DNA of 64,000 nt from Planctomycetota bacterium (lineage in GTDB: Bacteria > Planctomycetota > Planctomycetia > Pirellulales > Pirellulaceae): contig JAPLNL010000119.1 of NCBI GenBank assembly GCA_026692905.1, positions 124,001 to 188,000 on the forward strand, given 5' to 3'. Positions within the stretch are counted from its first letter, which is position 1; every line of letters starts with the position of its first letter. Under the pieces are notes generated by a model. That model made no database searches. It was not told the DNA's origin and saw only the letters and a program-made list of their open reading frames with translations. Of the stretch, positions 1 to 64,000 are shown piece after piece. The position numbers were made by a program, and so were the translations under genes.

Positions 1-427
1 CAAACATCACGCCGGGAACTTTGCCTGTTACATTTTTGGGGCGATACAGGTTGCCCGTAACAAAAAAGCCTGGAGCGCTCTCGAAGTAAACCTTTTCGAT
101 ACTGTACTCAGGCAAATCGATTTTGCCGTGCATAACGGCATTCAGCGGCGATTTGGTCGGCATCGGCAACAATCCAAGCGATACCAGCATCTGGCGCCGC
201 ACATATTCCGAACGGGTGTCCCACTCCTCCTTGCTTTTAGGAGGAGTGAATGGGAAATAACCGTTCAGGTCTTTAGGCGGCAGGAGCCGTCGATCGTTCG
301 GAGGGAAATTGGGTTCGGCAGCAATCGGGTCCGTTGCATTGGCGATTTTGAGTTGTTGGGGATTTGAAATCGTTGCTTCGGCAGCGAGTAGAAGGAGGGT
401 AAGGGCGAACAAGCGATGTTGTTTCAT
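1..427 (-). CDS. Secreted alpha/beta hydrolase, acetylxylan esterase-like (partial, N-terminal 142 residues)
   Basis: The gene begins at an ATG read leftward from position 427 and runs off the window. The first ~20 residues (KQHRLFALTLLLLAAEA) look like a signal peptide, so the product is probably exported. Downstream the reading shows features typical of the large planctomycete family of dienelactone-hydrolase/acetylxylan-esterase-like enzymes: a WDTRSEYVRRQ segment, LGLLPMPTKSPLNAV, HGKIDLPEYSIEKVYF and ESAPGFFVTGNLYRP. These precede the hydrolase core, so the nucleophile elbow and the rest of the catalytic triad lie outside the window. The likely role is ester hydrolysis on polysaccharides or related substrates; that is family inference, and the substrate is unknown. 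No co-directional neighbour is visible. Confidence 0.8.
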   Translation of the reverse strand, partial: MKQHRLFALTLLLLAAEATISNPQQLKIANATDPIAAEPNFPPNDRRLLPPKDLNGYFPFTPPKSKEEWDTRSEYVRRQMLVSLGLLPMPTKSPLNAVMHGKIDLPEYSIEKVYFESAPGFFVTGNLYRPKNVTGKVPGVMF

Positions 428-714
428 GGTGAGTGCGTTTAGTGGGGAGGGAGAGTGTCGGTAGGCTTAGACAGTCTATCAGTATATCAAACTGATCTGC
501 TGGCGATGGAGGTGAGCATGGGATGAATGGGTTGCGATTGTAGGAGTCATGTCGATAAACACGGCTCCGAAGTCTGTTTTTTGGCGAGGGTAAAGGTTTT
601 CTGGCGGAGGCTTGTCCCGAGTTCAGCGAGGAAGGGCGCTTTCTATTTTAACGTGCCTTTAGCCGAATCTTTGAGTTCCCACTTTCGAGACCTATGGCAA
701 CCTCGCGTAGATAT

Positions 715-848
715 TCATGACTCAACCGACAAACGTCAAAGTAGTAGGCACATTCCATGTGCCGTTCACCTGGAATCCTTGTCAATTCACTCCCGCGGAC
801 GGCACGACGGAGCGTGCCTGCTACTTTTGTCGTCTGAGTCATTCATGA
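715..848. repeat. Imperfect inverted repeat, MITE-like (repeat family C)
   Basis: Two arms of about 54 bases, 715-768 and 795-848, are imperfect reverse complements. Both begin or end with tcatga, share a 'actca..cgacaaa' block, and contain a core of the type gtag(t/c)aggcac..tcc..gtgccgt. The whole could fold into one long hairpin. The right arm carries the ATG proposed as the start of the downstream regulator. A single copy of the same core (gcggacggcacatggagtg) occurs at about 38391-38417, so this is a dispersed family. It may be a non-autonomous mobile element; no transposase is nearby. Confidence 0.7.
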
Positions 849-1513
849 TCCCGAATCCCGAGTTTTCCAAAAAGGCTGATGAAATGCTGACCGAGCAGGT
901 TAGCGTACTGTCGTTGCTGGCAAGCGGCCCAGGGACGGAGTTCGTCTTCTTCACCTATGACATTGAAGGTACTGTCCGTTATTTGAGTGAGTCGTCGTGG
1001 AAAGTGCTTCAAATAAGACCCGAAAACTGGCGACGGCAGTCATTTTATTCCCGACTGACCGATCATAAATGGAACACAAGCTGCGTCCACTCAGCTGAGG
1101 GCTTTGAAGTGGATCGAATTCATCGCTGCAAATGCGAGCTTCGCGATGACTTTCGCGTTGGAATGAAAATTGATCTTTGGCGTCGACCAGTGCATTTGGA
1201 GGGCAATGTCATCGGCGTCGTGGGAATGGCCAAGCGTTCCATTGACATTGGACTTGATGGCAACACACATCAGTTCGTCTCGCCAAATCTCATTCGTGAA
1301 CGCATTGCGTCACTCAGCAGAGCAGAACGAGACGTCATCGAATTGGTGATCGCAGGGGAATTGAACAAATCGATCGCGGTTAAACTTGACATTGCGATGC
1401 GAACGGTAGAATCGCGACGTTCCAAGGCCATGTCGAAAATGGGAGTCGATCGGCTAGCCGACTTGGTGCGCATCTGGTTTACGGCGCAAGAAGCGTCATC
1501 CAAAGCGAAGTAA
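845..1513 (+). CDS. PAS-like/LuxR-type HTH transcriptional regulator
   Basis: A 222-residue reading with a LuxR/GerE-type helix-turn-helix at the C-terminus (about residues 152-215; motif LSRAERDVIELVIAGELNKS followed by IAMRTVESRRSKAMSKMG). The preceding part (about 30-130) resembles a PAS sensor fold, including a 'FFTYDIEGTVRYLSESSW' stretch. There is no receiver domain, so it is probably a stand-alone regulator responding to a small ligand or redox state; this is inference. The frame is open back to 527, but the upstream codons lie in low-quality sequence and in an inverted repeat, so ATG 845 is preferred. That start itself lies at the edge of the repeat. Target genes are unknown. Confidence 0.7.
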   Translation: MIPNPEFSKKADEMLTEQVSVLSLLASGPGTEFVFFTYDIEGTVRYLSESSWKVLQIRPENWRRQSFYSRLTDHKWNTSCVHSAEGFEVDRIHRCKCELRDDFRVGMKIDLWRRPVHLEGNVIGVVGMAKRSIDIGLDGNTHQFVSPNLIRERIASLSRAERDVIELVIAGELNKSIAVKLDIAMRTVESRRSKAMSKMGVDRLADLVRIWFTAQEASSKAK

Positions 1514-1591
1514 AGCAACGCCTAAATGGTCCCTACTCGTTTCGCCCCAGCTGGTTGCAACGCGATCAATATTGAGCACACGCCCAACGGT

Positions 1592-3016
1592 CTATTTGTT
1601 CTCAACTTCATGACCACGAACCGAATCGTTACGGATCTTCATGAGAGAATTAGCTGCGTGGTGTCTCGATGAAACACTTGGCTGAGGCCAAATCCCTCCT
1701 CCCAAAACGAGAACAGCCAACAAGATAACGGCAAATCTCTCAGATGGCTTTGATCGAAGCACGGCTAACGTTTGGAATTTTTTGCCTGTAAAGATGCGGA
1801 AATAAGCCCTGAGTATGGCAATTCCATTCAATGCGGCCGCGACGACCACCGCTAGGCCCGCGATGGGGAATACGCCGACAGCTCCCTCCACCAACAATTC
1901 CATTCCGACAAAACCAATAGTGCCGGGAAATCCAATCGATGCTAGGCCTGTCAAAAGAAACAGTCCTCCCAGCGTAGGTGTGTGTTCGTACATCCCATTG
2001 AATCGATCGAGGCGAACACGACCGATTCGCGATTCAATGGATCGCAACGTCAGCACGAATCCACCGAGGGACAAACTGATCGAGAGCCAAACACAAAGCG
2101 CACCGGTAAGTCCGATGGTGGTGACGATTTCGAGCCCTGTCAAGACAAGTGATGCTTGACTGAGAAAGAGATAGCAGAAGAATCGCCGTGCTTCGTTTTG
2201 GATCATGGCCATTCCCGCCGAATAGACAGCCGTAATCAGAGACAAAACCGCAATGCTTTGCATCGCCCATGACGGTGTGAATGGAAGTACCAAATGCATA
2301 ACGACGTAGGCACCTGTCATCGGTGCAACGAATAGGAACGCCGTGCCTAGCGACGCATTTTCAAAGAGGTCGTTCATCCAAAGATGCCCAGGTATCACCC
2401 CTGCTCGCAACAATGCCGCCGCAATTAGAAATGCTACGGGAATAAGGTTCGCGTTCTCAGGATTTCCCGTCTTGTCGATCAACAACCAGCCGACCGTCAT
2501 AAGAACGAGAAACAGTCCCATGTGGATAGAAAAGACCCGTGTGGACGCTCCCCTATTTCTTAATTCGATCCATGGTGGGACACAAGATATTGCTTGTAGA
2601 AGAATAATGAGCCATGGAGTATGGCAGCTTAACGTGGCCAAAACAATGGCTTCGGAAATAAGAGCCATTCCAAACGAAAACCGTTTCGTTTTGGTGTGCA
2701 AGGTCGATACGACCGTCAACAAATACAATAAAGCCGTCAAAGGTAAGAGAGGGGCGCTCAGTTCATCGATAACGAGAATCTTCTGTTGTGAAACCCAAGA
2801 AATGAAGTCCCAATGGTCGCTTGCCTCAAAAGTATTCAACATCGTGAAGTCGAAAAACTCGCATCCCGTGCAAATCAAGGTGAGCCAAGTAAACACAATC
2901 GCAATAGTTTGAGAGGCCTCCTTTCGCTTGGTTATTGCACAAGCGGCAGCCCCGATCAACGGAAGGACAATTGAGCATTCGAGCCAAGGTAAATTAAGTT
3001 CTGGAATGATGGGCAT
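1592..3016 (-). CDS. NuoM/N-like antiporter-type membrane subunit, third gene of the DAB operon
   Basis: A 474-residue hydrophobic protein with about a dozen membrane segments, related to the proton-channel subunits of complex I (NuoL/M/N). The late GLASIGFPGTIGFVGMELL segment is typical of that family. The position normally occupied by a Lys in 'K.P.HTWLPDA' reads RAGVIPGHLWMNDLF, so the conducting-site chemistry is altered. It lies 62 bases downstream of the NuoL-like dabB gene on the same strand and is very probably co-transcribed with dabA and dabB. Classical DAB systems consist of DabA plus one NuoL-like DabB, so this extra subunit is unusual. A likely role is proton or cation translocation coupled to carbon uptake; this is inferred from context. 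Confidence 0.75.
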   Translation of the reverse strand: MPIIPELNLPWLECSIVLPLIGAAACAITKRKEASQTIAIVFTWLTLICTGCEFFDFTMLNTFEASDHWDFISWVSQQKILVIDELSAPLLPLTALLYLLTVVSTLHTKTKRFSFGMALISEAIVLATLSCHTPWLIILLQAISCVPPWIELRNRGASTRVFSIHMGLFLVLMTVGWLLIDKTGNPENANLIPVAFLIAAALLRAGVIPGHLWMNDLFENASLGTAFLFVAPMTGAYVVMHLVLPFTPSWAMQSIAVLSLITAVYSAGMAMIQNEARRFFCYLFLSQASLVLTGLEIVTTIGLTGALCVWLSISLSLGGFVLTLRSIESRIGRVRLDRFNGMYEHTPTLGGLFLLTGLASIGFPGTIGFVGMELLVEGAVGVFPIAGLAVVVAAALNGIAILRAYFRIFTGKKFQTLAVLRSKPSERFAVILLAVLVLGGGIWPQPSVSSRHHAANSLMKIRNDSVRGHEVENK

Positions 3017-3078
3017 TCGATATCAAAATGGAGAAGGATAAGATAGACAAGGTTGCATCAATACGACGGCTTGCGTTA

Positions 3079-4527
3079 CTACACGTCGGTTAAGCTCTTG
3101 TTTGCTTGCGTATCCGCTTTGGGGGGCCCTGATAAAATTGCTGTAAATCGACGTTCAACTCGATCGGCAAACGTGAGTGCCTTAAAGATAGGCTTGGCGA
3201 TAAAGTCATCCAAGAGCGAATCGAGTCGTCCTCGCTCTAATGCAAACCGATAAAGTCGCTCTCGGAAGGCGACCGGAATCAAGCCTCGAAAGAAATAGGT
3301 CGAAATAGGCAAGTGATCGCCGATTGCATTCTCGAGAGTACGGTGATCCTTAAGTAGTGATGGGGCACGCACCAGTTGCAAAGTTCGTATGCAGGCATGC
3401 CCGATGATGTGAATGAGAGCAATGTAACGTAAGCCTAAACCGATCTCCATGAAAATGATACTCACTTGCATCAGTGAGGCAAAAGCGAGCGCGCTCTTGA
3501 TATCGGTTTGAACGCGACCAGCCATAGCTGCGAAACAGAGTGTCAAGAATCCTAGAACTACAACCATTGCACTTAAAAAAGGCGACTTGTCGAGGATTGG
3601 ACTGACCCGAAGCAACAAGAAGGCTCCTAAGTGAACGCTAAGTGCACCGTAGAAAACGGCACTCGAGGGGGTTGGTCCTTCCATGGCTCGAGGTAACCAG
3701 CCTGAAAATGGAAGCAACGCTGATTTGCCGGCAGCCGCGATCAAGAGGAGCATTCCAACCGAGAGAGCTTGTTGGCCATCAATCGTCGCGACACCAAAGG
3801 GCCAATCCCCCTGTCCCATTAGAGCTTCGAAGTCACCCGAGCCGGACAAATGATGCAAAGTCAACGCCGCCACCAAAAAGGCAGCGTCGGAGATTCGGTA
3901 GACAGACCAGACTCGAAGTCCATTTTGGACGGGTGCGGGGCGGTCATGGAAGAAGGCGACGAGCAGCGCGGACGAAAGTCCAACCAACTCCCAACCGATA
4001 AACAGAGTCTCGATGGTACCTGCCAACGATGTCATAACCATACCGAGCTGAAAAACGGCGTAGAACAAAAAGAACCGGTGGAAACCGGGCTCTAAATGCA
4101 TGTATCGCAATGCAAACGCACCGATCACGCCGCAAAGAAGATAGGACATGATTAAAAAGGGAATGCTCAACCTGTCGAAAACCAGTTTCAATCGCAAATG
4201 AAAATGCATCGACGGATCATCATGACTTTTGTCATCGCTTGACTCCAGTGTTGGCGACAACTGGGAATGATCACTTTGCAGCGCGCTGTTGGAATGTCCG
4301 AGTGTGACCCAGTCCCCAAGGTCGACCGGATAATCGTGAAGATTGTTGCTGAGCATAAAAGCCAGCATGCCCATCGAGGCCGTCAGTCCGACTAGACTCG
4401 AAAGTTGGACCGCTGTCGCTACGGCTCGTTCCCGTAAGGGGCTACGGAACAGCGAGGTCATACCGAGAACCAACAACAAGGTTGCGGAGCTTGCCACAAC
4501 CAAAAGTGCCATTACGAATTGCAACAT
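3079..4527 (-). CDS. dabB: NuoL-like cation channel subunit of inorganic-carbon uptake system (DabB)
   Basis: A 482-residue polytopic protein of the NuoL/antiporter family. Diagnostic segments are GWELVGLSSALLVAFFHDRP and GKSALLPFSGWLPRAMEGP, the canonical K and TWLP/AMEGPTP region of NuoL. It is shorter than respiratory NuoL (about 610 residues) and lacks its long C-terminal lateral helix, as expected for DabB. Its start lies 7 bases after the dabA stop, so the two are surely one transcriptional unit. In characterised DAB systems (Halothiobacillus), DabB anchors DabA at the membrane and passes a cation that drives one-way hydration of CO2 to bicarbonate. The assignment rests on family similarity plus adjacency to dabA. 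Confidence 0.85.
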   Translation of the reverse strand: MLQFVMALLVVASSATLLLVLGMTSLFRSPLRERAVATAVQLSSLVGLTASMGMLAFMLSNNLHDYPVDLGDWVTLGHSNSALQSDHSQLSPTLESSDDKSHDDPSMHFHLRLKLVFDRLSIPFLIMSYLLCGVIGAFALRYMHLEPGFHRFFLFYAVFQLGMVMTSLAGTIETLFIGWELVGLSSALLVAFFHDRPAPVQNGLRVWSVYRISDAAFLVAALTLHHLSGSGDFEALMGQGDWPFGVATIDGQQALSVGMLLLIAAAGKSALLPFSGWLPRAMEGPTPSSAVFYGALSVHLGAFLLLRVSPILDKSPFLSAMVVVLGFLTLCFAAMAGRVQTDIKSALAFASLMQVSIIFMEIGLGLRYIALIHIIGHACIRTLQLVRAPSLLKDHRTLENAIGDHLPISTYFFRGLIPVAFRERLYRFALERGRLDSLLDDFIAKPIFKALTFADRVERRFTAILSGPPKADTQANKSLTDV

Positions 4528-4534
4528 GTCGAAC

Positions 4535-7500
4535 TTAATTCACTTCGTTATTGGATTGGCTGAGGGAAAGGTGGACTGATTTGCCAGTGATCATCGCAAA
4601 GGGTAAATTCGCTCGTTGGCCGCGGTACCAATCCATCGAATTCTCAGCTATTGGCAAATTGTTCTCACTCGGAACATAGTCGACAAAATGACCGTTGACG
4701 AATCGCTGAATCCGATTGGAATGCGGATCGAGAACAGCCAATTGCGCCCAACCGTTGCGACAGATTCTCCCCACCATGGTGTTTTCATTCATGATTCTTA
4801 GCAGCGCATCCGGTGTGGATTCGATGATAAACAGCAGTCGCATCGGCTCATGTATATCGACTCCCTGCCATGGAAGCCCAGGCCTAAGATCGCTTGCCGC
4901 ACCATCCATAACTCCTAGAAGCGAGGTCACGTTGTGCGGCAGCTTGGTACCGCTTCCCCAGCCGCGAGAGTCGATCGCTGAAAACGTGTACAGCAGGTTG
5001 ATTCCTTCGCAGACAGGAATAACCGCCCCCAAGATTCGAGCCAAAATCGTGCTGTTTTCAGTATCTTGGCTTGCGTCATACGACATTTGGAAGGATCGGC
5101 GATCCAAGTAGAGTCCACGAATCCGGCTTCGTCTTCCGACAAAGCAAATCGCGTTGGTGCTGTTGCCATACTCGGGGCGTGTTTGAGCTAAATCAACGGC
5201 CCGATTCTCGACGTGCTGGAGCGCCTCGATAGGGGTGAGTTCCAGAGAGGCAGATTCAAAGCGACGGCAACGTTCGTGTGCGTTTCGCTCTGCTACCTGC
5301 GAAAAAATCTTCAACGCGTTGCGGATATCGCGAACATGCGAAGTGGGCATCAATTCCAATTCAAAAAACGTGATGGCTTCTGTGGCCGTGTTGTGCAACC
5401 CGCCAAGAAAATGCGTCTCATCAGGTATCACTAAGCCGCGACTTGCTAACTGCTTCCGAACACGGGGATCGTTCGCCATCGCGGCCAGGGCTCTTGCATT
5501 AGCCCCACCCGGACTGCCAGAACAGGCACCACATTGATAGGCTGATTCATGAGGATTGTTAAGACAATTCGACCCGTGGCCGAGAATCAGCACCAAGCGT
5601 GCAAAATTGGAAATCAATCCAATGTCTCGCAAAGACCTTTCTGTCATATTGACCATCTCGGACAACGTAAAGCCGATACCTTCGTCGCTGGAACTCGGCT
5701 TGACCCCTTCTGGTCTTTCCAGTCGCAATCGAGTGATTGCAGGTGGCGCGACGAAATTGATGGCCGTACGATGCATTTTGGCCGTAAGCCGTGGAAAAAG
5801 AATTCGACCCACCAAAGGAATCGTAAATAGTGGACCAAAACAAGCAGTTAGCAAAGCGCCAGATACCGAATCTCGTGTCCCTGTGTTGAAGCGATGGGTC
5901 GCGGTCCCTAAGGCCCGTCGAGCGACAGCTCGTTGCCGATCCGATTCTTCCAAGGAATGCACTACATCTTCGACGATCCAATGCTGCGGTTTGACAACAA
6001 TAGGCGATAGTGCCGTAAAATGGGCTTCTCCCGCGCCGCGAAAGTACATCGGAATACAAAAGAAGCCTGCGTTTCCAAAAGTCTCAACATCCGGCGAAAC
6101 TTCCTCAAGGTGTCTTCGGAACGATTCTTCACGAGCATCGATACAGGTAACGACCTGGATGCTGGCACATTCCGGTTTCTGGATTGGCTCGTTGGCCCGA
6201 GCACTGAAACCATTCAGCGTTCGCGTCAACATGTTGCGTTCGAAAGCAAGATGAAACGTGCGTCTGCGATCGTAATCCGAGAATGACTCAATCGAGCGCA
6301 CCAAATCAAACCATGCGGCCTTGGAGAGTTCTGCGATCGTTCTCGGCGACCAACCATGCAACTGAGCAATTTGGAAAAGCGGGTAGGAACGCTGGTAAAT
6401 TGTTTCCTTAGGCTCTGCGTCCACCAGCTGTTCCTGGAGAAAATGCCTCAAGCCATTTGCTTCGCCTTCGTATCGGAGATATTCCCTAACAATCGAACCA
6501 ATGGCGAAACGCTCGAGTAGAAACCGGACTGCCAGGAATTCAATCAAGGTTCCATCGGGTGAAGAAACAAACACCCTGTCGGGTCTGCTCTCCGTTTGCC
6601 AGATCATACCGGCCCAACCGCGTAGCGCTAGTAGCGTGGCTCTTAAGTATTCTTCAACTTCATGGTTTTCGACACCGAGAATGTTGAGTGATTGAGCGAG
6701 CGACTCCATTGCGCTGATGCCTTGCTCGCGAATTCTCCTGACTTCGTCCATCATGGGACGAAGCCATTTTGTCGTCCAAATGGACTTTTTGGAGTACAGT
6801 GCGACAAAGGATTTAAAGAACCCCATTTCACGCTGTGGTAACTTCCAATGCGCGAAGCCTTGATCGAGAAACACCGAACAAAAGCGAATTAAAACTTCAT
6901 TGACAAGAAGATCGCTGTCCTGCATCGTAACATTTAGAAGTAGGTCACGATGGCGAAGTGGAACAATCCGTCTTCGCGGAGCAACTGGCGTCGTCGTCAT
7001 TCTTCGACAAACAATGTCCCAAAGCAAGGTAAGACAGCAAGTTTCCCATCCTCCTTCCGCGTCACGAGACTCGCCGTCTTCTTTCCCCAAAACCCCAAGC
7101 TGACTAGCAACTTGGGTGAAACGTTTGGGTGACCACCATTCCGATGCACATGCAGTTGAATTCAGTAATTTTTCGCGAAAGTCATCCGTCATTTCGGGAC
7201 GAAATCGCTTCATCGCCCCTGTTTCACCGATGAGCCAGTTCACTTCATGTTCGGTGCCTGGATTAATGGAGTGACGCAACATGCTCATTCTAAGCTGGGA
7301 AAGTGGGACCAGCCCCCCAACCGTTCGATCGTCACTTGCCCTGAGTTCCTCTGATACGATCTGGGACAGGTTCTCTTCCGTGATCCTGTTGTCCAGCATC
7401 TTTTCTCGGTATGCGGATTCCTCGAGAAAGGGTTCACAGTCGAAAACGGCTTTCACCTGGCTCAAGGCGTCAAGGAACTGCGTTCCCTCCAACCCCTGAA

Positions 7501-7645
7501 GCGGATTGAGGAAAGCGAATGCAGTAATAGGCCCCTGTGAAGGCAACAACTCGGCTAGCCTACCAACAAGCTTTTTCAGGTCGACATCTTCATTGTTCTT
7601 CTCGTGTTTTTCGCGTTCAGCAATGGCTATTGAATCAGGGGGCAT
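4535..7645 (-). CDS. dabA: Probable inorganic carbon transporter subunit DabA (DUF2309/UPF0753)
   Basis: A 1036-residue cytoplasmic-face protein of the DUF2309 family. The beta-carbonic-anhydrase-like zinc site is intact: CIDARE gives C501 and D503, and the GHGSNCLNNPHESAYQCGAC region gives H690 and C705. The spacing between the last two ligands (15) is the same as in Halothiobacillus DabA2. The expected function is vectorial conversion of CO2 to bicarbonate at the membrane, driven by its NuoL-like partner, which accumulates bicarbonate in the cell. In a heterotroph this would feed carboxylases or buffer pH rather than RuBisCO; no carboxysome gene is visible. It is first in a three-gene minus operon, divergent from an Ehr-like complex across a 434-base gap. 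Confidence 0.9.
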   Translation of the reverse strand: MPPDSIAIAEREKHEKNNEDVDLKKLVGRLAELLPSQGPITAFAFLNPLQGLEGTQFLDALSQVKAVFDCEPFLEESAYREKMLDNRITEENLSQIVSEELRASDDRTVGGLVPLSQLRMSMLRHSINPGTEHEVNWLIGETGAMKRFRPEMTDDFREKLLNSTACASEWWSPKRFTQVASQLGVLGKEDGESRDAEGGWETCCLTLLWDIVCRRMTTTPVAPRRRIVPLRHRDLLLNVTMQDSDLLVNEVLIRFCSVFLDQGFAHWKLPQREMGFFKSFVALYSKKSIWTTKWLRPMMDEVRRIREQGISAMESLAQSLNILGVENHEVEEYLRATLLALRGWAGMIWQTESRPDRVFVSSPDGTLIEFLAVRFLLERFAIGSIVREYLRYEGEANGLRHFLQEQLVDAEPKETIYQRSYPLFQIAQLHGWSPRTIAELSKAAWFDLVRSIESFSDYDRRRTFHLAFERNMLTRTLNGFSARANEPIQKPECASIQVVTCIDAREESFRRHLEEVSPDVETFGNAGFFCIPMYFRGAGEAHFTALSPIVVKPQHWIVEDVVHSLEESDRQRAVARRALGTATHRFNTGTRDSVSGALLTACFGPLFTIPLVGRILFPRLTAKMHRTAINFVAPPAITRLRLERPEGVKPSSSDEGIGFTLSEMVNMTERSLRDIGLISNFARLVLILGHGSNCLNNPHESAYQCGACSGSPGGANARALAAMANDPRVRKQLASRGLVIPDETHFLGGLHNTATEAITFFELELMPTSHVRDIRNALKIFSQVAERNAHERCRRFESASLELTPIEALQHVENRAVDLAQTRPEYGNSTNAICFVGRRSRIRGLYLDRRSFQMSYDASQDTENSTILARILGAVIPVCEGINLLYTFSAIDSRGWGSGTKLPHNVTSLLGVMDGAASDLRPGLPWQGVDIHEPMRLLFIIESTPDALLRIMNENTMVGRICRNGWAQLAVLDPHSNRIQRFVNGHFVDYVPSENNLPIAENSMDWYRGQRANLPFAMITGKSVHLSLSQSNNEVN

Positions 7646-8079
7646 CCGGTGCTCGACACTTTCGTTTTACGACTTTTATTCGCTAACTCCTCATTGCACG
7701 TTGCCACAATGAGCAACCAACTTGTACTCCAAATGTACAACATCAAAACAGTGAGATTTTTCAAGGTTTGGGGTTTTTGAAAAAGAGCGCGCAAATAGCG
7801 ACGCCCCATTTGGTGCAAGGAAAAGCAGCATAAAAAAACATGTTCCGATAGAAGCAGCATGCATGCCATTCTCATTCACTGCCAGGATGCTTACGGCTTT
7901 GTAACCTTCAGGTTTTCTTCAAAAAAACCAGGGAATACGACGTGTTTTTAACATTGCGATATCATTCCGTGTGGTTCAAGTTGACTCAAGGAAAAGTAGC
8001 CTCGCCTTAAAATGCTTTTTATGTAGAATGAAATAACATAAATAGATTTTTGATCGTTTCCGAACGGAGAGACCATACT
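7646..8079. promoter_or_regulatory. Divergent intergenic region between the dabA and Ehr-like operons
   Basis: These 434 bases separate two operons transcribed outward and must hold both promoters. The stretch is more AT-rich than the flanking genes, with several A and T runs (7770-7790, 7918-7930, 8008-8050). No gene, long hairpin or clear operator was seen. No -35/-10 pair is claimed because no match was convincing. At the right end, cggagag at 8065-8071 sits at ribosome-binding distance from GTG 8080 and decides that start over the in-frame TTG at 8050. Confidence 0.5.
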
Positions 8080-10068
8080 GTGAATCTGCTATACGCCGGC
8101 ACCATGACATTAGGGATGGGTGCGATTCTTTCAATCGTATTGCCGGTCAATCGATTCCGAGTTGGAGTCAATCTTGTTGCCCAATTTTTGGCCTGCGCGT
8201 TCGTTTTGACTGCCGTGTTGCCCGTTTTGTTCGGTGGCGAAGTACTTGTTTCAACGTTGGCTTGGTCCTATCCAGTTGAACAAATTGATTTTGAAATCAA
8301 TTCGGTGAGTGCCTTCTTCTTGGCGTTCTCGCTGCCAATGACTTTTTTGGGATCGATTTACGCGGTGGGTTACATGAAGAACGACATTGCGAGCAAGCGG
8401 CATGTTGGGGTTCATTTTGCATTGCTTGCGATGGTCCAAATTTCTTACTTGATCATTTACTCGGTTCAGAATTCCTTTGCCTTCCTTGTGGGTTGGGAGA
8501 TCGCGGCATTGTCCGCTTGGTTGCTTGTGATCTGGGATCACCGTAATCAGAAGATCCGGTTTGCCGGATTCAATTATTTGATTTCAACCCACTTAAGCTT
8601 GCTCTTCTTGGTGTCCGCTTTCACGGTGGTACATGGAGTGACGAATAGTTTCCAGTTTGCGGATTTCGTTCCGTTTTTCCAAAAACCGAGCATTCAGCGG
8701 AGTATCGCATTTGTGTTGTTTTTGACATCGTTTGGTCTGAAATCGGCATTCTTTCCGTTTCACACTTGGTTACCGCGAGCCCACTCAGCTGCTCCAGCTC
8801 ACGTTTCGGCGCTTATGTCGGGAGTGATTCACAAAGCGGGATTATTCGGAATTGTTAAAGTCATTTTGATGATGGGTGAGCCCGAGTTGTGGATGGGCTG
8901 GACCTTGCTTGCTGTATCCTCCATTTCTGCCTTTATGGGAATTCTTTATACATTGGTGCAACGTGACATCAAACGACTGCTTGGGTATTCGTCCACGGAA
9001 AATGTCGGCATTGTCGGGATAGGCTTTGGCCTTGGGTGCTTAGGCTTGACTCTTCATCAGCCGACGGTGGCTGCACTTGGTTTTGGTGGTGGGCTGTTGC
9101 ACATCCTCAATCACGCTTTGTTCAAGTGCTTGTTGTTCTATGGGGCTGGCTCTATCTATCGGTTTACGCACACCATCGACTTGGAGAAAATGGGCGGGCT
9201 CTTGAAAGTGATGAAATGGACAGGGCCGTTGTTTCTACTGGGGTCGCTTGCTAGCGCTGCATTGCCGCCGTTCAATGCGTTCATCAGCGAGTTTCTTATC
9301 TATGCTGGTCTGCTTCAGTCGGCACCGGAGTTGAAGATTGGGCAAATGGCGTTGCCATTGTTCGCTGCACTTTTGGCGTTTGTTGGTGGGCTGTCAGCAA
9401 TGTCGATCACGAGAGCCTTTGGCTTGATGTTCTTGGGGGTACCGAGAGCCCCTGAGTTCGCAGGCGATCATTCTAAGGAAAACATCTGGATGATTTTCCC
9501 GATGGTTCTCCATCTGATTGGAATTGTGATTGTTGGATTAGTTCCTATGCTGGCGCTACGATTGGTGCAGGCTCCAGCCGGCATGATGCTCGGCGACAAA
9601 AACATTACTACCGAAAAATGGTTGGGACTGATGCCTGCTTCGATGCTGCAGTCGGTCACGTTCGTGGTGCTAACTTTTGTTGCTGTCTTGGCGGTCCTTT
9701 TGGTTGCTCGATTTATGCTTCTGCCCAAGAGCAACCGACGCCATGTTACCTGGGGCTGTGGCTACACGTTGCCCAACGCTCGAATGCAATACAGCGGCTC
9801 GTCCTTTTCGTTTCCGATGGTAGCTGTATTTCGCGACATTTTGAAATTCTGGATCAAAGAGGACCTGCCGAATGGTGTGTTCCCCAAGGATGGCAGTTAC
9901 AGCACCAATTGCGTCGATTCGGTCGAGCAATCCACATTTCAGTTTCTGAACCGTGGTGAACTTATCATTCACAAGGGGTTGTCAAGGATTCCTGAATCCA
10001 TGGGATTCTCGTTCGGTATCGGCTTCGTCGGCCTAATCGTCCTGGTCGCGCTGGTGCTGTGCAAGTAA
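8080..10068 (+). CDS. HyfB/NuoL-like proton-translocating subunit of an Ehr-type complex
   Basis: About 662 residues with some 16 membrane segments. The antiporter-core motif GLKSAFFPFHTWLPRAHSAA followed by PAHVSALMSGVIHKAGLFG is typical of hydrogenase-4 subunit B and Mrp/NuoL proteins. VGWEIAALSAW carries the conserved TM5 Glu. A GTG start at 8080 is chosen because of the purine-rich ribosome site 9 bases upstream; the frame is open to a TTG at 8050. It opens a plus-strand operon in the order B-C-E-F-G-I of hydrogenase-4 components. The family role is to pump ions across the inner membrane, driven by electron transfer in the peripheral arm encoded downstream. Confidence 0.85.
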   Translation: MNLLYAGTMTLGMGAILSIVLPVNRFRVGVNLVAQFLACAFVLTAVLPVLFGGEVLVSTLAWSYPVEQIDFEINSVSAFFLAFSLPMTFLGSIYAVGYMKNDIASKRHVGVHFALLAMVQISYLIIYSVQNSFAFLVGWEIAALSAWLLVIWDHRNQKIRFAGFNYLISTHLSLLFLVSAFTVVHGVTNSFQFADFVPFFQKPSIQRSIAFVLFLTSFGLKSAFFPFHTWLPRAHSAAPAHVSALMSGVIHKAGLFGIVKVILMMGEPELWMGWTLLAVSSISAFMGILYTLVQRDIKRLLGYSSTENVGIVGIGFGLGCLGLTLHQPTVAALGFGGGLLHILNHALFKCLLFYGAGSIYRFTHTIDLEKMGGLLKVMKWTGPLFLLGSLASAALPPFNAFISEFLIYAGLLQSAPELKIGQMALPLFAALLAFVGGLSAMSITRAFGLMFLGVPRAPEFAGDHSKENIWMIFPMVLHLIGIVIVGLVPMLALRLVQAPAGMMLGDKNITTEKWLGLMPASMLQSVTFVVLTFVAVLAVLLVARFMLLPKSNRRHVTWGCGYTLPNARMQYSGSSFSFPMVAVFRDILKFWIKEDLPNGVFPKDGSYSTNCVDSVEQSTFQFLNRGELIIHKGLSRIPESMGFSFGIGFVGLIVLVALVLCK

Positions 10069-10127
10069 TCGCCCAAAACTTCTGACACCTTCAAGTAGTT
10101 CCAAGCGTCAATTGAGAGTAACTCTCC

Positions 10128-11057
10128 ATGAATATAGTTCTGATTCTTTTCCAGCTAGCGATCATCCTGGCAGGTCCGATTTACATGATTGGAATCATCA
10201 ATCGTGTCAAGTCATTGTGGGCTGGTCGACGCGGTCCGCGCTTGAATCAAAGCTGGTTTGATTTGTTGCGTCTGCTCCGGAAAACACCTGTGTACAGTGT
10301 GGTCACGAGCTGGATTTTCCCTTTGGCTCCGATTGTGATTTTGGCTTCTACTATCACGGCTTCGCTGTTTGTGCCGCTGGTTCCAGGCTTCGCGCCGTAT
10401 TCGTTTACAGGTGACTTTGTCGCTTTTCTCTACTTGCTTGGCCTTGGCAAAGTTTTTCTGATGTTAGGGGCTTTGGATACCGGAAGCGCGTTCGAGGGAA
10501 TGGGCGCGAGTCGAGAAGCGACGTACGCGGCGCTAGCAGAGCCAGTAATCATGCTGACATTGGGGACGCTAATTCTCGCTAGCGGCCACATGAGTTTCAG
10601 CGACCTGGTGATTCCTCAAACCGATGCGGTGACCTCGGTTTTGATTCGAATTGCGTTGGCTGCAGTCATGTTTATTGTGCTGTTGATCGAGACGAGTCGA
10701 GTTCCCGCGGACGACCCAACGACGCACTTGGAATTGACGATGGTGCACGAAGTCATGATTCTGGACCATAGCGGCCCTGAGTTGGCCATCGTTCAATATG
10801 CTGCCGGCATTAAAATGGTTTTGCTCGCAGGGCTCATTTCTGCGTTGTTGAACCCGTTTTCATTAGAGCACTTGCCTGTCTTGGCAATGGTCGTTTCCGT
10901 AACGCTGATAGCGTTGGTCGCGGTGCTGGTTGGACTGACTGAGTCGCTGACCGCAAGACTTCGCTTTCGAGCGATTCCGCTATTCACGTTCGCCGCCTTT
11001 TTGATCTCTATGATCTGCTTGGTTCTTGTTCACTCCAGTCAAGGGACCGTCCAATGA
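10128..11057 (+). CDS. HyfC/NuoH-like membrane anchor subunit
   Basis: A 309-residue polytopic protein of the complex I subunit 1 family (HycD/HyfC/NuoH). It has the conserved charged cytoplasmic loops: GRRGPRLNQSWFDLLRLLRK near the N-terminus and IETSRVPADDPTTHLELTMVHE-type sequence in the middle, which in complex I line the quinone cavity and link it to the first proton channel. In the Ehr complex it should connect the peripheral electron-transfer arm to the membrane arm. Its stop overlaps the next start by four bases (ATGA), which indicates translational coupling. Confidence 0.88.
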   Translation: MNIVLILFQLAIILAGPIYMIGIINRVKSLWAGRRGPRLNQSWFDLLRLLRKTPVYSVVTSWIFPLAPIVILASTITASLFVPLVPGFAPYSFTGDFVAFLYLLGLGKVFLMLGALDTGSAFEGMGASREATYAALAEPVIMLTLGTLILASGHMSFSDLVIPQTDAVTSVLIRIALAAVMFIVLLIETSRVPADDPTTHLELTMVHEVMILDHSGPELAIVQYAAGIKMVLLAGLISALLNPFSLEHLPVLAMVVSVTLIALVAVLVGLTESLTARLRFRAIPLFTFAAFLISMICLVLVHSSQGTVQ

Positions 11058-11674
11058 CGAACCTCTTTATTTTGTTCGTGGCTGCTTTTTTGCTGCCGCT
11101 GATGTTTCACTCCTGGCGTGTTGCCGTCTTTGGACTTGGCGTGCAAGGGTTCGTGCTTGGACTTATTTTGCTTGCAACGCATGAGTGGTCACTGATGCTC
11201 TTTGTTGAGGCAGGGAATTTGTTTATCGTTCGGGCCGTTGTCGTCCCGTGGTTGTTGTTTCGAAGTATGGGGGACGTCCAATTGGAGCCGTCCTTTTCTT
11301 TGATCAAGAAAAGTTTTTCTCAATGGCTGTTGGCCTTCATCATTATTTTGACGGGCTCGATTTTCGGCCGATTTATGTCACCCGATGACTCCATTCAAGC
11401 GTTCCAGGTTGGTACAGCAGCTATTGCGATTTTGACTGGTTTTTTGATTCTCGCCAATCAACGCCACGTTATCGGTCAAGTCGTCGGAGTGATTACGTTC
11501 GAAGGAGGACTAACTTTGGTCGAATTGCTCTCCAAGCATGCGATTCCGCTGGAAGTCTATACCGGAATTTCCATCGTGTTCATTTTGTTGGTTTTGACGC
11601 TAGTCGATTTCATTAACAAATTCAAAATCACATCTCGCGAAGATGATTTGCTCGAAGACGGAATCGTTTTATGA
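11054..11674 (+). CDS. HyfE-like small membrane subunit
   Basis: A 206-residue protein with about six membrane spans, matching the size and position of hydrogenase-4 component E, which corresponds to a fusion of NuoK- and NuoJ-like modules. It begins within an ATGA overlap with the HyfC-like gene and ends in an ATGA overlap with the HyfF-like gene, so the three are translationally coupled. It is probably structural and part of a proton path between the B/F antiporter modules. The assignment relies on size, hydropathy and gene order more than on a catalytic motif. Confidence 0.75.
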   Translation: MTNLFILFVAAFLLPLMFHSWRVAVFGLGVQGFVLGLILLATHEWSLMLFVEAGNLFIVRAVVVPWLLFRSMGDVQLEPSFSLIKKSFSQWLLAFIIILTGSIFGRFMSPDDSIQAFQVGTAAIAILTGFLILANQRHVIGQVVGVITFEGGLTLVELLSKHAIPLEVYTGISIVFILLVLTLVDFINKFKITSREDDLLEDGIVL

Positions 11675-13119
11675 TCGTAGTGATTTGTGGTCTCGTTCCG
11701 CTCGTCGGAGCTCTGCTTGTTTTGCTGCCTTCTTTCAAGGGACGCAATGCATGTCGATTGTTGGTCTTAGTTGGACTCGTCAATTTGGTTCTTACAGGGA
11801 TTGCCGCGATTGGAAGGACTCGAGGCGAATCTGAGTTTTTCCTGTCTCGCTATTTCGTTTTAGATGCGACCTCGTTGTTGTTTCTATCCGTTATCTCGAT
11901 GGTATTCTTCGGCATCACGATTTATATCTACCATAGAATCACAGCGGGACTAATGCCTGAAGCATTCGAAGGATTCATGTCACGTGTTATGGCGTTTGCG
12001 TCAGTCTCGGTGTTTTCCGTGCTTAGCAATCACCTGATCGTCATGTGGGCGTTCCTTGAGTTGGGAACGCTTGCGATTGCACCGCTTATCGGGTACGCGC
12101 GAGGTAAAGAAGGTCTCGCTGCTGCCTGGAAATACTTGCTCTTTTCAATAGTAGGCCTTGGCTTTAATTTCCTAGGGTTGATGTGTATCTGCAGAGCGGT
12201 TGGTGGGACTCACGATGAGCACTCCGTTTCTCTGTTCATCGATACGCTCACTAATATTACATCACTCGGTGAAACAATGTGGTGGGAGCTGGGGCTGGCA
12301 TTTATGGTCTTTGGCCTTGGCACCAAGCTGGGGCTTGCCCCGATGTACGCTTGGTTGCCGGACGCGTACGACAATGCTCCACCGTCGATTACCGCCTTGC
12401 TCTCGGCTGTTCAGTTCAACTGCGTGGTCCTGTGTTTGTTCCGCGAGATCGCGATTTTCAAGTCTTTTGACCCGACACTCGTCAGTGAAGAGCTTATCGT
12501 TATGGGTGTGCTATCGTTGGTCGTCGCTGCGATGAACATCGTCACTACGGACAACTACAAGCGGCTCATTGCCTACGCATCCTTGAACCATGCCGGTACG
12601 ATTGCGATTGGGTTGGGCGTTGGGAAGACAGCGGCCTACGGAGTTGTTCTTTACGTGGTTAGCAACGCTTTCGTTAAGGCACTTTTGTTTTTGACCTGCG
12701 GTAACATCAAGGCTCACTTCGGCACCAAGAAAATTTCGGCCTTGCGCGGCATCATTCGCGAAATGCCTTTTAGCGGACTCGCGTTTATGCTTGGGGTTTT
12801 CGCTTTACTCGGGTTCGCGCCCTTTGGTAGCTTTCTTGGCGAAGTCTTGATGTTGAGCTCGATGATCGAGGGCTGGTACATTCTCTTGTTCTTTCTCATT
12901 TGCATAATTCTGACGGTCGTCTTGGTTGCGAGCGGTCGGGCTCTATTCCCAATCATCTGGGGGGACACGACAGATGAAGCGTCGAAGAAATCCGAACCCT
13001 GGTTGTCGAATGTGCCGAGCATACTTTTCATCGCTGTGCTTGTATCACTTGGGATCTTTACACCGGAACCGGTAACGGCACTTCTCCAAGAAGTTGCCAC
13101 CGCCCTGAGTGGTCGATAA
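11671..13119 (+). CDS. HyfF/NuoN-like proton-translocating subunit
   Basis: A 482-residue antiporter-family membrane protein. WAFLELGTLAIAPLIGYARG carries the conserved TM5 Glu, and GTKLGLAPMYAWLPDAYDNA followed by PPSITALLSAVQFN matches the conserved TM7-TM8 region with Lys and TWLPDA-like sequence. The GFAPFGSFLGEVLML segment carries the late Glu. It is the second ion-pumping module of the complex, equivalent to HyfF. Coupled by ATGA to the upstream gene; a 46-base gap follows before the large catalytic-type subunit. Confidence 0.85.
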   Translation: MIVVICGLVPLVGALLVLLPSFKGRNACRLLVLVGLVNLVLTGIAAIGRTRGESEFFLSRYFVLDATSLLFLSVISMVFFGITIYIYHRITAGLMPEAFEGFMSRVMAFASVSVFSVLSNHLIVMWAFLELGTLAIAPLIGYARGKEGLAAAWKYLLFSIVGLGFNFLGLMCICRAVGGTHDEHSVSLFIDTLTNITSLGETMWWELGLAFMVFGLGTKLGLAPMYAWLPDAYDNAPPSITALLSAVQFNCVVLCLFREIAIFKSFDPTLVSEELIVMGVLSLVVAAMNIVTTDNYKRLIAYASLNHAGTIAIGLGVGKTAAYGVVLYVVSNAFVKALLFLTCGNIKAHFGTKKISALRGIIREMPFSGLAFMLGVFALLGFAPFGSFLGEVLMLSSMIEGWYILLFFLICIILTVVLVASGRALFPIIWGDTTDEASKKSEPWLSNVPSILFIAVLVSLGIFTPEPVTALLQEVATALSGR

Positions 13120-13165
13120 CCTACGCGCGCCTTGTGGAAAACTGAACTAAACTGGAAATTGATCG

Positions 13166-14644
13166 ATGTCCATAACCAACGTACTACTTGCGAACAAAAG
13201 CGACCTCGAAACGCTTAGTTACGACGCTTTTCGAACGCGAATCAAAAGCGATACCGTCGCAGGCAATCGCTTGGTCAGCTTTTTCGCAACTCCATCACCG
13301 TCGGCTCCCGACCAAGTTGGTGAGTTGCATTGCGTTAGTATCAAATCAGGGCGACTTTGCCACTTTCGTTCGATTTGGTCAAGCGGGGTCAAGTATCAGC
13401 AGCTAACCTCCGAAGTTCACGCGATCCATTGCTTTGAACGCGAGGTGCACGAACAGTTCGGACTCGAAATGCCAGGACACCCTTGGCTCAAGCCGATTCG
13501 ATTCGAAGGCAAAGCGTTGAAACGGATGAATGATTATCCGTTCTACAAACTCGAAGGGAAGGAAGTGCATGAAGTCGGCGTTGGACCGATCCATGCCGGA
13601 GTGATCGAGCCTGGGCACTTTCGATTTATGTGCTTTGGGGAGACCGTCGAGCATTTGGAAATCCATTTAGGGTACCAGCACCGAGGGGTTGAGGCGATGT
13701 TGCCGAAGACTTCGCTGCGCAAAATCTCTCCGCTCATCGAGAGTATTGCGGGGGATACGGCGGTGGGGTACGCGCTTGGATTCTGTCGGGCTATGGAAGC
13801 CTTGTGCGGGTTGACTGTTGCAGATGAAGTCGAATCGATTCGCGGTATTGCCAGTGAGCTGGAGCGAATTGCTATGCATTTAGTGGGTTTAGGTGGATTA
13901 GCAACCGACGTCGCTTTCTTGCCGGGTAGTTCTACTTACGGCCGAATTCGAACAGCCATCATCAACTTGTCGATGCGATTGTGCGGTAGCCGATTCGGAC
14001 GAAGCTGGTTCCGGCCCGGCGAATTGCGTTTCCCTTTCTTGCAGTCACATCGCGACGATATCCGAAAAACGCTTGGTCAGGTCCAAAAAGACATTAGCAT
14101 CATCAACAAACTGTTCCAAGAATCCAAGACGGTTCAGCATCGTTTGAAAACAACTGGGGCTGTCCCCGCAAAACTTGCGGAGGAGATCGGGTTGGTCGGA
14201 ATGGCGGCACGTGCCTCCCACCTGAATCGTGACTTACGAACGGAGCTTAAGAGCGGCGTTTACGCCAAGTTTCCAATCGATCTGATCACGGAACCCGATG
14301 GCGACTGCTGGTCGCGTGGAATGGTTCGGCTACGAGAGATCGACGTCTCGATTGAATGGATACTTAAGGTATGTGAGTCTCTTGGTGATGTGGAAGCTGG
14401 TTCACGAGTTGATTATTCGCCACGACCGAATTCCCGTGTCGTTTCTGTGGAGGAAGGTTGGCGCGGCGAAGTGTTCCATTATCTTGAAACCGGAGACATG
14501 GGCCAATTGACACGATACAAAGTACAAGATCCATCGATTCGTAATTGGTTTGGATTAGCACAAGCGGTCAAGAGCAATGCCATCTATGACTTTCCAATTT
14601 GCAACAAGAGTTTCGACCTCTCCTATTGCGGTAACGACCTCTAA
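13166..14644 (+). CDS. HyfG/NuoCD-like large subunit lacking NiFe-site cysteines
   Basis: A 492-residue fusion of a NuoC-like 30-kDa domain (about 1-130; EREVHEQFGLEMPGHPWLKP at 91-110) and a 49-kDa/NiFe-hydrogenase large-subunit domain (PIHAGVIEPGHFRF at 141-154, LGYQHRGVEAML at 168-179). In true group 4 hydrogenases an R.CG.C motif follows; here that place reads KISPLIESIAGD (186-197) with no cysteine. The C-terminal CxxC is also replaced (FPICNKSFDLSYCGNDL). Nickel binding is therefore excluded. This matches the described 'energy-converting hydrogenase related' (Ehr) group, whose electron donor and acceptor are unsettled. It should sit in the peripheral arm next to the NuoB-like protein encoded next. 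Confidence 0.88.
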   Translation: MSITNVLLANKSDLETLSYDAFRTRIKSDTVAGNRLVSFFATPSPSAPDQVGELHCVSIKSGRLCHFRSIWSSGVKYQQLTSEVHAIHCFEREVHEQFGLEMPGHPWLKPIRFEGKALKRMNDYPFYKLEGKEVHEVGVGPIHAGVIEPGHFRFMCFGETVEHLEIHLGYQHRGVEAMLPKTSLRKISPLIESIAGDTAVGYALGFCRAMEALCGLTVADEVESIRGIASELERIAMHLVGLGGLATDVAFLPGSSTYGRIRTAIINLSMRLCGSRFGRSWFRPGELRFPFLQSHRDDIRKTLGQVQKDISIINKLFQESKTVQHRLKTTGAVPAKLAEEIGLVGMAARASHLNRDLRTELKSGVYAKFPIDLITEPDGDCWSRGMVRLREIDVSIEWILKVCESLGDVEAGSRVDYSPRPNSRVVSVEEGWRGEVFHYLETGDMGQLTRYKVQDPSIRNWFGLAQAVKSNAIYDFPICNKSFDLSYCGNDL

Positions 14645-14662
14645 AATCACAGTGAGTCCAAC

Positions 14663-15430
14663 ATGGATCTAATTTTCGACGCCTTTAAGGTACGTAAATC
14701 TCAGGGGAAACAATTTGTTCCTGACGTTCGCGCAGCGAATCCGGTGGGGTTTCGTGGCTTGCCCGTTATCAGCAACACACCATGCGGTTCTGGCTGCAAC
14801 AAGTGTGTCGAGGACTGCCCAACGAATGCGATTCAGTTGTCCCCATTTTCGTTGGACTTGGGGAAGTGCGTTTTTTGCGATGAATGCGCACGCGTTTGCC
14901 CAAGCCAGAAGGTGTCGTTTACCGCGGGGTACCGAATGGCGTCCAGAACTCCTGAAGGGCTTGTGATGCGCGAAGGGAGTAACTCGTTAGGGCCCGTCGA
15001 AGCGTCCGAGCAAATCAAGAAGTTGTTCGGCCGGTCGCTTAAACTGCGTTCGGTTTCGGCTGGTGGCTGCAACGGTTGCGAGTTGGAAGTCAACGCCATG
15101 GCGAATGTCAATTTTGATATGGGACGATATGGAATTGACATTGTCGCATCGCCGAGGCATTCGGACGGTTTGATTCTTAGCGGACCTATTTCAGCGAACA
15201 TGGCCGTAGCGCTCGAGCTGTGTTACGAAGGAATGCCCGATCCAAAATTCGTAATCGCCGTTGGCGCTTGTGCGATTTCGGGCGGAGTATTTGAGGAGTC
15301 GGTAGCGCTTGATCGTAGTTTCCTGGGCCGTTTCGCTCCCGAGCTCTACGTTGCCGGTTGCCCGCCACATCCGTTGTCCATCGTGAACGGGATCTTGGAT
15401 CTCATGGGGCATGCAGACGGTCGCTGGTAG
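14663..15430 (+). CDS. Ferredoxin-NuoB fusion (HyfH/HyfI-like) small subunit
   Basis: A 255-residue iron-sulfur protein. Residues 41-52 (C41, C45, C48, C52) and 69-79 (C69, C72, C75, C79, CVFCDECARVCP) form a two-[4Fe-4S] ferredoxin domain. From about 125 the protein is NuoB/hydrogenase small subunit-like, with all ligands of the proximal cluster: GGCNGCE (C136, C139), GAC (C203) and AGCPPHP (C233). The electron path therefore appears complete although the partner subunit lacks nickel ligands. In E. coli hyf the ferredoxin and small subunit are separate genes; the fusion is compact. It is last in the Ehr operon; the kinase gene follows after about 106 bases. Confidence 0.88.
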   Translation: MDLIFDAFKVRKSQGKQFVPDVRAANPVGFRGLPVISNTPCGSGCNKCVEDCPTNAIQLSPFSLDLGKCVFCDECARVCPSQKVSFTAGYRMASRTPEGLVMREGSNSLGPVEASEQIKKLFGRSLKLRSVSAGGCNGCELEVNAMANVNFDMGRYGIDIVASPRHSDGLILSGPISANMAVALELCYEGMPDPKFVIAVGACAISGGVFEESVALDRSFLGRFAPELYVAGCPPHPLSIVNGILDLMGHADGRW

Positions 15431-15536
15431 GCAGGCCGGCCGTATTTCTTATTTGGCTAAAAGGTTGGGAATAATCCTAGAATTCCAAACTCAAACATCC
15501 CTTTCGTTGGGACGGGTTTGCGACGACAATATCGGG

Positions 15537-18500
15537 ATGGCAGAGCAAGAACCAACCCGCGAAACCCACGAAACCGATGACTTCCGAGACGAAGTCGATC
15601 CTTGGGACACGGTTTTATTGCCATTTGGGATAGAACAACCATCGCTTCAAATCGGCCGATATCGTCAGATCCGAAAGCTGGGTGAGGGGCAATTTGGGAT
15701 CGTTTGGTTAGGGTACGATGAACAACTGCAGCGTCCAGTTGCCATCAAAATCCTGAAGTCCATGCGAATCGACTCTAAGAGTTTCAGCGTCCCCCAAGTT
15801 TGTGGAGTGGAATGGCAGGAAGCGAGAAATGTCGCATTGCTAGATCATCCTAATATTGTGCCCGTATATGATGTCGGTACAACCCAGGAAGAGCAGGTCT
15901 ATATTGTCTCCAAGTTTATCGATGGAGAGACCCTCGAGGAATCGATGGCAAATCGACGATGGGGAATAACTGAGTCGTTGCGCTTTGTGCAAAGCATTGC
16001 CGAAGCACTTGCCCATGCACACGAAAATAGTTTAGTACATCGGGACATTAAGCCAGCAAACATCCTGATCGATAGTCGGAACGGCAAAGCGCATGTGACA
16101 GATTTTGGGCTGGCGTTTCGTAGTTTGAATGGTTCCATCTCCGCTGGCTTTGCGGGCACGCCAAACTACATGAGTCCGGAACAGGTGCGTGGGGTAATTG
16201 AGGAGATCGACGCTCGAAGCGATGTTTTCTCGTTGGGAGTTGTCTTGTACGAAATGCTCTCCCAACGACGACCATTTCGCGGTAATGAAAAGAGCAAGTT
16301 GTTTCAGCAAATTCTTTATTCCCATCCAACTTCCTTGAGAGATTTAGTCGAAGAGATTGATGATGGTGTTGTGGATATTTGCTCTCGCGCGCTTGAGAAG
16401 TCTCCGGAGAAAAGATTTGCGACTGCGACAGAATTTGCTCAATCTATTTCGAACTATCTCGTGCGCGTCGAGCACGCAAGCCAAAAGCCAAACAGTCTAA
16501 CTCCCGTAGTGCCTTTGGGGCTACTCGGCGAGTATCGGTTGATTGAACTCATCGGTGCCGGGGGATTGGGGGATGTTTACAAAGCAGAGCATCGCGTCAT
16601 GCAGCGGATGGTGGCGATCAAATTGCTCCACGAGAAACGCCATTTCCAATCGGAAATGTCGCAACGGTTTTTGCATGAGATTCGGTTGATTGCAAAGCTT
16701 TCGCATCCCAATATCGTAACTGCATTTGATGCAGGGCGAGAGTCTGACCGCGTGTTCATGGTTATGGAACTCGTCGACGGAGAATCACTGGCCGATCGAA
16801 TTGCGAGGTTGGGGCCGCTTTCGACAGCAGAGGCTATCAGCGTCTTGCGTCAAACAGCGATGGCCCTTGAATATGCTCATGCGAGGCAAATCATCCATCG
16901 AGACATCAAGCCAGGTAATCTCATGGTGGATACTCGTGGGGTTATCAAAGTTCTCGATTTTGGACTCGCAGTGCTCAATGAGAACCAAGGTGATCCCCAA
17001 AACGGAAGGTTTTCAGGCACGCCACAGTACATGGCGCCTGAGCAGAGCCTAGAAGCCGCAGCCATCGACCGTCGCACGGATCTGTATTCGCTTGGCGCGA
17101 CTTTGTATTCACTCCTGACGGGGCATCCTATGTACGACGGAGACCCGGCGTCTATCGCAATCGCGCACCAGCACCAGGAGATTCCGAATCTGTACGAGCA
17201 CCGACGAAGTATTGATCTGCGGGTCGATTCTATTTTCAAGCGACTGGTTGCCAAGTCTCCGAACGATCGATTTTCATCCGCCAGTGATCTGTTGCAAATC
17301 CTGGATGAATTGCGACTGCCTGAAATTCCGATCCGAAAGGTACCAGGTAGTATCTATCTTAAAGGGCTTTACAAAAGCCAGCCAACGAGCGTCCATGATA
17401 TCGTCCCGTCATCGGAGACGAAAACCAGTGTGATTGGGATCGATTTAGGTCTTGCCTCCTCAACCGTAGCTTGGTTTCATCCCGAACATGGTCCGCAACT
17501 GGTCGAACAGTCGGAAGGGCAGGGGCCTCAATTGAGAAACATGCTTTGGAGTATCAACGATCATGTAAAGGTAGGCGAATCGGCGTTGAAAGTCTGGCAA
17601 ACGCATCCAGCTGGAATTTTTCATAGTCTGCAAAGGTGGATTGGATTGCCCGTCGTAAAAAGACCGTTCGGCGGCAAGTCCGTGCCGCCGGAGGTACTCA
17701 TTGCTGCTCTCTTGCATCGCTTGCTTTCTAATGTGCGTCGAAAAGTACCTAGAGCGAGTCAGGCGGTTGTAACCGTTCCGAGTTGCTACGATCAGGCACA
17801 TCGCCGCGCCATCCAAGTCGCTTCGCAGATTGCAGGCATCGAAGTTCTACAATTGCTAGACAAGCCACTAGCGATCGTTTTGGCTTGGCTGGATACACTC
17901 GGTAAAGGTCTGGACAGGCAGCAAGTCGAAAATGGCAAAGTCCTCGTTGTTCACTTGGGAGGAACGGGGCTGGAAGCCAGCATCGTCGAGGTCCACGATC
18001 GGCTTGTTCAGTTAAAAGGGACGCACGGAGACTGGAAGAGTGGCTCTCAGCGATGGATTCGCGTGCTTTCTCAGTGCTTCGTTGACCAACTGCAGCGACT
18101 CACCGGTGCTGATATTCGGCAAGATTTGGCGGCAGCCACTCGATTGCAACGCACGGTCGAATTGGTCATCGATCGTTTGACAGTCAAGCCAAGCGTTGAA
18201 ATGCGATTTGAGTGGCGTGGTTCGGCAATTGTCGAGCGACTTACTCAAGAAAGAGTATTGGAAATGGCGCCAGCCATGCGTTCTGAAGTGAGTAACGCTA
18301 TCGCAGGCGCATGCGCGGCTGCTCGCATCCAAGTTGCGGAGGTAGAACACATTGTGCTGGCTGGAGTCATGATGCGACTAAAGCCGCTACAAAAAATAGT
18401 AGAAGCCTGCGTCCCGGGCGCGATCAGTCTCAGTTTGCTCGAGAAAAATGAGCTCGCTCGTGGTGCAGCCATTCAGGCATGTAACTTAACTAAGACGACA

Positions 18501-18944
18501 CCCAGAACGAAACAATCGTTCCAAGCAATTCCATGCGCTGTCTATGATATTGCGATTCCAATACTGGCAGCTAGCAGGGCGGCTTTTGTCCCAAAGCTTT
18601 TGTTTGAACGTGGGGCCTGCCTTCCTGCGACACAAACACGTTCTCTTCGATTCGAGGAGAATTTACCTGAAGTCTTGCAGCTAATCGAAGGCACGCGACA
18701 CGGACGCGAAGCTTGGCAGCGGCTCGGATCGCTCGATCTACGATCGGCGTTTTCCAATCGATTCGACAAACAGCCGCTAAGTCTCAAGTTGGATGTCGAT
18801 CTCTCGGGTATCCTTCAAGTCGAATTGGTTTGTCCAGAATTGGGGGAAAGCATAGCGTTCCCTAGTTCAAGTCGTCATCTATCCGCCGTCGAGATCGGAA
18901 ATTGGAAAGCATGGCTTGAAACGCTTATGCTCTGTTCGAGTTAG
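15537..18944 (+). CDS. Tandem Ser/Thr protein kinase fused to an Hsp70-like domain
   Basis: 1135 residues from ATG 15537; the frame is open into the preceding gene, but the upstream codons show no domain. Kinase 1 spans about 41-308: glycine loop LGEGQFG, K71, HRD with D170, DFG at 189-191, MSPEQ. Kinase 2 spans about 333-593: IGAGGLGDVY, K362, HRD with D456, DFG at 474-476, MAPEQ. Both therefore look catalytically intact. From about 630 an actin/Hsp70-type ATPase fold begins (VIGIDLGLASSTVAW, then VTVPSCYDQAHRRAIQVAS). The second phosphate loop is degenerate (HLGGTG). No membrane span is obvious. The role is unknown; it could couple signalling to a chaperone-like switch. It follows the Ehr operon and may read through from it. 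Confidence 0.85.
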   Translation: MAEQEPTRETHETDDFRDEVDPWDTVLLPFGIEQPSLQIGRYRQIRKLGEGQFGIVWLGYDEQLQRPVAIKILKSMRIDSKSFSVPQVCGVEWQEARNVALLDHPNIVPVYDVGTTQEEQVYIVSKFIDGETLEESMANRRWGITESLRFVQSIAEALAHAHENSLVHRDIKPANILIDSRNGKAHVTDFGLAFRSLNGSISAGFAGTPNYMSPEQVRGVIEEIDARSDVFSLGVVLYEMLSQRRPFRGNEKSKLFQQILYSHPTSLRDLVEEIDDGVVDICSRALEKSPEKRFATATEFAQSISNYLVRVEHASQKPNSLTPVVPLGLLGEYRLIELIGAGGLGDVYKAEHRVMQRMVAIKLLHEKRHFQSEMSQRFLHEIRLIAKLSHPNIVTAFDAGRESDRVFMVMELVDGESLADRIARLGPLSTAEAISVLRQTAMALEYAHARQIIHRDIKPGNLMVDTRGVIKVLDFGLAVLNENQGDPQNGRFSGTPQYMAPEQSLEAAAIDRRTDLYSLGATLYSLLTGHPMYDGDPASIAIAHQHQEIPNLYEHRRSIDLRVDSIFKRLVAKSPNDRFSSASDLLQILDELRLPEIPIRKVPGSIYLKGLYKSQPTSVHDIVPSSETKTSVIGIDLGLASSTVAWFHPEHGPQLVEQSEGQGPQLRNMLWSINDHVKVGESALKVWQTHPAGIFHSLQRWIGLPVVKRPFGGKSVPPEVLIAALLHRLLSNVRRKVPRASQAVVTVPSCYDQAHRRAIQVASQIAGIEVLQLLDKPLAIVLAWLDTLGKGLDRQQVENGKVLVVHLGGTGLEASIVEVHDRLVQLKGTHGDWKSGSQRWIRVLSQCFVDQLQRLTGADIRQDLAAATRLQRTVELVIDRLTVKPSVEMRFEWRGSAIVERLTQERVLEMAPAMRSEVSNAIAGACAAARIQVAEVEHIVLAGVMMRLKPLQKIVEACVPGAISLSLLEKNELARGAAIQACNLTKTTPRTKQSFQAIPCAVYDIAIPILAASRAAFVPKLLFERGACLPATQTRSLRFEENLPEVLQLIEGTRHGREAWQRLGSLDLRSAFSNRFDKQPLSLKLDVDLSGILQVELVCPELGESIAFPSSSRHLSAVEIGNWKAWLETLMLCSS

Positions 18945-18983
18945 GAACCTTTTTCGACTGTACCAAACCCGAGCAACGCTTAG

Positions 18984-19101
18984 TCACCCTCCCAGCGGGG
19001 AGGGTCGAGCCTTAGGCCCGGGTAGGGTGAACTGACTTGTGCAATAGTTGTTGGCACTTCACCCTCCCCTCGCTACGCTCGACCCTCGCAGCGGGAGGGT
19101 G
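18984..19101. repeat. GC-rich inverted repeat (repeat family A) between convergent genes
   Basis: Arms at about 18984-19030 and 19060-19101 are imperfect reverse complements built on caccctccc...ggagggtcgagc. The same element recurs at 23946-23989 and, inverted, at 24183-24232; a variant lies at 52150-52216. It sits between two convergent genes and could act as a bidirectional terminator as well as being a dispersed repeat. Directly after it, 19102-19114 reads tctagaccggtct, which recurs exactly at 42071-42083. Confidence 0.7.
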
Positions 19102-19179
19102 TCTAGACCGGTCTCTTTGTCCTAGAAGATAGCACTCCCCTAGAAGTTAGCGCCCGCGGCTCAGAATGAATAATACTTG

Positions 19180-22100
19180 CTAGAGCGTGTCCGCCCGCTT
19201 CTCGTTGGATCGAGGACCAAGATTTCCGTAACGATGGTAGTCGAACGAAATGCTTTGCTCCATAACATACCAAAGCAATTCAACGCTTCCAACCGTCGAT
19301 ACTTTTTGGTCAGCGATAAACACTTGATTTCGATTTGCTGTGCGACGGATCAATTCAGGAACTCGGCTTGCGGATGCGTATCGCAATCTTGCCACTTGCC
19401 CGTTTTCAATCGACGCGATGAGCTCTGCATCGCTCTCTTCGACGAACTCGATGCGGCCTGCCCACTCGTACGTAAGCTTCTCTAGAGCCGCAATGGTCGC
19501 TTCATGAACTGAGGCAGGGTGACTGAGAATTGCTCGGCAGTTGGAAGCAATGGCGGCCGAGCACCTTGCTGCTATTTCAAATACGTTATCTTCCTCGTGA
19601 AGCCGAATCCTTAGAGGAGATGCTGGCAAGTAACGACGATGATTGTCTTGCCCAACCAATTGGAAATGGTCATGTTCCACCATGATCTCTTCCCTGGCAA
19701 ACCGATCGTAAGACAAAATTGCCGACCGAAGTTGCGCTATATGCGTCGTCGTGCATAATGGCAAATCCAACAGCAATCGACTTGACCGGTCCAACCGTTC
19801 CCAAAAACTCAACAACACTTTCGATTCCGGCTTCTGTCCTGAATCAGGGGGCACGTCTGCGGTTTCCGAGTCTTCGAATTTCATGAGAGTAGAAACATAG
19901 TTCGGTCCACCCGCTTTGACACCAGGCCCAAACGCACTCTTGCCCATTCCACCGAACGGTTGCCGTAGAACGATCGCACCCGTGGTCGGCCGATTGATAT
20001 AGAGATTGCCCGCCCGTATCGAGTCACGCCAAATCTTTTGTTCGCGATCGTCCAGCGACTCAAGCCCGCTGGTCAATCCGAATCCAGTCGCATTGACCAT
20101 CTGGATCGCTTCGCCAAGCCTACGAAATTTCATCACGCCGAGGACGGGGCCGAACAATTCATTCATGTGGGTGAAGTTGCCAGCTGTCGTGTTCCATTTG
20201 ACCCCAGGGGTGAATGAACAAGGGTTGTCACCAAGCTGAGTTGGCATCACAGCCCAACTCTCGCCATGTTCCAACTCCTTTAGGCCCCGCAACAAGTCGC
20301 CAGCAGGTGGTCGAATGAGCGGCCCCATCTTCGTTGATAGGTCCCAAGCCGAACCAACTTTTAGGCTCGCGATGGCATCTACAAACTGCTCGCGGAACTC
20401 AGCGGACTCGAACACTTCTTCTTCGAGCAACAACAGCGACGTCGCACTGCACTTTTGACCTGCATGCGAGAAGGCACTGTGAAGTACATTCTTGATGACC
20501 AAATCCCGATCGCTAAGTCCGCTAACGATAGTAGCGTTTTTTCCACCCGTTTCGGCCAAGAGGTTCAATGTCGGATTTTGATCCAAAATGGTCAACGCTG
20601 TCTCGGTTCCCCCGGTTAGGATGACGCGGGCGATTTCAGGTCGAGTCAGCATGTGCGTTCCTGCCATCGAACCACTGCACGGCACGAACTGCAATGCTTC
20701 GCGAGGCACACCGGCTCGCCAGAAACACTGGCACATGACATAAGCCGGCAAAACGGTGTCCGAAGCGGGCTTCAGGATGGCGGTGTTCCCAGCTGCGAGG
20801 GCCGCGGCAATACCTCCACATGGAATTGCGATAGGAAAGTTCCAAGGACTGACAACGACTACGACTCCCGACGGCTTTGCCTTGAATTTGGTGTCGCGTT
20901 GCAGTTCCAATGCGCATCGAGCATAGAATTCAACGAAGTCGATGGCTTCGCTAATTTCGGGATCGCTTTCAAGTATCGTTTTGCCAGCATCCGCGATGGC
21001 GGCCCCAATCAATTCGCCTCGAGCTACGCGAAGCTCTTGAGCAACATTTCGTAGTATTCGATAGCGTTCACCTGGGTCCATCTCGCCCCATCCGGAAGGA
21101 TCGCTGCTCGCGCAATCGACAGCGAGCTTGATTTGGCTTTCGTCGGCTTGGTTGTAGATTGCCGCAATCGTTCCTGGTCGCGATGGATCGATGGATTCAA
21201 AACGTTTGCCTTTTCCTTCCAGCTCTTGGTTGCCAATTGAGAGAGGGATATTGGTGGCTCGTCCGTCGCAGAGCGGTTGCCATTTCTCGACAATGGATTG
21301 CGCCCATTGAGCGTTTGCAACCAGCGAAAAGTCGGTGTCGGGTTCGTTTACCAGCGACTGCCAGTTGGCCGGTTTTGGCGGCATGACAGGTGAAATCCGC
21401 CGATCTTGTTGCCGTCTCGGCTGCACCGAAACAGTATCGATGCGTTCGACGGATTCGAGGAAGCCGTTCTCAAGCCGTTGCCATGTTGACCCGCCTGCCG
21501 AAATCTTAAACGCGTGCCTTAAGAAATTGTCTGGGCCGGTGTTCTCGTCCATCCGGCGAACGAGATAGCCGATGGCATTGATAAACTCCTCGCGCTGACA
21601 AGCAGGAGCATAAAGGAGAACGCTACGACTCAATTCGAACATGGCCCTTCGCTGATGGTTGGCCATCCCCTCTAGCATCTCAAATTGCACGCGATCGACT
21701 GCATTTTGCGAAGCGGCAAGCATCATTCCATAAGCCAGATCAAAAAGATTGTGCGACGCGATGCCGAGTCTGACTGCCTCGCTATGCTCGGGTCGCAATC
21801 CGTATCGCACCATCCGCTTGTAGTTGGCATCGGTATCGATTTTGGAACGATAGGGTGCTTGAGGCCATCCCCGAATGGAGGCTTCCACACGCTCCATTTC
21901 CATGTTTGCCCCTTTGACGATACGGATCGTGATGGGTGAACCACCGCTTTTGACTCGCTCCATCGCCCACTGTGTTATGGTTTCTTGAACCAATGACGAG
22001 TCGGGGATGTAGGCTTGTAGAGCGATTCCGCCTCGAACGTTTTCCATTCCTTTGCGAGATAGGGTGTGCATGAAGATCTCGGATGTCAAATGCAGATCGC

Positions 22101-22938
22101 GATACTCTTCCATGTCCAGGTAAACGAATTTGGGTATTCGTTGGCCATCGGAGCGCAAAAACATTTCTTTGGCCGCGGCACGGTACAATAACTCGAGTCG
22201 ATCCGACACTATGCGAGTCGAGTGCTTGCGAGCAAGCGGCGAGATTTGCGAATAGAGGGTCGAAATCTTGATCGATACACATTCAATTTCTGGTAACTGC
22301 AATGCTGCGAGGTAGCGATCAAGGCGGCGACTGGACTCGCGTTCCCCCAAGATCGCTTCGCCTAGGAAATTGACATTCATGCGCAAGCCTTCTTGGGAAC
22401 GCTCTCGCAAGTGGCCACATAGCTTATCGTGTTCCGCTGGCAGGATAACGTTGGCCGTTTCTTTGCGCATTTTGTCTTTGACCATCGGTACAGCAACACC
22501 GGGCAAGTATTCGCCGAACGATTGAAAGCCTTTTAATAACGCTTGGTCGAAGACGCTGAAGAATCTTGGTACGCCTTGTACATCGAGGATGTGGACCATT
22601 TGGTCCACGACTCGGCCAGGAAGCATACTGCGGAAGCTCTGGTCGGTGATTTGAGTGAGGGTGGATTTGTCCTCGGGATGTTGCAGCATCCGGTCAAGTT
22701 CGGCTTGCTGGCGGCGTTCTTGCGGAGTTTGCAAAAGGCTAGCGCGTTGTTGAAGAATGGTGGCCAGCGCCAACGCGGATTGCAAAACTCGTTTGTCATC
22801 GAGGGCTACATTTTGGTTTTCGCCGACCCCTGCATGCTCAAGGAGTGAATGCACATTCTGAAGACTAAGAGGTCCTATTTCAGCATAGCTTGGCATAGTA
22901 AGATCGGAGTTGTTGGTGAATTGACTATTCGAGGACAC
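19180..22938 (-). CDS. putA: Bifunctional proline dehydrogenase / L-glutamate gamma-semialdehyde dehydrogenase
   Basis: A 1252-residue PutA. The FAD-dependent proline dehydrogenase barrel covers about 130-490 (KFVYLDMEEYRDLHLTSEIF; RRMDENTG at 461-468). The NAD-dependent aldehyde dehydrogenase covers about 560-1020 (SPWNFP at 697-702, E796 in LAETGGKN, catalytic C830 in HAGQKC). A C-terminal region of about 200 residues is typical of longer PutA types. There is no ribbon-helix-helix DNA-binding domain, so it is not self-regulating like E. coli PutA. It oxidises proline to glutamate and feeds electrons to quinone. The annotated GTG start overlaps the upstream gene by 14 bases; ATG 22896 is an alternative. 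Confidence 0.93.
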   Translation of the reverse strand: MSSNSQFTNNSDLTMPSYAEIGPLSLQNVHSLLEHAGVGENQNVALDDKRVLQSALALATILQQRASLLQTPQERRQQAELDRMLQHPEDKSTLTQITDQSFRSMLPGRVVDQMVHILDVQGVPRFFSVFDQALLKGFQSFGEYLPGVAVPMVKDKMRKETANVILPAEHDKLCGHLRERSQEGLRMNVNFLGEAILGERESSRRLDRYLAALQLPEIECVSIKISTLYSQISPLARKHSTRIVSDRLELLYRAAAKEMFLRSDGQRIPKFVYLDMEEYRDLHLTSEIFMHTLSRKGMENVRGGIALQAYIPDSSLVQETITQWAMERVKSGGSPITIRIVKGANMEMERVEASIRGWPQAPYRSKIDTDANYKRMVRYGLRPEHSEAVRLGIASHNLFDLAYGMMLAASQNAVDRVQFEMLEGMANHQRRAMFELSRSVLLYAPACQREEFINAIGYLVRRMDENTGPDNFLRHAFKISAGGSTWQRLENGFLESVERIDTVSVQPRRQQDRRISPVMPPKPANWQSLVNEPDTDFSLVANAQWAQSIVEKWQPLCDGRATNIPLSIGNQELEGKGKRFESIDPSRPGTIAAIYNQADESQIKLAVDCASSDPSGWGEMDPGERYRILRNVAQELRVARGELIGAAIADAGKTILESDPEISEAIDFVEFYARCALELQRDTKFKAKPSGVVVVVSPWNFPIAIPCGGIAAALAAGNTAILKPASDTVLPAYVMCQCFWRAGVPREALQFVPCSGSMAGTHMLTRPEIARVILTGGTETALTILDQNPTLNLLAETGGKNATIVSGLSDRDLVIKNVLHSAFSHAGQKCSATSLLLLEEEVFESAEFREQFVDAIASLKVGSAWDLSTKMGPLIRPPAGDLLRGLKELEHGESWAVMPTQLGDNPCSFTPGVKWNTTAGNFTHMNELFGPVLGVMKFRRLGEAIQMVNATGFGLTSGLESLDDREQKIWRDSIRAGNLYINRPTTGAIVLRQPFGGMGKSAFGPGVKAGGPNYVSTLMKFEDSETADVPPDSGQKPESKVLLSFWERLDRSSRLLLDLPLCTTTHIAQLRSAILSYDRFAREEIMVEHDHFQLVGQDNHRRYLPASPLRIRLHEEDNVFEIAARCSAAIASNCRAILSHPASVHEATIAALEKLTYEWAGRIEFVEESDAELIASIENGQVARLRYASASRVPELIRRTANRNQVFIADQKVSTVGSVELLWYVMEQSISFDYHRYGNLGPRSNEKRADTL

Positions 22939-23866
22939 AACTAAATGGAACGGGATCGGCGGCGTTTTTGGCTGGAAAGGATTTGATGATTCTACCCTTT
23001 TCTACCAAGAACGCCCCTCCCAATTGGAATCCGTCCCCGACGAGTGAGCCGGTACCATGCCCTTTAAGAATCGCTGACCGGAAGCCGCGCCACCAAACTT
23101 GCGGTCCCAATAGTTGCGACAATTGGCCTCGCTTTAAGTCGTAAGCACGATAGAGATCGGCTTCGGGGTTCGAAACCAGAAGTGTATCTTGCAACCCAGC
23201 TCGCTCAAGCATTTTTGCACCGTCATCTGGAGCCCCTAAATGAACGACTACCGGGGTGATCTTTTGCGCAAGTAAATTTGGAAGCTGGGCTTTGAGTTCG
23301 CCCAACGTTTCGCGGCAAAAAGTACAACCTGCATGTCGAACGAAAATGAGTAGGAGCCGCTTTTCTAGCCCGAGCTCCCATAGGTTCTTGCCGTTGGAAA
23401 CCATCATGCGGCGACTGACTTGTTCCACGTCGCCTGGCAGTGCATCGAGTGAGCCTCCACCCTGGGGAGCACTACGGACCTTGAACGCCATGTAGAGCAT
23501 TGCCAAAAAAGGGAGCCACCAAACGACATCGTTGGTCAAAATGGTTAATCCCCAAGCCCATGGCAAACTCCCAGATATTGCACTTTGAACAAATCCGATC
23601 GGGCCGAGTATTTTTCCGAGGAAGCCAACTAGGATGATCGGCCAATGCCGCGAGAAGTCCTTGGCTGCAAGCCAGTAGCCAACACCATAAACTCCAACGA
23701 TCATCCCGACGCATTGCCAGATGCCGGGATAATTTGGGCGAGCAATCCCGGTCAAGTCGAATAGATGATTGGGGAACAAAATGACCCAACTTCCCCACGC
23801 AATGTTGTAAATGGCTGCAAGGCGGAGCACGAAAGCTGGCCAATTGGGAGTTTTTTCGTTGTTCAC
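22925..23866 (-). CDS. Membrane protein fused to SelL/AhpC-TSA-like thioredoxin-fold domain
   Basis: 313 residues. The N-terminal ~125 residues contain about four membrane spans (AIYNIAWGSWVILFPNHLFD, then three more). The C-terminal part (about 155-313) is a peroxiredoxin-like 'SelL-related' thioredoxin fold: LLLIFVRHAGCTFCRETL carries a CxxC where SelL proteins may have selenocysteine, followed by VVVHLGAPDDGAKML and the late GGAFLVEKGRIIKSFPAK. A membrane-tethered thiol redox role is inferred. It overlaps the putA start, so the two are probably co-expressed; protection against oxidants produced during proline oxidation is one possibility, not shown. Confidence 0.75.
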   Translation of the reverse strand: MNNEKTPNWPAFVLRLAAIYNIAWGSWVILFPNHLFDLTGIARPNYPGIWQCVGMIVGVYGVGYWLAAKDFSRHWPIILVGFLGKILGPIGFVQSAISGSLPWAWGLTILTNDVVWWLPFLAMLYMAFKVRSAPQGGGSLDALPGDVEQVSRRMMVSNGKNLWELGLEKRLLLIFVRHAGCTFCRETLGELKAQLPNLLAQKITPVVVHLGAPDDGAKMLERAGLQDTLLVSNPEADLYRAYDLKRGQLSQLLGPQVWWRGFRSAILKGHGTGSLVGDGFQLGGAFLVEKGRIIKSFPAKNAADPVPFSCVLE

Positions 23867-23945
23867 TCGTTGTCCTTAATGGGGTAGTTGCGATGCTGCA
23901 GGAGTTGCATCAATGTAGCAGTTCGCTAAGCGAGCGAATGGCGCT

Positions 23946-24232
23946 GTCACTCTCCCTCTGGGAGGGTCGAGCGAAGCGAGGGGAGGGTGAAGCCACCGCT
24001 GTAAACATCTTTGCAAAGTCAATTCCATTGAAAACCTTAGGGAGGGCGAGGCTCCTGCCGAGCCAACGGTGCAAAGGTTCGGCAGGAGACTCACCCTCCC
24101 GAGCAATGAATTGCTTAGGTAAACTCGTTGGAAACATGTTTACAGCGGTGGGGTAAAGTGCCAGTAACAATTGTACAATTCAGTTCGCCCTCCCCGGCCT
24201 CTGGCCGACCCTCCCGGAGGGAGGGTGACTTG
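23946..24232. repeat. Nested inverted-repeat block (family A flanking two inner palindromes)
   Basis: The outer arms are family A elements at 23946-23989 and 24183-24232 in opposite orientation. Inside, ccaccgctgtaaac at 23993-24006 is repeated inverted near 24136-24151. At the centre, gggagggcgaggctcctgcc (from about 24041) pairs with its near reverse complement ending near 24098. The block is thus three inverted repeats inside one another. It fills the space between the divergent SelL-like and methyltransferase genes and overlaps the longest possible 5' end of the latter. Confidence 0.7.
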
Positions 24233-25117
24233 GGTACATTGACTCTTGTCGTTTTCACACTGCTGCTCACCTATTTCCTTGGCTGGATTATCTCATTGAA
24301 CGCCTCTAACGAACTTGAGCTCGCAACATCTGAACAGCAAAATCAGTCTGCCTACGATCGGATGGCCAGAACGGGCCATATCTTGGCAAAAACGGTGACT
24401 GCTGAAGAGTTGAGTCGACCGCTTGCGATTGTCGATGGCGCTGGTTGGCTTGGCGGTTCTATTCGAGGCTGGAACGTTCTATGTTTGGCAGCAGCGGGCG
24501 GTCGGCACAGTGCTCTATACCACGCAGCAGGGGCGAACGTAACTGTCTTGGATATCAGCGATGGGATGCTCGAACTGGACCGTCGTGTTTCACAAGAATT
24601 AAAGTTCAACGTCCGCCTCATCCATGGTTCGATGCTGGACATGCCAATGCTACGAGATGCCGAGTTTGATCTAGTGATCCAACCGGTCAGCACTTGTTAT
24701 GTGCCGGACGTGGCTCGCGTGTTTGCCGAAGTTTCAAGAGTGTTGAAGCCGAATGGATTGTACATCTCCCAACACAAACAACCCATCAATTTGCAAGCCT
24801 CGCTAAAAACGCAAAACGGGAAATACGTCATCGAGACAGAACTGGGAATGGCGGCGTTCCCTGCCAAAGCCGACGAGCCAAGCCCATTGCGCGAACCCAG
24901 CACGCGCGAGTTTGCGCATAGCCTGGAATCGATCCTCGGTGGCATTTGCAAAAGCGGAATGGTCATCGAAGACATTCAAGAGCCCAATCATGCAAACCAA
25001 GATGCCAGCATCGACACAATGGGGCACCGAAGCCGTTTCGTACCGCCCTACTTGAGAATCAAAGCGAGAAAAAAAGGTGGCTCGCCAACGGCAGTGAGCG
25101 GTCTTATCTTGCCTTAA
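24128..25117 (+). CDS. SAM-dependent class I methyltransferase
   Basis: The methyltransferase fold is clear: motif I NVLCLAAAGGRHSALYHAAG, the acidic ribose-binding end of strand 2 (VTVLDISDGMLELD), then MLDMPMLRDAEFDLVIQP and VARVFAEVSRVLKPNGLYIS, as in Methyltransf_11. The segment AYDRMA...PLAIVDGAGWLGGSI ahead of motif I is conserved in planctomycete relatives. The longest reading (329 residues) begins inside the nested repeat and includes a fortuitous-looking Pro/Ser/Arg stretch, so the true start is probably later, perhaps TTG 24296. A hydrophobic run lies between these two starts. The substrate is unknown. Confidence 0.75.
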   Translation: METCLQRWGKVPVTIVQFSSPSPASGRPSRREGDLGTLTLVVFTLLLTYFLGWIISLNASNELELATSEQQNQSAYDRMARTGHILAKTVTAEELSRPLAIVDGAGWLGGSIRGWNVLCLAAAGGRHSALYHAAGANVTVLDISDGMLELDRRVSQELKFNVRLIHGSMLDMPMLRDAEFDLVIQPVSTCYVPDVARVFAEVSRVLKPNGLYISQHKQPINLQASLKTQNGKYVIETELGMAAFPAKADEPSPLREPSTREFAHSLESILGGICKSGMVIEDIQEPNHANQDASIDTMGHRSRFVPPYLRIKARKKGGSPTAVSGLILP

Positions 25118-25378
25118 GGGCAAGCCTGGAAGCCACTTCAATTGATATCCGTCAGTGTAAGTAAGCACCGAAACAAAGCTGTCCGTCTCTAAAGAAAGCG
25201 CTGCCATTGAGCAACGACGGATAAAAGAACTGATGATCGCTTTGAAACGAGATGATGAATTGCATATTCGATATTGAAAGAAAATGGCAACCCTCGAAAG
25301 CGAAATCGAAAGTGCCTCAGAGCGGCTCCTTTCTGTTCGAAAAGCTCTCGAGGAGTCCAAAACTCGTTAGGGAAGAGG

Positions 25379-25891
25379 TTAAAGGTGCATCCCAACGAAT
25401 CCGCCGTTGTCGACGACGGCGCGTTCCAATTGTTGCATTCGCTTTTTCGTTTGTTCCGGGTCGCCCACGCCGATGTAACGATCGAACTCGACGATGACCG
25501 CATGACTCACTGTCTCTTCAAACCATTTGACAACGTGCTGTTCAAGCCATGGGCAATTTTCTTTGTCCAACGTTACTTTGAGTGCCGTATGGCGTGCTCT
25601 CAAATCGGAGTCGTCGGTAAACACGACCCCCTCGAATTTGAACGCAATCATGCCGTTTTTCGGATCGTTGGTGACGAAGAAACGACAGGTCGCATTATGC
25701 AAGTAATAGGAATTAAAAGTCCCGTGTTCCGCAATGGCATTTTTGATTCGCCCGTACTTGGCGACGAGACCAGGCGAAGCATCGAGTGGTGGATCGAGTC
25801 TGGCCATGCTTCGTAGCGGAATGCAATCAAAGGCGATGTCAACCGGACGTGTGTCAGCAGAATTGGTATTTGCGTTGGGGGTATTGCTCAT
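25379..25891 (-). CDS. Conserved hypothetical protein (170 residues)
   Basis: A soluble, charged protein without signal peptide or membrane span. The composition and phrasing look genuine: CRFFVTNDPKNGMIAFKFEG, VVFTDDSDLRARHTALKVTL and PWLEQHVVKWFEETVSHAV have the amphipathic pattern of an alpha/beta fold, and no other frame offers a better product. I do not recognise the family; relatives appear typical of planctomycetes, but this is recollection, not a search. It stands alone between the methyltransferase (convergent) and a repeat-rich gap upstream. Confidence 0.65.
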   Translation of the reverse strand: MSNTPNANTNSADTRPVDIAFDCIPLRSMARLDPPLDASPGLVAKYGRIKNAIAEHGTFNSYYLHNATCRFFVTNDPKNGMIAFKFEGVVFTDDSDLRARHTALKVTLDKENCPWLEQHVVKWFEETVSHAVIVEFDRYIGVGDPEQTKKRMQQLERAVVDNGGFVGMHL

Positions 25892-25933
25892 GTCTCGAAA
25901 CCTGTTGCGTTCTGCTGGAATGACGAGTGTCGA

Positions 25934-26212
25934 ACAATTGTCTCAATTGTTATGCTCAAAATACCCTCGTTCCAGGGCTCTGCCTTGGAACGCAATGCCT
26001 TGGAACGCAATGCCTTGGAACGCAATGCCTTGGAACGCAATGCCTTCGAGGCTCCGCCTCGCGTTAGCTATGCTTTTGTGACTCAGGAGGCGGGAGCCTC
26101 CGGTGCATTGCGTCCCCAGGCGGAGCCAGGGGACGAGTGCCCATAGTTCGAACATAAACGATTGGGACAATCGTTTTACAATAGTTTTTAAAGCAACGAT
26201 TGAGACAATCGT
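25934..26212. repeat. 15-base tandem repeats flanked by three copies of a 17-base palindrome
   Basis: Four exact copies of tgccttggaacgcaa occupy 25981-26040. Around them are three copies of a short dyad: 25934-25950 (acaattgtctcaattgt), 26158-26174 (acgattgggacaatcgt) and 26196-26212 (acgattgagacaatcgt). A fragment near 26108-26132 (cattgcgtccccaggcggagcc) also resembles other dispersed planctomycete repeats. The block fills the intergenic space downstream of sucA. It contains no gene. Confidence 0.7.
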
Positions 26213-26226
26213 GCGACAATAAAACA

Positions 26227-29007
26227 TTAGTTTGCGAAGGCGGCGGTTAAAAGTTCGCGTTCCTCGAGCAGGTGGGCTCGAAGCGAACCAGTGGATGGAC
26301 TGGCAGACTCAACGCGAGAGATTCTCTCGAGTTTATGTCTAGCTGAGATCTCGTCGCCCCAACGCATCTTAACGTGTGTCCAAGCTCCCATGTTGGTAGG
26401 CTCATCTTGATACCAAAAAACGGGAGTCCCTTCTGGATACAAGCTCAGCGCCTCGACTACCTTGGCCCCTTCGAGCGGGTAAAACTGGTCGATGCGAACG
26501 AGCGCCACGTCATTGCGATTCAACTTCGTGCGTTCCGCTAAAAGATCATAGTAGGCTTTCCCTGTACTCATGATGATTCGCGAAGTCGGTGTGCCTACTG
26601 GACGATTGTCGGGAACGATCTTTTGGAAAGAGCCGTTCTCGATCTCATCCAGGGTGGAAACACAAGCCTTGTTTCGCAATAGACTCTTGGGAGTCAAAAC
26701 GATGAGTGGCTTGCTCCACTTCGATTTTGCTTGTCGACGGAGCAAGTGGAAGTACTGAGCTGGCGTGGATGGCTGGGTGACTTGAACGTTGTGTTCTGCC
26801 GTCAACAATAGGAAACGCTCAAGTCGAGCACTACAGTGTTCTGGCCCTTGGCCTTCGAAACCGTGTGGCAACAACATCACCAATCGGCTCAATCGTCGCC
26901 ATTTGTCTTCGGCGCTGGTAATGAACTGATCGACTACACATTGGGCGACATTCCAAAAGTCGCCGAACTGCGCTTCCCAACAAATGAGGCCTTCGGGGCA
27001 GTCCAAGCTATAACCGTACTCGAAGCCCAATACGGCAGCTTCGGAAAGTGGGCTATTGATGATTTCGATGCGTGCTTGGTTGGCGGCTAAATGGCCAAGA
27101 GGCATGTACTTTCTATTGTCTTCGACGTCGCGAACGACCGCATGCCGCTGCGAAAACGTTCCGCGTTCACAATCTTGTCCGGAGAGCCGAACTGGATGTC
27201 CCTCGGACAGTAGCGATGCAAACGCGAGTGATTCGGCGGTCGCCCAATCTAGCGGGATATTGCCGTTACCCATCTCACGACGATCTTCGAACTGGCGAAC
27301 CAGCTTCTTATGTAAGTTAAAACCTTGTGGGACTGTACTTGCGGACTTTATTAAATCGCTTGCGATCTGTCTCTGAATCGACGTCGTGATCTGCTGATCC
27401 ACGGGCTCCGGACCGCCAAAATAACCTGTCCAATATCCGGTTAGGCTTTGAAGGTCGTGTACAAATGGTTCGGTTTTGGCCAGCTCAAATTCGCGGGACA
27501 ATCGATTATGGCGAACTTCGGCAATGGCGTCCGCCTCGAGGCGAGTCAGCTCGTTCATTTCAAGGAGATGCTCGAGATAGCTTTCTCGAACGTTCTTTCG
27601 TTTATCGATGGCCGAATACATAAGCGGCTGAGTGAAACGTGGTTCGTCCCCTTCGTTGTGCCCCAGACGTCGGTATGCGTACATATCGATAACGACGTCC
27701 TTCTCGAATTCCTTGCGGAAATCCATAGCCAAGTTGACGACTTGCGCGACCGCTTCGGGGTCCTCGCCATTGACATGGAAGATTGGGATTTGAAGCATTT
27801 TTGCGATGTCAGTCGCATAGGTACAGCTTCTCGCTTCGTCCGGTTCGGTGGTGAATCCGATTTGGTTGTTGAGAACGATGTGGAGTGTACCACCTGTTCG
27901 ATAGCCGGGAAGTTCGCTCAAATTCAATGTCTCTTGCACAACACCTTCGCCGATAAACGCAGCGTCGCCGTGAATGAGAATCGTCATGCTCTCCGTTCGA
28001 TGAGTATCTCCATCGCGATCTTGTTTGGCTCGGCAGCGGCCAAGAGCAACTGGATTCACAAACTCAAGGTGGCTGGGATTGAAACAGAGCGAGATGTGGA
28101 CTTTCTGACCTGTACTAGTGGTCCAGTCGTTGCTGTAGCCCATGTGGTACTTGACGTCTCCACCGCCTCGGAACAGCTCAGGTTTAGGATCGTCGAATGA
28201 CCAAAAAATACTTTGGGCTCTTTTGCCCATAATGTTAGCGAGGACGTTCAACCGACCACGGTGTGCCATAGCGAGCAGAACACCGTGAACGCCATGTTGT
28301 CCCGCTTTTTCCAATGCCCGATCCAAAAGCGGAATTAAGCTCTCCGCCCCCTCGAGCGAGAACGTTTTGGCTGTCGCGTACTTCTTGCGTACGAACTCCT
28401 CGAAAATAGTCGCATCTGCCAGTTTGGTGTAGATCCGCGTTTGGACTTCGTGCGAGAGAGTTAATCGGTTTTGAGTGGTTTCCATGCGGCGTTGAAGCCA
28501 ATCGCGAATATTGCGATTGTCGATGTGCATGAACTGGGCGCCGATACTGCGGCAGTAGGTATTGCGCAGTTTTTCGATGATGTCGGCGAGCGTACGGCCA
28601 TTGGAATATTCGAGAGTAGGCGATGTAAACGGGCGCTTGAGATCGTCTTCGGTCAGACCATGCGATCGAGGGTCGAGCTCTGGTGGACCTTTTCGAGTCA
28701 AGCCGAGTGGATCGATTCGAGCCATCAAGTGCCCGCGCACTCGGTACTCGCGAACCAGTTGATCGACCCGTTCCTGCATCCGAGCTAGCCAAAGAACATC
28801 CTGCGTTGGTTCCGGAGACGTGCTTTCCACACGCGAGTTCACTTCGCCTTGCTCGGCGAACAGCGCCTCGGACTGAGCGGCTAAAGAGAACTCCTCGAAA
28901 TAGCGTTTCCAGACATCGGACACGCTGTTGGGATCTTGGATGTAACGTACATATAAGTCGTCGATGTAATCGAGACTGTAAGTGTTCATTTCGTTTCGCT
29001 TGCTCAA
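26227..29007 (-). CDS. sucA: 2-oxoglutarate dehydrogenase E1 component
   Basis: 926 residues, the usual size of SucA. The N-terminal peptide (SLDYIDDLYVRYIQDPNSVS) is the segment that binds the E2 core. The central thiamine-diphosphate domain shows GDAAFIGEGVVQETLNLS and LHIVLNNQIGFTT; a conserved VNGEDPEAVAQVV and the C-terminal transketolase-like region (FWYQDEPTNMGAWTHVKMRW) follow. The enzyme decarboxylates 2-oxoglutarate in the TCA cycle and transfers succinyl to lipoylated E2. No sucB or lpd lies next to it in this window. The nearby putA delivers glutamate, one step from 2-oxoglutarate, but on a separate transcript. Confidence 0.96.
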   Translation of the reverse strand: MSKRNEMNTYSLDYIDDLYVRYIQDPNSVSDVWKRYFEEFSLAAQSEALFAEQGEVNSRVESTSPEPTQDVLWLARMQERVDQLVREYRVRGHLMARIDPLGLTRKGPPELDPRSHGLTEDDLKRPFTSPTLEYSNGRTLADIIEKLRNTYCRSIGAQFMHIDNRNIRDWLQRRMETTQNRLTLSHEVQTRIYTKLADATIFEEFVRKKYATAKTFSLEGAESLIPLLDRALEKAGQHGVHGVLLAMAHRGRLNVLANIMGKRAQSIFWSFDDPKPELFRGGGDVKYHMGYSNDWTTSTGQKVHISLCFNPSHLEFVNPVALGRCRAKQDRDGDTHRTESMTILIHGDAAFIGEGVVQETLNLSELPGYRTGGTLHIVLNNQIGFTTEPDEARSCTYATDIAKMLQIPIFHVNGEDPEAVAQVVNLAMDFRKEFEKDVVIDMYAYRRLGHNEGDEPRFTQPLMYSAIDKRKNVRESYLEHLLEMNELTRLEADAIAEVRHNRLSREFELAKTEPFVHDLQSLTGYWTGYFGGPEPVDQQITTSIQRQIASDLIKSASTVPQGFNLHKKLVRQFEDRREMGNGNIPLDWATAESLAFASLLSEGHPVRLSGQDCERGTFSQRHAVVRDVEDNRKYMPLGHLAANQARIEIINSPLSEAAVLGFEYGYSLDCPEGLICWEAQFGDFWNVAQCVVDQFITSAEDKWRRLSRLVMLLPHGFEGQGPEHCSARLERFLLLTAEHNVQVTQPSTPAQYFHLLRRQAKSKWSKPLIVLTPKSLLRNKACVSTLDEIENGSFQKIVPDNRPVGTPTSRIIMSTGKAYYDLLAERTKLNRNDVALVRIDQFYPLEGAKVVEALSLYPEGTPVFWYQDEPTNMGAWTHVKMRWGDEISARHKLERISRVESASPSTGSLRAHLLEERELLTAAFAN

Positions 29008-29475
29008 AAGTTGTAAACCCAGACAACGTTGCGAATTTCCATTCTGTCAACGCGAGGGTGTAAGGGCGGGACGGAATTGCGCTCTTTTGGAGGTTAGTAG
29101 GCAATTTGCGAATCCGTGGCAATGCCAAGGTTGTGAATCGCGACCAAACACCATGACGAGGCGCTGAAACCTGCCGCTACTTAATGGGGCGAGGATTCCC
29201 GTAGTAAATGCCTCAGGTACGAGTCAGCCGCATTATAGCCGCGAACGAATTGCAAGGAACCTCGTTTCGCTGAGATATCGCATGAATTCTGCGAGAATCG
29301 TTCCCTCTTCCAAGCCGCACAATCACTCCGGCAAAGTACCCCCAGTCCGGATTCTCGCTGCAAATTGCCAAAATTCCCAAAAGACCAGGAACCGAGTGGT
29401 CGATAAACCGAGTATCTAGAGGTGGAGGCGTGCGCCCTTGCCCCTTTTTTTGCTCGATCAAGGAGGATCAGGAAA
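29008..29475. other. Intergenic region between divergent sucA and WD40 genes
   Basis: 468 bases with no credible gene. It must hold the sucA promoter on the left and the WD40-gene promoter on the right. Around 29270-29310 and 29350-29380 are gaattctgcgagaat-like and gattctcgctgcaaa-like words, which resemble repeat family D (37228-37297). aaggagga at 29459-29466 is a strong Shine-Dalgarno sequence for ATG 29476. Confidence 0.5.
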
Positions 29476-30711
29476 ATGCAAATACGCCGAGTTCACCGTG
29501 TGAATTCCGCAACTTCTGCGATCTCCTTCTTTTTCACCCCAGGCAAGCGACTTCGCTCTTTGCTAACTCTCTCTGCCTTCGTGAACTCGGCGCCATTGCT
29601 GGCACAAAATTTCGATGTTTCGTCAACCACTATTCCCACCTATTCCAATCCATTTCGCTCGGATGTTTCGCCGAGCGACAAGGTAATTGGAAATGGTTTG
29701 TCGGTAGATGTGATTCAACTTGCCAGTTTGCCACCGCTTGTCGAGTGCCCGGTAGTGACCGCCATGAGCGTATCTCCAGACGGTGAATTTATTGCCGCCG
29801 CCGGGGATGACCACGCAATTCGAATTGTCAGTTTAAAGACAGGAAAGACGACCGCTACGTTGACGGCTCATCTTGACTGGGTCCAGTCCGTCGAATTCTC
29901 ACCCAGTGGTCTTCAATTGGCCTCCTGCGGAAACGATGGAACGTTACGAATTTGGGCGCTCGGTGAAACGCCCAAATTGATTGCGACGAAGTCCGCCCCG
30001 CACGCATTGATGGCTCTTGCCTATGTGAGCGACGATTGTCTCTTCGTGGCTGGGTTTAGCAATCACCTTTATCGACATTTTGCGGAGCAGACCGATCTTC
30101 AGGTCGTTGATAGTTGTGATTGCCGTGATATTCGATCGCTTGTGACTTCGCCGGACCGAAAATGGATCGCCTTTGGTGGCCGAGACGGTGTGCTTAGGCT
30201 ACGACGTATCGATTCGGTTGAGGATGCACAGGGAAAAGCAGATCAGGCCGACGGCATCCATGAGTTTGCCGTTCCGTTGCACTCAGAGCGCATCCGATCG
30301 ATTGAGTTTTCGAAGGATGGAAATCAAATTGTTTCGGTTGGCGAAGATCGGCGCATCGTGCACTATGACTTGGACAATCGACGTATCGTTTTGCAAACCA
30401 AAATCGAGGGGGGAAAGCTCCTCGGACTTTGTCAGCTTGAACCGCATCTATTCGCCATCGCAAGCAGCGACAACACGATTCGTATTTTCAACGACAAAGA
30501 CCAACAAGTGCAAGCGAAGCTGGTAGGTCACGATGGTTCCGTTGGCGTCTTGAAACGCACTCAACAATTTTTAATCTCTGGAAGCTTCGACACAACCATT
30601 CGCATTTGGGACATCGGTCGTGCTGTTGCTTCCATCGATAGCCAAGGAAAATACGTTCATCCTGTAAGAGCTCAATTCGAAGACTCCGGTGCCGGAACTG
30701 ACGTGAAGTAG
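29476..30711 (+). CDS. Secreted WD40-repeat protein
   Basis: 411 residues from ATG 29476, chosen because an aaggagga ribosome site lies about 10 bases upstream and because the reading then starts with a signal peptide (hydrophobic LRSLLTLSAFVNSAPLLAQ). The mature part is made of WD40 blades, for example AAAGDDHAIRIVSLKTGKTT, SCGNDGTLRIWALGE, SVGEDRRIVHYDLDN and SGSFDTTIRIWDIGRA, sufficient for one propeller of about seven blades. No enzymatic domain is present, so it is probably a periplasmic or surface scaffold. The adjacent giant protein may be a partner; the 203-base gap allows a shared transcript. Confidence 0.8.
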   Translation: MQIRRVHRVNSATSAISFFFTPGKRLRSLLTLSAFVNSAPLLAQNFDVSSTTIPTYSNPFRSDVSPSDKVIGNGLSVDVIQLASLPPLVECPVVTAMSVSPDGEFIAAAGDDHAIRIVSLKTGKTTATLTAHLDWVQSVEFSPSGLQLASCGNDGTLRIWALGETPKLIATKSAPHALMALAYVSDDCLFVAGFSNHLYRHFAEQTDLQVVDSCDCRDIRSLVTSPDRKWIAFGGRDGVLRLRRIDSVEDAQGKADQADGIHEFAVPLHSERIRSIEFSKDGNQIVSVGEDRRIVHYDLDNRRIVLQTKIEGGKLLGLCQLEPHLFAIASSDNTIRIFNDKDQQVQAKLVGHDGSVGVLKRTQQFLISGSFDTTIRIWDIGRAVASIDSQGKYVHPVRAQFEDSGAGTDVK

Positions 30712-30914
30712 CACAACCTGATGGCCATCCAATGCGAGATGGTCTTTACCAATCAACGCACTACCAAAGCCATTGCGATTCGCGGAGTATTGACACTGTG
30801 TCCTGGAAACGAAACTTAGATCAATGGGCGAGAAACTTGATCGCAGGTTCGTTGACTTCGGGCAACGCACCGCAACGCCCCTCATTGTCCAGCGACAAAG
30901 GCCGAAAGAAAACG

Positions 30915-33900
30915 ATGGCAAAAAACAATGCGGCCAAGATCACTTCGGCACAGGCCAGCAACTCGGTGCGGCATTCGACAGTCGAATCGCTTGAGCCTCG
31001 CATTCTCTTCAATGTGGATCCCCTCTGGGTGGGCGGTGTCTATGTCGAAGAAGATAACGGCGGTGACGCGCACGGTGACTCTTTCTACGTGACGTTCCGA
31101 GGTGGAGCAGCTGGCACACAACTGACCAAGCTTGTCATCGATACCGATCAGGGCGCCCCAGGTTTTTCTACAGGCGATAATTTATTTGACACCGTCGACG
31201 GCGGTTTTGGAGCCGATCACTCCTTTCCATTCAAGATTGAGTCGTTATCAGCTCAATCGTCCAATGCCAGTGTGAGGGCAGAAGTTACCGATGGTGGTAT
31301 GCAACTCACGCTGATGTTTGAGAATTTCTTTGCTGGCGACAAAGTCAAGTTCTCTATCGATGTAGATGAGCTACAGCGATTTCGCAACGAACAGAGTCCT
31401 GACGCAGTCAACCCGAACATCGACCCGATCACTTCAGGTGTCGAGTTTGCGGATTCAAAAATCAAGGCAACTTTCGTCGCTCCCCACTTCGAAAACGCGT
31501 CGACGGAAGGGAGCTTTGTCAATCTTTACGATCCCGTATTGGCGCCGTCCGGACTCGATTTGCCAGCAGACAATGCTGTGGGATTGCGAGACCGAACCGC
31601 TGGCGCTGCCGCCACCGTATTCCAAATTGCAAAGCCGATTCAGCTTTCCGGTACGGTTTATCTCGACAACAATTTGAGCCTCACGCAAGACGCCAGCGAA
31701 AATGGGATCGCCGGAGTGACGCTCAGTCTGTTTCGACTTGAGAACAGCAATTACGTGAATACCGGTCTCCGTACGACCACGGATCAGCAGGGCCGCTATC
31801 AATTTGGCCTCGATCTGAAACTCGCGCCGGGAACCTACCAGGTTCGCGAGGCACAGCCCACTGGTTATCTCAGCGTTGGGGCAATTCCAGGGTTACTCAA
31901 TGGTCAATCAAGTCTTGGTAGCACTGTCTCGGGTGACAAAGACGTATTGACCAATATTCAAATGCCCGAGGGCGACGGCAATGGCACACGATTGGATTTT
32001 GCGGAAGCTCAGCCGGTCGAAATTCGCGGCTTCGTGTATCGCGACAACAACGACAACGGTCTTCGCGAGTCCGGCGAGTTAGGCATCGGTGGAGTCGATA
32101 TTCAAATTGTTTCGCTTGATTCCATTGCTGGTTCAATCAACCGAACAACCCAAACGCTTTCGGACGGCTCCTATCGTTTTGTCGCGTTACCGCCCGGCCG
32201 CTATCGCATTTCGGAAATCTCTCAGCCTGTCGCTTACTTTGACGGCAAAGACTCACCGGGTACCGTTCGTTCGCAAACTCGTGGAAGCAATTCCACCAAC
32301 GACCAGATCACTGAGATTCGTCTCGATGGCAATGATGCGGGCATCGAATTCAATTTCGGTGAAATTGAGCCATCTTCACTGTCTGGTCACGTCTGCGTGG
32401 CCATGCCTGGTTTCGATTGCTTCTCAACCGAGCCGAATTCGATGGCACCGCTTCCTGGTGTGAAGATCGATTTGGTGAATGCGGCCGGTGTCGTTGTGGC
32501 GACCACAGAAACGGCGAGCGATGGGAGCTACCACTTTGACCAATTGCCCTCAGGCGTTTATTCCCTTATTGAGACGCAGCCGGTCGATCTTCTCGACGGA
32601 TTATCGAGGGCAGGAGCCATCAACGGCGTTTTTGTTGGAAGTGCGAGCAACGGGACGCACATCAAGCAAATCGCTTTGGGAGGCGGCCAGAATGGCGTCG
32701 ATTACGACTTCTGTGAGTTGCCCCCTGCAACCCTTTCTGGGCACGTCTATCGCGACGACAACAATGATGGCGTCCTCCAAGATTCCGAGCCCTTGCTCGC
32801 TGGCGCAACGATTCGGCTGTTCGACATTTCGGGCAACAAGATCGGCGAAGTTGCGACGGATGAAGATGGCTACTATCGATTCACGGGCTTGGGTAAGGGC
32901 ACTTACCGCATCGATGAGACCACGCCCGCGGGGTACCTTGACGGCAAAGAAAGCATCGGACGCATCGCTGGCAGGATCGTGGGTGAGCTGGACGGGAAAG
33001 ACACCATCAAGTCCATCCTATTGCCATCAGGGATGGACGGAGTCGATTTTGATTTCGGCGAAATACTTCCTGCAAGCATCTCTGGAAATGTTTACGAAGA
33101 TGCGGACGGTGATTGCATTCGCGATCCTAGCGAAGTGGCGTTGGCCGGCGTACTGATTGAGCTGACCAATGAACTGGGGCAAGTGGTCGCAACCAAACGC
33201 ACAGATGGGTTGGGCAACTATGAGTTTACCGATCTGATTCCGGGCGTTTATACGCTTCGAGAGCAGCAACCATCGGGCTACATTCAAGGTGGTCAGATGG
33301 CGGGTAGCGCGGGCGGCAACGCATCGTTAACCGACATCATTTCCTCGATCGCTCTTGGAGCCGGTGTTCAAGCGATCGATTACGATTTCTGTGAACAACG
33401 GGTCGCGTCTCTTGAAGGGACCGTGTTTGCCGACTTGAATGAAGATTGCATCTTCGATCCGGACGAATCGCCAATTGAAAATGTTCGGATCGAGCTACTC
33501 GATGAGAATGGTGTTGTCGTTGCGACGACGCAGACAGATTCGTACGGCGTCTATCACTTCGTCAACTTAAAGCCTGGTATCTATTCGGTTCATGAAATTC
33601 AGCCAGCCGGCTATTTCCAAGGTGGGCAAACCGCACCGGACGGGGTGGCAGACTCCAGCATTCCCGATTTGCTTGGCAGCATTTCGCTTGAGTCGGGTGA
33701 AAATATTTCGAAGCTCGATTTTTGCGAAGTACCACCGGCTACTATCGCAGGCTATGTTTTCCAAGATGGAGCACCGATTGAAACCAGCGACGGGCGGCCT
33801 CCACAGATCCTCAACGGAATCCGAGACGGAATCCGAGACGGGATTCGAAACGCCGGTGATACACCGATCGGCAACGTGCTATTGGAGCTCCGAACGAGAA

Positions 33901-35444
33901 CAGGACAACGGCTGGCGTCTACGAATGCGATGCCGGGAACTTACAGCGGAGATACGATTCGAGTCATCACCGACAGCAACGGATACTACGAGTTCCGAGG
34001 ACTGCGTCCAGGCGCATACCACGTCTATCAAGTGCAGCCGAATGGCTACTTTGATGGTCGCGACACCGCAGGCTCGCTAGGTGGCTTTGCCATCAATGTC
34101 GAGGACGTAAGCAACGATCCAGACACACAAGCCATCGTTGAGCAATTGGCTCTCGATCCCGCAACGAATCCGGGGAACGACGCGATTCTGATGATCAATT
34201 TGTTGGCGGGGGGGCAGTCCGTCGACAACAATTTCAGTGAAATCGTGGTGTTCACAACACCGATTGTAAACCCACCACCGCCGAATCCACCTGCTCCACC
34301 ACCACCACCGCTTCCACCGCCGTCAACTCCACCGCAGCCGATTGGATTCGTGGATCAACCGTTTGCTCGGATGTTGGTGATACCACCCTATGAGTCGGGT
34401 CGGACCGATGAGCCTGTCGCAGGATACACGGTCGAATACACTTGGCACTTGAGCGTCATCAACGCGGGTGAACCTCGCGGACACCAAGATGAAAAAACAG
34501 TCAGCAGGGAGCGAGTTGCAAGCTCGACCAAGATGCTGAACTCAAGCCAATGGACCATCGATACCCTTGATCGTGGTCGATGGGGCATCGTATCAACGAA
34601 AAAAGGCAAGCCAGCCAAACCTTCGCGAGATACGTTTGATGTTCTAGGCGCGAAGCAACTCGCCGGGGACTTCAATGGCGATGGCAAAGATGAGTTGGCT
34701 CTATTCAAGGACGGCGAATGGCTCCTGGATATCAATGGTAACGGGGTATGGGACCGAGGCGATCTTTGGGCCAAACTCGGCGAAAAAGGGGACTTGCCCG
34801 TTGTCGGAGACTGGGACAATGATGGCAAGGATGACATCGGTATTTTCGGACCCGAATGGGCGACGGATGAGAACGCGTTGGCCATCGAACCGGGACTGCC
34901 TGATCCAGAGAATCGAATGGTTTCCACCCCCAAGAATCTGCCACCCCGAGAGAAGGTTGCCGGGCGAGAGCGTTTGATGCAACGAAGCATTAGTGGCGAT
35001 CCTCGCTCCGATGTGATTGACCACGTCTTCCGCTTTGGTGGAGATACCGATCAACCCGTTGCTGGCGATTTTAATGGAGATGGCATTTCGACCCTGGGCA
35101 TTTTCAACAACGGAAACTGGCGTATCGATGTCAATGGAGACGGACGCTTCTACGAAGGGGACGACTCGTTCTTTGACTTTGGTCAGCAAGGGGATATTGC
35201 GGTTGTTGGCGATTTCAATGGCGATGGGCTAGATGAAATTGCGGTCGTACGAGGGCGGGACCTCATTGTGGACAGCAATGGCAACGGCCAGTTTGATGCT
35301 ACCGACAAAGTATTTGAAATCGAGGGCGAAGCTGGCCAAGTGGTCGTCGGCGATTTCAACGGCGACGGCGTTGATGAGGCCGCGTTCTATTCCTCGCTGC
35401 CAATTTCCAACGATCCCGAAGCACGAACGGCAGTTCGAAAGTAG
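30915..35444 (+). CDS. Giant exported SdrD-B / FG-GAP repeat surface protein
   Basis: 1509 residues from ATG 30915; the frame is open to 30732, but this start places the planctomycete LEPRILF motif near residue 26. After an N-terminal domain of about 220 residues come seven SdrD_B/Cna_B-like beta modules, beginning near 245, 369, 488, 606, 719, 832 and 943 (for example SGHVYRDDNNDGVLQDSEPL, GYYRFTGLGKGTYRI). A proline-rich linker (about 1113-1143) follows. The last 260 residues carry several FG-GAP/EF-hand-like calcium repeats (AGDFNGDGKDELALF, VVGDFNGDGLDEIAV). No LPXTG or PEP-CTERM anchor is seen. A cell-surface or matrix role is inferred. A 12-base direct repeat in module 7 encodes NGIRDGIRDGIRNAG. 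Confidence 0.88.
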   Translation: MAKNNAAKITSAQASNSVRHSTVESLEPRILFNVDPLWVGGVYVEEDNGGDAHGDSFYVTFRGGAAGTQLTKLVIDTDQGAPGFSTGDNLFDTVDGGFGADHSFPFKIESLSAQSSNASVRAEVTDGGMQLTLMFENFFAGDKVKFSIDVDELQRFRNEQSPDAVNPNIDPITSGVEFADSKIKATFVAPHFENASTEGSFVNLYDPVLAPSGLDLPADNAVGLRDRTAGAAATVFQIAKPIQLSGTVYLDNNLSLTQDASENGIAGVTLSLFRLENSNYVNTGLRTTTDQQGRYQFGLDLKLAPGTYQVREAQPTGYLSVGAIPGLLNGQSSLGSTVSGDKDVLTNIQMPEGDGNGTRLDFAEAQPVEIRGFVYRDNNDNGLRESGELGIGGVDIQIVSLDSIAGSINRTTQTLSDGSYRFVALPPGRYRISEISQPVAYFDGKDSPGTVRSQTRGSNSTNDQITEIRLDGNDAGIEFNFGEIEPSSLSGHVCVAMPGFDCFSTEPNSMAPLPGVKIDLVNAAGVVVATTETASDGSYHFDQLPSGVYSLIETQPVDLLDGLSRAGAINGVFVGSASNGTHIKQIALGGGQNGVDYDFCELPPATLSGHVYRDDNNDGVLQDSEPLLAGATIRLFDISGNKIGEVATDEDGYYRFTGLGKGTYRIDETTPAGYLDGKESIGRIAGRIVGELDGKDTIKSILLPSGMDGVDFDFGEILPASISGNVYEDADGDCIRDPSEVALAGVLIELTNELGQVVATKRTDGLGNYEFTDLIPGVYTLREQQPSGYIQGGQMAGSAGGNASLTDIISSIALGAGVQAIDYDFCEQRVASLEGTVFADLNEDCIFDPDESPIENVRIELLDENGVVVATTQTDSYGVYHFVNLKPGIYSVHEIQPAGYFQGGQTAPDGVADSSIPDLLGSISLESGENISKLDFCEVPPATIAGYVFQDGAPIETSDGRPPQILNGIRDGIRDGIRNAGDTPIGNVLLELRTRTGQRLASTNAMPGTYSGDTIRVITDSNGYYEFRGLRPGAYHVYQVQPNGYFDGRDTAGSLGGFAINVEDVSNDPDTQAIVEQLALDPATNPGNDAILMINLLAGGQSVDNNFSEIVVFTTPIVNPPPPNPPAPPPPPLPPPSTPPQPIGFVDQPFARMLVIPPYESGRTDEPVAGYTVEYTWHLSVINAGEPRGHQDEKTVSRERVASSTKMLNSSQWTIDTLDRGRWGIVSTKKGKPAKPSRDTFDVLGAKQLAGDFNGDGKDELALFKDGEWLLDINGNGVWDRGDLWAKLGEKGDLPVVGDWDNDGKDDIGIFGPEWATDENALAIEPGLPDPENRMVSTPKNLPPREKVAGRERLMQRSISGDPRSDVIDHVFRFGGDTDQPVAGDFNGDGISTLGIFNNGNWRIDVNGDGRFYEGDDSFFDFGQQGDIAVVGDFNGDGLDEIAVVRGRDLIVDSNGNGQFDATDKVFEIEGEAGQVVVGDFNGDGVDEAAFYSSLPISNDPEARTAVRK

Positions 35445-35537
35445 CAAACGCTGGTGTATCGCCTTTGTCCGCTGAAGCCGGTCCACCACCGCTTCTGTTG
35501 CGGTATTAGGCCAAGAGCGTCCGCGATACGATCGCTG

Positions 35538-35609
35538 CGACGGAAGCCTCGACGGAAGCCTCGACGGAAGCCTCGACGGAAGCCTCGACGGAAGCCTCGA
35601 CGGAAGCCC
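35538..35609. repeat. 12-base tandem repeat, six copies
   Basis: cgacggaagcct is repeated six times head to tail, the last copy ending in ccc. It lies in the gap after the giant surface-protein gene and before the next gene. It would encode Arg-Lys-Pro repeats in one frame, but no ribosome site or homologous product supports translation. Confidence 0.85.
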
Positions 35610-35722
35610 CGAATCTCCTCCGAATCAAATAGGAGCTGCCCATTATCTAGCGTTTCGCTGTCGAATCGAATACACTTGAAGCTCTGGAAATCGTTCTATT
35701 TCTGATTCGAGGAGGTTGGGCA

Positions 35723-37099
35723 ATGCCAATTCAAAAACGCACTTGGCACGAAACGTGTAAAGAAAGCTCAATTCCCCTCTTCTTGAGCACTATCGTTCAC
35801 ACTTCCATCATTCTCGTTTTGGCTTTGACGATTGCCGTTGAGGACAAAACAACACGATCTACTTTGTCAGCGACTTTCGCTGGCCAGCCGACGGATGTAG
35901 AGGAACTTTGCACAATAGACTTTGCTAATTCAAAGCTGGCTGTGTCCGATGAGCCTGCGCCCTATGGTGTTCAGGAAGACATGATTGCCCTGGAACAGGT
36001 TGCCTTGTCCGAGATAGAGTTGAGTTCGCAACTCAAAGCCGTCGTTAACGCCGTGGAAGCCCCAAAAACAGCTCGCATCGACCTGGGTTCGAATCCGCCC
36101 ACGCGACGATCCAAAGTAACACAAGTCTCCACTTCGACGGCTGTCGCCTCTGCAAATCAGAAGTCACTAAGCTTCGGAAAGAAAAACGCCGTGGGAACAC
36201 GGCAGATTGTTCCAGGTCCGGCAGCGACGCTGGAGGTAATCGTTCCCGGGCTCGATCCGTTGGGGACTGGCGTCCTTAGCCAAGCCAGCAATCTATCGCT
36301 GACAGGTGGGGCCATGATGGTCAGTACCGCTTGGCCGGCACCGGCAATGGCTGGAACTCCACTTCGATTCAGCTACGACGCATCGCAGGCTGATGGGCGA
36401 CGGCTCGTGGTTGTTGCTGGAACGCAGACGGTAAGCTTGCCTATCTACGATTGGGAGTTGCTACCGCTTGCCAAGTTCGTGGACTCAGGCCACAACGGAG
36501 CCGTCAGCATCCATATGCTTGGTAATCATGAAAAAGTCTCGTTGGATGCTGCTTTTGAACAAACTCTGCTGGGACTGAGGTTTATTCAAGCCGACATGAT
36601 GCCACGCGGCATCATCATGTCACAAGAGTTCTTACCTCAAGACGAAAATGGAGTCATTGTTGGGCCCGGCGAAGAAGAACGACTTTCAACCGATGAGCAA
36701 GTTGAGTCGGCAGTAAGGGAGCTCAAGCCGCTCATGGCAAAGACACGAAATGGGGCTCCGTTCTCTGTATTAACAGACGCGAGCATTCGTTTCGTTTTCG
36801 CGATCGAGGGCGCAGAGATGGTTATTACTGGGACGCCCTACTTCTTTTTTTGGGAGCCAGCCAACAAGGGGGACCAAGTTATTCCCAGGAAAGCATTGAA
36901 TGATGCCCTGAAGAAGGCTTGGCCACAAATCAAGCAAGCCAATCCTTTGGTGATCGAATCCATGGAACGCAGTTTTCGGACGGTTGCACTTTTTCGTTAC
37001 CAAAAGCAAAAATCGTTAGATAACTGGCGTTCTTTTGTTCAGCAAGTCAGTAAAGTGAAACTTGTTCCTGTTGCGACTCCAGCGGTTTTGACCAACTAA
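35723..37099 (+). CDS. Single-span exported protein of unknown function (458 residues)
   Basis: A strong gaggagg ribosome site (35709-35715) precedes ATG 35723. Residues about 18-40 (IPLFLSTIVHTSIILVLALT) form a membrane anchor after a short basic/polar N-terminus, placing most of the protein outside the cytoplasm. The rest is mixed alpha/beta with no motif I recognise; VVVAGTQTVSLPIYDWELLP and RAGVIVGP-like glycine turns are absent from known enzyme signatures. Such N-terminally anchored proteins are frequent in planctomycetes. It lies between the giant surface protein and another single-span protein, all co-directional, suggesting a shared envelope role. No function is proposed. Confidence 0.7.
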   Translation: MPIQKRTWHETCKESSIPLFLSTIVHTSIILVLALTIAVEDKTTRSTLSATFAGQPTDVEELCTIDFANSKLAVSDEPAPYGVQEDMIALEQVALSEIELSSQLKAVVNAVEAPKTARIDLGSNPPTRRSKVTQVSTSTAVASANQKSLSFGKKNAVGTRQIVPGPAATLEVIVPGLDPLGTGVLSQASNLSLTGGAMMVSTAWPAPAMAGTPLRFSYDASQADGRRLVVVAGTQTVSLPIYDWELLPLAKFVDSGHNGAVSIHMLGNHEKVSLDAAFEQTLLGLRFIQADMMPRGIIMSQEFLPQDENGVIVGPGEEERLSTDEQVESAVRELKPLMAKTRNGAPFSVLTDASIRFVFAIEGAEMVITGTPYFFFWEPANKGDQVIPRKALNDALKKAWPQIKQANPLVIESMERSFRTVALFRYQKQKSLDNWRSFVQQVSKVKLVPVATPAVLTN

Positions 37100-37152
37100 G
37101 TTTCAAATTGCTGGATTTTTGTTCCAAGACGGTCGACCGAGGAGCGAAGGCG

Positions 37153-37376
37153 CTTAGCACGACGCTCAGGCTAGTTAACCGGCATAGCACGACGCGCAAG
37201 TTTTGACGTTGCACTGTATTGAAAAATGTAGCTGAATTCTTGGGAATTCAGACACTTTGCAATTAAAACACGGTCAGAATTCTCACGAATTCTGCTACGA
37301 AAAAACAAGTGTGCAACTTCAAAACTCGCAAGCAAGTGATTGGGGCCGTGATTCACTAGCTTGCGCGTCGTGCTAG
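37153..37376. repeat. Nested inverted repeats (families B and D)
   Basis: The outer arms carry the family B core tagcacgacgcgcaag (37184-37200, degenerate copy at 37154) and its reverse complement at 37352-37376. Next inward, gcaagttttgacgttgcac (about 37195-37213) pairs with gtgcaacttcaaaactcgc (37311-37329). At the centre, gtagctgaattcttgggaat (from 37228) pairs with the segment 37274-37297 ending in gaattctgctac (family D). The whole can form one long stem with internal loops. It occupies most of a 359-base intergenic gap and encodes nothing evident. Confidence 0.75.
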
Positions 37377-37458
37377 ATAAATTGGATGCGTCGCTAGCCT
37401 TACCAAAGGTCTAATAAAACGAATTGAAACTAACCCATAGACAATCAGTGAGTCATTC

Positions 37459-38196
37459 ATGAGCAGTGCAAATCAATTCCCGATCGTTGAACGCAAACGT
37501 TTTCCGTGGGGATGCTTGATCGGTGGTTGTTTGACCGTTGTTTTGGTCATGATGATTTGCGTCGGCGCAGTTGGCTACATGGGGTACAGTTACTACATCG
37601 GTCAGGTCAACAAATATACGTCCGCGGAACCCGCTGATATTCCAAAGATCGAAAAGACAAAGGAAGAGGCCGATGCGGTAAAGAAAAGGTTCGACGATTT
37701 CAAGTCCGCTTTGGAACGTGATGAATTGCTAGAGCCATTTGTTTTGACGGCTGACGATATCAATACGATGATCAGCACCGAAAACGAGTTCAAAGGTAAG
37801 ATGTTCGTTACCATCGCCGATGGCGAAATTTCAGCTCAGGCCAGCATGCCGACCGACATGATTCCTGGCGGTACGGGACGATATTTCAACGGCAAAGTGT
37901 CACTGAAGGCGTCGCTGGAGAATGGTGTGCTGATCGTGACTCTCGATGAAGCAGAGGTGAATGGCGAGTCAATTCCCTCCCAGATTCTTGAGGCGATTCG
38001 CAAAGAGAACTTGGCCAAAGACGCCTACAAAGATGCAAAGTCCGCTGAGTTCCTGAGAAAGTTCGAGAGTTTGACGATCGAGAACGACAAGATCATTCTG
38101 ACGCCAGCACCAGTGAAATCGAAGAAGTCCGATGCCTCTGGCGCCCCGAAGCCTGAAGCTCCTACGGAACCCAACGCGGAGCCTGAAAAGAACTAG
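37459..38196 (+). CDS. Single-span membrane protein, extracytoplasmic domain of unknown function
   Basis: 245 residues. A short cytoplasmic N-terminus (VERKRFPWG) precedes a membrane helix at about 20-43 (GGCLTVVLVMMICVGAVGYM). It is followed by a charged helical stretch (EKTKEEADAVKKRFDDFKSA) and a compact domain with LTADDINTMISTE and GRYFNGKVSLKASLENGVLI, and then a Lys/Pro/Glu-rich tail. The family resembles planctomycete proteins annotated only as hypothetical. The role may be in the envelope, judging from topology and from its co-directional neighbours. The start is the first ATG after a repeat-filled gap. Confidence 0.7.
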   Translation: MSSANQFPIVERKRFPWGCLIGGCLTVVLVMMICVGAVGYMGYSYYIGQVNKYTSAEPADIPKIEKTKEEADAVKKRFDDFKSALERDELLEPFVLTADDINTMISTENEFKGKMFVTIADGEISAQASMPTDMIPGGTGRYFNGKVSLKASLENGVLIVTLDEAEVNGESIPSQILEAIRKENLAKDAYKDAKSAEFLRKFESLTIENDKIILTPAPVKSKKSDASGAPKPEAPTEPNAEPEKN

Positions 38197-38389
38197 TTCA
38201 GTTGGTGTATCGCCTTCAGGCGGCTGTCTTTTGGGGGTATTGCGAATCAGTGCCACGGGATTTCAGCTGAGTGGCGTTGCGATAACAAGTAGTGGAACTT
38301 CGTAAGAGTTCTTGAAGCGACTCGAACTCCAGGAAGTTTTACAAATCCTGCTACGCGTACAGACTCAATTCAGTTCCAAGGGGGGGCAG

Positions 38390-38418
38390 CGGACGGCACA
38401 TGGAGTGTGCTTGCTACC
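38390..38418. repeat. Solo copy of repeat family C core
   Basis: gcggacggcacatggagtg followed by tgcttgctacc matches, in one orientation, the right arm of the inverted repeat at 795-848 and, reversed, its left arm. It abuts the stop codon of the ABC transporter gene, so it lies at a transcript end on the minus strand. Confidence 0.65.
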
Positions 38419-40470
38419 TTATGCTGCTACCTGGGTCGATGTCGATACGCTCAACGTACCGTCCTTCATGTAGTAAACTTGATCCGCAAGAGCGATGAGA
38501 GCTTCGCGGTGCGTGATGATGACGAGGGTCATCTTTCCCTTCATCGACTGCAGAGTTTCACGGATTTGGATTTCGCTGGACATATCGATCTGGCTTGTCG
38601 ATTCGTCGAGGATCAAGATTTCTGGGTTTCGCAAGATAGCACGCGCTAGAGCAATTCGCTGCCGCTGGCCACCGCTCAGGTTTTGTCCCGCTTGTCCAAC
38701 GATGGTATCGTAGTCTTCGCTGAGCGAGTCCATAATGAATTGGTGGGCGTGTGCCATCTTAGCCGCTTCGATGGCTTGTTCCCGTGTGCTTTCGGGGCTT
38801 CCATACTGGATGTTTTCAAGTACGGATCGGTTGAAAAGTTCCGTGCTCTGGCTGACCAAGGCAACTCGTTTACGGAGGTCTTGCATTGCCATTTGGCGAA
38901 CATCGACCCCATCCATTTCGATGGATCCGTCGACAGGGTCGTAGTATCGGCACAGCAGTTGAATGAGTGTGGATTTGCCGCTACCGTTTGAGCCAAGGAT
39001 GGCGACCGTTTTGCCAAACGGGAGTTCAAACTCGACGTTCTTTAGAATTGGATGTTCTGGGTTGTAATGAAAGCAAACATTCTTGAGCGATAGCGAGGAG
39101 TGTCGTCCGTTCAACGAGATAGGATTTGCGGCCTGCGGTAAAGCTGGTTTCGAGTGAAGGATTGCGTAGAGAAAATTCGCGGCCATGGCGCCGTTGTAGA
39201 TCGACACCGACACACCCGAAAGCTTGCGTAGTGGATCGCTGGCACCAACAAGGAGGCCAAAGAAAATGAGCAAGTCGGTGATGCTCATCGGCTTTTCGCA
39301 AATCTGCAAGAAGAAGATGTGCGTCTGTTTGTTGACAACGAGATAAGCTCCAGCGCAGACGGTGATCGCAACCATTCCGATACCGATAAGTTCAGTAAAG
39401 GGCTTGCTCAGTCCGGTGTAAAAAATCATCTTGAGATTGACTCGTCGCATGTCGTCCGTGCATCGACTGAACCGTTCCTTTTCATGCTTTTCCATTGTAA
39501 AGGCTTGGACGGTAAAGATATTGCTTAACGCTTCCAGGAGAACCTCATGGAAACCGGCGTTTCGCCCCATGATGGATGCCGCGATGGTGCGGATTTTCTT
39601 GTTAAAATAAAGGACGACGAAAATAAGTAGGGGGGCTAGTACTACCGATAACACCAGCAGTCGCCAACTGATAAAGCAAGCCATGATCAGGCAGGAGGCA
39701 ACCCGAAGCGGCTCGCGGATCGCGGCGCCGAATAGGCTCATAATCCCTGCCGCCAGTCCGTCAGCCGCGGCCGTGATGGCAGCCAACAGGCCACTGGTGC
39801 CGAAGGTTTGATACGTTTTGCGGTCCATGCCAAGTGCCACATCGAATACGTTCATACGAAGGCCTCGAACAATACTTGTCGACACATGTGCGATGAGCAA
39901 GTCGTTTGCCATCATTAGCAAGTGCTTGATCAGCGTGCTGAAGATCAACACACCCATAATCATGCAAATGGTTTTAAAAGGGTCTCGGGGCAGCAAAGCG
40001 TTGGCCCAGCTGAGTCCGCGGGTTTTCCAAGTCAGAGCGTATTGCTCGGAAAGGATTTGGGCCTCAATGGTAGGTTGCGACTTGGATTCGGAGACGAAAC
40101 TCTGGCCGGTGAATCTCTGTTTGAGTTGCTTGGCTCTAGTGGAAGCGAGAAATTGCGAATCGAGTTGCTCCAACCTTGCAATGCTAGCATCGCTGCTCTT
40201 TTCGAGCCAGCTCTGCATCGAGTCTCCTTTCAAGGTCATATCGATGACAGGATAGAGTGCACCGATGTTCGAACTCCAGAGAATCGCGATGCCGACGGAG
40301 CAGATGGTGGCCAGGACAATTGTTGGCAAATGTTGAATGGAATCGCGAATCGCCGTCCAAAAGTTTTTCATCGAGTACTCGACATCCGTGCCAAGAGTCA
40401 AAGGGTTGGTCTGATCATCAAGGTGTTCTACCTGATTTCCCGTATCCCACAAAGGATGGGATGCAGTCAA
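38419..40470 (-). CDS. ABC transporter, fused permease and ATPase (ABCB/MsbA type)
   Basis: 683 residues. A type-1 exporter membrane domain (about six spans between 45 and 430) is followed by the nucleotide-binding domain: Walker A GSNGSGKST at 493-501, Q-loop near 541, signature LSGGQ at 598-602, Walker B ILILDE at 618-623 and the H-loop His in IITHRE. An unusually long region (about 80-160) between the first two spans, mostly charged, would face the periplasm. It probably acts as a homodimer exporting a lipid, glycan or peptide. ATG at 40371 is an alternative start that removes a polar 33-residue extension. Divergent from glycosyltransferase genes, it may export their product. Confidence 0.9.
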   Translation of the reverse strand: MTASHPLWDTGNQVEHLDDQTNPLTLGTDVEYSMKNFWTAIRDSIQHLPTIVLATICSVGIAILWSSNIGALYPVIDMTLKGDSMQSWLEKSSDASIARLEQLDSQFLASTRAKQLKQRFTGQSFVSESKSQPTIEAQILSEQYALTWKTRGLSWANALLPRDPFKTICMIMGVLIFSTLIKHLLMMANDLLIAHVSTSIVRGLRMNVFDVALGMDRKTYQTFGTSGLLAAITAAADGLAAGIMSLFGAAIREPLRVASCLIMACFISWRLLVLSVVLAPLLIFVVLYFNKKIRTIAASIMGRNAGFHEVLLEALSNIFTVQAFTMEKHEKERFSRCTDDMRRVNLKMIFYTGLSKPFTELIGIGMVAITVCAGAYLVVNKQTHIFFLQICEKPMSITDLLIFFGLLVGASDPLRKLSGVSVSIYNGAMAANFLYAILHSKPALPQAANPISLNGRHSSLSLKNVCFHYNPEHPILKNVEFELPFGKTVAILGSNGSGKSTLIQLLCRYYDPVDGSIEMDGVDVRQMAMQDLRKRVALVSQSTELFNRSVLENIQYGSPESTREQAIEAAKMAHAHQFIMDSLSEDYDTIVGQAGQNLSGGQRQRIALARAILRNPEILILDESTSQIDMSSEIQIRETLQSMKGKMTLVIITHREALIALADQVYYMKDGTLSVSTSTQVAA

Positions 40471-40590
40471 TAGCGATGACCGAGGCTATGGTAAATGTGC
40501 GATTTTGACGGAAATCTAGGATTTGCGGTTGACCGTTCGCAGACGGTATTATTAACGTTTGATAGCAATAGGTTAACCCGACACACAAGC

Positions 40591-40770
40591 CCTAGCACGA
40601 CGCGCAAGCTAGTGAATTGGACCTAGCACGACGCGCAAGCTAGTGAATTGGACCTAGCACGACGCGCAAGCTAGTGAATTGGACCTAGCACGACGCGCAA
40701 GCTAGTGAATTGGACCTAGATTCACTAGCTTGCGCTTCGTGCTAGTCATGTCGTGCTAGTCATGTCGTGC
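40591..40770. repeat. 31-base tandem repeats plus inverted copies (repeat family B)
   Basis: Four identical 31-base units fill 40591-40714, each starting cctagcacgacgcgcaagc. They are followed directly by an inverted copy of the unit's core at 40721-40745 (ttcactagcttgcgcttcgt...) and two short tcatgtcgtgctag words. The array therefore can fold back on itself. The same core occurs at 37154, 37184 and 37352. The units abut without spacers, so this is not a CRISPR. It sits between the divergent ABC transporter and glycosyltransferase genes. Confidence 0.85.
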
Positions 40771-40831
40771 TAGTTTATTCGGAACCCGCTGCTCGACTTA
40801 GTACAAATGGAAACCCTTCGTCAACGAGATC

Positions 40832-42040
40832 ATGCAGAATTCGCTTTCGGAAGCAATTGATGAGCCTAGGGATAACGTAGCTCCACGCGCGATTCTAACC
40901 GTAGTCACGCAGAGCCATCTGAAGTATGCCATGACTCTGGCTAGGAGTTGCGTCGCTTGCGAGCCAGATTGCTATTTCTACATCGCGGTCGTCGATTGTT
41001 TGTCCAAGTCCGAACTAGAAGAATCGGTGCTCAAGGAAGACAAATGTCTGGATGCGGTTCGCTGGTTAACGGTTGAGGAATTGCGATTGCCGGATTGGCG
41101 TAGAATGGCGTTTCAATATACACCCTTCGAGTATGTTTGCGCGTGCAAACCGTTTGCGATGCGGGCTGTACGGCAGCTTGGTCACGTGGAGCTTGTATAC
41201 GTCGATGCGGATATGTGGCTTTATCAGCCGATGGACGAGGTTTGGGAAGAACTAAAAACTGCGTCGGTACTTCTGACTCCGCATCTTATTCAGCCATTAC
41301 CGGACGATGGAGGATTCCCGTCCGAATCGGAATACCTACGTTGCGGGACCTTCAACGGAGGTTTCGTCGCGATCCATGGAAACGCGGACGGTGATTCGAT
41401 GTTGGACTGGTGGTGCACAAGAATGGCTACGGACTGCATCGTCGACGTTATGGGCGGAATCTTTGTGGACCAAAAATGGCTCAACTTGGTTCCTGGCCTG
41501 TTTCCCAATGTCAAGTCGCTTCGTCATCGCGGATACAACGCCGGCCACTGGTCGTTGTCTCAAGCGTCGATCAAAAAAGAACCTGATGGCCGTTTTCTTA
41601 TAGGCGACAGTCCTTTGGTGCTCTTCCATTTTAGCAAATTCTTGCCGGATGATCCGTATTCCTTTGAACGGCAACAAAGCCGAGTCAAGCTGAAAGAAAT
41701 TCCTGCATTGAAGCCGCTCATGGAACGCTATTGGCGCGATTTGGACCAAACAAAATGGCAAACAAGCAAGTTGGAAAGTCGTTTTGAAAGGCTAAGCTGC
41801 GGAACGCTCATTGAGCCTAGTTGGCGAGAAGCGGTTCGGCGAGGGCACATTTCGATTCGAGATATCGCGGACCCGTTTGATTCGAGTGCGACACCCGGCC
41901 TTGTAGAGCGCTATCGCCAACTGGAGAGTGAGGCTTCGGACTGGCGGGTGGATTGGAAGTATGCCAAGAAGCGGTCGAAATGGTCGAAGGCGTGGAAAAA
42001 GTATCGCCGTCGCTTGATCGATTGGTGGAACCACCGTTAG
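40832..42040 (+). CDS. Nucleotide-sugar glycosyltransferase (GT-A fold, GT8-like)
   Basis: 402 residues with the architecture of a GT-A enzyme. An N-terminal Rossmann-like part (AILTVVTQSHLKYAMTLARS) leads to the metal-binding DxD motif at 125-127 (YVDADMWLYQP). FNGGFVAIHGN and FVDQKWLNLVPGLFP, then a late LVLFHFSKF histidine, match sugar transferases that use UDP-sugars. The C-terminal ~80 residues are basic (KRSKWSKAWKKYRRR) and may contact membrane or an acidic acceptor. The acceptor is unknown; adjacency to a carbamoyltransferase and another glycosyltransferase suggests a decorated glycan or natural product. Confidence 0.8.
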   Translation: MQNSLSEAIDEPRDNVAPRAILTVVTQSHLKYAMTLARSCVACEPDCYFYIAVVDCLSKSELEESVLKEDKCLDAVRWLTVEELRLPDWRRMAFQYTPFEYVCACKPFAMRAVRQLGHVELVYVDADMWLYQPMDEVWEELKTASVLLTPHLIQPLPDDGGFPSESEYLRCGTFNGGFVAIHGNADGDSMLDWWCTRMATDCIVDVMGGIFVDQKWLNLVPGLFPNVKSLRHRGYNAGHWSLSQASIKKEPDGRFLIGDSPLVLFHFSKFLPDDPYSFERQQSRVKLKEIPALKPLMERYWRDLDQTKWQTSKLESRFERLSCGTLIEPSWREAVRRGHISIRDIADPFDSSATPGLVERYRQLESEASDWRVDWKYAKKRSKWSKAWKKYRRRLIDWWNHR

Positions 42041-42209
42041 TTCGGGTATTTGGCTGAATATTCGCGAGTTTCTAGACCGGTCTGGGAATCCAGAGTCAAT
42101 TCCGTAGAATAGAGGGTTGCATGGATGCCATCTAGGGAAAGTCTTCAAAATGATCCCTCCAGCAATCAGGCGCGGTAATTTATTTCCTCTTTCTTCAAGG
42201 TCTGAATCG

Positions 42210-44201
42210 ATGCTGCGAATCCCCGAACTGCCCAATCATTCCATTCTCGGGTTGAATTACAGCGGCATGCACGATACGACAGTTGCGATCGTTTCACCGC
42301 AGGGAAGTATTTTGTTTGCCTGTTCGCTGGAGAGGATTTCCAGGGTCAAACAAGATGGCAGACCTCCGACGCTTCTGCTTCAGGACTTTCCATGGGACAA
42401 GATCGAGACGATTGCAGTATCGACCGATCAACAAGCTTGGACGCCCGATGTCCCACGAAGTCTCGTCCATCCATTGCCACTCAAGGTCCCGCGTCTAGAA
42501 CCGTTGATTCATGGAGGTGAGTTTCGACAGTACTTAGATACATTGCCGGCGCCGAAGGAATTCGTTTGTCACGAGTTGTGCCACGTGAGTTCCGCGTTCT
42601 GGTTGAGCGGATTCGAAAAGTCCCTTTGTTTTTCCTACGATGGCGGGATGTCAAACTGTCCTTGGTTTGGAGGCCTTTATGATGCGAATCGTATCGATGG
42701 AATGAAGGCTCTCGATAGGTTTGCGGCCTCTCATTACGCAAAGATCGCAAGCCTCTACGCAGTCGTTACTGGTCTGCTTGGCTTCACACCCTTGAAGCAT
42801 GAAGGGAAACTGACGGGCTTGGCTGCTTATGGTTCCCAAAACGCAAAGTGCCGTACGGTCCTCCTGGATCTTTTTGAACATGATTATGACACGATGGAAT
42901 CCATGATTGAGTGGGTTTACACTTATTCGGATTCGATGAGTCCGATGCTGTTCGTGAATGAGGAAAAACGACGGAAACTCGCTGAAAGATTCGAGGGTAT
43001 CAGCAAGGAAGATATTGCAGCGACACTGCAGCGGATTTCCGAAGAGCATGTCGTTACGATTCTCAATAACGCGCGTGATCAAGGTTGGCGTTACGATTCG
43101 ATTTGTTTAGCTGGAGGGCTGTTTGCCAACGTAAGAATCAACCAAAAGGTAAAAGAGTTAGGGTTTCGCAATTTGTTTGTAGCACCCCCGATGACGGACG
43201 ATGGAACCGCACTCGGCGCAGCCCTTCATATTGCGTCTCAAAAGCCAGGCTTTAGGTCGTCAAAAGCCGAAACCATGTTTTTCGGCTACGATTTTAGCGG
43301 CGCGGAGGTGGCATCCAGCCTTCACGAGTTTGGCCTAAAGTTTCACCGAATCGACAACCCAGCGAATGTCATCGCAGACAAACTCGCCGCTGGAGCAGTT
43401 GTCGGAGTGTTTCAAGGCAGAATGGAATTCGGACCGAGAGCGTTAGGAAATCGTTCGATCATTTGCCAAGCAACCCAGTCCGAAATCAATAATGAGTTGA
43501 ACAAGAGGCTTTGCCGAACGGAGTTTATGCCCTTTGCTCCGATGACAAGACTCGAAGATGCCAAAGCATGTTACGAAGGGCTAGACGGAGCCGAGCACGC
43601 TGCGGAGTTCATGACCATCACATTCAACTGCACCGAGCTCATGAAACGGCAGAGCCCCGCCGTCGTTCACGTGGACGGGACGGCTCGCCCTCAGCTCATC
43701 AATGAAAAAGCCCATCCCTTCATTTACGATGTGATCACTGCTTACCAACAAAAGACCGGTATCCATTCCATTGTCAATACATCCTTTAATATCCATGAAG
43801 AGCCGATCATTTGTAGCCCCTCCGATGCCATCGAGGGCTTTCTAACGTCGGGACTAGATTTCCTCTACATGGAGGGAGGCTATTTGGTGGACTTCCAGGA
43901 AAACCAGGACATCGCACTCGCCTATTTGCAGCGGGACCGCACGAATGCATCGCAAAAAGAGCAACGCATTCAAGCCATCAATCAGTACCTAGCCAAGCAA
44001 CTTGAATCATGCATGACCCAGTTAGGTGAGAAAGAATCCGTAATCAATGTGCTTGCAGCGGCTGCGCAAGAACGACTGGAGTTGCTCCAGGAAAAAGAAA
44101 AGCAAATTGGAGCACTAGCTGCTGCAGCCGACGAACGCTTGCAACTGATGCAACAAAAGGATCAGGAAATTCGTCGACTGTCAGCATTGGTCAAAAAGTG
44201 A
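42210..44201 (+). CDS. NodU/CmcH-family carbamoyltransferase with C-terminal coiled coil
   Basis: 663 residues from ATG 42210, preferred over ATG 42117 because caagg lies about 10 bases upstream and LGLNYSGMHDTTVAIVS then sits at the usual N-terminal position. The Kae1/Hsp70-like domain (HDTTVAIV; HELCHVSSAFW; LCFSYDGG) and the YrdC-like C-terminal module (GVFQGRMEFGPRALGNRSII, NTSFNIHEEPI) are both recognisable. The enzyme transfers carbamoyl from carbamoyl phosphate to a hydroxyl, usually on a sugar or antibiotic. The last ~70 residues add an unusual repeat: AAAAQERLELLQEKEKQIG then AAAADERLQLMQQKDQEI, predicted to form a coiled coil. Confidence 0.9.
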   Translation: MLRIPELPNHSILGLNYSGMHDTTVAIVSPQGSILFACSLERISRVKQDGRPPTLLLQDFPWDKIETIAVSTDQQAWTPDVPRSLVHPLPLKVPRLEPLIHGGEFRQYLDTLPAPKEFVCHELCHVSSAFWLSGFEKSLCFSYDGGMSNCPWFGGLYDANRIDGMKALDRFAASHYAKIASLYAVVTGLLGFTPLKHEGKLTGLAAYGSQNAKCRTVLLDLFEHDYDTMESMIEWVYTYSDSMSPMLFVNEEKRRKLAERFEGISKEDIAATLQRISEEHVVTILNNARDQGWRYDSICLAGGLFANVRINQKVKELGFRNLFVAPPMTDDGTALGAALHIASQKPGFRSSKAETMFFGYDFSGAEVASSLHEFGLKFHRIDNPANVIADKLAAGAVVGVFQGRMEFGPRALGNRSIICQATQSEINNELNKRLCRTEFMPFAPMTRLEDAKACYEGLDGAEHAAEFMTITFNCTELMKRQSPAVVHVDGTARPQLINEKAHPFIYDVITAYQQKTGIHSIVNTSFNIHEEPIICSPSDAIEGFLTSGLDFLYMEGGYLVDFQENQDIALAYLQRDRTNASQKEQRIQAINQYLAKQLESCMTQLGEKESVINVLAAAAQERLELLQEKEKQIGALAAAADERLQLMQQKDQEIRRLSALVKK

Positions 44202-44302
44202 CCGATATCGTCGAATCGATTGTCGACTTGAACAGATGCATTTCGTTGAACCGTCAGACCCAGGCGTACTGGATATTTAATGCTTGGCCGTAGGCAAACT
44301 GT

Positions 44303-46273
44303 CTATGCCGCGCGAACCAATTCGTTTGGCAAACAGTCCGATCGGGTCGGAGTCCAAGCCGTCAATCCGCCAATGATCTTAGTCACAGAGTTGGCGATCT
44401 GGTACCGCCGCTCGGCCTTCTTTTGTTGCTGGACATAGTGTTCCATCCGATGAGCGATCTCGATATCGCTTGGCACGTAACCGAGTTCTCGTTTTCTCAA
44501 ACGATTCATGTCCTGCTGACCGACGGAAGCTTGCAACTGATTGGTCTTCTGGCTTTCTGTGATTCGAAATGCTCCAAGGAAGCGAGGCAAATGGGCGAAT
44601 CGCTTGCCCTGGCTTCGAAATCGCAGGATCATGTCCCAATCCATGGCGAAGTGAAAGGACTCGTCCACTTTACTGCCGATGGAATCCCATGCGCTTCGTC
44701 GCCAGAACATCGTTTCTTGCGGGATGAAGTCGGCCCACGCGATCGCGCCGGAATCATGTTCAGGAAGTACCCAGTAGTTGATGACGCGATCCTCTTCGTC
44801 GATGAGCAATCGGTCGCCGTACACGACATCGACTTCGGGATGTTGTTCAAAGTACTTGGCGACGTAGTCTAAACTGCCAGGCAATAGGATGTCATCCGAG
44901 TTCAGGTAGGCCATGATATCGCCGGATGTCCGTTCGAGCCCCATGTTGATCGCATGCGATTGGCCATGGTCCTTGACCGATTGCCAGGACGAGATTTGAG
45001 ACTCGTATTGTCGGATGACTGCGACGCTGTTGTCTCGCGAGCAACCGTCTTGAACGACGTACTCGAGTTTCGGATACTGCTGATCCAAAACACTCGTCAA
45101 CGTGCGCTCGATAAAAACGCCTTGGTTGAGATTCGGCGTTACAATGGAAATCGAAAGAGAATGCTTCGACCGTTTCTGGTGGTAACGCTTGGGAATCAGC
45201 AACTGGGTTGGTTCCTCATACTTCAGCTGAAAAATTCGCCGTGACGGACGGTCAACCGGAGCTGGTTTGGCAACAGTGGGAGTCTCGGGGACTCGCTGTG
45301 TTTTCGTTTTTGGTTTAGCCAAATGAAATCGGAAGAATCGCGCCGCAAACCGAGGGCGTTTGAGCAGATGATTGGATTCGATTCGAGCGTGCTCGAGGGC
45401 TAGGCTTATTGCCGTAGTCAGCTTTTGTGAGGAGGTTAAATTGCCTGCCAGTCGATAGTTCAGTGCGGATTGAAATACGTGACGATCGAATAAGATGCTA
45501 GAAAGTCGTGTGTGGCCAGCAAGATCGGCTTCGATGGCCGCGCGATGCAGAATCCAACGGTCGGCGGGTTCCAGTTCATAAGATTTCAAAATTTCGATGG
45601 CTTCGTTCGTCGCAAACAACTGTTGGCCCATCTCCTCCGGAGTGGCTCTTCTGCGAACATAAGTGACTCGGTTGCCAATGATTTTGGCTTTGATTTCCGC
45701 CATGGGGATTTTGGCCATGGCCAGTCGCAGTGCGAACTCAAAATCGGCGTGGAATTGGCGGGTTGCATCCAATCCGCCAAACTCCTGAAAGAGTCGCCTG
45801 TCGTAGAGAACGGCATCCTCGACCAGTGAAACCCGGGAGCGCAGGTTTCTCAGGGAAGGCCGTCTGGGGTTTCGCTCATTGTGCGGTAAATCATTCTGGT
45901 CAACTTCAAAGCCAGCACCAAAAAACATTCTTGCGTTCGGATTTAAAGCTATCGTTTCTGCTGCGGCTTCAGACCAACTATCCATCAGGATATTGGCCGG
46001 GTTCAACTTCATCACAAATTCGCTGTCGATAACTTCGCAACCCAGATTGAATCCTTCGGCGAGAGAGCAAAACGAACGTGTGACTATTTTCAGAGCTTGA
46101 TTTGGAAACGCGCTTTGAATTCGACTGGCATCCTCATCTCGGTTGACAACAACGACACACTCGACATTTTGCGATTTCGAATCGGCGGTGTTGGCTGACA
46201 GCGCACTGTTTACAGAACGCAGAACGTAGTCGGTCCATTCGACGAGAGGGATGATTACCGCAATCTGCTTCAT
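44303..46273 (-). CDS. Two-domain family 2 glycosyltransferase
   Basis: 656 residues from ATG 46273, where the first GT2 strand begins (MKQIAVIIPLVEWTDYVLRS); the frame is open to 46381. Domain 1 (about 1-240) is GT2-like, with a degenerate DxD region. Domain 2 (about 355-600) is a full GT2: SISIVTPNLNQGVFIERTL, VQDGCSRDNSVAVI, AYLNSDDILLPGSL and FIPQETMFWRRSAWD. The pair could add two different sugars, or domain 1 may only bind acceptor. No membrane span is seen. It converges on the carbamoyltransferase gene, with the tails 101 bases apart; the shared task is probably modification of one glycan. Confidence 0.85.
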   Translation of the reverse strand: MKQIAVIIPLVEWTDYVLRSVNSALSANTADSKSQNVECVVVVNRDEDASRIQSAFPNQALKIVTRSFCSLAEGFNLGCEVIDSEFVMKLNPANILMDSWSEAAAETIALNPNARMFFGAGFEVDQNDLPHNERNPRRPSLRNLRSRVSLVEDAVLYDRRLFQEFGGLDATRQFHADFEFALRLAMAKIPMAEIKAKIIGNRVTYVRRRATPEEMGQQLFATNEAIEILKSYELEPADRWILHRAAIEADLAGHTRLSSILFDRHVFQSALNYRLAGNLTSSQKLTTAISLALEHARIESNHLLKRPRFAARFFRFHLAKPKTKTQRVPETPTVAKPAPVDRPSRRIFQLKYEEPTQLLIPKRYHQKRSKHSLSISIVTPNLNQGVFIERTLTSVLDQQYPKLEYVVQDGCSRDNSVAVIRQYESQISSWQSVKDHGQSHAINMGLERTSGDIMAYLNSDDILLPGSLDYVAKYFEQHPEVDVVYGDRLLIDEEDRVINYWVLPEHDSGAIAWADFIPQETMFWRRSAWDSIGSKVDESFHFAMDWDMILRFRSQGKRFAHLPRFLGAFRITESQKTNQLQASVGQQDMNRLRKRELGYVPSDIEIAHRMEHYVQQQKKAERRYQIANSVTKIIGGLTAWTPTRSDCLPNELVRAA

Positions 46274-46761
46274 GCTAGTTTGCTCAAGTAAAAGTAAGGG
46301 GGACTCAGTCGATTGCACTACGGCCAAAAGCAATCCGAAACATCCGATTTTTGATTTTGGTGAAACTAGTAATCGCAGCATGTAACGTCAAGATGGATTG
46401 GAAATGGCTGCATGGCGTCTTAAGAGTAAACATGAAAATTCTTCAAGATTTCCCAATAAACGTGGTTGCGTCTGGTTGCTGGACAACAAAATGCTAGCGA
46501 ACTGGACGCTTCGTTGTAGGAAACCGAAATCGCAAATTTGAGATATTTTGGAGATGTTCAAAATGGACTTTTCGGGGGGGTAGTCGCCAGCTGATTCTTA
46601 ACGTAAAGTTAATGTACTTTGTATGCATTCAGTGGACGGGTGCTGTTTGCTCAGAGTGTTTCGCGTGCTCGGGGCATCTTCTCCTCCCCCGAATGCGATA
46701 GTCGATGGTATCGTAGTGACATACCCCGAACGCATTTATTTTCGTGCAACGATTTGATTTT
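46274..46761. other. Intergenic region upstream of the ECF sigma gene
   Basis: About 490 bases between divergent starts (about 380 if the longer glycosyltransferase reading is used). No gene or strong repeat was found. A G-run (46575-46581) and an AT-rich stretch with gattcttaacgtaaagttaa (46593-46612) precede the sigma gene and may be part of its control region; a -35/-10 pair is not claimed. Confidence 0.4.
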
Positions 46762-47349
46762 ATGACCGAAGCGACCACGACAAACGCTCGCTGCGATGCG
46801 GATAAGTCAGTCCCCATTGCGGAGAATTCCGACCCCCGATCCGATGCCTTTCCCTTGATGGAGGAAACGCGGCGTGTGTTGAAGTCTCTTCCGATCGAGA
46901 TCCCGGACTCGTTCCGAGGTCGTGTTGATAAATCGGATCTCGTCCAAGATGTTTTGCTGAAAATCTCCGAGAACGATTATGGCTTGGAGGCCATGCAACC
47001 TAGGGGGCGGCGAGCGTTCCTTCGGAAAATGCTATCCTCGCGGGTAGTGGACGTGATGCGAACCCATCTCAGTTTCAAACGGGATGTGCGTCGCGAACAA
47101 CGACTCGAGAAAGACGTCTCAGGACCGGATTCCACGCCGAGTTCGGTTTTGAATTGGAGCGAACAGCAGAATGCGATCCAAGCGGCGTTGGAGCAATTGC
47201 CTGTGGATGATCAAACGGTGTTGCGACTGCGGCACCGAGATGGTTTGACGTTTGTGCAGATCGGTGAATCCATGGGGCGTTCCCCGGATTCGGTTCGCAA
47301 TCTGTGGGGGCGAGCCCTGGTCCGATTGGCAAATTGCCTCGACCGATGA
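46762..47349 (+). CDS. ECF-type RNA polymerase sigma factor
   Basis: 195 residues from ATG 46762; a GTG lies six codons upstream. Region 2 covers about 40-110 (SFRGRVDKSDLVQDVLLKIS, RRAFLRKMLSSRVVDVMRTH), and region 4 covers 140-192 with a helix-turn-helix (LEQLPVDDQTVLRLRHRDGL, FVQIGESMGRSPDSVRNLW). It belongs to the planctomycete ECF groups whose genes sit next to a Ser/Thr kinase, and here the kinase-WD40 gene starts 85 bases downstream on the same strand. By analogy, the kinase is expected to control the sigma factor or its regulon; no anti-sigma gene is visible. Confidence 0.9.
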   Translation: MTEATTTNARCDADKSVPIAENSDPRSDAFPLMEETRRVLKSLPIEIPDSFRGRVDKSDLVQDVLLKISENDYGLEAMQPRGRRAFLRKMLSSRVVDVMRTHLSFKRDVRREQRLEKDVSGPDSTPSSVLNWSEQQNAIQAALEQLPVDDQTVLRLRHRDGLTFVQIGESMGRSPDSVRNLWGRALVRLANCLDR

Positions 47350-47434
47350 TATCATTTTGAAACGCAACGCATTCTTCCTCGTCTGCCTCATGGTATCGGA
47401 CGAGGGTTCCGCCAGTGAATAGGATTCCAGTGTG

Positions 47435-50233
47435 ATGGGCGATTTCCCTCTAACTCCTGAGGAACTGGACGCACTCGCCAAACTCGACGAAACCATTCGC
47501 GCGGACAACGCCTCACCCATCCGCTTGGACCCGAGTTCGTTGCCTCCAGAGATGCGTTCGGTGGCCAGCGCGCTTTGGAACCTGAATCAAAGCTATTCCG
47601 CTCGCACGCCAAACACGTTTTCAGGAAAACCTACAGCGATCGGAAAGTATCGCATTCGATCGGTGCTCGGAGTGGGAGGTTATGGCATCGTCTATTTAGG
47701 AGATGACCCGCAACTCCAACGTGTTGTCGCTATCAAAGTCCCATTGCCGGGTCGCATGAACGATAACCAAAGTCGACAGCGATTCTTGAAAGAAGCCAAA
47801 GCGACTGCGATGCTGGACCATCCCAACATCGTCCCCGTCTATGATGCGGGCATCGATGGCGAAGAGGTATTTCTCGCGCTCGCCTATTGCTCCGGCCCAC
47901 CGCTCGACGAATGGTTGAAGTCCTACGATCAACCGATGTCCCATCGACTGGCGGCGGAGATCATCCAGTCGCTAGCCAGAGCCATCGACTATAGCCACCA
48001 ACAAGGGATCATTCACCGCGACTTGAAGCCTGGAAACGTGCTCCTGTTCCAAGACATGCATGCAGGAAATCCTGAGTTTCCTTATATACCTAAGATCACC
48101 GACTTTGGCTTGGCGAAGTTGCTTGACGATCGCGATTCGAAAACCGCGACGTTGCAATTGCAAGGAACCCCGCAGTATATGGCCCCGGAGCAGCTGATCC
48201 AAGGGAAACGGGTCAGTACCCCCGCCATCGATATTTACTCGCTTGGAGTGCTGCTCTATCGAATGCTGGTCGGGCGAACTCCTTTCCAATTCGAATCGAT
48301 CGAAGAGGCTGTCCGAAAAATCGAATTCCAACGCCCTGTTCCGCCCCATGTGATCCAGTCGAACGTGCCTCGGGACCTGTCGATGATCACCATGAAGTGC
48401 TTGGAGAAATCTCCGAGGGACCGCTATCGCACCGCAGGGGCACTCGCACTCGACCTGGAAAATTTTCTCCAGGGAAGACCGGTCGAAGCTCGACCACCTA
48501 ATGCTTTTACTGTAGCCAAGCACTGGTGCCGCGAGCGCCCTGTGATCGCGCTGTTACTCGTGGCAGTATCTTTGTTGCTAACCACCTTTGGTGCCTTGGA
48601 GTATCGTTATACTCGCAACGTGGTTCAGGTAAACGATGCGTTGAACCAGAGTCGAAATCAATTGCTAGATCAAGACCTGCTGTTGCAAGCAAAGGTGCGT
48701 GAATTGAAGCTGTCGTTGGCGACCTCCGAGTCGCAGCAGACCGAGTTAAAACGCCGCGATGAGTACGCCAAGCAATTGATTTACGCCGCTGATGTTGCCA
48801 CTGCTGCTCGGGCTGTCCAGGAGCAAGATCCCAATCGCGCCGTGCAAGTTCTCTCGCCTTACTTCTCGCAAGATTCTATCCAAAACGGAAAGTCCATCGT
48901 TCCGGAGTTTTCTGCAAAGCATTTATGGAGTCAATTGCGGCCTGCCCGTCGCATCTTTCCGAAAGATTCGCAAACGTTGTGGACGGTGGCCGTCTCGCCC
49001 GACGGCAAGACGGTTGCCACAGCAGGGAATCAGGGAAACATTGTCGTGCACGATACGCGTGAGGGAGTAGAAGCATCGCGAATATTCCGATCGGAACCGG
49101 TTGAGATCAACGGGCTTTCCTATGCCCGTGATGGCCGTCTCCTGGCGGCAGCCCGTGACGATGGAGTCGTTGCGATTTGGGATACTCTCAACGAGCAATT
49201 GGTGCGAACGTTCAAAGCAATTTCGGGTGAAGCGTATGCTGTTCGGTTTCTCGGAGACTCCCATACCTGCGCCGTGGCAGGGAGAGGAAAAGAGATTTTT
49301 ATCTGGGATGCGGACTCTGGGGCAATGGTCCGGTCCGTTCCTGTCACGCTCGATAAACCTGTCATCGAGTGTTTGGAAGTCAGCGAGGATGGCAATTTAT
49401 TTGCTGTGGGTGGGACCGATGGTCACGCCCATATCCTCGATGCTGACGGTAAACACCTATTGTCGTTTCGTACGTGGGGACATTCATCTGTTAACACGGT
49501 CTGTTTCGTACCAAACGGTCCGACGGGCAGCTATTCGCTGGTACTTGCAGACAAACTTGGGAAGTTGGCGCTGTGCGAATCGGGCAGCGACGAACCTCTT
49601 TCGCTGAGCGTCCATGATCCTATTCAAGCCATCGTGCATCTCGGAGGAGGATTATTGTTATGCGGTGACAAAAAAGGTGGACTATCGTTGTTCAAGTTGC
49701 AGAGAAACGAAGATGACACCAAGTTTGTTGAGATGCAGTTACTCCATCAATGGGCGCATCACGACGCCTCGCTCCAAGCGATGGTGATCGATCGGAAAAC
49801 GGACCAAGGCGATGCGCGAGATGGCAACCAATCGATTTCGCGTAAATTGAATCAATGGTTGTATACCGTCTCAAGAACGGGGGATTTGTTTCGAGTCGAC
49901 TTGCGAAGTATTTCGCCAAGAATCCCTAAGCGTCGCGAGCCGGGCAATCAAAATTTTCTTACCGATTTCGCGGATGTTGAGGAGGATGGTAGTTTGGTGT
50001 GTCAGGCTGCCAAGGGTAAGATCGAGTGGATCGAAATTCCGTCGGGAAACCGGAGTTCGATCGATATAGGTAGTCGAGAACTGACGTCGGTAGCACGAGT
50101 TCCTGGGACGAGCTTATGGATGGTTGGAGACAGGAAGGGCGAGGTGGCAACGGTGGACTATAAGGATCGACGAACCGATCCACGCGACATCGCCTGGAAA
50201 CCCATTTTTAAGGGTAGCAATTGGAAAAGCTGA
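47435..50233 (+). CDS. Membrane Ser/Thr protein kinase with WD40 domain (3' end frameshifted)
   Basis: 932 residues from ATG 47435 (a GTG directly precedes it). The kinase domain covers about 71-345: GVGGYGIVYLG loop, K101, HRDLKPGN with D196, DFG at 223-225, GTPQYMAPEQ. All catalytic residues are present. One membrane span (about 369-388) follows, then a short coiled coil and WD40 blades from about 510 (TVAVSPDGKTVATAGNQGNI, GLSYARDGRLLAAARDDGVV, CLEVSEDGNLFAVGGTDGHA). The reading ends at TGA 50231, but blade sequence continues at once in another frame, so the propeller is cut. It is paired with the ECF sigma gene upstream and likely senses signals outside the membrane. Confidence 0.9.
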   Translation: MGDFPLTPEELDALAKLDETIRADNASPIRLDPSSLPPEMRSVASALWNLNQSYSARTPNTFSGKPTAIGKYRIRSVLGVGGYGIVYLGDDPQLQRVVAIKVPLPGRMNDNQSRQRFLKEAKATAMLDHPNIVPVYDAGIDGEEVFLALAYCSGPPLDEWLKSYDQPMSHRLAAEIIQSLARAIDYSHQQGIIHRDLKPGNVLLFQDMHAGNPEFPYIPKITDFGLAKLLDDRDSKTATLQLQGTPQYMAPEQLIQGKRVSTPAIDIYSLGVLLYRMLVGRTPFQFESIEEAVRKIEFQRPVPPHVIQSNVPRDLSMITMKCLEKSPRDRYRTAGALALDLENFLQGRPVEARPPNAFTVAKHWCRERPVIALLLVAVSLLLTTFGALEYRYTRNVVQVNDALNQSRNQLLDQDLLLQAKVRELKLSLATSESQQTELKRRDEYAKQLIYAADVATAARAVQEQDPNRAVQVLSPYFSQDSIQNGKSIVPEFSAKHLWSQLRPARRIFPKDSQTLWTVAVSPDGKTVATAGNQGNIVVHDTREGVEASRIFRSEPVEINGLSYARDGRLLAAARDDGVVAIWDTLNEQLVRTFKAISGEAYAVRFLGDSHTCAVAGRGKEIFIWDADSGAMVRSVPVTLDKPVIECLEVSEDGNLFAVGGTDGHAHILDADGKHLLSFRTWGHSSVNTVCFVPNGPTGSYSLVLADKLGKLALCESGSDEPLSLSVHDPIQAIVHLGGGLLLCGDKKGGLSLFKLQRNEDDTKFVEMQLLHQWAHHDASLQAMVIDRKTDQGDARDGNQSISRKLNQWLYTVSRTGDLFRVDLRSISPRIPKRREPGNQNFLTDFADVEEDGSLVCQAAKGKIEWIEIPSGNRSSIDIGSRELTSVARVPGTSLWMVGDRKGEVATVDYKDRRTDPRDIAWKPIFKGSNWKS

Positions 50234-50678
50234 GTCGAACCACATCGAAGTTTTTGACACTGTGAATTGGGAACTGATCGCCACGCTCGTAAAGCATCGT
50301 TCCACGGTCCATGTTATGGAGTTTACCGAGGATGGTCAGTCGTTGGTAAGTTGCAGTGACGATCGAATGGCTTGTTTTTGGGACACTGCTACTTGGGAAC
50401 TGCGAGATACTTTGGTATTGCCAGGCACCTTTGTCAGCTCGATGACGATCTCACCTGATTCGAGAACCTTAGTCGTATGCGACCTAGCTGGTCGCATCAC
50501 GTTGTGGGATATGGAGACGCGGCGGGAGTTGATGGTGCTGTCGCAGGAAGGGGCACTGGTGCTCAAAGTGAAGTTTGTCGCGGATGGGGCCAAGTTGTTT
50601 GCTTGGGATGGACGGAATGAATTCGAGATCTATGAGACACTCGACCGAGCGTTTGCACTTCCCGATCTAGATGAGTAG
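50124..50678 (+). CDS. WD40 continuation of the kinase gene in a shifted frame
   Basis: This frame carries the missing WD40 end of the preceding kinase: FLRVAIGKAESNHIEVFDTV, VMEFTEDGQSLVSCSDDRMA and MTISPDSRTLVVCDLAGRIT are successive blades. True homology begins near 50204, at the run of five T (50203-50207); the ATG at 50124 lies in antisense-quality sequence of the other frame and is probably not used. Moving from the kinase frame to this one requires skipping one base (+1). It could be a sequencing error in a homopolymer, a real inactivating insertion, or programmed shifting; the first two are likelier. No ribosome site supports independent expression. Confidence 0.7.
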   Translation: METGRARWQRWTIRIDEPIHATSPGNPFLRVAIGKAESNHIEVFDTVNWELIATLVKHRSTVHVMEFTEDGQSLVSCSDDRMACFWDTATWELRDTLVLPGTFVSSMTISPDSRTLVVCDLAGRITLWDMETRRELMVLSQEGALVLKVKFVADGAKLFAWDGRNEFEIYETLDRAFALPDLDE

Positions 50679-50782
50679 ACACGGGCACTCGGGGGGCTTC
50701 CGCAAGCATGGCCCCCCAAGGAAATCGATTATGATTGCCGCATTGCCTGTCCACCTTTTTCTTTGGCAGATTGCTAAGTGGA

Positions 50783-51820
50783 TCAGAAATCGCTCGTAAT
50801 ATCGCCAAAATCGCGAGTGTAAAGTGCGACCAAGGCCGCAGGACTGATCGATGCCGAGATAAAGTGTACCGATCCATCGGCGAAGACGAAATTGGAACCA
50901 CCTGTGTGGAATGCATACACTTCGGAGTCATTGGTGCAGTTGATGAAGCACGTTCCGCCTGCAGCTAGTGATGTCGCACCTGAACCACTGGTGTCGTTTT
51001 GAAGGCCTTTCGAATTTGCGCCATCGACGCTAAAGCCAGCGTTGATGTCTGCCCAGCCCCAACCGTCCGCAGTCGTGGGTGTACCGAAAGCAATGTTTCC
51101 TGTACGAGGGTTGGTTGTTGCTTTGCCAGACACATACATCCCCGGACGACCCGCGTCCTCGCCAACGATCGCTGTATTGGATAGTCCGTCGGTAATGGAG
51201 GCGACCTTTACGCCATCCGGTCCACGACCGAGGGCGCCGAACACTTCCTTGGTGCCTGAGGGAAGCGGCGTTAGACCTGCGACTACAAACGCTGCATTGC
51301 GAACTGCGTTGACCGAACCGTAATCGGCGTATCCCCAATTCGGTAAGTCGGAACGCACATTATTGGTAAGGGCTTTGTAAAGATTAGAACTAGGAACTAG
51401 TCGATCCGATGGTGCCGACGGGCACAACATTACCGCCAGTTTTTGAGTGGTAGTTGGGTCATTGATCGGGGCATACCAAGTGGTTCCACTTTGGTATTGG
51501 TTGTACATGTTCGTCGCCTCGACAAATGGAAGCACCATTGAGGGCCAAGAGACCTGAAATACGACAGGACTAGTCACGTTGATCCGACTTGGAGGCAATC
51601 GCTTGAACGTGCCTTCGTAATTGTGAAAAGCCAGCCCAAGTTGCTTAACATTGTTGCTGCACTGCATTCGTCGAGCAGCTTCACGTGCCGCTTGCACTGC
51701 TGGAAGCAACAACCCTACGAGAATGCCGATTATCGCGATGACCACGAGCAATTCGACGAGCGTAAATCCTAGAGAAATTCGTTTCTTCACAATTGCACCT
51801 GGGTTAAGAAGACGATTCAA
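50783..51820 (-). CDS. DUF1559 protein with prepilin-type N-terminus
   Basis: 345 residues. [20 protein letters not shown] is a class III prepilin signal and helix, followed immediately by [20 protein letters not shown], the mark of the planctomycete DUF1559 family. The C-terminus ends in the family's H-x9-DG motif ([18 protein letters not shown]). These pseudopilin-like proteins are exported and cleaved by a prepilin peptidase; they occur in tens of copies per genome, and their function is still unclear. A GTG at 51790 (VKKRISLGF) is an alternative, shorter start. It converges on the kinase/WD40 gene and stands alone. Confidence 0.92.
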
Positions 51821-52292
51821 ATGCCTTCGGTTCGGAAAACCAATGCTGAATATTCACAATATCTTTACAAACTTACGCTTCTCACGAAACTCGATCGCCG
51901 TTAAGAATTTGTTAAGAATTGGTGGCTGATCCGAATGTCGGAGCTCCTGCGCGTCAAACCGGAGTGCTGACAACTGTGAGTTGAAGGCATTGGATAAGAG
52001 AGTCCACTGCCAACAAGGAGGCTTGTGCCTAGTTGTTGGCAATCAGGATATCAAAAGCCGAGTGACTGACTCGGTCATTACACGTCGGTTAAATGGTGAC
52101 GTGATGCGAGAGTTTATTCATCGCGAACTCTGCGATGCAACTGCAGTTCTCTCCCCCCGCCCCGCTTCGGTGAGAGGGGCCGAGGGTGAGGGGCAGAGGG
52201 GCCGAGGGTGAGGGGCCACTCTAACGATACTCACATCAGGGTGCGATCCGGGGGCCGAATGACGATTTCGAACCGAGATTGGCGAGTGCTCG
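51821..52292. other. Intergenic region with a GC-rich repeat variant (52150-52216)
   Basis: 472 bases upstream of the DUF1559 gene. 51895-51925 contains a direct repeat of gttaagaattggt/gttaagaatttg type, possibly part of the DUF1559 promoter region. At 52150-52216, ctccccccgccccgcttcgg followed by two copies of gaggggccgagggtgagggg forms a variant of repeat family A. No gene was recognised. Confidence 0.45.
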
Positions 52293-52502
52293 TTGTATGG
52301 GGAACCACCCCGGCATCTTCGCAATGAAATCTATCTAATCAAATATGCAGGCAACTATATCATTGGCATCGCCATCTCGGACAATCGGATCTTGATCAAT
52401 GCGAATGGCAATGTGACGATCAAGTACAGCCTCTCATCGACTGTCATCGACCCCCGTTTCGAGAGCTTGCCGAACCACAATCTTCCCATTCCAGATTGGT
52501 GA
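52293..52502 (+). pseudogene. Remnant of an IS91-family (Y2) transposase
   Basis: A 69-codon open stretch whose middle, EIYLIKYAGNYIIGIAISDN followed by RIL and GNVTIKY, aligns by eye with the conserved 'V.KYLGRYTHRVAISN.RL...G.VTFRY' region of IS91 transposases. The neighbouring frame just upstream (about 52279-52300) reads DWRVLVV, which fits the preceding DW.VY.K.PF segment, so the remnant is also frameshifted. Catalytic tyrosines and the element's ends are not present. It is evidence of past insertion in this decayed region. Confidence 0.5.
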
Positions 52503-52899
52503 TGGTCAGCATGAGGATCGCAAAGCAAAAGAATCCGAGGGAATCACCGAGCATTAACGCTGCAGAATGCATGGCTGTTGGAATCTATTGACAAGCCGCA
52601 AAAACAGCTTCAAAAATCTTCCAGAAGTGTGCAACACGAATTGAATATGGACCAGAAATGCCCCAGTGCACCCAGTTGTAATGCACCGAATGGCTATAGT
52701 CAGAAGAGCGAAAACGCTTAAAAACTCTATATAGAAAACGCAGGGAATACGCTGTTCCCAAACGAAGCCGAAGGAAAGACCCAACCGGGGAACTCTACGT
52801 CCCCATCCAAGGACCAATCATGCTCACTTCTGGTCTCTTATAGAGAACTCCAATCTTTGTTGTCGTAGATGGTGATGCGGCTGCAGCAACCATGGTTCG
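52503..52899. other. Non-coding stretch between IS91 and Rpn remnants
   Basis: 397 bases in which I see no gene, repeat or RNA. The longest open frames here have no recognisable content. It probably represents scrambled remains of inserted DNA. Confidence 0.4.
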
Positions 52900-53208
52900 T
52901 TAAGCGTCTCGTAGGCGAAGCTTAGTTTGTAAATTCTTCATCGTTGACGATAGTTGTTCCAGCGAAAAGGCGGTCAATTCCTCCGTGCTCAATACCGTTC
53001 CGCCAAGCAATTCCTGTAGCAATTGGATACGACCAATCAATTGCCCTCTTTCTACACCAATTCCCTCACCCTCTTCTCTGGCATGGATAAGATTGGACTC
53101 GTAGTCCAAAATGGCCTTTTCGCGTGAATCGTACATTTCTTTCTCCTCGGTTATTTCGTGGATCCTTTGTATCTCGCTGGTTGCTCTTAAAAAAGCTAAG
53201 TCAGCCAT
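52900..53208 (-). CDS. Stand-alone copy of the Rpn C-terminal tail (102 residues)
   Basis: LAFLRATSEIQRIHEITEEK with EMYDSREKAILDYESNLIHA closely parallels the tail of the neighbouring Rpn gene (LEFLRATGELNAIREITEEK, QMYDAREKASLDIQSNLIDA), so this is a duplicate of the helical C-terminal region without the nuclease domain. Similarity extends about ten codons upstream of the ATG, up to a stop, which favours a truncated duplicate. However, in several Rpn systems a short C-terminal product made from inside the gene inhibits the nuclease, so a functional stand-alone tail is conceivable. No clear ribosome site is present. Confidence 0.55.
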   Translation of the reverse strand: MADLAFLRATSEIQRIHEITEEKEMYDSREKAILDYESNLIHAREEGEGIGVERGQLIGRIQLLQELLGGTVLSTEELTAFSLEQLSSTMKNLQTKLRLRDA

Positions 53209-53251
53209 TTTAGGATCGCTGCGCCGTGAGTTCAGTTGACTATCTCAAAAT

Positions 53252-53758
53252 CTACGACGTGCGGTCGCGAAGTCGCTTTTGCAGGTTCGCTACCATCGAT
53301 CCCAATTCCTCAGTGGATCGGCTACTCAAGATACTTTCTAAAGTTACCGAATCTCCAAGAAGCCCCTCATAAATCTGGATGCTTGCTTTAAGCTTACCGC
53401 GTTGCTCGCCGCGTTGCTCGCCACGCTGTTCGCCTATTTCCATTCCCTCCTGTCGCCCCTCTTGTCGCGCATCGATCAAATTGGATTGGATGTCCAAACT
53501 AGCTTTCTCTCTCGCATCGTACATTTGCTTTTCCTCTGTTATCTCTCGAATCGCATTCAACTCGCCTGTCGCTCGCAGAAACTCAAGGCCAGGAAGTAGC
53601 TCTTGCAGCTCCTCGACCGTATGTTCGCTCGAATTCCTGATCCCACTGCTCCAGCACACTCGCACCCCGCACATCGCTCGAAGTTCCATTGTACTTCGCA
53701 AGTTCGACCGTGTGAATCTCGATCGATTCTTCCAATACTCGCCCGCTTTCCCGTTCAA
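53252..53758 (-). CDS. C-terminal half of Rpn-family nuclease, separated by a frameshift
   Basis: From about 53640 leftward this frame continues the Rpn protein: RNSSEHTVEELQELLPGLEF, then LRATGELNAIREITEEKQMY and a charged repeat with three tandem GEQR units. The N-terminal codons (53640-53758) are the wrong frame of the nuclease domain and are not meaningful. The break falls after SVLEQW of the upstream frame, at a GGG run, consistent with one inserted base. The tail is helical and typical of the family. Either the gene is inactivated or the two halves are made separately. Confidence 0.65.
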   Translation of the reverse strand: MNGKAGEYWKNRSRFTRSNLRSTMELRAMCGVRVCWSSGIRNSSEHTVEELQELLPGLEFLRATGELNAIREITEEKQMYDAREKASLDIQSNLIDARQEGRQEGMEIGEQRGEQRGEQRGKLKASIQIYEGLLGDSVTLESILSSRSTEELGSMVANLQKRLRDRTS

Positions 53759-54173
53759 TCAATCGAAATTGATGATGGAGCTGATCGTCGTCCCACAAAT
53801 TTCGCATTAGCAAACAGATCGAATAGGTCGCTTTGAGATCGCCGTACCCTTGGCCTGCTCGGAGTTGATCGGTGTAAGCTTGGCATGCGTAAAAAACAGC
53901 ACGCTTGGCAAAACTTGATTGAACCACAATCTGGATTTCAACTATCAAAACACGACCGAGCTGATCGGTCGCTTTCACGTCCACGCAAACCAACTTGTCG
54001 GTCTCGAAATCCCTCATTCCAAACGGATTGAGATACTCTACCGAAACAATAGGATACGGCAGTCGAAGCACCGCGTTGAGCAGGCTGATCAGACAGATTT
54101 CATTTCCATGCTTGCCAAAGATCTTGCGAAACGCAAAATCAATCCAAGCTCTAATCCCAATCTTCATCGACAT
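53583..54173 (-). CDS. Rpn family PD-(D/E)XK nuclease / putative transposase, N-terminal part
   Basis: RAWIDFAFRKIFGKHGNEIC at the start, VEYLNPFGMRDFETDKLVCV, then DVKATDQLGRVLIVEIQ carry the core of the PD-(D/E)XK fold (Asp in DVKA, Glu-x-Gln in VEIQ) of the recombination-promoting nuclease family. The start is taken at ATG 54173 (or 54167), the usual distance before this motif; the frame is open to 54230. The domain ends at a frameshift after about residue 175, and the remaining codons to the stop at 53583 are out of frame. Rpn proteins are linked to RecA-independent gene transfer and phage defence. Confidence 0.7.
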   Translation of the reverse strand: MSMKIGIRAWIDFAFRKIFGKHGNEICLISLLNAVLRLPYPIVSVEYLNPFGMRDFETDKLVCVDVKATDQLGRVLIVEIQIVVQSSFAKRAVFYACQAYTDQLRAGQGYGDLKATYSICLLMRNLWDDDQLHHQFRLIERESGRVLEESIEIHTVELAKYNGTSSDVRGASVLEQWDQEFERTYGRGAARATSWP

Positions 54174-54230
54174 CGCTATCAATCCGTTCTTCCACTCCCA
54201 CTCCAACTTCAATGGGCAAGAGTTTAGCAA

Positions 54231-54800
54231 AACGACTTGACTCGCGTTGAGCCCAGCGAAGAGAATCTTGGAAGGCGAATCAAAACAGGTGTATTGGGCG
54301 TGCCGCAGGCCTTACGTTTTCTTTCAAACTGCGAACTTCCTACTTCGCACTTCAGCGCAGAGACTCATCCCCGCCGCTCGTGCTTCGCCTTCGCGGGCTG
54401 GGACTCGCTCGCTTTTGCTCGCTCGGTCTGATCCCCCTCGGCTTCGCTAGAGCGCTGACTTGGAATCGTTCTTTGCGGTTCACCGCCAACTGACAACTAG
54501 CCACTGCCAACTCACTTCTCCGCTCTCGTGCCGAGGGCGATCAGACTGGCTTCCTTGCCATCCCATCCCAGCCAGTCAATCGGCGGCATCCGTGACCGCC
54601 GTTTTCAGTTCTTACTTTACCGACAGACCAGAAGCCAAGAGTGCGTCTTGCAGCGGGCAATATTCGCAACTGGAGCTGACATGCGGCGGCGACCGTCGTT
54701 ATCCTTTCGTTTGGACGCCACACTGTCGCCGCCTGTTCAGCGGGTTGGCATGCAGGCAACATTGCCAATCAATGACTCCTGGCACCTTAATTCTTGGCCG
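54231..54800. other. Gene-free region between Rpn and Trx-like genes
   Basis: 570 bases with no supported gene. 54370-54460 is rich in cgct/gctcg words reminiscent of repeat family A, and gccaactgacaactagccac near 54487 is followed by a similar 'actgccaact' word. None of the open frames has recognisable content. Confidence 0.4.
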
Positions 54801-55274
54801 TCATTCAACGCTATCGGTGGCTGACACATTTTCGCTTTCCCCAATCGATTGAATATTCTCGAATTGGTCAAACCAGCGGACTTCATCGGAATTGAAGTCG
54901 ACGATTGCAACCCCCGAAGTTCCGCTGGGGATTTTTGGAAAAAGTTTTTGAAAGACACCAAGGGAGCGACCCTGGAGTTCACGTAAATCGACTCGACACG
55001 CGGTAAGTCGCTCACGAACAAGAAGACTTCGACCACTCCTTTTCAACCAATCGTAGTGTTTATAAGTCAAAGGATCCCAATCCGCAAAACAGCAAACGAG
55101 AACCCTTGGTTTATGTCCAGATTCGATCATCGATTCAATCTCGCTGAGCGATTTCCAATCAACTATCCCGTTGCTGCCCTGAGTCATGAGGGCACAGCAT
55201 ATTAAAACCAACGACATGACCAAGATTGCAGAAGCGACAGAAAATCTAAATCTTACTTTCGAGGATTCGACCAT
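54801..55274 (-). CDS. Membrane-anchored thioredoxin-like protein without CxxC
   Basis: 157 residues. A membrane segment lies at about 12-30 (SVASAILVMSLVLICCALM). The rest resembles a thioredoxin fold: PRVLVCCFADWDPLTYKHYD, where a CxxC would normally follow ADW, and a later IPSGTSGVAIVDFNSDEVRW in the place of the cis-Pro strand. Lack of the cysteine pair suggests a binding rather than redox role. Its start overlaps the end of the RHS gene by 22 bases, a position typical for an immunity gene of an RHS toxin tip. Both readings are inference. Confidence 0.6.
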   Translation of the reverse strand: MVESSKVRFRFSVASAILVMSLVLICCALMTQGSNGIVDWKSLSEIESMIESGHKPRVLVCCFADWDPLTYKHYDWLKRSGRSLLVRERLTACRVDLRELQGRSLGVFQKLFPKIPSGTSGVAIVDFNSDEVRWFDQFENIQSIGESENVSATDSVE

Positions 55275-56926
55275 TTCTTACACGCTCCCTTTGCTGCCGC
55301 GCCCATTCGTGGCTCTTTCGTTGGAGGTGGATCGGTATGATTATTTGGCACCCCATACCCCAAAAGCTGGCAGACCTGAATCTCTACGACGCATCCAAAT
55401 TTGCAATAACTTCCAGAAAAGCTAACCGTAGCTTCAATTGCAATCATTTGACCCGGGCGAGTGAAGTAAATCGCACTCGGTGGCTTGCCTTGGCTCATGT
55501 ATACAATCGACGAAAACACGTAATCCTCACATTTTCCAGCTGCTTTGTCACAGCGAATTGGGCAATTCCAATCCGCTTGAACCCATTTCTCTTCCGCACT
55601 TGAGGAATGACTGCATGCGGTGGTCGAAAAATCATTTTGATGCACCTTCATACCGTTCAATGGATTGAATACCTTGTCGTGACTTCCGAAAAACGACACA
55701 TGAAGATAAGTGTTCTTTCCACATTCGGCGGGGCTTTCTGTTGCGTCAACGGACGCTGAAGCATACAAGCTGCCGATAACCTCTTTATTATCGATGACAG
55801 GGTTTCCGTTGACCACGTCGACTGGATCTATGTAAGGAGCCGACGCAGATGATCCACACAAAGATATTCCATGTGAGCCTGAAATGCTCGAATTGCCTGA
55901 TGGGTCTACTTCAGCGACAGGTCTCGCGTTCCCGTACAAGTAGTAATTCCATCCAGTTGTATACCCGATAGGGTCTCTGGTGAGGAACCTACCTGTCAAT
56001 CTACTCATCCATCTTGCCCTAAAGTGATGCAGGCCCAGCGTCGCATCCCATTCTCGAGCTGTGTAGGTGTAACGATTACCAGCAGCAGAACTCGTCTGTA
56101 CCGTTGCCGATGCGTTCAAGAAGGTTGGCTGGCCGTAGGCCGTGTAGGCATAACGTTCCTGCACCACGCCGGTTGAGTTCGTTAGAGCGTAGATCGAATA
56201 TTGCTGGTTTCGGTGATAGTACAAGACCGTCCCACCGGTGCCAGTCGTTTTACGAACCACTGGTTCGTCGATGTAGCTTCCAAACACGTATCGATAAGTA
56301 GCAGTCGATGCTGCTCCACCGCGAGGATAGTCGGCGATCGTTTGCTGGTCTGCTTGGAAGTAGACCAATGCCGTGGAGCCTTGCGTTCTTGCAACACGTC
56401 TTCCCAACGCATCGTACTCAAACGTCACGTCCGCTGATCCATTGGCGTCGATGTCCGACGACTTCATCTTGTTGTCAAAATCCCAGGAGAAGAACAGGCT
56501 TGAGGCTTGAGACGTGAGGCTTGAGGGGAGTACGGTTTGGTTGCCTTTGACATCTGTCGTGACGGATTGGCCACCTGACGTCAACAACTCGTGAGTTGGA
56601 CCGTGCGTTCGAGTCACTGCCGTTCCGTTGGTTGTCACGCTGGACCAGTCCCCAACCGAAGTTAGCGACCATGTTTGCGCCAGAGCGGCTGTACCGCTTG
56701 TCGCGGCCCGTCGGTAGCCAGATAGTCGATCCTCGGAATCGTAGGTCGTTCCCGCAGCCGTGAAGCCGTAGCCGCTCATGACACCTGCGATCGTTTCGGC
56801 TGTCTTGTTCTTGTTGGCGTCCCACGAATAACCTAGGTTGCCAATATCCGCACCGACGCTGTTTGGATCCCGAACGGTCAACTGATTGCCACCAGCATCA
56901 TAAGTCACCGCAGTGGCTTTGTCCAA
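55253..56926 (-). CDS. RHS-repeat protein, 5'-truncated, with variable C-terminal tip
   Basis: 557 residues from TTG 56926. YD-type repeats (VTYDAGGNQLTVRD, VTFEYDALGRRVARTQGS) lead to the RHS core (YTAREWDATLGLHHFRARWM, RFLTRDPIGY, NYYLYGNARPVAEVDPSG), which ends near residue 345. The last ~210 residues are a tip with ten cysteines (for example DWNCPIRCDKAAGKC), unlike any toxin I recognise. Full RHS proteins exceed 1000 residues, and the frame upstream stays RHS-like only to about 56980 (TDAAGRTIRSLDGL), where it meets unrelated DNA. No secretion signal remains. It is thus an orphan tip or pseudogene, followed by a possible immunity gene. Confidence 0.75.
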   Translation of the reverse strand: MDKATAVTYDAGGNQLTVRDPNSVGADIGNLGYSWDANKNKTAETIAGVMSGYGFTAAGTTYDSEDRLSGYRRAATSGTAALAQTWSLTSVGDWSSVTTNGTAVTRTHGPTHELLTSGGQSVTTDVKGNQTVLPSSLTSQASSLFFSWDFDNKMKSSDIDANGSADVTFEYDALGRRVARTQGSTALVYFQADQQTIADYPRGGAASTATYRYVFGSYIDEPVVRKTTGTGGTVLYYHRNQQYSIYALTNSTGVVQERYAYTAYGQPTFLNASATVQTSSAAGNRYTYTAREWDATLGLHHFRARWMSRLTGRFLTRDPIGYTTGWNYYLYGNARPVAEVDPSGNSSISGSHGISLCGSSASAPYIDPVDVVNGNPVIDNKEVIGSLYASASVDATESPAECGKNTYLHVSFFGSHDKVFNPLNGMKVHQNDFSTTACSHSSSAEEKWVQADWNCPIRCDKAAGKCEDYVFSSIVYMSQGKPPSAIYFTRPGQMIAIEATVSFSGSYCKFGCVVEIQVCQLLGYGVPNNHTDPPPTKEPRMGAAAKGACKKWSNPRK

Positions 56927-56971
56927 TCCGTCCAGTGAGCGAATCGTTCTCCCTGCCGCATCGGTCCAAGT

Positions 56972-57325
56972 TTTTGTGGAGTTGCGCGAGGTTCGCCTCG
57001 TGGGGCTGACGTTACATGGAGACTGGCAGCGGCTTCGGCCGGGCCTGGCTGGTTTTCCGTGGGAGATTCGGCAGCCGTGCTGGACCCGACTTCGGCCAAT
57101 GGAGTTCTTCGGGCGTTGCTTTCAGGTATCAGTGCGGGAAAGCTCGCATGCGGAGTGCGAAATGGAGTCTTGCCACCCGAACAAGCCGCGACGATTGACA
57201 ATGACTGGTTTTTCGGCTGGTTTCAGAGCGCTTCAACGCAACTCAGGGAGTTCTATCGTTCACTGGGAGCAACAGGGTTCGCTGACAATGAAGACACAGC
57301 CGTGGAAGTTTCACGTTCAAAATAG
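56972..57325 (+). pseudogene. C-terminal remnant of a FAD-dependent oxidoreductase/halogenase-like protein
   Basis: On the plus strand an uninterrupted frame reads RGADVTWRLAAASAGPGWFS then VGDSAAVLDPTSANGVLRAL, the conserved FAD-binding 'GPGW...VGDAA.VLDP..S.GV..AL.SG' block of flavin-dependent halogenase-like and geranylgeranyl-reductase-like proteins, followed by a family-like tail (NDWFFGWFQSASTQLREFYR). The N-terminal Rossmann part is absent. The left end abuts the truncated RHS gene on the other strand at about 56960-56985, so both genes lost their 5' ends at one junction. Its right end overlaps the 3' end of the next minus-strand gene by about 70 bases. Confidence 0.65.
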
Positions 57326-58398
57326 CGGTTCACTCTTCGCTTCCAAATGAAACCGTCTAGCACGTAATGCGTGATCTGAGGGACGACCAACAGAGGCACC
57401 AACAGATGTTGGCTTGAGGCCCATTCCTGCGGAGTACCGAACAGCCACGCGCGTTCGTGCCATACTCCCACGTCCCAAAGAAACTCTTCCACGTACGCCA
57501 GGGCCCACACGATCGCCAAAAAGGATATCCAATGGGGGCGATAAACATGGTTCGACTCTCTCGTTTGTCGAAAGCGAACCCAGTAAACGAGAACGAGGTA
57601 AGGGACTCCATGCGTAATCACATTGGTCACCGTAAAAGCGAAATCAGAATTGAAAACGACCATGCCTACATACCAACAAATCGCGGTGGTCAATAGCAAC
57701 AAGTCTTTGCCTGGATTGTACTGCTGATAGAGAACCGCTCGAATCACACTGCGCAGCCCATAGGTTGCCAGCGATATCCAGTACACAAGTGGCGCGTACG
57801 TTGCGAATGCTGGTGGGATCGAGATGAAATCTCCTTCTTTGAACCACCAAAAATTGCGTGGCAGATGCGTGTGCCAATACAACAGTGGATAAAGTGTCGC
57901 TGCGTAGATGGCGGTTGTGTCAATCCACCAGCCACCTCGACTTCGCTCGCCCGCTTTAGCCCGATAAAGTGCCAGCCACCCATACTGCTGTCGGACGAAA
58001 TGAAAGACGGCCATATAAGCTAGCACGCGCCAGAAGACCACTGAACCCTCGCGATAAACGATCCACGCCACGGCGAATGACACCAGAGGTGTTAGCCCAT
58101 ATAGCCAAGGACGTTTTGACAACTCCTTGCGATCGAAGTAGACGCGAAAACCGGTCGCATACACGTGCGCCGCGTCGATCATCAAAATCATTCCGACCCA
58201 TAACCAATCTGGCATATCGCTGTGCACGAGTCCCAATGGCACCCCCAACAACAACAAACTCAATGCCAGAACAGCACTACCCAAGAACGTCATTAGATCG
58301 ACGCGCGCCGAAAAGAGCCAAGGCAACTCCCGATCAACAGCAGAACTCGCCGTCGTAGATGCAGTCAGTGGCTTCTCTGGTGATGCGGCGCTTTGCAA
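57253..58398 (-). CDS. Polytopic membrane protein of unknown function, last gene of the DUF4178/DUF350 operon
   Basis: 381 residues with about nine membrane spans. Conserved-looking histidines lie near membrane boundaries (MIDAAHVYATGFRVYFDRKE, YMAVFHFVRQQYGWLALYRA, VITHGVPYLVLVYWVRFR, PQITHYVLDGFIWKRR), a pattern seen in metal- or lipid-dependent membrane enzymes, but no family is recognised. The proposed start is a TTG two bases after the upstream gene's stop, so the start is uncertain; later starts would remove only the polar N-terminus. Tight spacing makes it part of the operon running from the right edge. Confidence 0.75.
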   Translation of the reverse strand: MQSAASPEKPLTASTTASSAVDRELPWLFSARVDLMTFLGSAVLALSLLLLGVPLGLVHSDMPDWLWVGMILMIDAAHVYATGFRVYFDRKELSKRPWLYGLTPLVSFAVAWIVYREGSVVFWRVLAYMAVFHFVRQQYGWLALYRAKAGERSRGGWWIDTTAIYAATLYPLLYWHTHLPRNFWWFKEGDFISIPPAFATYAPLVYWISLATYGLRSVIRAVLYQQYNPGKDLLLLTTAICWYVGMVVFNSDFAFTVTNVITHGVPYLVLVYWVRFRQTRESNHVYRPHWISFLAIVWALAYVEEFLWDVGVWHERAWLFGTPQEWASSQHLLVPLLVVPQITHYVLDGFIWKRRVNRYFERETSTAVSSLSANPVAPSER

Positions 58399-58399
58399 A

Positions 58400-60019
58400 T
58401 CAACTTGCTCTCGCTAAAAGGACTTCATCGGCAGCTCGAACCCCATGGTAGAACGCTTCCTCCAACAAAGCGATACCGCTCAAGTCCGTGTTGGCAAAGT
58501 GGATGGTTCCATCCGAAATTGCCGCCGCTTTACGGGCTGGTCCCCATACAAAACCGGGATACGGCTGGATCATGGCATGTCCCCAACGCATGATATCGAC
58601 CCGAGTCACCAAGCTCCGAATATCGGGATGGGCTAAACTAAGATCTGCCAGCACCAAGTCCGCCCAATCAGCCCACCCAAGTTGCAAGAGTTTCTCGCGT
58701 GATTGCATCGGACTGATATCGGTGAACGGATAATACCATGTGAAAACACTCGGGCCGTAATCATTCCCCGATTGATGTGTGGAGACCACGTAACCTAGAG
58801 ACTTACTGCCGTAGAGAATGTTATCCCAGCATAGTGGAAATCCGTTTTCCTGGGGACGGTCCCGCAAATGGACGTTTGCCACCAGCCAGGAACTGTACTG
58901 AAAATCAGCAGTCGAGCGACCCGTACGAGCCGAAAAATCCTGAATCACGTGCGGTGCAAGAAATTGAGGCAACGCAAAGATCACGCGGTCAGTACGAAAC
59001 CCAATCGGTTGCTGACGTTTTTTATCATAAGCCACCACCGTTGTACCGAACGGTTCAGCATGATTTCGTGACGGAACAATTTGGTATACAAGCTGACCGC
59101 TACGCAGTTGGTCACTCAAGCGCGATGTTAAGTGCTGGACAATGTGACCGTTCCCGGACGGCCAGGTGATAACGTCCTGCGAGTCTTTCGAAGCAGTCCG
59201 CATTCGTGCCGCAAAATAAAGGATGCCCGCCCATGCACTGGTGCGATCGAGGGGCAACCCATAATCATCGCGACAGCCGTATTCCACGTACCAAAACAAG
59301 CGGGGTGAAGTCCATCCCTGACGATTCATCCAACTCAACATCGATTCTTTATCAAGTGCGATCGCTTCGGAATCGTCGGACCCGGTAGCGATAGGAAGTG
59401 AGAAAAACCGTCGGCCTTGTGCATCCCGTTTCTGCGCCCAAGTCGACATGCAAGCGTCGAATTCCGATTTCTGCCGCAGATCGTCACGCGAGGCTCCATA
59501 ACCTGGATACAAACCCTCGTTCCAAACTCCTTCACAAAAGATCCGTTCCTCGGGTTCGCGACACAAATAATGTTCTGCCACAACAGGAACACCGTCTGCC
59601 GAGACATCCTCGACCACTCCCATCTCCTGCAATAGTTGTATTAGAGGCATGTTCTCCGGCATCGGGGTCGTTATGTAATGGGCAGCCCACGGGTACTGAA
59701 ACGAGCCGGTGATCCCGCTGCGAGAAGTGCCCCCAAATTGATCCTCGAGTTCCAACAGTACGAAATCGTAAAAGCCGGCCTGCTGCAATCGCCAGCCTGC
59801 AGACAAGCCCGCAATCCCTCCACCTACAATGACCACCGGTATTTCCTGCCAATCGGCATCGGCAGGAACAAGCGAAAGGCTATCCCTCAATCGATGCCCT
59901 AGACCGATGTCCGGTCCCAACAACTCTCCTTGCAGCGGAATGACACGCGGCTCACAGCCGATCATCGAGGCAGCTGATATTCCAAGCAGCGAATGAAATA
60001 GATCTCGGCGACTAATCAC
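58400..60019 (-). CDS. Tat-exported FAD-dependent amine-oxidase-like lipoprotein
   Basis: 539 residues from GTG 60019, chosen because a twin-arginine signal then starts at residue 3 (SRRDLF) and ends in a lipobox-like SMIGC at C22. A Rossmann FAD motif follows ([20 protein letters not shown], glycines at 66-71; [14 protein letters not shown]), and the C-terminal [20 protein letters not shown] fits the FAD-binding end of amine oxidases/desaturases. It is probably located on the periplasmic side of a membrane. The start overlaps the spermidine-synthase-like gene by 8 bases. Oxidation of a polyamine-like product is an attractive guess from context, but no substrate residue supports it. Confidence 0.8.
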
Positions 60020-61538
60020 TTCGATTCCATTCTGAGTCGTAATAGTGAACCAGCGCCTGGTTATCGAGCCGGTTGATTTCGGAGTCCATCGGCTGCAAAT
60101 CCGCCGGCAACTCAAACAGTCCATTCAAAACGTCGTTGGTAAGAAATCGCAATTCACCCCGCACACGATCGAATGGTAACGGTGTCGAGTCAAACTCCGA
60201 TATGCTCGCGAGTGCAAACCCCCAGATACCGAACGATGGCACTGGCGCATGATAAGGACGCACGTGAAAGCCAGCTGCCTCCAACGTGCGAACGATACAC
60301 CAGTACGATTTCGGAGCCACGAGCGGAGAGGTGCATTGAACCGTTACGAGGGCTGCAGGTTTCAGTCGTTTTTGAAGAAGTCTAAAAAATCGGGTTGTAT
60401 AGAGTTTCCCCACCGAATACGATCCTGGGTCAGGAAAATCAATGATGACCGCATCGTATTGCGGGCCCGGCTTGCCAATCCAAAGAAATGCATCTTCGTT
60501 GATGACCTCGACTCGCGAATCGGAGAAAGCGCCGTGGTTTAGTCGATTGAGTGGCTCAAAGTTTTTTGACAGCTGCGTCATTGCAGGGTCCAAATCAACT
60601 AGGCTCAATGATTCAAGGCTGGAATACTTTAGGCATTCCCGAACTGCCAATCCATCTCCACCTCCCATGACTAGAACGTGTCGCGGTGGTTCATTCCCCA
60701 ACATGGCAGGATGCACGAGAGCTTCGTGATAGCGATATTCATCGACGGAATTGAACTGCAAATGGCCATTCAAAAAAAGCTGAAAGCCAAGCCTTTTCTG
60801 CGTGATAGCAATTCTCTGATAGGGCGAATGCGTGGTATAGATTATCTTGCCGCCCAATGCATTTTCCTCAGCTAACGTCGTGAGTTGGTCTGCTTTAAAG
60901 AACCCTACGCAGAGCAGGAAAGTCACAAGAATGGCTCTCCATCGCAATCTCTCGAGTCCGCGCGAACTCAACAAAGGCCGCAACAAGTACGTGCTCCACC
61001 ATGCAACCAACGCGTTGAGCATGCCGAACAGCAGGGAAGTTCGAACAAGACCAAGATAAGGCACAAACAAAATCGGAAACAAAAGGGAAGCTAACAGCGC
61101 GCCGATGTAGTCAAACGTAAGAACTCTTGATACGAGATCGCCAAAGTCCAAATACTCTTTTAGAATCCGCATCAGCAAGGGCAATTCCAACCCGACCAAC
61201 ACACCTATGGAAAATACCATCCCAAATAGCATGGGTCGAAACCAATCGATCCAGGGGAACGCGAGGAATAGAACCGGAGCCGAAACACCACCGATCAGCG
61301 CTAAGGCCAGTTCGATTTCGATAAAGTACCTTGCCAAATTCGACTGAATGTATTGTGACAACCACGCGCCTACTCCCATAGCCGAAAGATAGACGCCAAT
61401 CACAAACGAAAACTGGGTGACAGAGTCCCCTAGCACATAACTGGCCAACGTCCCGGCCAGCAACTCGTAAATCAGTCCGCACGTGGCGATCGCCAAGACA
61501 TTTAAATAAAGCAATGAGAGAGGCGCTCGGTTGATCAT
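60012..61538 (-). CDS. Membrane-fused spermidine synthase-like aminopropyltransferase
   Basis: 508 residues from ATG 61538, four bases after the DUF350 stop (the frame is open to 61583). The N-terminal ~220 residues form about seven membrane spans, beginning [20 protein letters not shown]. The C-terminal part is a spermidine-synthase fold: [20 protein letters not shown] (SAM site), [25 protein letters not shown] and [20 protein letters not shown] with the catalytic Asp region. This architecture differs from soluble SpeE and is found next to DUF350/DUF4178 genes in other bacteria. It probably modifies a membrane or periplasm-linked acceptor or makes a polyamine locally; the substrate is unknown. 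Confidence 0.85.
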
Positions 61539-61542
61539 CGCA

Positions 61543-61827
61543 TCATCCCAAAATGGAAGCGGCAATGATGATTGAGATACCAATCACGATGGCACCCATG
61601 ATCACCGAAAGTGCAACATTGTGCTCATCGATGATTTCTTTCACGATCGAAAACGGAGTCAGTTTCTCCATAAGGAACAAACAGATCGTCAATACGATAA
61701 TCCCAACGATGGAAAACACGGCGACTGCTAACAAGTGGTAGGAAAGGAGCCCCATGGACCCCGCTCCCTGGCTACCATCAGCGATTGCCAATAACACCGA
61801 AGAAAGAAGCTGATTGAAAGAAACCAT
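61543..61827 (-). CDS. DUF350 (YjfL-like) membrane protein
   Basis: 94 residues from ATG 61827. A run gggagggg sits 7-14 bases upstream of this ATG, and the preceding gene's stop overlaps it as TAATG, so translation is coupled; the open frame to 61845 is ignored for that reason. Three membrane segments are seen ([40 protein letters not shown]), with the conserved polar [12 protein letters not shown] turn typical of DUF350. The family is small and of unknown function, often duplicated, and frequently next to DUF4178 and aminopropyltransferase genes. Here it is a single unit. Confidence 0.85.
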
Positions 61828-62012
61828 TATTTGCCCCCTCCCCAAGAACCACCTGAGGAGCGTCCGACGGACGAGGAGGACCGTCCGATGAACGAGTTGG
61901 ACCCAGATGAATTATCAAAGCTAGGCAATCGCCACCCGGAATACGCGGCCGCGGTAAATCCGAGGCAAACGCCGAACCCCGTCACGAGATAGATAACCAA
62001 TAGTGATTTCAA
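61827..62012 (-). CDS. Tiny membrane protein with Ser/Gly-rich tail (61 residues)
   Basis: An N-terminal hydrophobic helix (LLVIYLVTGFGVCLGFTAAA) is followed by a low-complexity tail of serine, glycine and a few arginines ending in SSGGSWGGGK. The stop shares one base with the DUF350 start (TAATG), which supports real translation. It is preceded by a 99-base gap after the DUF4178 gene. The tail could be surface-exposed or disordered in the cytoplasm; there is no homologue I recognise. Its place inside a tightly packed operon argues against a chance reading. Confidence 0.65.
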   Translation of the reverse strand: MKSLLVIYLVTGFGVCLGFTAAAYSGWRLPSFDNSSGSNSFIGRSSSSVGRSSGGSWGGGK

Positions 62013-62111
62013 AGCGAATACCCTTGTTCAAAAATTTCTAGGAACACCATAGCGGCTCTTCTCTCGGACCAATCCAAAAATACCAAAACGCTGCGATGAG
62101 TTAACGACTCT

Positions 62112-63728
62112 TTACTCTTGACCTCGGGAATAGGGACTGAAGTCACTATTTGCCCACCGCTTCACTTCAAAATTGTGCTTGTAAAAGAACAAACCCAGCG
62201 GCATCAATGATACCAGCAGCATTGAGAGCAACATCGTGCCAACATCCGCTCCCTTGCCCAATTTGAAAGTGCTGAACGCCAAATGGATCAAAGCGAGGAG
62301 TCCGATGAAGCCGAGGTTACAGTAAAGTATTTTCCTTCCCTCCATGTTTGGAGAGGGTTGAATCGGACCGACCCCCCAAGGTCGACGGATATCGGACAAG
62401 CCAAAGGCTTTTTCGAGTTCGTCTACCGAAATGTAAGTTGCTAGCGAGACATTGATTTCCTCTGATGCACTTTCGGATGGTGAACCTTTCTTTCGATTTC
62501 CCGGAGACCCATCCGTTTGGTCCGCATTGACAGACAATGTTCGCTCGAAAGAGAGCATATGCGGCGGTGCGATGTAGTCCATGGTGTTGGATAATTCGCC
62601 GATTTCGACCCGCCAAAAAAATTCACCGAGAACGTAACGCACGGTCGCCGTTCCACCATCGTATTTTCGATAGCTTTCGGACTTATAACGAACAAGGTCC
62701 GGCGGTGGCCAAGCAGACGGGAAATCTATCTGCTCGACAAAGGACCAATGATCTGAACTATTGACCAGCCATCGAAAGCCACTGGAATGGCTGTACAATA
62801 AATATTCCGTCCACGGGAATGAAATTCCGTTGTATAGAACAAAGCGCTCCATGAAGCCGATAACCGTATACTCATTGCCCTGCAACTTTCCTTGCGAACT
62901 CAATGGAAGCAAGGGATGTACCTTTTTGACTTCCAATGATTGCAAATACGCTAGTTTTCCATTGCTCACATCTAGCATCGCTGAACAACTTGGGCATGTG
63001 ACTCGCAACGAATCGTCCGGCGCGTAAAGTGTTAACGCACCTGCACATTTTGGGCAACTGAGCTTCAGCGCACTCACGGGAATTGTTTCCTCGGGCGCCA
63101 TCCCTGCGTCGCCCGCAAGTTTCAACTCGTCGGGTTCTACCGACTGTCCCAAGAATATGTGAGGCACTAGCCCAAATTCAAAAGTGGCGAAGGTGCCCGC
63201 ATCGCCGCGCAAATCGGCATAACGATGTTCCGCGCCGGGGCGAACGTCCCATGGTATTTCACCCTCGGCTGAACCTAGTGTTGCCGTCCCTTTCTCCGTG
63301 ACCGTAAGACTACACTCTTTGATCTTAAAAGACTTGCCTAACTCTAATGAATCAAAGTCTGGCAACTTGAAAGTAGATTTGAGACGCTCTTCAAACGTAA
63401 GGTAATAACGTCCCTGCGCTTCTGCCAACCACCCCCAGCGCTCGCCGGGAAACAACAAGTACCACTCATTCCAAACTCCACCTGCCGCATGTTGGTACTG
63501 AACACGCCCGACAACATCAAAACGCTTCTCCTGGTATCTTCCATTCATGCCGAGCTTCAGCCGCGACTGCGTCTGAACGAGATCGGCGATTTTCCCGTGG
63601 TCCTCCACTCGCTTGTCCCCGCGGGCAACGGCAGAGTTGCAGAATTCGCAGATCGTTACGAGCGACGAGCTGGCTCGGAACTCAACCGGACCACCGCAGC
63701 CAGGGCAATTTGCTGTACGAGTCTTCAT
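62112..63728 (-). CDS. Double DUF4178 protein with zinc ribbons and C-terminal membrane anchor
   Basis: 539 residues from ATG 63728, where an N-terminal zinc ribbon starts (CPGCG at 8-12, C27 and C30 in ICEFC). Two DUF4178 beta-barrel units follow (first: RYQEKRFDVVGRVQYQHAAG and FPGERWGWLAEAQGRYYLTF; second: QGKLQGNEYTVIGFMERFVL and YLLYSHSSGFRWLVNSSDHW), separated by a second ribbon (SCPKCAGAL ... VTCPSCSAML). Two membrane spans near the end (IGLLALIHLAFSTFKLG; LLSMLLVSLMPLGLFFYKH) anchor it. The function is not known; the family is recurrent in gene sets with DUF350, SPFH-like and aminopropyltransferase proteins. It begins 20 bases after the stop of the GYF_2 gene. Confidence 0.88.
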   Translation of the reverse strand: MKTRTANCPGCGGPVEFRASSSLVTICEFCNSAVARGDKRVEDHGKIADLVQTQSRLKLGMNGRYQEKRFDVVGRVQYQHAAGGVWNEWYLLFPGERWGWLAEAQGRYYLTFEERLKSTFKLPDFDSLELGKSFKIKECSLTVTEKGTATLGSAEGEIPWDVRPGAEHRYADLRGDAGTFATFEFGLVPHIFLGQSVEPDELKLAGDAGMAPEETIPVSALKLSCPKCAGALTLYAPDDSLRVTCPSCSAMLDVSNGKLAYLQSLEVKKVHPLLPLSSQGKLQGNEYTVIGFMERFVLYNGISFPWTEYLLYSHSSGFRWLVNSSDHWSFVEQIDFPSAWPPPDLVRYKSESYRKYDGGTATVRYVLGEFFWRVEIGELSNTMDYIAPPHMLSFERTLSVNADQTDGSPGNRKKGSPSESASEEINVSLATYISVDELEKAFGLSDIRRPWGVGPIQPSPNMEGRKILYCNLGFIGLLALIHLAFSTFKLGKGADVGTMLLSMLLVSLMPLGLFFYKHNFEVKRWANSDFSPYSRGQE

Positions 63729-63747
63729 GAAAGAACCCACAATGGCA

Positions 63748-64000
63748 TTATGGAGCTGGCGGAGGGACAGCGGGGGGCGACAACGCAAAAATGGAAGCTA
63801 ATTGAGGAACTTGGCCGGCGGGTAGCCAAGCCGGCATACCAGCCGTCCAAACCAGCGTTTCGGTAGTCACCTCCGATCGCGAAACACCACTCATCATTTG
63901 TTGTAGGCTGTATGGTCCAAGAGTTTGGCCATTGACGGCCACATGCCACGGTGAGGCAGTGTTAGGAGGAGGAGGCGGCACAGATTGGCCGGGTGCCGCT
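63748..64000 (-). CDS. GYF_2 (DUF4339) domain protein, C-terminal part; runs off the window
   Basis: At the right edge the frame is open to the end and in phase reads AAPGQSVPPPPPNTASPW, then the GYF_2 domain: VAVNGQTLGPYSLQQMMSGV and TLVWTAGMPAWLPAGQVPQL, ending in a short Pro/Ala tail. A GTG at 63981 exists, but the proline-rich linker continues beyond it, so the gene almost certainly starts outside the window. In comparable gene sets the protein next to DUF4178 is an SPFH-domain (YdjI/'virion core'-like) protein with a C-terminal GYF_2 or zinc ribbon; that identity is a guess. It leads the minus-strand operon seen here. Confidence 0.75.
   Translation of the reverse strand, partial: AAPGQSVPPPPPNTASPWHVAVNGQTLGPYSLQQMMSGVSRSEVTTETLVWTAGMPAWLPAGQVPQLASIFALSPPAVPPPAP

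What the first reader, a model, noticed from the sequence alone, without database searches (positions are those of the whole stretch)
57253..64000. Seven-gene envelope operon around DUF4178, DUF350 and a membrane aminopropyltransferase
Seven minus-strand genes are packed with overlaps or gaps of a few bases (one gap of 99): GYF_2 protein, double DUF4178, 61-residue Ser/Gly protein, DUF350, membrane-fused spermidine-synthase-like enzyme, Tat/lipobox FAD enzyme, nine-span protein. The first families are known to co-occur, but the FAD lipoprotein and nine-span protein look like additions. Inference: a membrane-bound polyamine or lipid modification pathway in which the aminopropyl product is oxidised on the outer face.
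Basis: partly seen in the sequence, partly recalled or inferred. Interest (0 to 1): 0.75.

Follow-up and report, generated by a model that had tools for sequence, protein, structure and literature searches.

The report
Envelope operon with lysine-ended tail protein
A widespread bacterial gene cluster pairs a membrane-bound enzyme that adds aminopropyl groups with a spermidine-dehydrogenase-like enzyme and a tiny membrane protein that ends in lysine, which suggests that this lysine is the enzyme's unknown target.

Summary
The seven-gene operon is real; its first gene is a complete SPFH-GYF_2 protein reaching past the window end. The operon kind (DUF4178, DUF350, 7TM-aminopropyltransferase, band-7, polyamine oxidase) is in print (Ravi 2024). 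New here: (1) The last two genes are conserved partners. The 13 of 149 Planctomycetota and 51 of 117 Myxococcota genomes with the FAD gene all carry the membrane aminopropyltransferase; the two are neighbours in 8 of 13 and 44 of 51. (2) The FAD protein is an exported relative of spermidine dehydrogenase SpdH: both SpdH haem-b ligands are invariant (H42, H481; 51 of 51). (3) The last protein has ten predicted membrane helices, no clear known fold and four invariant histidines. (4) The 61-residue protein ends in lysine, as do its counterparts: 39 of 41 by a rule that ignores the ending, 58 of 58 loci after reading; control 23 of 526 other operon genes. Membrane-anchored proteins before DUF350 in PspA-type operons end GGK; E. 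coli DUF1190 partners of spermidine ligases end GG. Best reading (inferred, not shown): the C-terminal lysine is the aminopropyl acceptor, giving a polyamine-like end that the SpdH-like enzyme oxidises.

The parts
63748..64000 (-). SPFH (Band_7_1) - GYF_2 protein, 374 aa; gene continues to position 64872 outside the window
62112..63788 (-). zinc ribbon plus two DUF4178 domains and two C-terminal hydrophobic segments, 558 aa frame (likely start ATG at about 63728)
61827..62012 (-). 61-aa single-span protein with Ser/Gly/Arg tail ending ...GGSWGGGK; C-terminal lysine found in every counterpart read
61543..61845 (-). DUF350 membrane protein, short form, 100 aa
60012..61583 (-). membrane aminopropyltransferase (NCBIfam NF002956/PRK03612, 634 bits): seven hydrophobic segments plus aminopropyltransferase domain
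58400..60019 (-). SpdH-like FAD dehydrogenase, twin-arginine signal followed by a Cys; invariant H42 and H481 match SpdH haem-b ligands
57253..58398 (-). ten-helix membrane protein of no known family; invariant D75, H78, H133, H263, E304, E305, H344, D348

Best explanation
It is an envelope system that makes a polyamine-like end on an exported tail. SpeD (elsewhere in this genome) supplies decarboxylated SAM. [quoted passage not shown] The result, N6-aminopropyl-lysine, is a carboxylated aminopropylcadaverine, one carbon longer than spermidine, joined to Gly-Gly. The exported SpdH-like flavocytochrome oxidises that product, or a polyamine near it, and passes electrons through its haem b to the ten-helix, four-histidine membrane protein or another acceptor (inferred). 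SPFH, DUF4178 and DUF350 form the membrane platform, with SPFH in the place that PspA-CesT takes in sister operons. Shown: gene content, linkage, conserved catalytic and haem-ligand residues, export patterns, the conserved C-terminal lysine. Inferred: the acceptor, the side of the membrane, haem binding itself, the electron path, the role in envelope stress.
For: C-terminal lysine: rule by position and hydrophobicity, 39 of 41 distinct proteins, second set 12 of 13. Controls: 23 of 526 other operon genes, 2 of 64 opposite-strand frames in the same gaps. 28 of 39 lysine codons are not part of an overlapping start codon. PspA-type operons (L112-L114; PspA and CesT confirmed) carry a larger membrane-anchored protein just before DUF350 ending GGK; the genome's second membrane aminopropyltransferase has a lipoprotein next to it ending SFGK. 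Aminopropyltransferase catalytic residues intact. PF01564 in the genome hits the two membrane-fused enzymes and one weak place of 25.8 bits, so no clear soluble spermidine synthase. FAD protein: SpdH haem ligands invariant in 51 of 51, near whole-length profile match, twin-arginine pattern 74 of 77. Co-occurrence 13 of 13 and 51 of 51. E. coli DUF1190 proteins YgiB and YjfM, beside genes RefSeq calls peptide-spermidine ligases, end GG.
Against: No modification has been observed. R284, a candidate carboxylate ligand, is Ile in L112-L114. In L113 and L114 other operon genes also end in lysine (PspA, aminopropyltransferase, DUF350 of L114), so there only the GGK form is telling. The SpdH Tyr443 position is Val, Thr or Ile here, so the substrate pocket differs. 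With profile A4, SpdH is not among the 14 PDB sequences at E 1e-10 or better. Aminopropyl-lysine is one carbon longer than spermidine. Only 26 of 39 small proteins fit positive-inside for tail-out. The seven-segment topology puts the catalytic domain outside, where dcSAM would need export; the proposed E. coli analogue uses an ATP-grasp, presumably cytosolic, ligase. 9 of 60 Myxococcota and 4 of 17 Planctomycetota genomes with the aminopropyltransferase lack the FAD gene, so oxidation is not obligatory.
Confidence: 0.4

Rival explanations
1. The aminopropyltransferase makes a free, exported polyamine at the membrane and the SpdH-like enzyme oxidises it. The lysine-ended protein is only a subunit or anchor of the complex.
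For: Aminopropyltransferase domain matches soluble enzymes over its length. SpdH acts on free spermidine and spermine (PMC12564564, passages). Ravi 2024 name a polyamine oxidase in variants.
Against: It does not explain why a protein so variable in length and sequence ends in lysine in 58 of 58 loci read. From recall (Li 2019, not held), such fusions did not replace spermidine synthase.
Confidence: 0.27
2. The C-terminal lysine is a pseudo-substrate or docking end that enters the aminopropyltransferase or DUF350 to hold or inhibit it and is not itself modified; the true acceptor is something else.
For: Conserved end with variable body. K393 is K or R in 103 of 103 membrane enzymes with a residue there and could bind a carboxylate.
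Against: Needs a second, unknown acceptor; does not explain the parallel with GG-ended DUF1190 proteins beside spermidine ligases.
Confidence: 0.16
3. The acceptor is a membrane lipid head group; the FAD enzyme then oxidises the lipid-borne aminopropyl group.
For: The enzyme is membrane-fused and the operon kind is linked to membrane stress in print (PMC11237479, section 19).
Against: No lipid-binding feature was looked for; the operon encodes a conserved lysine end instead.
Confidence: 0.1
4. The FAD and ten-helix genes are unrelated neighbours kept together by descent.
For: The ten-helix gene is missing from many loci (28 of 61 aminopropyltransferase loci have it) and lies at varying positions.
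Against: 13 of 13 and 51 of 51 co-occurrence; co-occurrence kept when unlinked (aminopropyltransferase elsewhere in 13 of 15 genomes searched, of 19 loci without it nearby); ten-helix gene at another place inside the operon in L154, L168, L196.
Confidence: 0.03

Closest known systems
PSP-linked DUF350 / DUF4178 / 7TM-spermine-synthase operons (Ravi et al. 2024, PMC11237479; section 19 read in full, passages elsewhere)
   Same: DUF4178, DUF350, aminopropyltransferase fused to 7 TM; band-7 protein replacing PspA-CesT in one variant; [quoted passage not shown]
   Different: Text describes a band-7 protein with 2TM and SHOCT, here SPFH-GYF_2. In the text I saw there is no word on a lysine end, SpdH haem ligands or the ten-helix protein. 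Figures and supplements were not read.
Spermidine dehydrogenase SpdH of Pseudomonas aeruginosa (PDB 7d9f-7d9j)
   Same: Twin-arginine signal, FAD amine-oxidase fold, both haem-b histidines; Asp282, mutated in a deposited structure, matches invariant D251
   Different: 539 against 620 residues; Cys after the signal in most; Tyr443 not kept; encoded in an aminopropyltransferase operon
MFS-spermidine synthase fusions with DUF350 (Li et al. 2019, Biochem J 476:2579; paper not held, known from recall and from its title in reference lists)
   Same: Same enzyme class, AdoMet decarboxylase partner, DUF350 neighbour (recall)
   Different: Acceptor left open there (recall); here a conserved lysine-ended protein is proposed
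E. coli ygiBC and yjfIJKLMC (DUF1190 protein plus peptide-spermidine ligase; DUF350 in yjf)
   Same: Exported Ser/Gly/Arg tail with a conserved end next to a polyamine-transferring enzyme; DUF350 in the yjf operon
   Different: Tail ends GG and the enzyme is of the glutathionylspermidine synthase family (PF03738), not an aminopropyltransferase

Membership tests
PSP-linked DUF350/DUF4178/7TM-aminopropyltransferase operon kind | 7TM-fused aminopropyltransferase, DUF350 and DUF4178 in one operon | tested here: met
PSP-linked DUF350/DUF4178/7TM-aminopropyltransferase operon kind | PspA-CesT/Tir dyad in the operon | tested here: not met
   SPFH-GYF_2 stands there instead; printed variants lack the dyad too
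PSP-linked DUF350/DUF4178/7TM-aminopropyltransferase operon kind | AdoMet decarboxylase in the operon (variants) | tested here: not met
   only copy found is on contig C125; present in the operon of close relatives L124, L125, L131
SpdH-type flavocytochrome | FAD amine-oxidase fold | tested here: met
   model pLDDT 92.6; SpdH Z about 26 over 449-455 residues, rmsd about 4, tied with other amine oxidases
SpdH-type flavocytochrome | both haem-b axial histidines (His54, His562) | tested here: met
   H42 and H481, 51 of 51 and 13 of 13; correspondence, ligands named in PMC12564564. The His562 stretch scores only 2.8 bits; one search agrees
SpdH-type flavocytochrome | substrate-site residues Asp282 and Tyr443 | tested here: inconclusive
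   Asp282 matches invariant D251; Tyr443 matches V380, not conserved (mapping by a constant offset is mine)
SpdH-type flavocytochrome | oxidises spermidine with electrons to haem b | not testable with these tools
   needs enzyme assay
Spermidine synthase (SpeE) | aminopropyltransferase fold with catalytic Asp and dcSAM site | tested here: met
Spermidine synthase (SpeE) | uses putrescine, makes spermidine | not testable with these tools
   recall of Li 2019 says such fusions do not; paper not held
Known fold or family for the ten-helix protein | match to a Pfam, NCBIfam or PDB family | tested here: inconclusive
   no Pfam/NCBIfam hit for the window protein (weak hits for single other members); Foldseek best E 0.25 and VIA-align Z 7.2 to rhodopsins, within noise for helical bundles

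The most novel reading that the evidence does not exclude
Bacteria carry a family of exported proteins whose most strictly kept feature is a C-terminal lysine (mostly GGK or HK). A membrane aminopropyltransferase turns this lysine into a polyamine end (carboxylated aminopropylcadaverine), a close analogue of spermidine ligated to the GG end of DUF1190 proteins. DUF350 is a membrane partner of both. In the branch seen here, a haem-b SpdH-like dehydrogenase and a new ten-helix membrane protein oxidise the product and feed electrons to the membrane. This would be a new protein modification and would answer what these aminopropyltransferases act on.
Probability: 0.35. Interest if true: 0.93.

Novelty: new variant of a known kind. 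Interest (0 to 1): 0.8.

Why it matters
The acceptor of membrane-fused spermidine-synthase-like enzymes, which are numerous by recall of Li 2019, has been open. A conserved C-terminal lysine on a partner protein makes the question directly testable with one mass shift of 57.06 Da. It would also link two DUF350 operon types, and E. coli YgiB/YjfM, under one idea: proteins with polyamine ends at the envelope.

Tried and rejected
Unrelated neighbours: rejected by the surveys. Defence system: PADLOC gave only two weak general matches, a desaturase model for the FAD protein and mad2 for the aminopropyltransferase domain; not pursued. Fold of the ten-helix protein: no convincing match; a cytochrome-b-like or metalloenzyme identity is a guess. 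R284 as ligand of the lysine carboxylate: weakened, Ile in L112-L114. Overlapping-start artefact for the lysine codon: rejected for 28 of 39. Promoter and terminator scan: counts below the shuffles, uninformative. SpdH kinship by E-value alone is not decisive; it rests on the histidine pair, the N-terminal extension and the long profile alignment.

Papers: searches (listings and starts of abstracts seen) showed nothing on a lysine end or on the FAD/ten-helix partners beyond Ravi 2024's one line on a polyamine oxidase. Passages were seen of PMC11237479, PMC10948618, PMC11107197, PMC10407285 and PMC12564564. Subscription papers, figures and supplements were not searched.

Rows dropped and limits: the small-protein rule (38-130 aa, hydrophobic, in the gap between DUF4178 and short DUF350, most hydrophobic frame taken) was written after I had seen the lysine ends, though it does not use the ending. 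In one search one duplicate was dropped (42 loci, 41 sequences). The rule chose a wrong frame in L187 and L191, and in L222; the lysine-ended frames were found by reading. The 16 loci without a hydrophobic frame were read knowing the motif, so 58 of 58 is not blind. Nor are the 27 of 27 loci, where I searched for lysine ends: L217 shows only the end of a frame, L218 and L219 have it downstream of the aminopropyltransferase, L234 on the other strand, L235 was read by eye; L238 was left out (partial enzyme match). In one search, 7 of 20 loci gave no hydrophobic frame. One search scored 77 of 80 FAD proteins; of the three not scored one has a twin arginine and two do not, by eye; its lipobox test is loose. 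Some loci are one genome seen twice (L090/L139, L091/L161). Related genomes make the P values overstate independence.
Full report
Observation. All seven minus-strand genes are present as described. Families: double DUF4178 with zinc-ribbon-like matches, DUF350, polyamine aminopropyltransferase NF002956 (634 bits), flavin amine-oxidase family, GYF_2; none for the 61-residue and the last protein. The window lies in G000:C119:124001-188000. Past the window end the first gene proves to be SPFH (PF13421) plus GYF_2, 374 aa. Upstream of it, after a gap of about 350 bases, come an FtsX-like permease, an ABC ATPase-like frame and smpB on the same strand.

What is in print. The only paper in the library with the word DUF4178 is Ravi et al. 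2024 (PMC11237479). I read its section 19 in full and passages elsewhere. It describes operons with a 7TM-fused spermine-synthase-like enzyme, DUF350, DUF4178 and a lipoprotein, with PspA-CesT. [quoted passage not shown] So the operon kind is known. From recall (Li et al. 2019, not held), the fused enzymes do not make spermidine and their acceptor is unknown.

Survey of the two last genes. In 149 Planctomycetota genomes the ten-helix protein is in 11, the FAD protein in 13, DUF4178 in 20, and the membrane aminopropyltransferase in 17 by my reading (41 genomes match; the other 24 match only in part). All 13 FAD genomes are among the 17; in 8 of 13 the FAD gene is the next gene after the aminopropyltransferase. 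In 117 genomes of the phylum of G158 (the genome of L166, a Myxococcaceae MAG) the numbers are 60, 51 and 46 for aminopropyltransferase, FAD and ten-helix gene. All 51 FAD genomes are among the 60, 44 of 51 with adjacent genes, and 45 of 46 ten-helix genomes carry the FAD gene. A scan of 84,980 species genomes seeded on the FAD family kept the best 80 loci of 236 confirmed, from Planctomycetota, Acidobacteriota, Myxococcota, Pseudomonadota, Bacteroidota (Hymenobacter), Elusimicrobia, Gemmatimonadota, Leptospiraceae and others by record title. Of the 80, 61 have the aminopropyltransferase in the held stretch (54 within 300 bases), 53 DUF4178, 51 DUF350, 36 speD, 32 the ten-helix gene and 20 SPFH. 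Of the 19 loci without it, I searched the genomes of 15; 13 carry it elsewhere. Near relatives L124, L125 and L131 have the window's order plus speD after SPFH.

The FAD protein. Its profile A1 hits SpdH of P. aeruginosa best among solved structures (E 1.5e-11). The larger profile A4, from sequences cut at their N-terminal ends, finds other amine oxidases, and SpdH is not among its 14 hits at E 1e-10. The AlphaFold2 model (mean pLDDT 92.6) has the amine-oxidase fold. SpdH rows cover 449-455 residues from model residue 31, while the other rows shown begin at 52-60. Passages of PMC12564564 give His54 and His562 as the haem-b ligands of SpdH. By my counting in the alignment these fall on H42 and H481, invariant in 51 of 51 and 13 of 13 sequences. 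The His562 stretch scores only 2.8 bits there, but a profile-profile alignment with SpdH relatives from plasmids places both the same way (479 columns). SpdH Asp282 falls on invariant D251; Tyr443 does not match. A twin-arginine pattern is seen in 74 of 77 relatives scored and a lipobox-like Cys after it in 50 of 77.

The aminopropyltransferase. Its C-terminal half aligns with solved aminopropyltransferases. Among 103 sequences with a residue there, D385, Y285 and H286 are kept in 103, D382 and E287 in 102, and position 393 is K in 98 and R in 5. Seven hydrophobic segments, with basic residues in loops 2, 4 and 6, predict the catalytic half outside the cytoplasm (57 sequences); the second segment is weak, so this is a prediction only. 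The genome has two such enzymes and one weak further PF01564 hit.

The last protein. No Pfam match for the window protein. The model (pLDDT 86.8) has ten long helices by my count. D75, H78, H133, H263, E304, E305, H344 and D348 are invariant in 28 of 28, and by helix position the four histidines lie at similar depth (my reading). Foldseek and VIA-align found nothing above noise. A haem- or metal-binding electron acceptor for the SpdH-like enzyme is a guess.

The 61-residue protein. It is one hydrophobic segment plus a Ser/Gly/Arg tail ending GGSWGGGK. I had seen lysine ends. I then took, in 58 loci with neighbouring DUF4178 and short DUF350, the most hydrophobic small frame in the gap, by a rule that does not use its end. 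42 loci gave one, 41 distinct; 39 end in lysine: 24 GGK, 12 ending HK, 2 RGK, 1 IGK. The two exceptions were wrong frames, and the 16 loci without a hydrophobic frame also hold a lysine-ended product, in two (L092, L111) as the tail of the DUF4178 protein itself (read knowing the motif). In a second set of 20 loci the rule gave 13 frames, 12 ending in lysine, the exception again a wrong frame. Controls: 23 of 526 other operon genes end in lysine, and 2 of 64 opposite-strand frames in the same gaps do. The lysine codon is AAA 25 and AAG 14 times, and 28 of 39 have no start codon in the last six bases. The 48-residue counterpart is an annotated gene in a Novosphingobium plasmid record.

Beyond this operon type. 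In PspA-type operons of the same phylum (L112-L114; PspA and CesT confirmed) the membrane-anchored protein before DUF350 ends SRGGK, FGGGK, FGGGK. In L112 and L113 the gene before it is DUF4178; in L114 that gene has no Pfam match. In L113 and L114 some other operon genes end in lysine too. L104 ends GFGGK; the lipoprotein beside the window genome's second aminopropyltransferase ends SFGK. Lysine ends were found, by looking for them, in 27 of 27 further loci, including Alteromonas (SSGK), Ensifer (ESGK), Burkholderia (SHK) and Tritonibacter (RVK). E. coli K-12 YgiB and YjfM (DUF1190), next to genes RefSeq names peptide-spermidine ligases (GSP_synth), end SMGG and HWGG. Of 16 DUF1190 proteins read, 12 end GG, 2 GS, 2 SS, none in lysine. 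Gly-Gly joined to aminopropyl-lysine resembles Gly-Gly joined to spermidine but is one carbon longer and keeps a carboxyl group. That parallel makes the acceptor idea attractive; it proves nothing.

Verdict. The operon is a new variant of a known kind, with a conserved SpdH-like flavocytochrome and a new membrane protein. The conserved lysine end is a strong, unexplained pattern. That it is the aminopropyl acceptor is inference, for which I give 0.35 to 0.40.

Noticed in passing
L107:8815-11146 (G000:C34): Second membrane aminopropyltransferase of the same genome (42% identical), next to a 248-aa lipoprotein with a Ser-rich tail ending SFGK and weak likeness to DUF1190 (E 0.015, below cut-off).
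   Followed up: partly
L123 (G000:C125:35765-36082): The genome's only speD hit, followed by a frame that reads like a GNAT acetyltransferase (by eye); on another contig than either aminopropyltransferase.
   Followed up: no
L240:2745-3416, L241:9388-10026: E. coli YgiB and YjfM (DUF1190) end in GG next to peptide-spermidine ligases YgiC and YjfC; the GG end is a plausible protein substrate.
   Followed up: partly
L207:4404-5372: A Duffyella SpdH relative is followed by a cytochrome c gene, a parallel for an electron acceptor encoded downstream of the flavoenzyme.
   Followed up: no
window:55253-56926: A 557-aa frame with a weak RHS-repeat match (below Pfam's cut-off) just downstream of the operon.
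   Followed up: no
L092:6302-7813, L111:1807-3408, L220:5474-6304: DUF4178 proteins that themselves end in GGK, SGK or FGK; in L092 and L111 no separate small protein was found.
   Followed up: partly
L237:5950-12608: Alteromonas plasmid carries a variant without a PspA hit: aminopropyltransferase, speD, a toxic-anion-resistance protein, DUF4178, a 510-aa protein ending SSGK and DUF350.
   Followed up: no
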